Assembly (NCBI GenBank): GCA_012845835.1
Contig: JABAKD010000029.1
Coordinates: forward strand, 11,990,524-12,054,523
Direction: 5' to 3'
Origin: Undaria pinnatifida
Lineage: Eukaryota; Sar; Phaeophyceae; Laminariales; Alariaceae
Length of the DNA stretch: 64,000 nucleotides
Below are positions 1 through 64,000 of this stretch, one piece after another. Numbering within the stretch: the stretch's first letter is position 1; the number at the start of each line of letters is the position of its first letter. The notes under the pieces were generated by a model, which was not told the origin of the DNA, did no database searches, and was given only the letters and a program-made list of their open reading frames with translations. A program made the translations under genes and the position numbers.

Positions 1-1502
1 TCTGTCTCCTAGTTTAGAGATCATTTTCCCGCTACTATCTAACGTGCCAAACTTCTTCATGACACATGCGTCTATTTTCTATATGTCTTCTAGCACGTTC
101 CTCTATTCTAACACATCCACCCCTTACGGGGTTTCTACTCTCGTCTCTGCGTTGCCACAAAACAAAGGCACGTCTGTGCGCCTTCTTCCTCGTCCACCCG
201 ACTACACCAGGCACCTTTTTCTTCTTTCTGGCAGGTCCCCTACACGAAAACCAAATTTCGGCGCTTTTGCGCAGTCCATTGGGCCTTACAAAAGGAAGGA
301 ACGGGGGGGGGGGTGATAATGAACCAGACACAAGGAAACACTACTTCTGTATGTGAGCGATGCAGTGACACTAAACATGACAAGGGCTCCGATTGGGGTG
401 GCAATTTTTGGCCAAAATATTTTGTTCGTAGCCTCGCGGTGGGATAGGGCACTTTTCTGTGTACTTGCGTAGTAGCGAAGGGCGACAGGGAGTGGGGGGC
501 TGGATGGTTTGATAAAAAGAAGCATGGTGTCAACGATGGAGAAGTAAATACCACATATTTCCGTTTGAAGAGGATGGTTTGATAGCTACCATAGGGCTGT
601 GAGCTGGCTAACTGTAATTTACTCACTCGTTTATCAGTTTGCTAGGTATGAAAGTTGGGTATTTGCGGTGATCCGTGGAGCGCTGCGTTTTTGTACCCGA
701 CTGGCGTGTTTGTGACTCGACGTACGTGGTGTTTAAAAGTAAATACAGAGTCGGTCAATTGGTCAGCTTATTTCGCCATCCAACTACTGCAATTTTATTT
801 TTTGCTCAGCCCTTCTATCGCCTTCGCGCTTTTCTTCCTTCTTCTCTCTCCCGATTCGTAACTTAGATCCGGGGTCACTAAGCAGGCTCTTCTCCCCCCT
901 CCCCACAACGGTACGTGCCTTCGTTTTTTTATCGCGGGGAGATTCCAGCTATTTCTTCCCTCGTCGACTCGCATCTATATCTAGCTGTTAATAGCGGTCA
1001 ACAAACAGTTGGAAGTGTCAACGCGTATGCTAAGCTGCGCCACGGACGAAGGGGTATGTAGCGCTTTTCGTTTTGTGTGCAGGAGCACCTCTGGCTGACA
1101 GAAATCCTCAGCCTAGGCACTCCCCGATAGATTTTGCAACCCCATTCACTTTGTGTGTTAGCCGGCTGGTGCCTGTAAAGTTTATGTTCGCAAACATTTA
1201 CGTGGGGACGACTGAAACGCCCCTTCAGTTGTGAAGTATCGTGTTCTCATTCCAAGATCTACTTCGAAGTCTAGTTTCGATTCCCATTTGATGATCTAGC
1301 TCTTTCGCGGAAGGTAAAATCCCCGAATTTCACGATCTCCACGATCTGGGTAATGTTTTTCCAGGTGCGACACGTGTGACACGGCTCTTGCGCATGTATT
1401 TTCCGGGTGGGTTTGTTATACGTATGAGACTGCTCTCGTGCAACACCTAAACCATGAAAGCCATGTTTGAATATAGTATCTAGATGATCTAGAGGTCGGT
1501 CT
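1..1502. other. Left-end stretch without a recognised gene
   Basis: Short open frames on both strands here show no family motif or convincing splice structure. A dispersed repeat copy lies at about 790-970. Downstream exons of the leftward coiled-coil gene could lie here or beyond the edge, but I cannot identify one. Confidence 0.5.
790..970 (+). repeat. Dispersed repeat F, copy 1
   Basis: Matches about 31990-32170 on the same strand and 34785-34985 on the opposite strand over roughly 180 bp. The shared core reads GATCCGGGGTCAC, then AAGCAGGCTCTTCT and ATCGCGGG. Two of the three copies flank PurF exon 7 in inverted orientation. Confidence 0.6.
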
Positions 1503-1620
1503 TTAAAAAACTTCCGCTCTAACTCCGACCCTAACCCTAACCTTGAGCCTGACTCTACCCCTGTCTCGAACCCTCTTTCGAACGCTAACCTTATGGCAGT
1601 ATTTTGAGCCTAGTTCGTTC
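1500..1620. repeat. Degenerate telomere-like repeat (CCCTAA type)
   Basis: Contains CCCTAACCCTAACC followed by decayed variants (CCTGACTCTACCCC, CGAACCCTC). It overlaps the open frame that extends the last visible exon of the coiled-coil gene, so the matching Val/Arg/Gly-rich C-terminus is suspect. Similar interstitial tracts occur near 13025-13110, 15770-15820 and 61560-61625. Confidence 0.5.
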
Positions 1621-4600
1621 GCACCTGTCCTACCCGTAAGCCACACCCTACACCATAGCATTATTTCAGCCAGAGCTGCTCGCACCTCTTGCATGCGAGA
1701 CAGCCCCAAAGCCACAAGGTAGGCATCGCCGTGAACCAGCTCCGACACTCCACTAGGAACGGTACATCTGCTTAGCTTGTAGAACCGCGCCATCACGGCT
1801 CGGAACCCGTCGGAGGACACCAGGGGAGAAAACGCCTCAGCATCTTGTTGAGCGGTGGAGGCAGCGGCGGCAGCAGCGGAAGGGAAGCCGGGGGCGATAC
1901 CTAGCGCGCGGTCTACCAATTGCCGCCGATGTCGTCGTACCACCTGAGGAGAGGGATGGGAGGGGAAGGGAGGGGAGAGGACGCTGTGTTCATTTGCAAG
2001 AAACGGTATGCGCTACGTCTTTCGCTACTCCAGACAAGAAAAACAATGGGGCGTTGGCGGGTGTCGAGTGGCGTGGCTCAAACCAGACTAAAGGCAATCG
2101 ATTCGTGATCTCTTGAGTCCACGGTTGCGATCCACGCAAGCAAACAACAGGCCCCTTGCGTTCGGGTTTAACGTATTCACCAACTGATTACCACAATGTT
2201 GTTTACATATAGAAAATAGTAAATATCGACGGACGCGCTTTACAGCACTCACGCGAGACGCAACCGCATACTTCAGTATTCACGTAGCCATCGCGCACAT
2301 GAATCATACAGAAGGATAAACACAGCGCAAACACAAGCCCCGCCCCTCTACTACCCACCAGCCAGTGCTTCATGAAGAGCCACAGCACATCGTCCACGTC
2401 CACCCTCTGCTCTCTCCCGCCGGTCACAGCGGGGTGGCCCATCAGCTTCCCAAGCGACATCTCCACTTCCGATACCCTTGGCCTGTATGGCATGGCACCC
2501 CCCCCGCCACCCCCCGGGCCCGACTCTGCTGGAGGTGACTGTGAGCACTTGTCGAACAGCTCTTTCGCCACAGTTTGTGCAACGTCGGCGCTTTCGTGCC
2601 AGTACTGGCGGCTCGTCCTGGGATCCTGCAGCGTCACGGGAAAAAGCTCTGAGATGGGCTTAGATTCGTCGCGAAGAATCGCGGCCATACTGCTGCTGCC
2701 TTTCAAGGATCCGCTTCCGCCAGTGTCACCAAGCCCGCTGGTGTTTCCGGAGTTTCCAAGGCTAGACAAGTAGCTGAGACGATGTGGGGCGCGGGGGGGG
2801 TGGGCGATGAAGCACTGGGATAAACAGAGATAATATGACAGTTTTTTACCTTCACGGCTATGTACTAAAGCTAACGTTTGGGAACGACAAAGAAAACCCT
2901 TGCTGCGCAAACTGCCACAAAATACATAAGCACAAGACCTTCCTTCTTTCTTTTGCCGGCGATACTAAGGCATTTTCTTTTGGGAAGACGAACAACAGTA
3001 GGGACGTCAATTCGTACTTCTGTAGGAGCGGAAAACGTCGAGCCTTGGATCATAGGTGTTTGACGATCTAGGCACGTTAGCCGTGCCAGTAGTGGATGTC
3101 ATCGCTCTCCTTCACCCCTTTAAATTTCCTCTCGCGTTTTTTCCGACAAGCTACTTGGTACTACAGTAGTACTTTGCCATTTTTGCAATTTTGAAAGGGG
3201 TCAAGGGCTGCGAGGTGTACGGGAGAAGCCTGCCAGATTTCCCGCCAGCGTCTACTCGCGCACCGGGTTTCAGGCACAGACTACTGCTGAATGTGCCATT
3301 TTTTTCTACTACGAAGCGCCTCTCTTTCGCAATTTTCAAAGTACATATCGGGTCGGCGATGGGATGCTGATGGAATGCTGATGCCGCACCCGCGGCAGCA
3401 GCACCGCAACAAGCCCGTCCGCGAATGTCATAGCGCGCGGGAACGCAAAGCCTGCCTACCGCGTGCAAAACCATCGCACAAAGCTAACGCACAAAACTTA
3501 GCTACCACGCAAAACATATAATCACTCACGCTTTCAATTCATCGTCATCCGCCCCGCCTTCCCCCTCCTCTCCGTTATCCCGTCCACCCGCGGCATTACC
3601 CCCCACGGTCACCGCGGGTTCCGCCTCCCCTCTAATCCGATGGAACGTCGCCACCGCGCGCAGATAAAACGCCAGCGCTTCCTCATCTTGCAGCTCCACG
3701 TCGCCCTCAAAAGAAGGGCCGGAGTCCTCGTGGGGGAGACATCCACAAAATGCCGCAAACAGCCGTAGTCTCGACAGTGCCGGCGCCAGAGAGCGCACGT
3801 TGAAAAACAAGTCCTGCGCTGCTCTTTCTGCGAGTTCGGGCGTTCCCCACTGCCTCACGAGGTGGTCGAAAGTTACCCAGCAAAGCGGCCGACGTGACGG
3901 ACCTGACACGGCCCCTCGGAGGGGGAGGCCGTTACGCCCCGCCTGCGAGTCGTTCCTGGGAGAGAGAGAGAGAGAGTTCGTGTGGGACAAGGAGGGCGGT
4001 GGATGATGTCGGGGGGGGTGGGGTGTACTCGATAGTCATGCATGCATGTGGCCGTACGTAGTGGTATGAGCATATGTTATAGTAGGTATTAGTATGTATT
4101 AGTATGTATTAGTAGGTATCAGTAGGTATTAGTAGGTATAAGTAGTGGTGTAACCATAGTGGTATGACCCTCGCATCCCTACAATGTGGCGGCGGAGCAT
4201 GTCGGGCTTTCACCAACCAGGCAGGCATTGCTTGCACCTAGCGCGAAGAGCTGTGGCGTGTTCGGCGAGTCGCATGAAGGGTGAGCTGCATCCTGCTAAA
4301 AACAGTCTGCGAGGCGGACTTGCATATCGATGACAGCTTCAATGAGTTACTTACATTTCCGGTATGGCCACTTCCAGAGACAACCATGGGTGTACTGTGT
4401 AACTGCCTCGTGGGTTCCTTACCTTAAACGCTACATGATGCGATCGTTTCCCTTGTGCGGAGGAACTCTTTTCCACCACGCACAAATTATTTAACTCGAC
4501 CGCCAGCTGTGATCGATCGCCAAAAGCAAAAACCGTACCCTGGTGGTAAAACTCATGTAGTGAGCGGCATATTTTACAGTGTCCTTGTCGGGGAGGGTGG

Positions 4601-7600
4601 GGTGGGGGGGGAGCGCGCTGCCGACGACGCCATCTGCTAAGGCATTTTTCCGTTGGGCGGTGTTTTTGGCCGAATATTGACCAACTACCCACCTACCCAC
4701 CCAAATTGAGCCATATATCAACTACGAACTCCACGCTGTGCTGCTTGGTCTTGCGTCGGGCGCAGGAGCGCGAGCGCGCGAGTTAACCAAGCCGCCCCCT
4801 CACCTAAGCTTGGCCGTGTATACTTCCGCGATCTGCTGCTGCGACCAAAACGGCGGGTGGTGCACTGCTCTCGCCGCGATGCCACCCACGCCTCTGAGAT
4901 AGCCGGGGCGCATGAGCCTGAGCATACCCAGAGGCACCTCACAAGACCGTACCAGTCTCTTCCTCCACGTCCGTTGCACCCTCGTCGACGCAAGCCGCTT
5001 GCGGATTCTCTCGTACGTCTGGAAACGCGGGTCCACATGAAGATCGAAGAAAAGTGTCTCGATTGCACGAAACTCAGCTTCCGTTTTTTGTACAACAGTA
5101 GTTCCTTTCCCGTAAGGCAGCTCGTACCCCGGTCCCGACTCGTGCCTCACGTTTCGGATGTGGTATAGAATTGCCAGCAGCCTCCGGTACGCTGCGAGGG
5201 GCCTCGTGCCATCCATGGACGTTGCTTGGGGCGTGGGCGACTGTTCTGACCCGTCGCCCTCGCCAGCAGTGCTGTCGCCCGCTTCGGCCGGGTCCTCCGG
5301 CGTTTCGGCTGGGAGGAGTGACTCGGGCGGGTCTCGGTTCGCCGTAGAAGCCTACGATTACACGTTTTCGTAGCAATAAAACAGCATTTGGTGCGTTGCA
5401 GAGTCGGCATTTTGGAGAGGGCGGGGTGTTTCTTCTTTAATTCCGCAAGCTACGTGCTCTCGTTTGTCCTGGGGTCGGGAGCTTTTTTGGAGGGAGGGAT
5501 TTTATCTGTTTGAAGCTTTTGCCTATATAGGCGTTTGTGTTCCGACGAGACTTTGAGTGAAATCGCAATCATTAACGCTGCGGCGAGAAAGGTGTAGAAC
5601 ACGCGAGGCAGACGTATCACGCAGCTTGAAAAATGTTGTTATATACCACTCGATCGGAGGAGCTTACGGCTGACATAACTGAAAATGATTCTGCTAAAAA
5701 AATATTGTTGTTTTGTTCGTTGCGGGGTCGGCATACTAGAGAGGACGTGATATCTCTTCTTTAAGCCTTGTCTATATAGACACTTATTTCCCGGCCAACT
5801 TTAGTACGAAACTTGACTAAATTTAGGGTAGGGGAGCATAACCCATGGCAGGAGTGATCGGAGAGGGTGCCATTGCCGGCATTTGGTACTCGCACAAGTT
5901 TCAGTACTGGTTACATGGCACTATTCGTACTCGCTAGAACCAACATGCAGCTCTAGGGAAGATCGACTACGTGATATGCTTGCTTTGGCAGCGAGCAAGC
6001 CCGTACAGTAGCTCAAGAAGCGCCAAAAATAAAAATCCACGCCATGGAGAGCAACGCACCGCGCAAAAGGAGGTGATGGAGGGCTAGATCGTGCATACAA
6101 TCGAAATCACACCGATTTCGCTCTCACGAAACATTTCCGCGCCGGTCATGGACGAGTGCCAAACGATCACGAGATTCCGCCAACGGCAACAAAAACAGAT
6201 AAAACGGGGTACGAAAAATAGATAAACGTTGAACAGATACAAACATAACCATGTGTATGCAAAACTGCATGCTGGGTTCCGTTCCGAACCAAGGATTATT
6301 TCCGAAAGGCTCTCACATCGAAAATCTCTCTCTCCACGGCCCGCTGGCACTTCACCAGCTGCTTCACTGCGCTCTCGGGCATGCGGTCTTTCACCGCCTC
6401 CACCGCCGGCTTCATGAGGGAGTAGTGGCGATGCACAAGCGCGCCCAAGTTGCTCCTCGTTTCCACGTCCATCCCCTCCCCGAGGTCCGCGCGGCTTGGC
6501 ATGTGCACGGGCAGCTGCAGGGCGTTGCTGAAGAACTGCCAACGGTCGGCCAGCTTCAAAAACACCTGGTAATAGGCATATAATTAATTACGTCCTGGTG
6601 TATATCATCGCTAGAAAATTGGCTATTTTTAAGATGTCTTTGCCGAGGATTTAGCGTGGACCATCACACCTAACGCCTAGTGTCCATTATGCCAGCAATC
6701 ATATCTTTCAAAATTGCGCGCTTTTTAAGAGCACAAAAAAGGAGCATAAGTGAGAGTCACATCGAGAAAGGGGCTTAACAGCGGGAAAACATTATTAAAG
6801 ATACACCATAAACTTGAGCTATGCAGTCAGCCGTGTATCTCTAATGAAAGCACCCTCTGGGCGCCATCTGCCTGTTAATCCTGGACCTCGGATGTTCCCA
6901 AGGGTCGCAGTCGTCCCTTTAGTCAGCACCGCCTCAAACAGGGGGAATCACGGCGTTTCTTGGTCCGTGGGGATGCGTACCATGACCTTCAGGTGTGCAG
7001 TTTCGGAAACTCCAACGAGAAAGAAAAAAGAGACACAAGAACGCCGGGGGATTTGAACCCAGATTGTGCTTTCAATAGAGACACACCGTAACCACTGAGC
7101 TCTGCAGTTAGCGCTGACTGCATAGTTCAGTGGCTACGGCATATATCTCTAACAAACATAGTAGTTTTCTTTTTCATATCCTCCGGCGGATGGGGAAAAA
7201 TAAACTCACCCCACTCCCAGGTATTTTTATACACGTCGCGTGTCAATTTAAGTCGACTGTATTTGCAATCCAGCGCCACCATGAAGTAGTTTTTTTTTTG
7301 TGGACCCCCTTTCCAGCAAAAAAGCACCAAAAACTAGAAAAAACATAGCAGAATGCATATAAGCCCACCTGGTAGTCCACTTCGCCGTTAGTCTCCTCAT
7401 GCGCGTCACGGAACACCGCGACGGCGTCCGATGTTGTCACTTCCGGCCACAGGGTTCGCGCGATCGCCATAAACTGGGGCAGGTCAACAGTAGCCTTGCT
7501 CTCGTTGAGGAGGCTGTCGTACACCGTCTCAGCGGCCGCGAGAGCACTTTGGTCCACCCTCCCGTCACCGTAGATAGGGGTGCTGTCCGTCAGAACGCCT

Positions 7601-10600
7601 GTCGCGGCGGTCTCGAACATGAGCCTTACCGCGGCGCGGCGGTTGACCTGCTCTTCCTTGAACGAATGCAACATGATGCGCAAGAATAAGAACAGGTCGA
7701 CGCAGGTGGACGAAGGGTCTTGCCCTGGTAACCTCCCTTCGCAAGACACGGCGATGGCCCTTGTCGCGTCTAGGACCTTTCTCTTTTGGTCCTCCAACGC
7801 TTTGACAAGGACGTGGTCCACCGTTTCTATCGCGTCGCTGGAGAGCAACCATACGACGTCCCTACCGCTGGCCAGCGGTTCCGCCTGCTCGCTTCCTTCA
7901 CCTCCCTTCCCGGCAACGCCTCCTCCTCCCCCTCCTCCTCCTCCTCCTTTCGGCTTATTATCAAACCCGCCTCCCGACACATGACCTCTATCGCGGGAGT
8001 TTTCTCGATCCGTGTCGGTCTTCGACTCCTCTAATATCTTACTTTTTAGAGTGTATAGGTCAGTGCACATGGCGCTGACCCCCCACTGTTCCCTAAGCAA
8101 GGACCCCACGGTACCCTCGACGATGGCGAGGCAGTACACGAGGAAGGTAAGGTAATCCTCTCCGTTGCTCTCGTTGAGAGCGTGCCAGAACAGGGTCGCC
8201 TCCGCGCTTTCATTCGCCAGCGCTTTCACGCCGTAGTACAGCCCCCACCTGTCGTCGTCCGCTTGGGCGACGAGCTTGGACTTGCCTCCGGCGTTGGTGG
8301 CGGCCAGGAGGGCCCTGGGAGGCTCGAACCACGCGTATACGAACTCGGGAAAGCGGACACGGAGATCTTGCTTGTATCGGAGCACGCTATCATCCCATAT
8401 CTTGGCCCGTAAGATGGCACGCATTACCGTCCGTACCCAAGCCACGGTTCGCGCGGGCCTGTACCCCTTGAGGTTGGGCAGCATCAGGCGGTACCCGTGG
8501 CACTGCAGTCGGGTTTGGCCCTTCAATTGTCGCTCCTTTTCAAGAGCGTCGGCTATGTTGCTCAGGTCGTCGAGAGCCTTTCGGCATTTGATGCACAGGA
8601 CGGACGAGCCTATCTCTTCCTCGTCTTCTTCTTCGTCCTCACTGACCCCCGCTCCCCACTCCCCCCCTTTTCTTCCTCCGTCCAAGTTACCAGAAGCTTG
8701 GCTCGGATCGTCACCGACCGCTGCGAGTGTTTCCTTCCCCCCACCCCTCGCCTTCTTGTGCTTTGGCTTGCGCTTAGCCCTGTTTTTTGAACCTTTCTCC
8801 GCTCGCGGCTGCTCCTCGTCGCGGTCTTTACCCTCCTCATCGTCGTCATCGTCTCCATAGCCCACCCTATCGTTGCCGGCCTTCATTGCTTCAATCTCTG
8901 TTAGTCGCTTAGCCTCGTTCTCCATGAGCTCCTTCACAAGAGACTGCCGCCGCTCCATCTCCTCAGTCACCTTTGCGGCCTGCATCTTCGTGTTCTGCAG
9001 CTCTTGCTTAACCTGCTGCATCTCCGCCTCCGCCGCGAGGTGCTTCTCTTTCAGCCTCCTCAGGTCGTTCATCTCCTGCTTCCGCGACGCCAGTTCGTGT
9101 TCCAAAGCCCTACATCGGTCCTTAAGTTCCACTTCGGTCATAGCCTTGCCATCAGCCTGCATCGTCTTGAAGATGCCGTTAAGGGTGCGAAGGGTGTCTC
9201 CCATCCTATCCACCTGCGCCTTTGCCTCCCTCTTGGCGCGCGCCTGCTCCTGCTCTTCTGACCCGCGACTGTCGTGGATGGCCTTAATTCTTGCCTCGTA
9301 GTCGGCGCATGTGGCCGCAAGCTTCCTGGTCCAGTCCTCCTCAGCCGTTTTTCTCTCCCTCCTCCCTTCTAACACGCTCGCAACACACTTGTCCAGCGTC
9401 CACAAGCAGTCACTGTAGAGTCCGTGGAGACGGTTAAAGGCCGAAGCGTTTCGTCGGCGCATCTCCTGGAGCAGCTGTCCGTGAGGTAGGCACATCACGG
9501 ACACCTGCTCGCAGAGCTCCCCGCACGTGAGGTCCAACCACTTCTGTTCGAAGAGACACCTTCCTAGGGTGCGCTGAGCGGCGGCCCACCCGTCTGGACC
9601 TATGCCTATCGCAGATCGTACCCACTCTCCCGTCAGGCCAAGAGGCGTATGCTTTCCCGCGTCCGGATATTCGTCCCCAGTTTCTCTAACTTTATCTTCG
9701 TCTTCTTGCTCCGCAGTAGACTTACACTCTTTTATATCTCGCCACTGACCTTTCTTTGCCCCTAGCCCGTTCCTTGAGCCTGCCCCTCCTGCCCTCTCCG
9801 TGCGCCCGCAATCCATAATTTGAACCGCCTCCACGACGGCCGCGCGCGCGCCGAAATTTCTACCAACCTCGTGATGCAGCGCGTGCATGTCGTTCTGCAT
9901 GGGGCTCGTGAATGCCCCTTCCTGGCCTTCCCCTCCCCCCCCCGGGTCGTCAAGTACAGCCATTGCAGCCTGGAACTCCCGGACGAGGCCGAGCGCGTCC
10001 CCCCGAGACACGGGCGTCTCCCGCACACTCTTCGCCCGTGCTATAAACTGCCACGTGCCCTCCGTCCCCCTCACAGCCGAGTAGTTGCTCTTGAGACCGG
10101 TCGGGGCGGCGCCTTGGGTGGATGCCTTCCGCCTGCCCCCCGCTCCACCACCGCTAACCCGGGAACATCCAAGGCCAAAAGCTTCGCCCCCCGTGGTCGC
10201 CGGACCCTTGCGTTTCATGCCGGCCATGGTGGGTGGGCGGTCTGCCGCTGAAACAGAACGTCGGATTCCGGGAAGACCTGCTGGGGCTGAGGAGTCTTGT
10301 TGGCTAACCCCGAGGGAGTTGGTGGAGATAGGGCTCGAATTCGGAGACGGGGTTTGCTCTGGCCGTTTCCCTCGATCTTGGTCCCATGCGAAGAGCTCGG
10401 GCGGTGGCCGGTGTTCTTCTGGGTCTAGACCTGAAAATGACAGCATCTTACGTAAACGGTATGTAGTCGCGTCGTCTTAAGATGTGTACAAGTACTTTGC
10501 ATGTGCATGTACGAGGTAGTTGGTGAAATGCACCGTAGGCACGTAATAACAGCAAGAAATTGCGCTGGTGTGGTTCTGCCTTGGGGATTATGTTTAGTCG

Positions 10601-11554
10601 GCAACGCTTTACACAGCTGGATCCAGTATGATTATAGCGCAACTATTGGGGATGGCTCCAACGTAATGTCATGGACGAACGGGCTTGCGCCGATTATGCG
10701 GTTGCACCGTACTGACATTGCCCGCGACCTGTCCATGTTGTTTGTTCTCACACAAACTCATCATCAAACTCTAGTCCGTGGTCACAAGACAGGCTCCAAT
10801 CAATACTCCTACGTACACAGACAGTAGTGACGTGCGGTGCGTATCAGCCACTGGTGCGGAGAGGGGGTGGTGTTGTTTATTACACGGATCCCTTGACCAA
10901 ATCATCAGCTTCAATTCATAAGTGAAGGTGCAGCGAGCAGTACAGCATTTGGAGCATAGCCTCGTTCCGCCGCATTGACCGAAAGGGAAATCATGGTTAA
11001 AACCGCTGTACCCACGGTTGAGGACGAACTAATTGGAATTAGACTAGGCTGATTTTTGTAGGGGTAACCACGCCTCCACGCCTAGACCTACACGGCATCT
11101 AACCCATACCGCATCAATAAAGGGGCTATCTACTTAAATACCCTTTACCTTTGAAACTGTCGGGAACGCCGAGCCCGCCAGGGAAGAAGCCGTTGTCGCC
11201 GTCTTCATGCGACGGCAAGTCGGCCTGATTAATGTCATGCAAAGCGCCAATTTTAAAGTTCCCAAGGCCAACCGTAGCGAGCCCCCCGGGGGTTGAATGA
11301 GATCCTCGCATCCCCCTCCCCGTGTTTGACAACGCTGTCATCGGACCTGCGTCATCATTGCGTCGTGGAATGCCGCCGCCGCTGGTGCTGGTGCTGCCAT
11401 CGAATGGTGAGTTGGTGGCCCATGGTCGCAGCTGGCCGGTGCTCGCCGTCGCCGCCCTACTGCTGCCAGGCAAGGGGGACGGGGCACTCGAATGGGCGTG
11501 CCGGGTCTTTGGCTGTCGCCATGATGGCACTGCATCGTCCCAGTCTGGGTTCAT
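1503..11554 (-). CDS. Large uncharacterised coiled-coil protein with degenerate EF-hand-like segments (7 exons seen, 3' end uncertain)
   Basis: Exons, all with GT-AG sites and matching phases: 11554-11149, 10430-7369, 6565-6317, 5351-4804, 3955-3530, 2773-2359, and one starting at 1943. The start is the first Met of the 11554 exon (MNPDWDDAVPSW); an ATG at 10446 was dropped because it overlaps an acceptor (TTTTCAG) that joins in frame. Exon 2 encodes a Ser/Pro/Gly-rich leader, a helical block, a long charged coiled coil (about residues 480-655), an acidic and Lys-rich linker, then a W/F/Y-rich block near residues 786-936 with motifs RFPEFVYAWFEPP and DRWGLYYGVKAL. The exon 2/3 joint lies in an EF-hand-like helix-loop-helix (ETNGEVDYQVF) lacking canonical first and twelfth ligands. 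Later exons carry RRLLAILYHIRNVR, LRLMRPGYLRGV and a low-complexity acidic stretch. I do not recognise the family. A weak resemblance of the block before the coil to axonemal dynein p33-type light chains is only a guess. The last exon stays open to a TAA at 1503 through telomere-like sequence, so an earlier donor and further exons beyond the window are likely. Confidence 0.75.
4010..4285 (-). mobile_element. Dispersed element A, near-complete copy
   Basis: About 270-300 bp non-coding element. Read on the minus strand it carries TGCGACTCGCCGAACAC, TTGGTGAAAGCCCGACATGC, CATTGTAGGGATGCGAGGG, an internal run of AATAC-rich 10-mers and a terminal CGAGTACACCCC. Other copies: 19150-19370, 26765-26880, 32735-32870, 33265-33375, 50465-50590 and a fragment at 61925-61990. 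No coding capacity, so a non-autonomous transposon or retroposon. It lies in intron 4 of the coiled-coil gene. Confidence 0.6.
5375..5800. repeat. Imperfect tandem duplication with TATATA-centred palindromes
   Basis: Two related units. Both carry GAGTCGGCAT or GGGTCGGCAT, then GGAGAGG or AGAGAGG, TCTTCTTTAA, and a palindrome around TATATA (GCCTATATAGGC near 5521, GTCTATATAGAC near 5771). They lie just upstream of the acceptor of the 5351 exon, in intron 3 of the coiled-coil gene. I saw no copy of the exon itself in the repeat. Confidence 0.5.
7030..7170. repeat. tRNA-like sequences, probably SINE head or tRNA pseudogene
   Basis: On the minus strand (about 7115-7036) an A-box-like GAGCTCAGTGGTTACGG and a B-box GGGTTCAAATCCC lie at tRNA spacing, but the acceptor stem does not pair and the anticodon loop is poor. 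Another A-box-like stretch, ATAGTTCAGTGGCTACGG, lies on the plus strand near 7131. A tRNA-derived retroposon is likelier than a working tRNA gene. Confidence 0.35.
7165..7275 (-). mobile_element. Poly-A retroposon family C, copy 1
   Basis: On the minus strand the family reads GTGGTGAGC or similar, then TTTATTTTTCCCCATCCGCC, GGAG and an A-rich tail. Copies: 7165-7275, 30820-30985, 41940-42060, 55360-55525, all in the same orientation. No coding capacity. SINE-like, or a LINE 3' end, by its oligo-A tail. Confidence 0.6.
10431..11148. other. Intron 1 of the coiled-coil gene
   Basis: Donor CAAAG, then GTAAAG, at 11148 and acceptor TTTTCAG at 10431, phase 1. Open frames on both strands here show no family motif. 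Confidence 0.6.
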
Positions 11555-12184
11555 GCACCGCGGTGGTTAGAGTGCTGCCCGTACGTACGTCGAAAGAAGG
11601 CTGATTGCGAGGCAATCATTGATTGACCAACGGTGTTTGAGTGGCTGAGTCGATTAGGTAACATGAAGAGGAACGCGGGATCAAATATACTACATGGAAG
11701 ACTGAGGGTTGACCCTTTGGCTGACGCATTTCCGCAGATTAAGGTTACAAGTAGTACAACACGGCTAAAAAGGCCTTGACGCGTCAAATAGACCCGTCTT
11801 AGGTCGGGACTAACAGTTTACAGCTTTTTTACAGTTACAACCCCATAACGCGGCGTAACTCGAAAGGAAAGCCCCTTTTGCTCTTCTTTTGTTCTTAGAT
11901 TGCTCTGGTCTAAGCAACCTGTGAGTTGAGACGGGGCGCTCTTTGGTTGAGAGTGGGATAGTACGCCTGATACCCAGAAGGGTAGAGTTTGTGTAGGTGA
12001 AGTACCCTCCGTCGTACACTGCTGTGCCGTGTGGCGTGTGACACTGCTGCAAGACACTTGACAACGCGGTTGGATTAAATTTTCCCCCAAAAGCCTTCCA
12101 ACCTCTGTATAACGCTGCTCATGTTTCATGCGTTCGATCGATCACAAAGCATCTACCTTGCACAGCGGGTTGTACTCGAGTACC
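11555..12184. promoter_or_regulatory. Shared divergent promoter region
   Basis: The 630 bp between the start codons of the leftward coiled-coil gene (11554) and the rightward FKBP gene (12185) must hold both 5' UTRs and promoters unless undetected upstream exons exist. I see no clear TATA box and no convincing open frame. A palindromic run CGTACGTACG lies near 11580. Confidence 0.45.
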
Positions 12185-15100
12185 ATGATGCAATTAGCTC
12201 TCGGTGCTATCGTCTTCTCTCCCTTTTTCACGCAAGCGCTACTCCCGCATGTGGCACCCCCTCGCTCCATGGCTCGCCATACAGCAGTAGGGCTGACGAT
12301 GGACTGTCAGCACGACCTTGAGGTATGTAGACAGCAGGCAGATGGTAGTACCGCCCGGTAGATAACCTACAGAGAGGACAAACACCTTTTTAGACCCATG
12401 GAGCTTATTGCTCGGTGTAAGTACGATACGCACGTTGTAGCTGCACTAGCTACAAGTCTAGAGCAACTGCTTTACTCTTCGTTAGCTCTGGTAGGGAACC
12501 CTGCAACCATGACGAGCATGATAAGTTACCATACCCTGATTCACCGTACGTAGTCGTACATGCGCACCCTTTTTTCGATGGCACTGACGACTGACACGGT
12601 GCAAGGTACAGATCAGCGCTAACATTACAGCTGTACCAGGTACTCGGTATACTCCTGTACTCAGTATTCTCCTGTACCAGATACCAGATAGTGGTGCGCG
12701 AGAACCTGGTAGCATTTTGTTTGCGTACGCTATTCGAACGAAACAGATATCACTTCATGACCTAGATCTTGCAGATGCATATCCCTCGCTTCTGGTTTAC
12801 GTTATGTGCGTAATCTGCACGATCTACAAGGCTGCGCTCGCGGGCGGCTACTACGCTCCTCGCGGCCCCCGCTCAAGGAAGCAGATAGAACAAAGTGTAA
12901 AATAGACGGAAGACACAGCAGGCCTAACAGCGTGGCCGCGCGGATCTTGGAGGCTGGTTTTTCCGCTCTCGCAATAGCCGACGGCTATGTGTTGGTCCGC
13001 AGACCGTTTCTGGCTTGTTCTGGACAGGGTTGAAGTCAGGGTGAGGGTTATCAGGGTGAGGGTTATAGGGTAAGGGTTAGCGGTTTTGGGGTTAGGGATC
13101 GGGTTGGGTTTACGCCCGTACCTTGATCCCGCCAGGAAGTGCTTCCTACTGTAGCTCGCAACCGCGAACAGCCTAGCGCCCCAAAGATCCGCGCCACCAG
13201 ATCGATAGGCGAGCCCGGAGGACGCTCGGCTCATGGTTTGCGCCCCCTTGCACGAGTTGTAAAGAAAGCTGTCCGTTTTTCCGACAGCGGGGAGGGAGCG
13301 TGCAACCGCTAAGCGACGCGTCTATGGGAATATCTCGACGATACCGGTATCTTCCAAAAGCTGCTACTCCGTCGTGGTGTGTGCCCCCCTTACTTTCGAC
13401 CAAATCGCCTCTGTTTTTTTTCGTCCCAGGAGGTGTTTTATCTTAAAAAATCTTTTCAAGTACGCCAGCTGTGAGCTCGATAAATTTAGGATCGATACTC
13501 ATCCTTGCAAGCTGCGTGATATACCGACCGCTCGTTTTTACGGATGTAGTATTTACAGGTATCGAATATGCGGTAAATAACTCGTCGGCGACTTACTAGT
13601 AATGTAGCTGCTAATGGTTACTATCTGTTACTATTTAATACTATTGTAGTTACTGTTATAGTATAGTCAGAGAAGTCGCAGCCCTACCCTTGCGCTACGA
13701 GGGTCGATGTTCATCTTTGCAACCTGCGTGATACACCGGTCGCCCGTTTTGGCAGGTGTAGTATCCTTCCAATAGAAGTATATGACTCGTGTTATGCGGT
13801 AAATAATTCGTTCGCGAACATACTATTATTGTAGTCGCTGTTGGTTACTACTGTACTAGTTACTACTATTAACAGCAACTCGTAGTGTAGTCAGGTAACT
13901 GAAACCCCTACCCTTGCGCCTTGCGACTCACATATACCTCCCCGGTTGGCAGTGCGTAACGCGAGAAGAGACCCGCGGGGAGGTGGTTCGTCGTGTTGCG
14001 GCGGCGTGTGCGGTGGGCGGGTCGGCGTGGACTTCTGCCGCCCTGGGGGCCTTGGCCAAGTCGCCCGTCATGAAGCTTCCGGATGGTGAGAGGGCAACTT
14101 TTGATATTTATAGTAGCAACAAACTAGCGAGGGATACTGTTATGTTCTTTGTTTTGCTTTATTTTTCATGAGGTGTCCTTCCACTCCAGAGTTATTGGCG
14201 CCTCTCCTGCGACCATCGAAAATGTTGATAGTAGGCGTTGAGGCAACGCGAGTACACCAACAACAGCAACCGAGCAAGAATCTCAATCGAGAACAGAGTT
14301 CGATATTATATTATTTTTTGAATTCAAGTTCGATACGATATCGTACCGCCGATACACGTCATGAACGTTAACGAGAATCGACTTCGATACGACATTGTAC
14401 CGATACAAATGATGGCTATCGAACGATAGCCAAGTTTGACGCGATGCCGATACACATAATGGGTGTTCGATACGATGTTTTCCGATAAACACGATACTTA
14501 TACCGATAATTGTGATGAATATCGAACGACAATCGAGTTCGAAACGTTACCATATTGATAAAGGGATGGATGTCGAGCATAATTGACTTCGATACGAAAC
14601 ATTGCCCGATACCTGTGATGGGTATCGAACGAGTATCGATTTCGATGCGGTGCCGATACGCGGAGAGCCAAATGATATACTCGTACCTATAATATTTCGA
14701 TCTTCGCTACGTCGATTTTTTTTCGTTCAGTGCAGCAGCAGCGTACGAACAAATTGCGGGGATGCCAGGAGATGAAAGGATTTATTGCGTTCGATACGTT
14801 TTCGAGTAGCTAGCTGGCCGAGTCAAGTACCCTGCTCTCTCGACCCGCCCCCACATCCCACGCTTGAGACGTGGTGACACTACTGTGACTCTATTTATAG
14901 TGGTGACACTGCCGTGACTCTGCGTTCCAGAAGTATTTACAGCTGGGTCCGGCTTCGGGGAAATGGTTGGTAGGCCACACTACGGTTACAGCTGTGCTTT
15001 TGTGCATATCGACCACAAAAAACGGCGACAGCAGTCACCAGCCAACGACCAGCCCAGAATAGAAGCGTCCCCGCCAAAAGCAAACGCCTCCTGCTACCGT

Positions 15101-18100
15101 AGAATGACTTGAGTATAGTGTACTATATTCTAAATTAAATTGCCCACCGCTGGAGATTCCGGCTACTCAATATTATGTCTGATGCTGTCTACTACTCGTA
15201 CAATTATATTAAAGTTAACATCGAAAGGTGAAATCGGCAAGAATTTGTTGCTTTATAGGGCTTTTTATGTAGATTGAGACCGCCTCGGAATCTCTGCGTA
15301 TTGTGTACAATTAAAGCCGACACCACGGTATATATTTCACCTGCCTCCAGGGCTCCTAGCTGTACCAACCACGCGCGATACGGTCAAGTTGCTGGGTAGG
15401 GCTAGACTTTTTAACGTAGCCTATTGCCGGCCAAAAATGACACAAAAATTGGGTATTCTAAACACAATTTGTTTTGGTATGTTTTTGTTAATATTTTTTT
15501 CAGATAAAGAAACGTACAGCGTACGTACAGTAGTAGTACTCATACCGACATACTCGTACATAACACGAGACGATATTTTATGCTCGTAAAACCCAGTTTT
15601 TTTGTGGTGATGCCCTTGACATTTGTCTTCCGATTTGACGGGTCCGTCGTCGATTGTGAAAAATGGAAACAAACCAAGAAACCAAGAACAACCAAAGTAT
15701 GTATATATATTTTGGCTGAAAAGGAAAAAGACAAAAACACAGATATAACAGTACCTCTTCATTTTATTTTCGGTTGGGGTTACGGTGATAGGGTTAGTAG
15801 TGTTGGAGGGCTAGGGGTTAGAGCCAAGCCTATTTCAACTATTTGGTCGAAGATTGGCCAAGGTCTATACAGCCCACACACATCCGTCCAACGCTAATTG
15901 GAATGGTTTTGGAGCCTTCAAGGAGGGGCCGAGCGAAAGCGAAAGCGTTTCCATGTCTGTTCACCCCCCCCCCCCTCCCCCTCAACCCTTGCCCTTACTC
16001 TCCCCCCCCCCCTCCCCCCCCGCCCCCGCCCCGCTAACCCCTCCCCCTATCCCCTGCTCCGTCTCGAAAGGGATGCGTGGTCAATGGTCAAATGACCAAG
16101 GCAAGCAACAAATGAGTACGCCCCCCCGCCCCCCATCCCGACCTCCACCCGGCCCCCCACCCCTCCCCTCACCCCTCCCTCGTCATTTCTCCTGGTTGCG
16201 CGTTGCGATGAGCCCTCTTTCTTCCCTGCCAATTGCAGACGACCCTGTGAAGCCCTTGCAACAAAGTGGAACCGGAGGAAGCAGCATTCCCCCGTTTACA
16301 GTCCTTCCCTCAGGGTGAGCTGTTATCCCCGTTGGGACTTGGACAGGGGGAAAAAAAACGTCAAAGAAATTATGTCGAAGAAAAAATGACGAGTATTAAT
16401 TGAAGGACTGTGAGTTGGCTTAACATTTTAGTAGAAGACGCCGACTAGTTGTTGAGTTGGCTAAGTATTGCGGTGAGTTGCGTACGGCTCCCCGCTGCAC
16501 GGCCTTTCGTCAGGGTAAGCTGCTATCTCTTTTGGAACATGACAGGAAAGGAAAACCAAGACATGACGAAAGAAATATTGACAATTAGAAGGGATGTGAG
16601 TCGCCAATTCGTTGTTAATTGGCCATTAACGAGTACTACAGGTAGTTGCTTGCGGTGCCCCCCCTTCAGTCCTTTCGTCAGGACGAGCTTTTATTCCTTT
16701 TTGGGGGCTTGGGACGGGGAAAAATATCGAAGAAAAAACCGCCGATGATTTACTCGTACAATCGTCGGGCTACATGAGTTGGATTACTATAGATTCGCCC
16801 ACAACCATTGCGAACATTGCTACGATTGTGGCTTAACGCGTTTACAGCCGGAACCCGTTTTGAGACCAAAAAAATGCTTGGAATTGGTATAGGGATGGGT
16901 TTAAGAGGTGTAAAGGGGCTAAGGAACCGCGTCACTCAGGAAACAAATTTTCAAAAATGTGCAGCGTCTATCGTAGCACGCTTGCGTCCCCCCCGCCGAT
17001 GGTGTTCTTTATAGTACTACGGCCATCCATGACCATGAACACCCCCCCCCCCCTGTTTTCCACGACCACTTGTAGGGTTCAGATCGCCGATATCGCCGTC
17101 GGGGACGGTGCTGTCGCGGAGTCCGGCAAAGGCGTGATCCTGAAGTGGGTGATGCGACGCTCAAATGGGTATTACGTGAGCTCTTCTACAGAGGGAGATG
17201 GCGAGCCCTTCATTTTCAGAGTAAGCTGATAAGCAGGGACGCATTCGTACTTTTTTTTTTCACTTGGTTTTTAGCATGACCCCCCCCCCCCGCCCTGCCT
17301 CGGTCTATAGCTTCTCCGAATAGAGGGATGTGGGTTTCGGAGTGTTTTTTTTTCTTTTTTTTTTGCAATCGGATACCCCTTGGTGGCCCCTCTGCCATGA
17401 CCACACTGCCGCATACCGTATAGCACGCAAGATATCACGCACGTCCCTGGCCATGCCAACGGTAACGGGAGGGGTGCCCTCTTTTTTGCTGCTGCTTATT
17501 CGTTTTGAGCCAACACTCGCCCGAGCGACTCTTTCGCCCGATGAAAAAAAATAAATTATACCTTGGTATATGCTTTGGTGTATGATAGGCGATTCGTTTG
17601 GCGCGGCGTAGCTAACCGTTTCCTTGGCGGTTTCATATGTCAAACAAGAAAAAAAAATGGCGCGAAAGCTGGAGACCGCAATGGAATAAGTGGGTCACTT
17701 CGCGGGAGTAATCCTGATCCACCGCTAAGGAGGAGGCCCAGAAAAAAACAAAAATCGACCGTAGCCACGGTCCCCTTGGGACGAGTTTGCATGCTTATTT
17801 TATCGACGACCGGGAAAGCGTATGCGCCCGAGCGAAGCGGTCTGTGGAACGATCCCGAGACCGGTGCTACGATACAGAGGTATCGTAGCATTTGTTTTGC
17901 TAAACTATTTTTGTGAATGACGGGGCTCCTTAAAACCCATTCTGACCATTTTTTTTTTTTGCAAAAATGTGTGTTGCTGTTTCGGGTGACGATGATGGTG
18001 ATGGTATTGAGCCCGTCATGTTAGAAACTCAGAAAATTCTTAGAATCGGCTGCACCCCTCCTGTACTCTGTGAGATGAATCTTAGGTGCACTCTTAGGTA

Positions 18101-20164
18101 CTCTTAGGTACTCGTAGGTACTTTTAGGTATACAACAAATATTAACGCGAAATCAAAAGGGTATCTGACCATTGTTGGTGGAGGAACCCCGTCGATCGGA
18201 TATTTTTGGGTAAAAAAGTGTCACCCTCATCGTAGCAGCACCGATTGATTTGCATCATCAGGGTGGACATATATAGATTGCTGCACACGTCGGGCGGGCA
18301 AATGACGATGTATTAACAGATCATCTACAGATCATCTAGATCATATTGATGATCTAAATCCTATGCCCCGTCTATGCTGTGCGGGATCTGTGTATTCATA
18401 GGACATATCCGACTCAGGAAACTTGTGCTATTAGTAGTAGATCGTTCAGATCATCCGACTCTCACCCGGCATGCAGATCCTATAGACCAGGGGTCCACCT
18501 GACCTGAAAGGCAGATTACTACCAGTCTGGAGCTTATGGCTTATAGGTCGGAAAAGTGGCTTATATTTAGACTCAGACTGGTAGCAATTAGTAGGGGTCT
18601 GATCTGTCGGATGTGTGAAACGCTTGGGGGTTTCGATCTCCTATGATAGCATGTTTGCTCTTGCTCGCTCCCATTTTTCGTGCAAGGTCGGAGATGAAAA
18701 GCGTGTCATCAAGGGTTTGGACGAGGGAATCAGGGGGATGAAGGCCGGGGGAACAAGGCGCATCGTTGTACCGCCCCAGGTGACTGTGGCTTTTCATGTT
18801 TTTGGCATGTCTTTGTTCTGTTTTTTTTTTTCCGACTTTGGTTTGGTTTGGATTGGTCTGGTGCAAAGTAGTACCGGTAGTTTTTTGTTTGCTTGTATAG
18901 AAACGACAGGGCTTAGCTTTGCACCGTGCCCCCCGCTAGTATCCATAGCTGGTGGTGGAATTATATAATATTGTGCGGGGTGACGCGCATGGAGGGTGCT
19001 CGAATCACGTGTCATAGTGTGTAAATGGTAAGGCACCCACGAGGCAGTTACGTAGTATGCCCATTGCTGTCTGGGAGTGGCCGCATCGGAAAATACATTG
19101 GCGTCATTCGATGTTGTTATCCGTATGCAAGAAAGTAATGTACAAGGAACACCTCACGGTGCTGCGCGCTTGGTGCAAGTGGTGTCCGCCTGGTCGGTGA
19201 AATCCGACATGCTCCGTCCCCGCGTTGTAGGGGTGCGAGGGTTATACCACTACGGTCATACCACTACTAATGCCTACTAATGCCTACTAATACCTGCTGA
19301 TATATATTTATACCTACTATACCATAAGCGCATACCACTACGGCCATGCATGAATATCGAGTATACCCCCCCCGCCTCCTCCCCCCTCTCCTCTCTTCTT
19401 TCTGTTCACGCACGCGATCTCGTTTTGCACACGCGAACGACCACCCTAGCTAACGTTGCACGCGTAACGTATACTGTCGACGTTTTTTTTTGCAAAATGT
19501 CGCCCTGTCCACTCGCGTGCTTCCCACACCCCGCTCCCCTCTTATCTTTCCTTCCCATACGCTCGATCGCTATCTGCATACGCAAACGGCCACCTCAACC
19601 TTGGCCTTGGCCACCTTACCCTTGCACGTGTGACATTTTTTTTTGCGAAATGTCTCCGGTGGGTCTACCAACTGGCCCGCTATGATACCCCCTTCTTTAG
19701 CTGGCGTACGTGGAAGGCTGCCAGGACGGCAAGCCGGGACCGATTCCGCTGGGCCTGGGGCCCAAGCAACAGATCAACACGCGCAAGACGGAACCTCTTT
19801 CTTTTGTGAGCGTTTTTGGTCCTGTTGCACTCTGGAGTTGAACGTTGAAGTGACAGTTTAAGTTAAAGTCAGGTTCAAGTTGAAAAAAATAGATGCTTGG
19901 TGGAATATCAACCGGTCTTTTTGTCCTTCAGAAGTATTGGGGCGTGTCGTCTTGTGATCGTGTCGATGGGCTAATGTGATAGCAACAACAATAACACGAA
20001 TCCGATCTGAAATCGAAACAGTTTTTTGTTTCTTGAATGTTTTCGCTCACCGCACAGCAGCAGGAACACTTGTAAGCCTGTAAAATTGCCCCGTCACGTT
20101 GGCCGCGCCACCGCACTTGCTTGTGTTAACCCCGCAGGAGGTGAAGCTGACCAAGGTAAGATAG
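12185..20164 (+). CDS. FKBP-type peptidyl-prolyl isomerase, predicted thylakoid lumen (7 exons, 238 aa)
   Basis: Exons: 12185-12322, 13953-14085, 16239-16314, 17076-17220, 18687-18779, 19701-19805, 20138-20164 (TAG). All introns are GT-AG, and the joined length is 717 nt, an exact open frame. Residues 1-18 (MMQLALGAIVFSPFFTQA) look like a signal peptide, with Leu at +1 and a basic transit-like stretch after it. Residues 57-81 (VVRR, then a hydrophobic run ending in ALA) look like a twin-arginine lumen signal. The FKBP fold spans about 110-238: LPSGVQIADI, MRRSNGYYV, EPFIFRVG, VIKGLDEGIRGMKAGG, LAYVEG, then a GPKQQINTRK loop and final strand SFEVKLTKV. The core Trp of FKBP12 is Leu175 and the Asp of the FDSS motif is Val150, while Val171-Ile172, Tyr198 and Phe230 are kept. 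FK506 binding and isomerase activity may therefore be weak, as in several plant lumen FKBPs. An in-frame ATG at 12128 is possible, but it would bury the signal peptide. Confidence 0.9.
14290..14680. repeat. Decayed tandem repeat built on TCGATACGATATCG-like words
   Basis: About 60-bp units with alternating GTTCGATACGAT, ACCGATACA and GGCTATCGAACGATAGCC palindromes. In FKBP intron 2. A related GATACG array lies at 28005-28370 beside the PurF exon-9 copies. Confidence 0.5.
16055..16130 (+). repeat. Dispersed element B, copy
   Basis: Conserved core GGATGCGTGGTCAATGGTC, then AGCAACAAATGAGTACGCCC and a long C-rich tract. Other copies at 33160-33250, 51780-51845 and, more decayed, 61825-61900. Confidence 0.5.
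16490..16715 (+). pseudogene. Two tandem copies of the 3' edge of FKBP exon 3
   Basis: The real exon end and donor (CTTCCCTCAGG, then GTGAGC, at 16314) reappear exactly 200 bp later as TTTCGTCAGG with donor GTAAGC (16514) and 168 bp after that as TTTCGTCAGG with ACGAGC (16682), where the GT is lost. Following intron sequence is copied too. The second copy keeps a strong donor and could act as a decoy. Confidence 0.7.
17500..17735 (+). repeat. Dispersed repeat G, copy 1
   Basis: Related to 23820-24045 and 57590-57805. Shared words: CGATTCGTTTGGCGC, CGTAGCTAACCGT, GCGAAAGC and a GGTCACT...GCGGGAGTAA arm that in the other copies is the palindrome-like CACTCGCGCGAGTGACC. Non-coding, in FKBP intron 4. 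Confidence 0.5.
19020..19370 (+). mobile_element. Dispersed element A, copy 2
   Basis: Same family as 4010-4285, opposite orientation, in FKBP intron 5. Keeps ACACCTCACGGTGCTGCGC, TCGGTGAAATCCGACATGC and the internal CCTACTAATG tandem run. Confidence 0.6.
19380..19655. repeat. Intronic duplication, two units of about 160 bp
   Basis: Two similar blocks in FKBP intron 5, each ending in a T-run plus TTGCAAAATGTCGCC or TTGCGAAATGTCTCC and containing GATCTCG/GATCGCT and CGAACGACCACC/CAAACGGCCACC. Confidence 0.45.
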
Positions 20165-21139
20165 CGCATGAGGGAGACAGAAGACTAGGACAACGCGGCC
20201 GAGTTCGGCTCGTGGACGCCTTTAGCGCGCGATGTGCTCTTCCTTCTACGGCCGGAGCTAGTGCCACGCCCAGCGGCGGAACTATGTCGCAAACGGTAGA
20301 GCGCGAAATACACGTGCCCTCTCACCCACTTGTGGGGGGACGTGAACAACTTGGAAATAGCATGGAACTTGTTTTTTGACGCGTCCTTCGTACGGTGGAG
20401 GTAGGTAGCAATTTTCGGCGAAATTAGGTTCTGAATGAAGGGAGCTCCTTAACATATTACACTTTTTTTACTGGTATCAATTATTGGAACCGTCGGGAAT
20501 GCCGTTCTCTCTTGCTTTGCAATATGAGTATTTTATACACGTTGGCCGCGGGTTTGGTCCGCGTTGTTGCGCTCTTTCCGTTTGCTCCAAAAGAACAGCC
20601 GTTTTGCCTCGGAGGGGTACATGTATATATACCATGTATATATACCAGATATATATACGTACAAGGTTGCCCTCCGGGAAGTAAGTGTGGCGCAAGGACA
20701 CATTATTTTCAATACCCGACGCAATGACCATTTTTGTTTGTACATCATACAAAAAAACTTCCCCAAGAAAAATAATGAAATCGCATTTTACCCGCACAGT
20801 ACTTCTTGGGTGTAATCAATAGCAGTATGTTTAGCACTTTTTGGGTATACTCGATATAGACGTGCCCACGACCGATCTGTTCTTGAGAAAATACACACAG
20901 CACCACTTGATAACACACAAAATTTTTACACCGTATGATATGTATGATTCCGAGAAAAGCGTCACAATGCGAACTCCAGCTTATTAGGGACCGCCGGGAA
21001 GCGAGAGGGGGCACGTGTGGCATGGGATGCGGCACGTATTGAGAACGAGGGAGCAAGAGGACAATAGTTCGTGACATATGCTGCGACAAAAAAAGCAACT
21101 CGCCGCCGTAAAGAGAGGATACAGCACGCGCACGCACAT

Positions 21140-22080
21140 GGTTCTACCTGTAGCGTTTTGTTCTCCGCACGTTGTCTGCTGTCTGCCATCTGCGATCTTC
21201 GCAAAAAAAAAAAAAACTCGTTAGAGAACTGCCTCTGTGGACGTAAATGTATAAGGATGGGCTGGTATCTAAGTTGTTGCTATTACAAAGGTCCCCATAC
21301 GTTTCCGCATCGATGGACACGCGCACCCAGAGCGGCAGCACAGCAGAAACGTGCGGTATGGTGAGGTAACAAGTTATGACAGGCTCCGACACAAGCAACT
21401 CGCCGCAGCATAGCAAGGACACGCCAAGCGTACGTAAATGGTGTCACCTACCGCTGCTGCTATGCAGCAGGGTTGTAGCGTTGTGCTCTCCACATGTTGC
21501 CTGCTGTCTGTCATCTGCGATCTTACATAAATAGTGTTGCCTACCGTTGCTGCTGTGGGGTAGAGTTGTAGCATTGTGCCCTCTTGATATGGTACGATGT
21601 AATGTACGAAGCACACCAACATGAACATGAATATAATAATCGTTTGAGTACTAATATGATATTTAAACGATCCTTATAAGTTACGCCGGCATGTCACTTG
21701 ACAGAAGCAGCAGAAGCAGCAGTAGCAGCAGCAGCGAGAGGTAGTGGCGTATAGGCGGGAAGAGCATCGCAGGCTAGCGTTGTGCTCTCCGCATGTTGCC
21801 TGCTGTCTGTCATCTGCGATCTTACATAAATGATGTTGCCTACCGCTGCTGCTGTGCGAGAGTTGTAGCGTTGTGCTTTCTTGGTAGGGTACGGTATCCT
21901 ATAAGAAGCACGCCAACATGAACATAAAGATAAGGACCGTTTGAGTACTAATGTGATATTCAAACAATCCTTACACTTTACGCCGGCATGTCACTTGACA
22001 GAAGCAGCAGAAGCAGCAGCAGCGAGAGGTGGTGGCGTATAGGCAGGTAGAGCATCGCAGACTCCGATCAAAGTAATCGC
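21140..22080. repeat. Tandem array, units of about 310 bp
   Basis: Two good units (from about 21475 and 21775), each with GTTGTGCTCTCC, ATGTTGCCTGCTGTCTGTC, ATCTGCGATCTTACATAAAT, GCCAACATGAACAT and TTACGCCGGCATGTCACTTG, then an AGAAGCAGCAGAAGCAGC run. A partial unit lies at 21155-21205. No coding frame is kept across units. Confidence 0.7.
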
Positions 22081-22979
22081 CTACTACAACAGCATCCGCA
22101 TGCGTATAGAGTTGCAGGCTGCTGCTGCTAAGGGGCTGGACTGCTGCTGGGCGGCAGGGTCGTAGCGTGGTGCTCTGTGCAAAAACGGGGAAATGTACGT
22201 GTACTCTCTACAAGCAGAAAAACCCGGTTTGCATCCAAATCTTACGTGCGTAGACAGGGATGGGGGATACAGAAACCCAATCCCCGGGGATGTTGCGGAA
22301 ACCCGGGGATTTGCCCTAAGTGTGCCCAAGGCCAAAAAAGTTTAAAAGGCTTGCCACGCGCGACACACTGCACGGATCGCGCCCAAACCTCCGGCATCGT
22401 GACCTCGACGGTCGAATTGTGCCCACTCCATCCGACGTTTCGGACAAAGGTGCGAGCACGAAGAGATGTGCCCGAAGAAAAAAAAAATGACAATTATACA
22501 CATACGTATATATAGCGCCTCGGCAAGTGAGGAAGGGGGGCTAAAAAAAAAGAGATGGCGCACCGTTACCGTGTACGTAACTTGTGTCTGTCCCAGTAGC
22601 CAAAGGGTTTAGGGTTCTTAATAAGAGCCCTTTAACATATTTTCTGGATACGCTTTTTGTGGACGTTGCTTGCTGTATCTTGCAAGTATTGCGATTCGTA
22701 ACCGTAGAGCACGCAGTTATAGACAGTAGAGATATGAGGCTGCAATAATCGAAGCCCCAGAAACCGCGCTTGGATGGAAATGTAAGCGCCGTTGGGGTAT
22801 TGCTGTCAGTGATCAAACCGTCCTTATTTTACCTCCCTAGTGGTATGGACATAGTATGGAGATAGAGCAGCAGACGCGTGCTACCTTAGAGGTATAGTAG
22901 CATTTTTTTGCTAAACATCTCTGAAATTTCTTTCTGAATGTGACTGGCTTGCTTAACCCTAATTCGTCGGAACGTTTTC

Positions 22980-23400
22980 TTTAATAATAATAGTAATAAT
23001 AATAATAATGATGATAACAATAATTTAATGCTGTTTTTTATTCGTACACAGGCCGTTGAGTCTTACGTCAAGTTGCATTTAGGTTTACTAAAAGATCTAC
23101 GAACATTTCAGTTTTAGGGCGAGGTATAGAGCTCGTCAACTGGTTACAAACCTCAGAAAACACATGCCGCGCCTTTACCGTACTGATAGTACTTTTAGTA
23201 CTTCTAGTACTATTAGTATGTTAATACTGTTAGTACTATTATAGTAGTAGTAGGAGTAGTAGCTGTAGTAGTAGCAGTAGTAGTAGCAGTAGTAGTAGGA
23301 TTAGGAGTAGGAGTCGTAGTAGTAGCAGTAGTAGTATTAGCAGTATTAGTAGTATTAGTAGTATTATTAGTAATTGTATTAGTAGTATCGTTAGTATTAT
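22980..23400. repeat. AT-rich trinucleotide microsatellites
   Basis: AATAATAAT tract at 22980-23030 and a 160 bp TAG/TAT-type tract at 23240-23405. Open frames of Leu/Ile runs over it are artefacts. Confidence 0.7.
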
Positions 23401-23819
23401 TAGTATGACGCTTGCTACGATAGAGGTAGCACTTTTTTGCTTTTTTCTTTCTGCATTTCGGGACTCCTTAATAAACACAACATCGCAGGAATGCCGTTTT
23501 TTTTCGTTCGTTTGCCGTGTTTATGCCTAGGACGTGCGATTGATCGTCGAATTGCGCGTTCGTTTTGCTCAAAACGAGTGTTTTGGGCGAGGTATATCAT
23601 AGGATAGAGATCTTCTTAAGCGGGGAGTTCCAGCAAAAAAATCGTGCATCTCTACCATAGCATGTGTACTATTATTAGTATTACTAGTATACTAGTAATA
23701 GCAGCATGTGGCAATTATGAAGACCAAGGGCACGGCATGGTATTTGTAGGGGGGATGTTACGACGGTGCTGTGATGGTGTGATGTTGGTGTTATGATGAT
23801 GTTATGATATACCCCGATT

Positions 23820-24045
23820 CTCACTAGTGGATTTGAGCAACTCGCACGAGTGACTCTTGCCCCACTGAGATGAAAAAAATACAACTACTTGTAGGTGATT
23901 CTTTTGGTGCAGCGCACCTTACCGTTCAATTTCAGATTCCTATCGCAAAATTAAAACAGTCAGCACGAAGGAGGCGTAAGGCCGCAAGGGAATAGGGGGG
24001 CCACTCGCGCGAGTGACCCCGAGCCACTGCAAAAAAGCCCCCTGA
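23820..24045 (+). repeat. Dispersed repeat G, copy 2
   Basis: Carries CCACTCGCGCGAGTGACCCC. Preceded, like the 57590 copy, by a short GTGATG/GTTATGATG tandem tract. Confidence 0.5.
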
Positions 24046-25859
24046 ACAAACAACATAGTAACATCAACACAATAACAACGTAACATCCCCCCTACACCAT
24101 AGGTAGCCTTGGTCAGCAGCTTTACTATTAATACTGTAAGAAGTACGCGTCAAACTTTTCAGAATTTGCAGTAGCACCCTACGTTTTCAGGGGGGAAATT
24201 ACTTTGGAACACAGTCGGGGTGTACGTTTAGTCTAGATAGCGGTAAGTTATCACACACTGGGTGTGCAGCAGATTATTCTATTAGTTTTTTGAGCTTCTA
24301 ACATGCGAGGAGCTCAATATTTCAACATCATCAATCATCACCCGAGCCATGATGGCGTCGAAGGCGTTATTCGTTTGCACCACCCGACCAACATTTCTAA
24401 AAAATATACGCTCGTAAAATTATGGTAAACTATTAATAACCAATAGTTTCACAGTTGAGCTCAACCGGTCGCAAACGTTTGGTTTCGTCCCAAAAGTGTA
24501 AGCCCTACCGCACTATAGAGGAATGACTCAAAAGTGAACCTTTTTTCGTAAGACTTGTACTGTAAAGCAGGGCTGTTGATTGCGTCGCCCTGTATTGAAC
24601 CCCTGAGCCCTTTTTTGCTACGACTTTTTATGAGGGGGCGAAAGTGACGATAAGACATGACATGCGGACAAATTTTGCGCCATCGGCCTTTGCTTTTGGT
24701 TCTGGCGGGAAGATAAATATGGCATCCGAACTGCTTTGCAAGGAGTCATACGCGTGATATATTACTCGTATTTACTGCGCGCACACTGTTGTTGTTCGCA
24801 CTCGTAAACGGTTTCGTTTGACCAAGATTTCTCACGTTGGGTTCATGTCTGGGTCCCGAAAGGATCACGCTGAGAGGTAACGCAACCGCCTACACCAGAA
24901 AAGGTACACCAGAAAGGGGGTACCGGTACCAGCAAAGGTGAAGCGCCAGCGGGTGGGGAGGGAGTGGCCAGAGCTTAAGACGTACCCCCCTTTGTTCTGG
25001 AAGCTTCTTAGTACCGGCATGTACGTTCGAGGGGCAAATTAATTGAAAATTAGGCTTGGGTCATGCTTGTGGTGAAAATCCTACAAAAAAATAAGCGACC
25101 CCACCCATGCCAGGTGGGAAGAAACTAGAAACGCATACTTGCAACTCAAGGCACGTGCGGGAGGGGAGAAGGGATGGCACCTATGACCGCGGCTTGTCCA
25201 GAAGGTCGTTGAGGGTAAAGCCTCCCACGAGTTGAAGTGAAAAGTAAAGTGAAAGCGAAGAACAAAATAACGTACATGTACCATCGTGCAACAGCATTCT
25301 TAGACCGGAGCCACTTTCCTAAGCAACACTACTATTTACTACTGTTGACCATACAGAAGAACCAGAACCTGAACAGCGCGCCAAAGCTCGTGTCGAGGCC
25401 AAGCTTCGCGTCCTTTGCCCACAACACGCTGACAAGATGGGGAAAAAAAACTACATTGTCCTCGGCTTCTAGCAACATCCAGAACGGTACGCCAGATAAC
25501 GCGACCACATACATGGTCCAGGATCACCTCCCTCTCTCTTTGCTTCTCCCCCCCCCCCCCCGCCTCCCTCCCTCCCTCCCTCCTCCCCTCGCTCCCTTCC
25601 CACTATAGATCCGAATCTAGCGTTCGAACCAAAACCAAATCGCTAGATATGATATCGAACCGAATTATTATCTCATTCAAGAATCGGCCGACAGCGTAAA
25701 ACCAACCGAGTGCACATCGTCGGATGGCAAGGACAATAATAACAATAATTAGACCTGGTCTACAATAATAACAATAATAAGGTCAACCAACTGAAGGGTT
25801 TTTCAGCAAAACCACCGGCATCACAAACACCACCAGATGCTGTTCCAGCAAACAACTCC

Positions 25860-26390
25860 CCGGTACAGTAGCGGAGCCCTTACATATGCCGGCCGGTAAA
25901 TACCAGCACTAAAAAACGCCTACCGGCACTACTCCGGATATTGACACTACTGGTTGCTCCCATCTGTGCCCAACAGGCACTATAACGCGGGCAACCGGCA
26001 CTATAGAGGATCCACTACTGTGTGCCAAGCGATTAGACAGGCAGTATAGCGGGCAACCAGCACTATAGAGGGATCATTTCTGTGTGCCAAGCGATTTGAC
26101 AGGCACTATAGCGGGCAACCGGCACTACTCAATCCGAACTATAGAGGATCCACTACTGTGTGCCAAGCGATTAAAGAGGAAGTATAGCGGGCAACCAGCA
26201 CTGTAGAGGGACCATTTCTGTGTCAAGCGATTTGACGGGCACTATAGCGGGCCACCAGCACTACTCAACCGGCACTAGAGAGGGACCACTTCTGTTTGCC
26301 AAGCGATTTCACAGGTACTATAGTGGGCAACCAGCACTACTCAACCGGCACTATAGAGGAACCACTACCGTATCCCTACCGTAGCACACG
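25860..26390. mobile_element. MITE-like family D, expanded copy
   Basis: Array of inverted and direct GGCACTATAG, GGGCAACCGGCACT and CTATAGAGGGACCAC words. Related elements at 38640-38910 and 56175-56465 are bounded by inverted ends (CAGTAGTGGTCCCTCTATAG at one side, complement at the other). Here an internal unit of about 110 bp is amplified about four times. Target duplications are not clear. Confidence 0.55.
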
Positions 26391-26764
26391 TTCACCATAG
26401 GTACTGCAGCATGCATGACTTACATTTTTCGCGTCTGGCCGGCGCTTGAATATTGTTGTTCTCAAATTAAATAATCGCTATAACTTAGCATGGGGTCCAA
26501 AGGCAAGCTCCAACAATTCCGGAGAGGAAGAACACCAAAACACAAAACAGAAACAAAACAAACGCGCCGAAATTGAAGCTAACCGTACTCCTCATACAAT
26601 CATACCAGTACAATGAATAAGAAAAGTGCCGTCAGAAATCAGCATACACACGTAAAGTTTCAGACACATGCATACGTTCTTAAATACTCGTGTTAATAGC
26701 AGAAACCGAGGAGACTGCATACGAAGGGCGTAGAACAACTATCAATCCCAAGGAGAAAATGACA

Positions 26765-26880
26765 TGGGGCGGTGTACTCAGTTTGTGCATGGCCGTAGTC
26801 GTATGACCATAGACCCTCGCATCCCTACTATGCCGGGACGGAGCACGTCGGGTTTTCACCAACCAGGCAAACAAAAAAAT
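26765..26880 (-). mobile_element. Dispersed element A, partial copy
   Basis: Short inverted copy between the FKBP and PurF genes, with CCCTCGCATCCCTACTATG and GGGTTTTCACCAACCAGGC on the plus strand. Confidence 0.5.
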
Positions 26881-26984
26881 GACGTGTGAGAAAGTACGTA
26901 CTCGTAATGAATACCATACGTATATCATACTCGCCAGCAGGGCGTGCCTGGCGAAAACAAGAGAACTAAGAGAACCAACCAGTG

Positions 26985-27159
26985 GTTTGTGACGTCGACC
27001 ACCCCCCCCTCCCCTCTCCCCCATGTCCCAGGCTGCCCCTCGCGGCGCCGGCTGGGTCGCCCTCTATCATGTCGGCTGGCCTGAGGTACTCTGGGGATAA
27101 ACAAGCTGACAACCGTCCTGCACGTCTTTTTTTGCCGGACCGTCCTGCAGTTAGGAACA
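26985..27159 (-). pseudogene. Partial copy of the 3' part of PurF exon 10
   Basis: Lies 170 bp downstream of the matching part of the real exon. The minus-strand reading keeps DMIEGDPAG and GHGGEGRGG against DMIEGDPAD and GRGGEGMVV of the working exon. It is past the PurF stop codon and is a tandem duplication remnant. Confidence 0.7.
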
Positions 27160-30100
27160 TTATATCACGTCGACCACCATCCCCTCCCCCCCACGCCCTA
27201 CGCTGCCCCCCGTGGCGTCGGCCGGATCGCCCTCTATCATGTCGGTGGGCATCAGGTACTCTCCAGTGAACAAGCTGTTCTCGAAGCCGTCGGGAAAGAC
27301 TCCGGGCTGTAGCTCACTCACGCAATCTTCGAGGTCTTTTAAATCCTGGAAGGCGACAGGTACAAGATGGCACAAACGCAAAAAAAAACACGAAATTATG
27401 AAAATTTGAAAAAAGAAAAAGAAAAGCAAGAACGAAAAGGTTGAAACAATTAAAAAAACAAAATATTCATTTGACTATTGCCGTTCAGAATCGGGGAGCA
27501 CTCTGGGCTGTAGCTCGCTCACGCAGTCTTCGAGGTCTTCTAAATCCTGGAAAGCGAAAGGTGTAATGATGTGGAAGGCGACGAAGGCACCATCGACGGA
27601 ACAGAAACAAATGCTTAAAAAACATGCTTAAAAAAAGCTTTAATAGAAGCGCGTCATAGTTTTAAACTGCAACCACGCTGTTATCGCAACCGTTGGGACA
27701 GACTCCGAGATGTAGCTCGCTCACATATTCTTCGAGGTTTTTGAATCCTGGAAGGCGACAGATACAAGGTGGAAGGAGAAGCAGGTATCGTCGATACGTG
27801 TGAAAAATACAAAAAACAAAACATAATGATACGCCAAAGAACGGTGAAACAGCGAAAGAAAGGGTTGGGAATTAATACTTGGTATTCATTTTAATGGTTA
27901 CGAATGTACACTCTAGCATTGCGAATAAAAAAACGCGTCCACACTGGCCTGGAAAACGACTACATCAGCGCCGGTAGCCCCCGCGACCTCGATATATCGC
28001 TGTGCGATACGATACATCGGAGCTCAAAGTTGTGATGCATGTATCGAGAGAGATACGATATCCGACAACAGCCGCGAGAATGGCCTGGAAAACGACCCCA
28101 TCACGGCCGATAGCCTCCGCGACCTCGATGTGCGATACGATATATAGAAGCTCAAAAGTGTGATTCATGTATCGAAATGCGATACGATATCCAACATAGC
28201 CTCGAGAGTGGCCTGGAAAACGACCCCATCACTGCCGATAGCCTCCGCGATCTCGATTTGCGATACGACATATCGAAGCTCAAAATTGTGATACATGTAT
28301 CGAAATGCGATACGATACACGTATCGAAATGCGATACGATACATGTATCGAAGTGCGATACGGTATCCAACATAGCCCCGAGCGTGGCCTGGAAAACGAC
28401 CCCATCGGCGCGGATAGCCTCCGCATTCTCGTCTTCTTCGTGACCGTGGTTCCTAGGTCCGATAGCTTTCTATCTGTTATGAAGGTACGATAATACACCT
28501 TTCGAGTTTATTTTTCGATTTTCACCTACTCTTTACTGCAACACTAGAAAATTTAAACGGCCTTGCGAATCGAAACACGCCCCTAGACTGACCTGGAAAA
28601 CCACCTCATCCGCCCCGATAGCCTCCGCAATCTCATCCTCTTCCAGTCCGTGGGCCAGCAGCTCGGACTGTCGCGGTAGGTCGATGCCGTAGCAGTTAGG
28701 ATGTCTCACCTCAACAACGGAAGGGAAAAAACAAAACAGCGGAACGGTGTGGCGAGAATAAAAAAACATAGCTGAAATCGGTGCGAGGGCTGCTTACGGC
28801 GTGACACAGCTTCGGCAAAAAAAAGAACACGTTGGACTACAGATCATCTGTCCCCACTTGACGATCTAAATCTTTCAGAGACGATCTGTACTGTCTTAGC
28901 TCATGTTACCGGGTGGGAGGCGTACGATCTGCATGACCTACCACACATTTCCTCGGTTGGATATGTTTCTCTATATGTACAGATCCTGCACAACATCTCG
29001 TAACAGCAGATACAGGATCTACTGTAGATGATCTATATGACCTATATGATTTATATGACCTATATGATCTAAATGATCTATACGATCTATATGATATGTA
29101 TGATCTATATGGTCTATATGATCTACGTGATCTGTATTATCTCGATCGTCGTCTGTCTGAGATGTGAAATAGTTGGAACGCGTACATACTATGCTTGACT
29201 GTAAACCCCAACCCCGAACCTATCCCCGCAGCTTAGGGGAAGGAAGGGCAGCAGAGCGTGGAGGAGGGAAAGCGGCATGCATCCAAAGCACGGCCTGTAC
29301 CGACCTCTCGTCACTAAATACGGCAGTTGACGATCCCTAGCTTTGGCCTTTCAAGGCCTCGCACTACTTTCAGTTTGGGGAGTCCCTTGACGGTTGCCCG
29401 TCAAGGGGCGAGAGCACTGTCAAATACAGCGAAACAAGCTATTGTCTGTGTAGGTAATGTCTTGACGGCTATCCTTGAAGGATGTACTTGACGGCTGTCC
29501 TTGACAGCAGTCCGTAAGGGGGTAAGAGTCTCGTCAACTGACATCTTTGACTAATACCACGTAGCAGTAAATATGTATCGGTTGAAAGCCTATCTTTGCC
29601 CCATCTCGCCCTCGTTAGACTTAACGTATATACGACTTTTACTGTGGGAAATTCCTTGACGGGTGTCCTTGACAGGTGTCCTTGACGGTTGTCTTGACGT
29701 ATGTCCGTCAATGGACAATAATACCTTCAAACGACGTTTTTTCTCCTTACCGGCGGCGAAACGGTTGACGGCCTACCACTACCCGTAAAGGCCTCGTTAC
29801 GTTTTAGTGTGGGAAGGTCCTTGACGGCCGGCCGTCAAGGGGAAATAGTACCGTCAACGGGCGAAACCGTCGTCACTGTAGACTAAATATAGTATTTTTA
29901 GGGTAGGAAGTTCCTTGACGGCTTGCCTTGACGTCCGCTCTTGACGGATGTCCGCTAAGGGGCAAACGTGGCGTCAACCACCTTCAAGTATACGCAGCAG
30001 GCGTTCCTTGCCGGCGGCGAGGCCGAGCAGAAGTAGCCCTCGCGAGCGCCGGCCTCCTTGACAATGCGCACTATTTCCCTAGACGTCGTGCCGGGGACGA

Positions 30101-31546
30101 TGGAACCACCTACCAACAGAACCAACTATGAATAGATAACTCTCCCCCTCCCCCCACCTCCCCCCTCCCCGAAGGGGAAAGACTACCGTGAACCAACCTC
30201 AACCATCCTCATGAATAGATAACTCTTTGCCCCCCCCCCCAACCCCCCCTTTCCCCCCCCTCGTCCCCATCACGGGGAAATACTACCGTCGACCAATTTC
30301 AACTATCCTTGCTCTCCCTACCTGCGACGAGGCCGAGCAGAAGTACACCTTACAAGCGCCGGCGTCCTTGACAATGCGCACAATCGCTCTGGACGTCGTG
30401 CCGCGGACAATGGAATCGTCTACCAACAGAAGCAACTATGAATAGAAAACTCTCCGTCCCCTCCCCCCCGCCCTTCCCTTCTCCCCGTCAAGGGGAAAGG
30501 CTGCCATCAGACCTAGGCCATGCTATCGTTCATCCGGTACATATAGACGCGTGCCACGATATAGGTATATACCCCTTTCTGGCTTTTTTTCTGTGGTTCT
30601 TCGCTTTAGGAGCTTAAGACATGTCCTTCTTCACCGAAAAACTGACTTCGAGAAAAAAAAAAAAAAAACTGCATTGATCCCGGATGAAAAACATCCCATG
30701 GCCTAGGTACACGACGAGAATCATGATAAAAAATGACCTATTATTTATTTATTTTCCGACGATTTTGGGTCAAGCAAGTTCCGCCATTCAGAAACAAGAA
30801 AAGACAAAAAAGGGTATACCTCTATTTTTCTTTTTTTTTCATCCTCCGGCGGATGGGGAAAAATCAAGCTCAAGCTCACCACACTTCCACGTACTTTCAT
30901 ACGTGTCGTGTGTCGATTTAACTCAGTTGTTTTCGCAACCCAGCGCTAGCTGGCGCGTCCTTCGGATCCCACTATAGCGATCGGCGTGAGCTGTCCCTAT
31001 CAGCGGTCTTCGTTACAACCCCGGCAGCGCAAGCTGCCGTTGTTTATGGATGCGTGAACAATGGCAGAACCTCTATCGTAGCACGCGTCTATAGCTGGTA
31101 GCAGTTTTGCTTTTCTCCAAAGTCAGTTTTCGCGTCAGAAAGACATTAAAGAGATCCTCAAGTGGTTATGAGCCTCAGAACGGCAAATAACAAGTAGGAA
31201 TGGTGATGCTGCCCCTACCGTACATAGCGTGCGCCGTTCAACCATTCTACCAATTTGAACCATCCTTGCTCTCCTTACCGGCGGCGAGGCCGAGCAGAAG
31301 TAAACCTTGCGAGCGCCCGCCTCCTTGACGATGCGCACGATCTCTCTAGATGTGGTGCCGCGGACGATGGAGTCGTCTACCAGCAGGACCGACCGCCCCT
31401 TCAGGACGCAGGACACGGCCGACAGCTTCTTCCGCACGTTCTGCCTCCGGAAGGCCTGTCCGGGCATGATAAACGTGCGCCCCACATACCTGTATCGATG
31501 TCCCAAGCACAGTGCCAGATGTATTATTGCGGTTGTGGTAGTAGTG

Positions 31547-31592
<46 letters not shown>

Positions 31593-34500
31593 CAGTAGCA
31601 GTAGCAGCAGTAGCAGCAGTAGTAGCAGTAGCAGTAATAAATGAAATATATAAAATTTATAAAACAAAATGAAAGTTAGACCTTCAGTATAAAAAATGAG
31701 TGAAAAATGTAGTGGTAGCAGTAGCAGTAGCAGTAGCAGTAGCAGTAGCAGTGGTTGTTGTGGTTGTGGTTGAACACGCGTGCCATGATACGATGGGGGT
31801 GTTGACAGCACTTTACGCGCCAAAACATTAGATCACCGCGCGAAAAAAATCGTGCTGCATTCAGCAACACCATGAGCGAAACACAGATTGTCCAATTGCC
31901 CTCGTGCAGGCCCTGGATTGAGAACATTGCCCCATGTTATATTGATATTTTTCTATAATAAAATGTTAAAACCATAGGGATCTAGAGGATTTCTTTTTTT
32001 TGCTCATCCCTTCTACTAGCTTCGTGCTTTTCCTTTCTCCTTCTCACCCCCTAGACGTACCTCAGATCCGGGGTCACCAAGCAGGCTCTTCTGCTCACCC
32101 CTCCCCACTATGGCACGTGCCTTCATTTTGTATCGCGGGAAGGTTCCGGCTGTTTCTTCCCTTGTCCATTAAACCAAACTGTTTAAAGAAATTTGATATC
32201 ATTGTTAACCGTCAAGTGTGAGCGCGCAAGCAACACTAAGCGAGAAAGAGACTGCCGGCTAAAAACAGTCACTCTTGCACTCGCCTGTTTTTCGTGAGGC
32301 CTTCTTCAAAAGGCAAGCCCAAGGACGCGGCACAATGCATCGCGGCTATCCGGCTCGTCTCGGGCACGGGGACTACCACATCTACCTGTCAACAGGGAAA
32401 GGGAGAACGGGACACGACACGACAAGGAAGGAGCTTCAAGCATATCTTACGTTTCATCTTGCATCTCCAGAACCTTGACGGCCTCAACCGCTGTCTGCAT
32501 CCCCCCGCCTCCCCACCCGCCCCATCTTCTCTCGAATACACCCCCCCCCCCCCTCCCTCTTTCTCCACCCCCTCTCCCCCGCCCCTCTTTCCCCTTCCCC
32601 TACCCCCCCCGCCCCCCCCCTCCACACCGACAAAAAATCAAGCAATTCAAAGCTGTCATCCACTATGAAAGAAGTACAAGGTGTCCGAGTCCGAGTCGCA
32701 AATGGTTCTTAGTAGGATGCAGCCCAACTTTTTTCATGCGACTCGTCGAACACCTCACGGCGCTCCGCTTGATGCAAGCAATGCCTTCCTGCTCGGTGAA
32801 AACCTTACGTACGCCGACCCGGCAGTATAGGGATGCGAGGGTCTATGGCGTTAAGACTACGGCCGCGAATGAAAATGAAGACAAATCCCGCCCTTCCCTC
32901 CGCCGCCGCCCCCCCCCCCCCCTCCTCCCCCCTGCCCCCTCTTCACCCACCTACCCTGCCCCCCCCCCAGCCACTTCCCCTTTGCATATTGCTCCCGCGT
33001 GGCTGCGGCGAAACAACAAAACGTGCACGCCTGCACTCGGGATTTTCTTATACCCCCTCCCCCCCTTGCCTGGCGAAACAGGACGGGGGTAAGATAAGCA
33101 AACAGTTTCTATGTAATATATGAAATAAGCGTAATGAGTGCCCCTATGTTGGAGGCGTCTCTATTAGGAGTAGGAACGGTGCTCCATCTCAAAAGGTATG
33201 CGTGATCAATGGTCAAACGACTGAGGTGAGCAACAAATGAGTACGCCGCCCCCCCCGCCCCCCCCTCGCCTGGCTCTGCCTGGTCGGTGGAAACCCGACA
33301 TGCTCTGTCCCCGCATTTTAGGTCTGTAACACATGGTCATACCACTACGGTCAAGCATGAATATTGAGTACACCCCCCCGCGCCTGGCAGACACATAAAA
33401 ATCGAGTGCATGTCCAGAAACACGGATGTTAGGCCTTGCCTCTCCCACGGGAACCTCTCTAGCAATCTTGCCCGCCAGCCGCAGGCCCATCGCCACTCGC
33501 GCCGCGTACACCTAGTCAAAACAGACAACGAACGCAAAAGAAAAAGGTCAGCCGTTTTGGACCTTCAGAGGGGCAAAAAAAAAGCGACGAATAAAACTGA
33601 CGATGTTGCAGCATCCCTCACACGAGAGCAACCCGGGCCCTGCTAGATTACTGCGGAGGTCCATTGTTTGGGACAAAATCGCCCACCAACAAAAGTTGAA
33701 AGCATCATCACCTTTCTGGCGAAGTCTCCTACGCTGCGACTGTGATCGACAGAGGCTCTGTGTCGCCGGTCAAGACCAGCCAACAAAACAAACTTGATTC
33801 AAGCGCTGTTAAACAACGCCGGGCGCTTTTTTCTCTTTTTGCCCCCTTTTTGGCTTGATAGTTCATCCTCCTGACAGCGGATCTCTGTGATACGATATAG
33901 GTGTCGACGATTTTCCAGTCGAACTCCAATGCAGGTACCTGCAAGACACTCGCACAGCTTGCACCGCCGTTTGCTGCATGCTCACGCCATGGCCAGAACG
34001 CGCTTATAGTTTGTTCTATCGCTGTACATGGGCCTCAAAAGGGTCCAGACGAAGGTAGGAAAAACCACATACGTAAAAACCCCAGCTGTCACTAGAAACT
34101 CCGCCAGCGGCATCCATGGAATTTGTGATTGTGGTCAACCTGTGTGGCTGGTAGATCGGCGGTAGAAACAGCCATATCGAAAGGGGTCCCGATTTGTTTT
34201 GGTGTGGTGAAAATTGAAAACTCGCATTTCCGCTCCAAATATATCCTTCATGAGAATATACGAACCCCGTACCAAGCGTGATCGGAACACTTTACACAGC
34301 TTGCAGATACGAGTTTCAACAACATCCCCGATCTCACAGCCGTGGTGTATTGTTAATAATAACTATTGAAATTTACTAATATTCATTAGGTAAATAAAAT
34401 ATTACACTAGCAATCTGGCGGGCGGCGGTAGCAACAACGCTATGAGTTTTTTCGTTTTCGTTTTCGTTTTCGTTTCAGCTTTGCTTTTGTAACTTGATCA

Positions 34501-37500
34501 TAGCATTCTCACTGAAAAAGCGACACGCGCGATCTGCTCAATCAAGAGTCTACTATAGAATGAGCGCGCTGCAGTAGCAGTGGTAGTACTTCGAAGTCGT
34601 AGTAGTAGCAGTATTGGTAGTAGTAGCGGTAGTAGTAGTAGTAGTAGTAGTAGGTTATCCTGGAATGGTACCAGAGTTGGTTCTCGGGATCCCGCGTGGG
34701 TCGGAGTTTCAAGTTTAGAAAAACAATAAATCAAAGGAATCAACTGCTGAGAGCGCCTCGCAGCGTACATAGGGCACAATTCGATAGGAGTCGACGAGGG
34801 ATGAAATAGCCGGAATCCTCCCGCGATGAACATGAAGGCAAGTGCCGTAGTGGGGAGGGGGGAATAGAGTCTGCTTTGTGAGCCTGCTGTATCGATCTGA
34901 CGTTACATCTAGAGCAGGGAGAAGGAGAAATAAAAAGTGCGAAGGTAATAGAAGGGCTCAGCAAAAACAAAACAATGCGATCGCAAAAACAAGGGTAAGA
35001 AGTTATCCGATTCAAGGCACATGCGATGGGACCAAAACAGCGACGTGCGCAAGTGCACCAAGCGTCTGCAGCAGGACGAGCTCGCATCAGCATGATTATT
35101 GCCATATGCTGATGCGCGCGTGGCCTTACGGCTCCTTACAGTGCGACGAAGACCGCATCCCTATACCTCCCGGCAGCGCGACCTGCTCCCTGCGGCCGAT
35201 GCTGCTGTCGCCACTTGCTGTTTTTCAATACTATTTTGCCGCCCAAGCCACAATGGGCTGCTTTATGGTATTAGTAGTACGGTGTTTGCGAGATATCAAC
35301 TTTCGTTGGGTAGGAGGATGGGTAGGAAAAAATCTAGTAAACAGAGACGTGCGTCGACACGATATAACGCCCTTACAATTGGAAACCCGTTTCGGTGACA
35401 AAGTTACTTGAAATTACCGACTAGTTAGTAGTCGCGACACCCTGCCGACTCACAGCTATACTAATTATAGAAATAGTAGTATCTAAACTGTCCAAGGTAC
35501 AATTCAAGGCCAACTCAACCTACGAAAAAGCAAGCGAAAAAATACAAGCAGATTTAGAAACACGTTTTCCTGCACATTTTTCTTATCTTCTCAAATAATT
35601 TGTGTTCTTGGTTTTTTTTTTGGGAGGGGGGGGGGGGGGGGTTCATGATGTTAGTCGGCTTGAATACTATCAATATTGTTTCAATGTTTCACTAACCCAA
35701 CAGAAGCAGAAACTCGCAAACGCCGTATTATTTAGTGCTGCAGTACGGAGATCCATTGTTGACAACTTGAAAACACCCCCGAAAAAGGAAAGCATCGCCA
35801 TTTCGGGCGAGCTCTTCTACGCTACGACTGTGCTCGATTAGGCTCTGTATGCCCGGTAAGACTAGCTAACAAAATAACCTCGGGTCAAGCGCTATTAAAC
35901 AAGGCGGGTGTGCTTTTTAGCGCCCTATTCATGTCTAGCATTCCACCCTGCTAACAGTCAGTGGATCTCCGCACTACTGCAGTACCTTGCCCATATTCCC
36001 GATGTTCTGCATATCACCGTGTATACTGGTAGCCTACGATACACAGCCCCGAGCCGAGAGGTATCGGCAGACACTCACCGGAACGCCGTCAATGATGCTG
36101 TCCGGGCGCGCCATGTAAACATACTCGAACAGGCAAGGCTTAAACCTCGTCAAGCTCCGCCCAGCCACTGCCCTTCCTCCCCCTCCCCCCCTCCCGTCTC
36201 CACCCTCCTCCTCCTCTTGCTGCTGCTGTCGCTCCTCCTCCTCCTCCTCCTCCTCTTGCAGCTGCTGCTGAGGGGAACAAATCCTACTCGACACAGACCC
36301 CGTACCAGCATCCAAAAACACGGCTTCCCCGGCCCGAACATCCCTCTTCAAAGAAAATCCCAACCCTGTCAACGCTGACGATTCCGACGCCACCCCCAAA
36401 TCCATCTTTCCTGAGCCCCCTCCCCTCCCAGTCAGGACCCCCCCTCCCCCCGAAGCACCCCCTTCTCCTCCCGAGGCCGCGGCGATTATGCCACCGACGC
36501 CGACCCCCCCTCCCCCCGGGCGTGAGCCGAGACATAAGGGGCGGATGCCGTGGGGGTCGCGGAAGGACAATATGCCGTGACCGTTGATGAGAATCGTTAC
36601 CGCGTATCCGCCTCGGCACCGGGCCATTACCGCCTGTTTTTAGTGGGTAGGGTAAGGTAGAGTAGGGTAAGGTAGGGTAGGGTAGGGTAGGGTAGGGTAG
36701 GGTAGGGTAGGGTAGGGTAGGGTGGGGTGGGGTAGGGTAGGGTGGGGTGGGGTAGGGTAGGTCAATATATAGTAGGGTAAGGGTAGGGTAGGGTAGGGTA
36801 GGGTAGGGTAGGGTAGGGAAGGGTAGGGTAGGGTAGGGTAGGGTAGGGTAGGGTAGGGTACTGTAGGGTAAGGTAGGGTACTGTAGGGTAAGGTAGGGTA
36901 GGGTAAGGTAGGGTAGGGTAAGGTAGGGTAAAATAGTTAGGGTAGGGTTGGGTTGAGGTGGGTTGGGTTGGGTTGGGTTGGGTTGGGGTGGGTCGGGTCG
37001 GGTTGGGGTGGGGTGGGGTGGGGTGGGGTCGGGGGGGGGGGGGGGGGGGGGGGGGGGGATGGGGTGGGGTGGGGTGGGGTGGGGTGGGGTGGGGTGGGGT
37101 GGGGTGGGGTGGGGTGGGGTGGGGTGGGGTGGGGTGGGGCAGGGTAGGGTGCTGATAGTGGGTGGGGTGGGGTGGGGTGGGGTGGGGCAGGGTAGGGTGC
37201 TGATAGTGGGTGGGGTGGGGTGGGGTGGGGTGGGGTGGGGTGGGGTAGGGTGGGGTGGGGTGGGGTGTGGTGGGGTGGGGTGGGGTGGGGCAGGGTAGGG
37301 TGCTGATAGTATTCAAGAAATACGCTGTGCAGTAGGCGTGGGGCAGGGTGTTGCGGATTATAGCAGGTGGGGTGGGGTGGGGTTGTGGCGGAGCGGGGGG
37401 AGCGATTTTTTGTGGTCAAGTCTTCCCTCTGAAGACACAAAAGGACCAGATCAATCAAATCAATCTATTTACTCGTCCATCGACTAGTCGTTTCTACCTC

Positions 37501-38111
37501 CAATCCTTTCGCCCCCTCCGCTTGCCCGGAAAAAATGCAATCAACAATAACAATAACAAAAACAACAGTAACAGCAACAACAACAACAACAACAACGGCA
37601 ACAACAACAACACCCACATCACCACCACCACCACCACCACCACCACCAACAACGGGCCTACCTGTACGACTTCGAAGAGTAGATCGGGCGTTACGCCTGA
37701 TTCAATGGGCGGCCTTCTCGCCGCTAGCTCCATCCCGAAAATCTCCGATATTAATTCCGTGTCCGAGTCGGTGATGAGATGCCTAGTCGCCGACAGCTGC
37801 CACGGGAAACATGCAGTAATAAACGCACAAATGTTAATGAAGCAAGCAAAAGAACAGCCGCCGAGCCGCCGACATAAAGTGCATCAAGAATTAATACAGG
37901 TTTCGCAGACGATTGCACGCAACCAAAACATCGTCGGATGCCGACACAGCAAGAATTCCTCAGGAATTAATAATCCAGGATGCCGTACAACAGTGGTCCC
38001 TGCACAGTGCCGGTGGAGCAGTGCCGGCTGCCCACATACTATGACCATTGGGTAGATGATAACAGCAACGGTGGCAACGGCGACAAGAAGAAGAACAACA
38101 GCAGCAACCGC

Positions 38112-38167
<56 letters not shown>

Positions 38168-40767
38168 CCACAACAACATGGGTATCATCATAACCACACA
38201 TACCTGGTCTCTAAGAAGCTGCCCGTTGCTGATGTGCCCGTTGTGCGCCACGCAAAAACCCACGGGGACGTTATTCCGAAACGGCTGTCAAGCGGGAAAT
38301 GACCGCAACAAAAGGGCACGAACGTGTGAAAGGATAAAGCCGAACCAACTGTCACTAGAAACCCAAGCATGGGATATTATGTGCGATGCACTGCTGTGAT
38401 AGTGCTGTGATGCCAATGTTCCGAAACCGCTATTCATTATTGTACCAGGGCAAACGCACCTCACACTAATTCCAAGTAATTTTATCCGAAAACGTGGGTG
38501 CAGTGACAAGGGAGTCAAGGTCAAACATAGGTCAAGGACACCCTTAACCCCTTTAGAGCCCCAAAATCCCTCCTTATACTAACTTCAAGTAAATTTGTGA
38601 AAAAAAAGGGTTTCCAGAAGCGAAGGCGTTCAGGAAAACGATTACAGTAGTGGTCCCTCTATAGCGCCGGTATGTGCCAGCCGGATACACCGGCACTATA
38701 GCGGCAACCGGCGCTACCCTGCATACTGAATCTATCAACATTCGTTGTTCTCATCTGTGCCACACGATTTCACAGGCACTTTAGCGGGCAACCGGCACTA
38801 CTCAACCGGCACCATAGAGGGACCAATACTGTGCGCCAAGGGGTGTAACATGCACTATAGCGGGCAACCGGCACTGCTCAAGCGGCACTACAGAGGGACC
38901 ATTGCCGTGTAGAGATAAACGGAAACCCACGCATGGGGTATGACGCGCGATGTACGCTATAGGTATCATAGCGTGGTTCCGAAACGGCTGTCGAGGGGCC
39001 GAAAAAGGCCATGGATGCCCGGAAAGAAAACGCCGAAGCGATGCAGGAAACCCAATCCACTGCCGTGGGGTGTGATGTGCGATACGCGGGAGCAAAAAAA
39101 ACAAAATCTCACCCACACTTTTCTTTTAAGGAGCCAGACAGAGGGAGTGAGGGTTACTGAAACCAAGTAAAAAAAGTTGTAGAAAGAAAGCAATTTTCTC
39201 TATTTACACAAAAATCACAACGCTCCGATTTTTTTCCCCCCGTTTTAACCTTTCTAGGAGTGTGGCTCCGTTTTCTCATTGTTTGTGTGCTCCCCTGGGG
39301 CTGCGGTATATGTGTAGTATGATACCGTCGATCCGAACCGGCGCTCGAGAAGCAACAACAAAAGTCACAGGTACGCAGAAGAAAAACGTTGGGGCATAAC
39401 CGGAAACACAAGCGGATAGCATAACGTACGGATATACCATAAAAAACGTTGTCCCGAAACGGCTGTCAAGGGGCGTGAAAAGGGCCACGGACGCCCAAAG
39501 GAAAACGCTGAGCGGTGACTGGAAACCCCTCCTTCCCTCTGTTTCATAAAATAAGAAGACCTTTTGACTTTTATGGTGGATAGGGTTCGGCGTTCCCACT
39601 GCCCGTCGATGTAGTCGTCAACTTTAGCCAACTCACGCTCTCGCTCCATCAGCGACCAAATAAGATGGTTTCATCACCATAAATCGCAAAAATCGGAAAA
39701 TCGGAAAATCGGGTTGTCGAGAACCTCGCCTGCGCTTCTTCGACGCTGTTGCAGCCGCTCGTGGGGTATCGCACATGCCCCACCCCGTAGGCTCCGCACA
39801 GTGTCGACATGCTCTCCACGCCAAAAACGTCGCGCGCCTGTTTTGTTGGTTGGTGGAGACGATCGGGATGTCAGACATCGATAGTAGTAGCAGTAGAAGA
39901 GTACCAGTTGTAGTAGTAGTGTTAGTAGTGGAATTAGTAGTGGCGGTGGTAGTAGTAGTATAGTAGTGCCGGTCGCCCCGGTGGCGTATCAGGTTACTCT
40001 CGAGCCTGGTATAGGCCAGTTTCGTGAGTTCGAGCCCCCCCGAGTGCATACTGGTATAAATTCGTAGGGACTTCCTTTGTGCACAAATTGGCTTGCGGAA
40101 AGCGCGAGAGCGTGAGTTAGCAACACTCGATGAAAATTCGACGAGAAGTGGGATTGCCGAACCCTATGCGCGATAAAAAAATTGAGGGCAAGAAGCGGGG
40201 GGGGGGAGGGACGACACCTGCAACCACGGCTTGTCCGGAAGCTCGAAAGCAGTAGTGTGTGTTGTCTTCACATAAAACCGTTTCTTTCAACCCAACGACA
40301 TCAGTATACCCAGTGTCCGTGCTGATTCTTCATCCCCGAGAGACACAAGCTATTATTATGTGGTCAAATACTGTGCAACAGAGTAAACCAAACATTCGCA
40401 ATTCGTGAAAAAAAGAAACAAAGTAGTATTAGTACCAACAACAGCAGTAGCTGTGTAGTAATAGTGAGACAACAGTAGCAGTAGTAGCAGCAGTAGTAGC
40501 AGTAAAAGTAGGACCAGATAGAGTAGTAATATCATAGGTTATACCAACCAACCCCAGGTGAATGCTACACTGACACGTAAGAGAGGCAACAAATAGTGGC
40601 CTTCTTACCAGCCCCTTGTCCTTCCGCAGGAACATCTTCCGCCCATCCGACGTCGCAATTCCCGCCGCATCTTGACCTCGATGCTGCAGGATCGTAAGCC
40701 CGTCGTATAGCTCGGGGGACACCTGAGCGTCCCGGTCGGCCAGCAGGATGCCGATCACACCGCACAT
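27160..40767 (-). CDS. purF: Amidophosphoribosyltransferase (glutamine PRPP amidotransferase), 10 exons, about 574 aa
   Basis: Makes 5-phosphoribosylamine from PRPP and glutamine, the first committed step of purine synthesis. Exons: 40767-40609, 39837-39730, 38284-38204, 37796-37662, 36633-36079, 33511-33440, 32385-32285, 31489-31279, 28709-28593, 27345-27160 (TAA). All phases agree. The protein starts [11 protein letters not shown], so Cys2 is the Ntn glutaminase nucleophile with no propeptide, as in the E. coli and yeast non-Fe-S enzymes. Glutaminase residues visible: Arg76 (GHVRYPTSG), Asn104-Gly105 (AHNGH), Asp128 (TDSDTE). The PRPP loop [13 protein letters not shown] is at 438-450, preceded by [14 protein letters not shown]. 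The C-terminus has [17 protein letters not shown] and [12 protein letters not shown]. coli PurF has 505 residues; the excess here is a Gly-rich and Glu/Gln-rich insert in exon 5. Introns 2, 6 and 7 need GC donors. An in-frame upstream extension from 41007 was rejected because the nucleophile must be N-terminal. Confidence 0.95.
27490..27546 (-). pseudogene. Second copy of the 5' edge of PurF exon 10 with acceptor
   Basis: Acceptor TTTCCAG followed by codons for [14 protein letters not shown], against [14 protein letters not shown] in the working exon that starts at 27345. The copy starts at 27546, 201 bp upstream in transcription. Its frame continues differently, so it is a decoy or alternative terminal exon. 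Confidence 0.75.
27685..27747 (-). pseudogene. Third copy of the 5' edge of PurF exon 10 with acceptor
   Basis: Acceptor CTTCCAG then GATTCAAAAACCTCGAAG, starting at 27747, again 201 bp from the previous copy. More decayed. Confidence 0.7.
27948..28440 (-). pseudogene. Four tandem copies of the 3' edge of PurF exon 9
   Basis: Copies end at 28388, 28212, 28084 and 27948 (real exon end 28593). Each keeps codons like [11 protein letters not shown] before the junction. The real donor after CAG is GTCAGT; the copies have GCCACG, GCCACT, GCCATT and GCCAGT, so all four carry GC in place of GT. GATACGATA-type tandem repeats fill the gaps. Confidence 0.75.
28850..29145. repeat. GATCTATATGA-type tandem repeat
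   Basis: About ten degenerate 10-11-mers (GATCTATAT, GACCTATAT) at 29030-29140, with related GATCATCT words around it. In PurF intron 8. A similar GATCAT-rich patch lies at 18315-18360 in the FKBP gene. Confidence 0.6.
29390..29985. repeat. Array of CCTTGACGG / CCGTCAAGG inverted words
   Basis: Five or more hairpin-forming units (for example CCTTGACGGTTGCCCGTCAA) spaced about 80-190 bp. The array directly borders exon-8 copy 1, and CCTTGACGATGCGCAC-type sequence also occurs in the exon itself. Confidence 0.6.
30012..30130 (-). pseudogene. Copy 1 of the 3' half of PurF exon 8
   Basis: The minus strand reads [19 protein letters not shown] and further residues to CSASPP. It lacks the PRPP-loop DD pair and the Arg of the real exon ([10 protein letters not shown]). 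The end carries a GC donor (CCG, then GCAAGG), where the real exon has GTAAGG. Confidence 0.8.
30322..30440 (-). pseudogene. Copy 2 of the 3' half of PurF exon 8
   Basis: The minus strand reads [20 protein letters not shown] then [14 protein letters not shown], ending with donor CAG, GTAGGG. The PRPP-loop residues are intact, so this is the best-preserved copy. Both copies follow the same CTATTCATAG-like acceptor context, so exonisation is conceivable. Confidence 0.8.
30820..30985 (-). mobile_element. Poly-A retroposon family C, copy 2
   Basis: In PurF intron 8. Includes the A-rich tail, CCCATCCGCCGGAGGATG and the GCTAGCTGGCGC end shared with the 55360 copy. Confidence 0.6.
31535..31770. repeat. 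GTA/GCA trinucleotide microsatellite
   Basis: Two tracts, 31535-31640 and 31713-31755, at the start of PurF intron 7 just after the acceptor side of exon 8. Poly-Val and poly-Leu frames here are artefacts. Confidence 0.8.
31990..32170 (+). repeat. Dispersed repeat F, copy 2
   Basis: Second copy of the family seen at 790-970, inside PurF intron 7. Core GATCCGGGGTCACCAAGCAG is conserved. Confidence 0.6.
32735..33375 (+). mobile_element. Two element A copies with one element B copy between them
   Basis: Element A at 32735-32870 and 33265-33375. Element B (GATCAATGGTCAAACGAC, GAGCAACAAATGAGTACGCC) at 33160-33250. All lie in PurF intron 6, separated by C-rich tracts. The same A and B modules are found apart elsewhere, which suggests a composite or nested arrangement. 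Confidence 0.5.
33645..33895. mobile_element. MITE-like family E, copy 1
   Basis: About 230 bp element also at 35745-35965 and 53540-53790. Shared words: GCGAGCTCT or GCGAAGTCT, CTACGCTACGACTGTG, GAGGCTCTG, TCAAGCGCT and GGATCTC. The ends are roughly inverted (GGAGATCCATTG against CAGTGGATCTCC in copy 2). Confidence 0.5.
34785..34985 (-). repeat. Dispersed repeat F, copy 3 (inverted)
   Basis: Reverse-complement, more decayed copy of the 790-970 and 31990-32170 family, inside PurF intron 5. Confidence 0.5.
35745..35965. mobile_element. MITE-like family E, copy 2
   Basis: Best-kept inverted ends: CGGAGATCCATTG at the left and CAGTGGATCTCCG at the right. In PurF intron 5. Confidence 0.55.
36638..37395. 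repeat. G-rich pentamer array (GGGTA, GGGTT, GGGGT) with G28 run
   Basis: About 750 bp in PurF intron 4. Blocks change from GGGTA (36640-36930) to GGGTT, then GGGGT, with an uninterrupted run of 28 G at 37031-37058. G is on the PurF template strand, so the transcript is CCCCA-rich. Strong quadruplex potential. Pro/Thr and Gly/Val frames over it are artefacts. Confidence 0.9.
37545..37650. repeat. AAC / ACC trinucleotide tract
   Basis: Microsatellite directly beyond the donor of PurF exon 4 (37662). Confidence 0.85.
38085..38180. repeat. AAC trinucleotide tract
   Basis: Microsatellite just beyond the donor of PurF exon 3 (38204). Exons 3, 4, 6, 8 and others each have a simple-repeat tract within about 150 bp of a splice site. 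Confidence 0.85.
38405..39480 (-). pseudogene. Tandem copies of the 5' edge of PurF exon 3
   Basis: The real exon begins (minus strand) after TTGACAG with CCGTTTCGGAAT at 38284. Copies occur at about 38979 (CGACAGCCGTTTCGGAACCA) and 39454 (TGACAGCCGTTTCGGGACAA), with a decayed one near 38421. Upstream intron sequence (GGGCATCC and similar) is shared. All lie upstream of the real exon within intron 2, and each keeps an AG acceptor. Confidence 0.7.
38640..38910. mobile_element. MITE-like family D, compact copy with inverted ends
   Basis: Starts TACAGTAGTGGTCCCTCTAT and ends with the complement-like CAGAGGGACCATTGCCGTG, with GGCACTATAGCGG and CCGGCACTACTCAACCGGC inside. In PurF intron 2, between two copies of the exon-3 edge. 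Confidence 0.6.
40255..40420 (+). repeat. Dispersed repeat J, uninterrupted copy
   Basis: GTGTGTGTTGTCTTC, ACCCAACGACATCAGTATAC and GTCCGTGCTGATTCTTCA match the sequences on both sides of the TRIM element at 46624-47009, so this copy represents the empty site of that insertion. Confidence 0.65.
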
Positions 40768-40819
40768 CTTCGGTCCGCCCCCATTCCTTCTTCGGGCCTC
40801 TTGCTGCCGCTTTTGCTGT

Positions 40820-41470
40820 CGATACGGCCGCTGTGGCACGGCTGCTACCCAGCGGCTTGAGAATTCCCGCGGGGTCGAAAAGGGGGAGCTGGTGGTTTGA
40901 CGGGAAGGAAGTGGACTCCACCTGTCCGTCGAGATTAGATGCACAGCAGCGGGACGGTTGCAGTGGTGCGGGACACCTAACGTTGTCAAAGGTACTGGTA
41001 TTAACAATAAGAAGCGGAGATGCGTCGGCCCAGCTTGGGGTTGTTACCTTGCAAAGGGTCGCGTTCTACACTAAACACAAGAGAATAGCGTCGGAAAATC
41101 ATCCTTTTACAGTCGTTCTGTAAGCAGAGATGCCGGTCCGGCTTGGAGTTTGTCACTTTGCAAAGGGTGCGTTCTGTACTAACCACAAGATAAAAGCGCC
41201 GGGAATTCATTTTTCTAGTAACCGCCCTGTGGTCTGCACGGTCGCTGTGGCACTGCTGTTACCCAACGACTTCAGCACTAACTTGGAGCTGAAAAAGAGG
41301 AGGAAGTCCACTCCACCTGTCCGTTGAGATCGGTTATGCAGCAGTAAAGGCATATGCAGCAAATACTAGGTAGCAAAAAAACAAGGGTGCTGGCCCAGCC
41401 TGGAGTTCTTCCACTGGGAAAGGGCGTGTTCCACACAAGCTTCAAGCTAATAGCGTCGGCGTTTCTTATT
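40820..41470. repeat. Tandem duplications of the PurF 5' flank
   Basis: The block CCAGCTTGGGGTTGTTACC...CAAAGGGTCGCGTTCTACAC (41028-41095) recurs at 41130-41195 and 41395-41460. CGGCCGCTGTGGCACGGCTG with GTGGACTCCACCTGTCCGTC (40825-40940) recurs at 41240-41330. The 5' UTR or promoter of PurF is therefore partly duplicated or triplicated. Confidence 0.65.
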
Positions 41471-41724
41471 TCTTAGAACCGCGTCGGGATTTCTTGCTGG
41501 GATTTCGTATTACGCCTGGCTTCCTTCGAGCTCGTGCTTTTACTTGATGTTCTGTACCGACGTATTGCACGAGTACATAATCTGCAGTACTAGATTACTA
41601 TTGCAAAGTAGTATGGGTTGGGGGGTGCTCTGAGCGCTAAAAACCAGTACACGAGCGTCTGGTGCCGCGGTGCGTTTTGCCAAGAGCTGGGGCACTCCGT
41701 GGGCGGAAATTGTGCGAACAGACT

Positions 41725-41945
41725 ACAGTATACCACCACCACCGTTACCACCACCGTTACCACTACAGTTACCACCACCACTACCACTATTAACATCACT
41801 ATTACCACTGCGACTACTACCATGACCACGACCACGACTGCGACCACGACTAACACCACCACTACAACTACCAATACTATACCCACCGCCACTACCACTG
41901 CCACCACTGCAACCACTATCACTACCACTACCACTACTGTACCTT
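41725..41945. repeat. ACC/ACT trinucleotide microsatellite
   Basis: About 220 bp of interrupted ACC, ACT and ACG triplets. A related tract follows the retroposon at 42090-42240. Confidence 0.85.
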
Positions 41946-42060
41946 TTTTTTTTTTTTTTTTTTTTATTCTCCGGCGGGTGGGGCAAACAAAAAAAAAAAA
42001 CTCAAGCTCACCACACTTCCGCGTATTTTCATACACGTCGCGTGTCGATTACTTCTGTAC
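41940..42060 (-). mobile_element. Poly-A retroposon family C, copy 3
   Basis: Long T run at 41945-41965 (the A tail on the minus strand), then TTCTCCGGCGGGTGGGG and a conserved TTTTCATACACGTCGCGTG. It sits inside an ACC-rich microsatellite. Confidence 0.6.
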
Positions 42061-42239
42061 CACTGCCTCTCCCAGTACCACTGCGTACGACCCACATCAC
42101 CATCATCACCACCACCACCACCACCACTACCACCACCACCACCAGCACCGTGACCCTGCCGCTACCGCTACCACTATTAATACCACTATTAATACCACCA
42201 TTAATACCACTACCATCACCATCCTACCACCATTACCAT

Positions 42240-42310
42240 CAGAATGCCACAGACAGCTGTAGAGGAAAGCAGAAGCAGGGCCCGATACAGCAGAGGCACG
42301 CGCGGTAAAA
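42240..42310. repeat. Repeat K, first of a pair
   Basis: GCCACAGACAGCTGTAGAGG and GAAAGCAGAAGCAGG follow an ACC microsatellite. The same words follow another ACC/CAC tract at 43822-43885, so microsatellite plus flank were duplicated together. Confidence 0.6.
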
Positions 42311-42364
42311 GTCGGGCCGGGAAAATATGGTCGGGGCGGGACGCGAACGGGAAACCGTGCACAC

Positions 42365-42835
42365 CCCGGACAGCTCATCACGAGCTAGCTCATCCATCGT
42401 GTATAGCTCACGCGCTCAAAAGACGTGCAGATGAGCTATCGCCTATAGCTCAAGCATTGAAAAATGTGCGGATCATGTAGCTCCCATAGCTCATCCATGG
42501 CCAAATGAGGTAGCTCACGTAGCTCGTATATCTCATCCCGGAAAAACATGTGCGGATGAGCTATACGAGCTACATGAGCTAGCTCATTTGCTCGCCCTTC
42601 CAAAACATGTGCAGATGAGCTATCGCCTATAGCTCAAGCCGGGGAAACATATGCAGCTCCCGTAGCTCCCGTACCTCACCGGTGAGCTACCGTCGAAAAG
42701 AGCTAGCTCGAGCTACGGTGAGCTCATCTGTCCGGGGTGTGAAACCGTGTGATAGCTACCGTCGAAAAGAGTTAGCTCGAGCCACGATGATCTGGTCCAT
42801 CCGGGGTGTGAAACCGTGTGATAGTTCGCCCCCGA
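42365..42835. repeat. AGCTC-word palindromic array
   Basis: Dozens of TAGCTC, GAGCTA and AGCTCATC words in both orientations, with CATGTGCGGATGAGC units. It ends with two tandem copies of a 74-bp unit (GTGTGAAACCGTGTGATAG; AGCTACCGTCGAAAAGAG). Confidence 0.65.
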
Positions 42836-43679
42836 CCGCGATTTCCCGATCGTTTCCGGCGTTGGTTTCTGCTCCCACCGTCTACGATCCCGACGTAAGG
42901 TGTCTTGTTCCCGTCCCGACTGTTTCCCATCTCACTCTCTACCCAGCTGTTCCGATCCCCTCCCGACATGTGCACACACTTTCTCCCATCAATTGGGGCA
43001 GTTATTTCCGTACCATTTACCACCAGTTTTGCCGTTTTTCCATCGTATATATGGCCATGGATGCAACAGGACAAAGCAAAATTTGGGTGCAACAACAGAG
43101 GCGAGACCGCCAGGGACTACTTGTACGAAGTACAGATCATTTTACATTTTTCGTGATTCTGTCGGGTTTTTTCTGTTTTTTCTTGCCCCCTTGAGCCTTT
43201 TTCTGAAAACAATGATATTTTACCTTGCCGTATTTTTCAACACAGAGGAGGAGGAGGAGGAAGAGGAGGAGGTTAAATATAAAAAGAAAGCTGCTGCAAC
43301 CCCCCCCCCCCCCCGACAACATAGGTCAGCTGTGATTCTCCCGAACCATGTTGCCGACCGAGTTCCCGACTTCTACCTGACACTGCTGTATATTCCCGAC
43401 CGACTCGATATTGTCGACCGATATTCCGACCTGCTCTTGACCGTTCTCGACCCATTCCCCAGACCGTCATGTCCCATCAAGAATCGTGTACTCCCATCCC
43501 ACCCCGTCAACCAATAGGGTTCCCCCACCTTCCCTTGTCATTCCCACCCCGCCGAAAACAAACGGACACCTTTCCCCGGACCATCCCTCGGGCTGCCTCG
43601 GGCGAGACGGTCCAATTTTCGTACTGCGTGGTGCCTTCGCCACCGCCCGTATACCTGCAACACAGCAGCAGCAGTACAT

Positions 43680-43820
43680 CACTACCACCACCCACTACCA
43701 CCATAATACCACAAAACTACCACCACCATCACCACCACCACCATCATCTCCACCACCACCACCACCACCACCACCACCACCACCACCACCACCACCACCA
43801 CCACCACCGCCACCACCAGA
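43680..43820. repeat. CAC trinucleotide microsatellite
   Basis: Near-pure CAC run at 43745-43810 with His/Pro/Thr artefact frames. Confidence 0.85.
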
Positions 43821-44138
43821 TTGCCACAGACAGCGCTAGAGGAAAGCAGAAGCAGGGAGCAGGGACCAACATAGCAGACGTGCCCGTGCAGCGGCTTTTA
43901 TGATACGCGCCAGTAGTTTACTTGTTTTAATGTGCATGTGCATTACATTATACCTGTACGTACGTACGGCGAGACGGCGAGACTGTCAACTCGTCGAAGG
44001 ATCATGAAAACATGACGAGAGAGCAGATGAGCAGATAGATGGAGCCGTACGTCTAAAACACTCTAACCAACACGAACACATCGAATCTCCGAATCACAGC
44101 AACAGCAACAGCAGTACTGTAGCAGCAGCAGGACCCAC

Positions 44139-44266
44139 CTTGCGAATGCAGCCGCCGACGACCGATCAGGATTATAGCGGCTGCCTTCCCCTGCGCTGAG
44201 AAGCAACGCCAGCGCCGCTACAAACATCCACGACGACTGCGCCCGGTGCCCATAAACCATCTCCAT
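44139..44266 (-). CDS. Possible first exon of a secreted or membrane protein (weak)
   Basis: An ATG at 44266 opens a short frame with a plausible signal peptide: polar start, hydrophobic core MFVAALALLLSAG, small residues after it. It runs to a good donor (GCAAG, then GTGGGT) at 44139, phase 2. I could not find a convincing partner exon to the left before the PurF gene; what lies there is mostly microsatellite and CCCGAC-rich repeat. It could be chance. Confidence 0.22.
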
Positions 44267-46324
44267 ATGAGCCTTGGCAGACCTGGAGCATTCCTCCTTC
44301 CTCGGGAGCGCAAGCAGGGGTCCTCTTCTCTACAGGCTCATAGACGCAGGTTGTATCAACGTGTGCCTCTCGGAATACACGCGATTCCCGGTCGTGCGAA
44401 CCTGAGCTACCTGCGCGACACACGTGCACCTGGTAAGCAAAAACTTCCAAATGAAAAAGTCCACCAGCCCCCGATCCCCGGGTTTCCATGATGTTGCAAT
44501 AAAAAGGCAAGCATTCTGTTGGTACATTGCGTTTTTGTAGGAGTTGTAGGAGCTGTACGTTCACTCTCAGTCGCGTTTTTATGCGACTTGGGCCGCTAGC
44601 TGTGCTCTTCGCGCGTACGGAGCAGTAAGTGTACATGCCGTATATGGCAACTGACACTGTATAACGCAACCCCTCGAGCGAATTCGAATTCCAATGCCGA
44701 TAGAGTGCAAACAAGCACCAAGCAAGACGCGTTTGTTTTGTCTATTATTGTATTGAAAGATCTTCGACGAGACGAGAGACCTTCCGAAAAGCGGCACCCG
44801 TCGCCGCCTGTTTCGTTGCTTGTGACCCCCCCCTTCCCCCGCCGTGGTTTCGGAGGAAATGGGCTCTGAAATACATCTCGCAGAGAGTGCGCTACGTACA
44901 GTGCGCGACCGAGAATTACAGCACGCTAGATGATGTAAGACAATCTTAACTGGTGTTGCGTACTGTTACCAGGTACATAGTACTGCTGCTGCTGTCGTCT
45001 AGTCTATACATTTTGCCACGCACGGCATGCGCCCGCAGCAGCAGTACGGACTGCCAACTACTACAACAAGGAGACATCTGGAAAAAAAAAAGTTCCAAAA
45101 AACGCGTCAGCTGCGTGTGCAAGTGGTTCGATAAATAAAATGTAAGGGTCGATGCTCATCTTTGCAAGCTGCGTGATACACCAGGTACCTGCCGATCGGT
45201 TGTGTATACGTCGTACGATACCCGGGTCGGTACCCCTCGCTCATCACAACGAACATTGTTACAGCAGAGTATTCTTTTGTGCGGCTTCGGGCGAGATCCG
45301 CTGTATACAGTAGTAATGGTCACGACCGTTGGGTGTTATAGATTCCTTGCTATTTGGGCGCATGCACACTCCATGCACAACGAACCAACGTCGGTGGTGT
45401 GGTGGATGGAGTGCGCCTGTATTTTTCTTGGCCCACCTCCAACTCCTAACAGCTATTATTCTATGCTAGTCTAACTCCAAGTGTTATGTCCCCATCCCGG
45501 GACTCAAGATACTGAAAGGGGACGTTTTATATAAGGTTCCTCGCTTGATCACTTCCCGACGGGCCTCTCTCTCTACAGTATACCACCACGTATTATATAA
45601 TATATATATATATTGCACCCGGCCACCCATCTGTGAGGAAAAAATCACCAGCTTGAAGCGCGATTCACAGCCGTCAAGTGCTGAACGGGATATCATACTT
45701 CGACAAGGTAGCATTATCTAAAACTAACCATGAAAAATGCATATCGGATCCGAAGGTATTATTTAATTAGTTGTAACGGTAGTATACTGCCAGGTATATA
45801 TTTGACAAGGTCCGGTGAGTGAGACATGCAGGGACATATAGACTACACATGTAGACCTATGTGTACGGCTCAAAAGCGCAACCTCTACCAACTGTACCGT
45901 GACTCGGTCGACTGACTACGACTAAAAGGACTTGTGGACGACAGAGAGAGGTGGCTGTTCATGTCGTAGGTTTTCACCGCGCCTAAATAAACAGGCTGCA
46001 TGACCAGACAGAGTTTTCTGGTATTTTTCTTATAATTATGATACTCTACGACAAAACTTTGACTATAGTCTAGACTACTATCAGTGAAATCAGTAATGAA
46101 GTAAAAAGTAAAAAGTAAAAGAAGAGCATTTTTTCGTAAAAAAATTAGGCACTCGCTGGCTGTACGTGTGCTTCCTCCCCGTACCCCCGTGTGTGTCCTT
46201 CCTGGACCTCCACGATTTCATTTGAGTTATCAATATATCAATGCAATGCTTCAGAAGACACGCACTACGCTATCCATCTACACGTGACATCGTCTAGTAG
46301 TCGAATCAACTACTCAATCAATGT

Positions 46325-46575
46325 ATGAAACTACCCAGTCCCCCCCTGAGCTGCAGGGAGTAGCACAATGTTTTACCGTACGCAGTACCTGGTATTGGTA
46401 TACGTTAACATTGTCCCCTCGCTCACAGGGAGGCATATTCCTCAAATATCGACACTACCCAGTCCCCCCCTGAGCTGCAGGGAGTAGCACAATGTTTTAC
46501 CGTACGCAGTAAGTACCTGGTATTGGTATACGTCAACATTTCCCCCGCTCACAGGGAGGCATATTCCTCAAATAT
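46325..46575. repeat. Near-perfect tandem duplication, unit about 122 bp
   Basis: Two copies (from about 46330 and 46452) of a unit starting CTACCCAGTCCCCCCCTGAG and ending GGCATATTCCTCAAATATCG. They differ mainly by a 4-bp insertion, so the duplication is recent. Confidence 0.85.
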
Positions 46576-46623
46576 CGGAGTGTGTGTTGTCTTCCCATCA
46601 ATCAAGCCGTTCTTTCTACCCGA

Positions 46624-47009
46624 TGTTATAGGTCTTAGTTTGGGTAAGGTAAGCTATTGGTTAACCTTGTGCAAGTGGTCAAACTGACTACGATAATGCC
46701 CCACTAATATCTCAACAAATGGCGTCGTCGGCAGGACATGGGTTTCAGGGTCGTGGGTTCGACTCCCACCATCCACAATAATAAACTTTTTCAGACTTTC
46801 CCCATGTCGAACTTGAAAAATTCTCTCCCCGGTATACCCAGGAAATGAAACCGCTTGGATATTGACAGGTCCGCCCGTATATATATCCGGCCGACCTGGC
46901 ATCCCGCCGTTTCAGGGGGGGAGAGTGTTCTAAGGCTTAGTTTGGGTAAGCTATTGGTTAACCTTTCGCAAGTGGTTAAACGGACTAATGCCCTACTAAT
47001 ACCTTAACA
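46624..47009 (+). mobile_element. TRIM-like miniature LTR retrotransposon, copy 1
   Basis: Terminal direct repeats 46624-46717 and 46926-47009, both starting TGTT and ending AACA. Two bases after the left LTR is TGGCGTCGTCGGCAGG (46720-46735), which starts TGG and can pair with a CCA-ended tRNA. A purine tract (AGGGGGGGAGAG) ends exactly at the right LTR. No gag-pol. It interrupts repeat J, whose uninterrupted copy is at 40255-40420. Confidence 0.8.
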
Positions 47010-47135
47010 CCAACGACATCAGTACACCCCGAGTCCGTGCTGATTCATCCTGTTAATAGAGAGATGCAAATTCTGCGGTCACAGACTGCCTGTTAAACAC
47101 AGCAAACCAAACAGCAGTCGCAATTCGTCAAGGTA
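47010..47135 (+). repeat. Dispersed repeat J, right part after TRIM insertion
   Basis: CCAACGACATCAGTACAC, GTCCGTGCTGATTCATCC and ACCAAACAGCAGTCGCAATT continue the repeat interrupted by the TRIM element. The left part lies at about 46578-46623. Confidence 0.6.
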
Positions 47136-49599
47136 AAGCAAGTGAAGTGCTAGCGTACGGGGTACGCGAACACAACACAACAAGCCAGGCCATGAAAAGA
47201 AAGAGAGTTAAAAAAAGAGTACAACATTTATTTCTCAAGTCGGAGTTCGACACACTTTATAGATGATATAATAGGTTCGTGGTATACCGCAAGAAAACTA
47301 GATGACATGTGCGTGATCGAGCAGGACCTACCTGGTGTAGCGCGACCAACCCTGCGATGATAGATACTGAGGAGACGCGTGCTGCGGGCACACGTTTTAC
47401 GCATGTTACAATAAGGCACTTTATCGTTGGTTCGTAGGTTGTCTCCGAAACGTGAGAGGTGTGTGCACAGTTGTAACCGAGTGTGGGGCTCGAGTCCAAC
47501 CATAATCACCGAATTCACAATATATTTTTCTAGTCTATGATACACAATAGTTTGTACCCTCCAAACATGGAATGAATTCAGTCGAAAACCATGCGCGCGC
47601 GCTGAGAAGTTGAGCTATTTTTCATCACCTTGATTGATGAGTTTTGGGCAGCGAGTTGCTTCGCTTCGTATGTGCGATGCGATGTCCGAGAGGAACAACA
47701 ATCATCACTCTTTCGCCACTACTTTTACCTCTTTGGTTATTGTCCAAAATTGACCAGAGGAAGGCAAGGAATGGCGTTGTACCCGCGGGAAGATGACCAA
47801 TAACTTGTTGTCTACTAGGGCCCAGGGCACGCGGCGTTGTAGAATTATGTGTATGTATTTAACTCCGCCCTCCCCTTACCAGTTTACCGCTTACAGGATA
47901 TATACTTGACAAACTGATGCATTTCCTTCTACTACAGCTGTCATGTTTTGTCCTCCTCAAAAACGGGTTTTTATAGTTTCCGCGCACACAGATTGGCGGA
48001 CATCACCCTGCTGATCTTGGTACAAGCTACACTGTAGTTCCAAGGGGAGTCGCCGACCCATATCCTTAATGAGGGCACAACACCCAGTAATACGCGCGAT
48101 CGGAGTATCACACACAGCTGCTTGCAAAGATGAGTTTCGACGAAATCTTCGATCTCACAGCTGGAGTGAGGAGTGTATTTTAATTTTTATAATACAAGAT
48201 ACCCTACGGGTACAACCCCTAGTTGCATTCCGAGCAGCGTAACAAATTGGAGAGAGAAAAATCAATGTCGGCGTATTTCCCGAAACAACATGAAGCACAG
48301 ACATAACCAGAGCACTACGAAAGTTTAGTAGGATTTACAAAAGGCGACACGGTGCAGCCGCTCGCGTGAGTGGCCCCGAGCCCCAGCAATACAAGGCTCT
48401 TGAAGTCAACCTCTCTGGTTTTATGACTACGGCGCCATGTATTAAAGGAGTACACCCTACCTCGGCCGTGGTCACGGGGTAGAGGGGCACACTAAAAGCT
48501 CTAACCCTTTGCCTCACCCCCGGCACCATAGCAGCCAACCAAACGTTCTTGGGAACTCCTCAGCATAGACGTTTCTTTTTATCATTGTTATTGACATGCT
48601 ACTGGTATTATAGTATACCGGTAAACCTACCCAGATCTTTTTTACTCTCCAAGTAAATGGAAGAGCGCGTCGAACTTTTTTTTTTCGCGTGCGCTCGTAA
48701 TAACTACTACATCTATCTGCAGGACCATGGAGGGCCATGGAGAGTTATCTGCGGGGCTGATGATGGTAAAACCATACCGCGAAAAACAGCCACCCCTTCC
48801 CCTGATTCTAAATCCTAAAAAAGTAGATCTATAAAAAGTACCGCACGTTATCAAGACAGACAGGCGGACAACACACCGAAAATCGAAAACGTGCACTTGT
48901 TAACCCCATTTTTACCTACTACACCCAGCAAAAAAAAAAACACACACACACACACAAGAAAATTTCAAGTAGGTTGTTGTCGCCAAGGGAGTTCAGCTCT
49001 CCAGGAAGGCGTGAAGAACATCCCTACTAGATGTCATCCGTTGGCGTTCAAGACACAGCAGTCAGCGACACATGGAAAAACTGCCGCCTACCTATAGCCT
49101 ACTTGTAGATCGCCTTTTATAGTAATAATGCAAAAAAACTTGTCCCAGGTCTGGTACCAAGTAGTTTTGGTTCAAACAGGGGCTGAGGCATGACGCTGGA
49201 CAACTAGACGAGGCCCCGAAGACATGCCGTCAATCGGGAACCTGCATTTTTCTGCATGAAACGTTGATCTCAACAGTAATAATTCCACGGAGCTCGTCCC
49301 AAACTTCACGGGTGCAGGTTTAAGCGGGTTGCGAGGCATCACTGACTGGATGTCACTCGTTGTCAACACTGTGGAAGACAGCGCACATCAATTATTGAAG
49401 AATTGCCATCTACGGCGTAACCGAATTTTTTCCATCCGCCCCTCGACGACATAATAAAGCGTCACTCACTCAATATCCTCCGCCACACAACGTAAGGCGT
49501 AACTCTGCATGTTATCTATTGTCGAGACGCTGTGGAAGGCGTCTGACATCGTCAATTTTGAGAAACTGTCCCCACCGAATGGATGACATCCGGGCCATA

Positions 49600-49700
49600 C
49601 TACAACGCATCGCTCTCTATGGATGTTCATCCACCACAAAATATAATGCATCGCCCCTATGGATGTTCATCCACCACAAAAGATAATGCATCGCCCACAC
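49600..49700. repeat. 39-bp tandem duplication
   Basis: CTATGGATGTTCATCCACCA plus AATGCATCGC occurs twice in direct succession. Confidence 0.75.
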
Positions 49701-50464
49701 TGAATGTCATCATCAGCTGGCAACACTCTCAAAGACACAACATCATGAACTGAAAACTACCAGTTAAGGCATCACCGAATGTCATCCGGTGTCAATCAAT
49801 CAATACTGTTGTCGACTACGCGACCAATGGCCGGAACATCAAGGCCGACACAAAGACCAACCGCCCCCCTCCAATCACCAACTGCGCACTCGGCCATAAT
49901 ATACAGTAGCACCCACTGCTGTTGCGTGCAGATAGTTTTTCTTTGACACCTGCGGGCGGTTCCGCAACACTTTCACCCCAACCCTCACCCCCACCCCCAC
50001 GCCCACCCCTACGTCCAACCCTTCCTCACTCCCGCCCCCGCCCTCACCCCCGCCTCCACGTCTTTTTTGTTGAACTCCCACTATAGCCCATGCAAATGCA
50101 CGTACCTCCACCACCGCCACCACCCCTACCCTCACGTTTTTGTTATTGCAATCGCAAAGTATAGCCCATATGCGAATATACACGCCATCACCAATCCTCA
50201 CTTCACCCCCATCCACATCTCGACTTTTTCTTTGGTTGAAAATCTCGCCAGAGTTCACGCGAAAATGCGCATACATGACGACACGATGCTCACCTGCCTC
50301 CTCTTCCATCGATACACTTACACAATCGAAAAGGTTGATAAAAAACCCGACATCAGCAGCAGTCCTACTGTGTAGGCTTGCGACGAGGTAACTGATACCA
50401 GTATAGTGATACCGGTTGAGCCTCCTTCCCCTGCGTGCAGCACACGCGACACCCCCCCCCCCCC

Positions 50465-50590
50465 CCTTGGTGCAAGAAATGCCTTCCTGGTCTCGGTGAA
50501 ACCCGACGTGCTCCGTCCCGGCATTGTAGGGATGCGAGGGTTTAAGATCATGATGATGACTACGGCCATGCGTAAGATGATCGCACCCCC
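50465..50590 (+). mobile_element. Dispersed element A, copy
   Basis: Carries TTGGTGCAAGAAATGCCTTC, GAAACCCGACGTGCTCCGTC and TTGTAGGGATGCGAGGG, then ACTACGGCCATGCG. Confidence 0.5.
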
Positions 50591-51119
50591 TCCCCCCAGT
50601 CTCGCGCCGTCCTTAGTTGACTATAGACACTGATACACCTATACGTGCCGCCCTCCTTACTCCATGTGAACCCCCCAACCGCCCCTCGCACCCGGGGCTC
50701 GTTCCTTACCGAACACAAAATTGGTACGCCCTCTCGCCGTTTTTTCTCATGAGGGTTTTGCCAGGCGGAATGTGAGCAGAAGAAGTCGTGGCCCCTCATT
50801 AGTGCGCTGCCTTGCACAGGGTGACGATGCCCCGCGCTAAAGGTGGGACCCCGAACTATCTCGAGATAGCGCAGTACAGCGGTACTCTATAGGACGAGGT
50901 CGCAACGAGCGGTTTCGACCGCACTAAACTGGAACACCGCACGACAGGGCACCGCAACTACCGCGGCGGGGCACAACTATAATAGCAACAAACACCATAA
51001 TACGGTGTGGAGTACCGAAAATCGGGGAAATTCATTTTCGCTGCTTGTCACTTTGGTAGAGATGTATTTATTTTTGTTTGGACTCTATAGGGATTGTATT
51101 TGTGTACATGAAAAAGAAA

Positions 51120-51690
51120 ACTAGAACTCCACCAATAATATCGTGATGCTTTCGTTATCAGCACCGTGTAGAAAACCAAAAATAAAAAAGCCAGTTTTCT
51201 GGACAATATATTGATAAGAACACGACGACCACTACTAAACTAAATCTGAGTAGAAAAAATAGAATAAAAAAGGGCCAGTCTTTTCGAGAACCACAAAACC
51301 TTACGACGTGTGTACGACGACCCTTAATGCGCGCAGAACTAAAAACAAAAAACGCACCTTGTTTTTACCACTAAATCTTACGGCAACGACGACGACGAAC
51401 ACTAAACTAATCTGTGTAGAAAAAACTAAAACAAAAGCCATTTTTTTGCTGGCCACCCACAAAAACTTTTTAAGGCCGCCGCCGCCGCCGCCGCCGCCGC
51501 CCACTAATAACGACGAACTAAAACTGCACCCTCCTCCCCGCGTGCGCCTCGCCGAGCTCCACATCACGCACGCAGCGCTCACGCCGAATGCTTTTAGATC
51601 ATCTACATCATGTAGGAAAACTGAAAAACGTGCAAGGTCTTTCTGGCCACCAAAAAAACATACGATAACGACGACGCACCTCCCACGTGG
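51120..51690. repeat. Decayed tandem repeat with GTGTAGAAAA / ACGACGACG words
   Basis: Three to four units of about 120-150 bp sharing ACTAAACTAA, TGTGTAGAAAAAACTA and CTTACG..CGACGACG. A perfect-looking CCG run lies at 51475-51500. Confidence 0.5.
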
Positions 51691-52209
51691 TCTCCGTATT
51701 GGAAGTAGCAATAATAGATAGTCCTCAGTCTCGAAAGGAGGCCATCACCACCACCAATACCACCACCACCACCTTTTCTCTGAAGGGATGCGTGGTCCAT
51801 GGTAAAAACGCTAAAGGCAAGCAACACATGAGTACGCCCCCCTCTCCCCGCCCCCCCCCCCCCCGCCACCTCCCTCCGCACATGATACAAGCGCGATCTC
51901 CCGTACCAATCACTCGTGGTCATAGATCGCCGTATGATACACCATATACAATATACGACAACGACAAAACGCACACCACTTTTTGTTTGTTCGTTGCAAA
52001 CACGCCACTCTGTATCCTGAACCCAGCAGTACGGGTCGTTTGGATGTTAGGATGAACGCCAACTCGTCCTTGAAATATTCAGGAAAGATTGCGGGGATTT
52101 CTACCTTTTCGGTAGCTGTCCTTATACATCATGCAAAAATTACACCACTTCAGCAAAAGTGTTTATACCACGTGGTACACAACCATGTCAGCCACAGCCG
52201 AACTGAAAC

Positions 52210-52809
52210 AAATTCACAAGTCACAAGTCAAGGTGGCATGTGACTTGTGACGTGTGACGTGTGACGTATGACGTGTGACGGCTCACGGGTCACGCGAAAC
52301 GAATGGTGAGAACGAGTAGCGAGTAAACGAGCAACGAGTAGCGAGTAGCGAGTACTGAGTACGGAGTGATGATGACCGAACACCGAGTACTGAGTACCGA
52401 GCGACGAGGCAGCCACACAAATAACTCATCGCTAATTGCACGTCATCCCTCATGACATGATGTCATCGATCATGAAATGTCACCACTAGTGACATGCCAT
52501 CGCTATTGACGTGTCATGTCATCGCTCGTTACATGTCACATCGCTCACGACATGTCATCCTTCATGACACAGCATGACATCTCTCATCGACTGCAAAAAA
52601 AATCACCCCCGATAATACATCCGTCAAGGCATGCCATCGCTCATGCCATCGCTCATGATATGTCACGACTCATTTCATGCCATATCGTCCCTGGGACAGT
52701 CGTTAGCCTGAACCCACTGGATACACGAGTCCACAATTTTCGAGTGACGTGTCACGGATCACAGGTCACAAGTCACAAGTCACAAGAGTCACGAGCCATG
52801 AGTCACGTG

Positions 52810-52830
<21 letters not shown>
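52210..52830. repeat. GTGACGT and TGACATGTCAT word arrays at the GOLD gene 3' end
   Basis: GTGACGTGTGACGTGTGACG (52245-52285), a GAGTAGCGAGTA run (52310-52400), many ATGACATGTCAT-like palindromes (52440-52680) and TCACAAGTCACAAGTCACAA (52750-52830). The stop codon of the GOLD gene lies at the edge of this array, so its 3' UTR is made of it. Confidence 0.6.
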
Positions 52831-63499
<10,669 letters not shown>

Positions 63500-64000
63500 C
63501 TGGTGTACAGTCAGGGAGTTTGACGGAGGATCGTTGTCGGGAAATTATATTTCAAAGTATGCTTTTTGTGCTAAGAAACAGACAAAATCGCATGTGACCG
63601 ACGAAGCGCAGCCGTGGGGCCGGTGGTCATTTTGCGACGATCAGCACAGTTCAGTATCTCGCGTTATTGGTCAAGCGTATGAAAAGTAATAGATATGGCC
63701 CTGATTAATATAGGAACGTAGCGGCACTAAACGGTCAGCGTATCTCCAACGTTCCTGACAAAGTGCGCAGCCATTGCACCAGTTGACGTTTTGCGGTGAT
63801 GTAGCACAGTCAGTATCCCCGATATCGACAAATGTGCGCACAGTAGTTATGGTGCTGATTGACATGAGAATCTCGCAGCAGATTTTGGATGAGTACTGTT
63901 CGTATCTATTTCCTGTGGCCACGTGATAACGGCAACAAGCCGTTTAATTTAATACGACGTGCGGCTAGCCTGGTTAATTTTAACAAGTTTAGTGCTGCAC
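63500..64000. other. Right-end stretch without a recognised gene
   Basis: No supported exon. It would be the 5' flank or an intron of the GOLD gene. A short local duplication is visible (TTTTGCGACGATCAGCACAG near 63630, TTTTGCGGTGATGTAGCACA near 63789). Confidence 0.45.

Follow-up and report, generated by a model that had tools for sequence, protein, structure and literature searches.

The PurF (amidophosphoribosyltransferase) gene of Undaria pinnatifida carries partial copies of exon edges, together with adjoining intron, beside four of its working exons. We consider these copies, with a probability of about 85%, to be by-products of random short tandem duplication, a process that is common in this genome and that hits exon edges by chance. 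Exon ends are found in repeats at the chance level, and the same pattern is present in other genes. The striking pattern in this one gene would then be what random tandem duplication leaves behind.

According to this proposal, the genome makes short head-to-tail duplications, of tens to several hundred bp, regardless of gene structure. A duplication across an exon edge would leave, in the adjoining intron, an extra splice site flanked by a piece of the exon and some intron sequence, while the working splice site would still be attached to the remaining exon, leaving the protein intact. At an existing direct repeat, slippage or unequal exchange, which we infer as the mutational step, could add further units and give rise to near-periodic arrays, such as the four exon 9 copies and the 201-bp exon 10 units. 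The copies would then decay as intron sequence does. Selection might in addition act against duplications that alter the protein.

The PurF gene and its partial exon copies

The window, that is, the whole 64-kb stretch of DNA analysed, has a G+C content of 50.0% and corresponds to C36:11990524-12054523 in the searched genome, which comprises 511,146,479 bases in 68 contigs. The published assembly of the species, made with PacBio and Hi-C, is given as 511,280,173 bases in 114 scaffolds with 50.14% GC (PMC7058681). The PurF gene model was assembled from the reading frame and the splice sites, and its introns are 407-2569 bp long. Three of the nine introns (2, 6 and 7) have GC donors, which are required for the conserved frame. 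The protein aligns with solved PurF enzymes over residues 1-199, 239-281 and 326-545 of 574, with 8w7d as the top structural match (E=3.5e-129). The residues without a match between the aligned blocks are a low-complexity stretch in exon 5, and the final 29 residues are also unmatched in 8w7d. The gene model and the protein alignment agree that the frame of the enzyme is complete without any of the partial exon copies. Scans of the window with Rfam at gathering thresholds and for tRNA gave no match. Because Pfam gave no family above the cut-off on ten other open frames, the window offers no second gene as a control.

Each PurF exon with 150 bp of flank was searched against the gene at E<=0.01. 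Additional copies were found for exons 3, 8, 9 and 10 and, in the case of exon 1, for the 5' flank only; exons 2, 4, 5, 6 and 7 have no additional copy in the gene at this threshold. The features are the following:

27160..40767, minus strand: PurF gene, 10 coding exons, 574 aa
38204..38284, minus strand: working exon 3 (gene model)
31279..31489, minus strand: working exon 8 (gene model)
28593..28709, minus strand: working exon 9 (gene model)
27160..27345, minus strand: working exon 10, stop codon inside (gene model)
38972..39083, minus strand: exon 3 5' edge and adjoining intron, copied within intron 2 (sequence match)
39446..39528, minus strand: exon 3 5' edge and adjoining intron, second copy (sequence match)
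30289..30436, minus strand: exon 8 3' half copied with its donor and 33 aligned intron bp; donor CAG/GTAGGG, open 114-nt stretch
30005..30126, minus strand: exon 8 3' half, second copy; donor CCG/GCAAGG, open 114-nt stretch
29742..29759, minus strand: identical 18-bp scrap from around the exon 8 donor (sequence match)
27916..28449, minus strand: exon 9 3' edge in four copies that make up a near-periodic array; donors 204, 176, 128 and 136 bp apart
27491..27571, minus strand: exon 10 5' edge copied 201 bp from the exon, with the acceptor AG intact
27674..27861, minus strand: exon 10 5' edge, second copy, with a further 111 aligned positions of intron; frame broken by a one-base gap
26992..27108, minus strand: exon 10 coding end repeated in the 3' flank, with no splice junction crossed
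41012..41459, minus strand: three 5'-flank repeats, the first two ca 110 bp apart (alignment)

The copies beside the working exons form five families, namely the 5' edge of exon 3, the 3' edges of exons 8 and 9, and the 5' edge and the coding end of exon 10. The copy numbers in the initial annotation hold when the working exon is included (three for exon 3). Its further statement that each copy crosses one junction is correct for four of the five families and fails for the copy of the exon 10 coding end. Most of the matches are 76-91% identical, and judged from this divergence the copies are old rather than haplotypes.

The acceptor edge of exon 3 (38268-38295) matches 39446-39473 (89%) and 38977-38998 (91%), at intervals of 703 and 475 bp and in gapped alignments. 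For exon 8, the donor edge matches 30289-30429 (86%, E=1e-43) and 30005-30126 (84%). A distance of 310 bp separates these two copies, and 957 bp lie between the exon and the nearer of them; the larger interval contains a stretch (30825-30918) resembling 41950-42050, which we read as a later insertion between exon 8 and the nearer copy. The donor edge of exon 9 is matched at 28375-28449, 28199-28254, 28067-28126 and 27916-27990 (76-80%), in an array of 128-136-bp units, one of which is enlarged by a 24-bp repeat.

The acceptor edge of exon 10 matches 27674-27772 (84%) and 27491-27562 (88%), with spacings of 201 and 202 bp. Copies 1 and 3 of this edge are alike over 188 bp, most of the unit, with 68% identity at 111 intronic positions and 82% at 74 exonic ones. 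The exon 9 and exon 10 5'-edge arrays are thus made of head-to-tail units (spacing 128-136 and 201-202 bp), and together they supply nearly all of the local direct repeats in intron 9, where such repeats occupy 819 of 1247 bp. Unlike these near-equal spacings, the intervals between the copies of exons 8 and 3 are unequal. The coding end of exon 10 (27167-27277) matches 26992-27108 at 79%, and with a 58-bp spacer without detected similarity this repeat is not cleanly head to tail. The 5' flank, which had also been described as duplicated, indeed contains three aligned repeat pairs within 40824-41459: 41012-41109 with 41122-41217 (78/95), 41027-41094 with 41392-41459 (52/67) and 40824-40949 with 41238-41344 (81/107).

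Repeat statistics and placement

Parallel direct repeats had been expected at 26.9-41.5 kb, and the interval 26900-41500 does contain 29 local direct-repeat pairs (E<=1e-3, simple repeats masked), compared to 0 in each of 50 dinucleotide shuffles. With these numbers, and with matches at E<=0.01, the partial copies beside exons 3, 8, 9 and 10 are real. Direct local pairs outnumber inverted ones by 25:4 in the span of the gene and by 59:5 in the window. In a hand count over PurF, chaperonin and phosphoribosyltransferase genes, the copies are located beyond the copied edge, outside the exon or exon match, at 14 of 14 edges; one of them (12755-12795 in chaperonin gene D) ends 13 bp inside the exon match. 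This arrangement is a requirement of tandem duplication. The exon 8 unit occurs at two places in the genome, itself and exon 8, in a search that skips very common words and that covered this unit only. The suggestion of a local duplication mechanism is in line with the orientation of the repeats, the near-periodic exon 9 and 10 arrays, the position of the copies outside the copied edge and the local confinement of the exon 8 unit.

The exonic parts of the copies are 83% identical to the working exon (576/691, 11 pairs), while the intronic parts are 75% identical (316/424, 11 exon-copy pairs; one pair, that of the exon 10 coding end, has no intron). Since the units continue into the intron, what looks like a copied exon edge is the best-preserved segment of a longer duplicated unit, and it catches the eye partly because of this difference in identity. 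The presence of intron sequence also means that the copies were derived from DNA and not from mRNA, and an origin from mRNA is thereby ruled out.

We now turn to the question of whether splice junctions are special. As the null, the set of repeats was slid along the gene and the overlaps with exon ends were recounted, for PurF and four chaperonin genes (n=5), the exon ends of the latter being approximated by profile matches. At E<=1e-3, a cut-off at which exon 3 is missed, repeats cross 3 of the 18 PurF splice sites (3.3 expected) and 4 PurF exon ends lie in repeats (4.0 expected), namely three splice edges and the coding end of exon 10. The corresponding numbers are 7 against 7.0 for the four chaperonin genes and 11 against 11.0 for all five. 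At E<=0.01, where the repeat at exon 3 is admitted, they are 5 against 4.1 for PurF and 12 against 11.3 for the five genes. The exon-edge repeats are thus placed at chance level, and a special capture of splice junctions, as had been claimed, is not supported. Sliding the repeats along the gene is a simple null for claims of this kind.

Repeats lying wholly inside an exon number 0 with a 15-bp margin, compared to 3.6 expected (P=0.02), but the result depends on the margin chosen: 1 against 4.0 with 10 bp (P=0.06), 2 against 4.4 with 5 bp (P=0.14) and 3 against 4.9 with no margin (P=0.25). A depletion of repeats inside exons is therefore only suggested. No exon lies as a whole within one repeat (1.2 expected, P=0.23), and the five genes contain no repeat pair with both copies inside one exon.

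To what extent PurF is special can be judged from other genes and from the genome at large. A PF00118 search gave ten chaperonin clusters with 57 exon matches, and four clusters (27 matches) were analysed, counting as a partial copy any match with E<=1e-3 and an overlap of at least 12 bp. Local partial copies are present at 7 of the 27 exon matches, in three of the four genes; one of the seven is a marginal 30-bp match (E=0.001), and one exon end matches seven places downstream. Among phosphoribosyltransferase exon matches elsewhere, each taken with 1.5 kb of flank, 2 of 5 have a local partial copy; for PurF the number is 4 of 10 exons. The genome background was estimated from 20 stretches, each 10 kb long and placed at round coordinates, on six contigs (one stretch has 2,680 N). 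Their coverage by local direct repeats is 0-32.7% (mean 13.6%), with identities of 65% to 98% and with 217 direct pairs against 29 inverted ones. The 3' part of PurF (26900-36899), at 25.1%, is the second highest of the 21 stretches, and 31500-41499 has 9.0%. The view of PurF as one special gene is not supported.

Fate of the copies and rival explanations

In the four families long enough for the comparison (exon 3 is too short), the differences between the working exon and its nearest copy are distributed 14:10:31 over the codon positions, an excess at the third position (P=0.0004 against one third). The third-position share fits the half that is expected when a constrained exon is compared with a free copy (P=0.42). 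Between copies, the distribution is 20:25:23 (pairs not independent; exon 3 again too short), and 4:5:9 for the two exon 8 copies alone. Taken together, the changes from copy to copy look neutral, even as in non-coding DNA, and give no sign of coding constraint on the copies, a reading that the exon 8 counts by themselves do not clearly bear out. As to the splice sites, GC stands in place of GT in 5 of the 6 full-length donor copies (4/4 for exon 9, 1/2 for exon 8), and the 18-bp scrap of exon 8 has GT. AG is kept in all four copied acceptors, two of exon 3 and two of exon 10.

These data bear on the possibility that the copied junctions serve as decoys or as alternative exons, selected to regulate PurF splicing. 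The kept acceptors and the GT donor of one exon 8 copy would fit such a role, as would the fact that both exon 8 copies are open and in frame over 114 nt, after a CTATTCATAG acceptor-like stretch. Both are free of indels over 115 bp, but with 9-18 random changes simulated, 70-82% of the runs give no stop. Since PurF itself uses GC donors in three of its nine introns, the GC copies might still be read. However, all four exon 9 copies and one exon 8 copy carry GC rather than GT, one exon 10 copy is frameshifted, three copies of a gene D chaperonin exon contain stops (read by eye), and the copy-to-copy changes are even over the codon positions. We regard selected decoys as very unlikely. Another option is that splice junctions are hot spots, for example through R-loops or splicing-coupled breakage, which seed the duplication of exon edges. 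Serial copies of one edge, as at PurF exon 9 and at the chaperonin exon end with its seven downstream places, speak for this idea, but the exon ends are hit as by random placement at both cut-offs, and local direct repeats are common in stretches chosen regardless of genes. With the shift tests at chance level we reject the junction hot spot, to which we give as little credit as to the decoys.

The two other explanations considered are still less probable. Dispersed repeats are present in the PurF introns, which could point to a mobile element or an intron-like transposon (introner). Each family, however, is derived from a different exon and adjoins that exon, the local repeats are mostly direct, and the exon 8 unit, the one searched, is confined to the PurF locus and not present in many copies at unrelated loci. 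We reject a transposon on this basis, and such an origin is highly improbable. An assembly artefact, that is, collapsed or mis-joined haplotypes, has nothing in its favor beyond the repeats themselves. Most copies are 76-91% identical and partial, and two families are near-periodic, while the haplotypes of Undaria pinnatifida differ far less (estimated heterozygosity 0.48%; PMC7058681). The identity of the copies is too low for haplotypes, and we consider this case practically negligible. Random short tandem duplication remains the preferred reading.

Relation to known systems

One can speculate, as a rather unlikely extension, that tandem duplication is frequent enough here for something like one conserved exon in four to have a partial copy, splice signal included, in the next intron. 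Such a stock of ready splice sites and in-frame exon pieces would provide raw material for alternative splicing and for new introns or exons, and candidates would be the two exon 8 copies that are open over 114 nt, one of them with a GT donor. The copy with the GT donor encodes 11 residues (letters not shown) that we take to be the PRPP-binding loop. If the sampled rate holds genome-wide, this genome would be well suited for studying intron lengthening and the raw supply of splice sites by tandem duplication. Among the titles returned by an open-licence literature search, which covered few papers, none concerned partial exon-edge copies in brown algae.

Intronic minisatellites grow by slippage or unequal exchange, and the near-periodic PurF arrays of 128-136 and 201 bp are similar to them. 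The PurF unit differs in that coding sequence and a splice site happen to be part of it.

Tandem or internal gene duplication has been proposed to give rise to introns (Rogers 1989, Gao and Lynch 2009, Hellsten 2011; cited in PMC4974935 and PMC3443670). PurF shares with this route short intragenic tandem duplications that carry splice signals. It differs in that the PurF copies, read from the DNA alone, lie within existing introns and lengthen them. Ma, Lan and Niu (2016, PMC4974935) describe the potato RdRp gene, where an upstream intron-exon stretch and its acceptor were carried along by a tandem duplication; they also mention an 83-bp intronic tandem duplication. In PurF the copies are serial, old and of no known use, whereas in the potato gene, by that account, the copy became a spliced new intron and exon.

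Partial exon copies in other genes

Partial copies of exons are also found elsewhere in the genome, in phosphoribosyltransferase-family genes and in a chaperonin gene. In the first of these loci, L002, the copies lie upstream of the working exon, which by eye appears to be PRPP-synthetase-like; in L003, a 77-bp tandem duplication spans the end of a different phosphoribosyltransferase-family exon. The end of a chaperonin (Cpn60_TCP1) exon matches seven places downstream, and three of the matches inspected contain stops, as judged by eye.

Partial exon copies (coordinates of the fetched sequences)
L002 994-1058, 1297-1343, 1501-1566: partial copies
L003 1379-1452 and 1456-1529: duplication units, 90.5%
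Joined L034+L035: exon end, L034 5870-5957; matches, 6109-6645

Donor sites and repeats of PurF

According to the gene model and the protein alignment, the conserved PurF frame requires GC donors in three of the nine introns, a high proportion for a single gene.

GC donors (minus strand; slash, splice junction)
39729: intron 2, CAG/GCGAGG
33439: intron 6, GAG/GCAAGG
32284: intron 7, CAG/GCGAGT

Other repeats were also observed. Exon 2 is bracketed by a 75-bp inverted repeat, a minisatellite with GGGCAACCGGCACTA (11 matches in the window with at most two mismatches, vs 0.11 expected) is common to intron 2 and the downstream side of the gene, and a long GGGTA/GGGGT array lies chiefly within intron 4.

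Repeats
39569-39644 and 40104-40178: inverted repeat, 77.6%
25973-26371 (downstream of PurF) and 38702-38909 (intron 2): minisatellite
36645-37301: GGGTA/GGGGT array

Affinity of the protein

Compared with solved structures, the protein encoded at 27160-40767 scores 433 bits against 1ecb, the E. coli enzyme, far ahead of the 237 bits against 6lbp, the chloroplastic plant enzyme.
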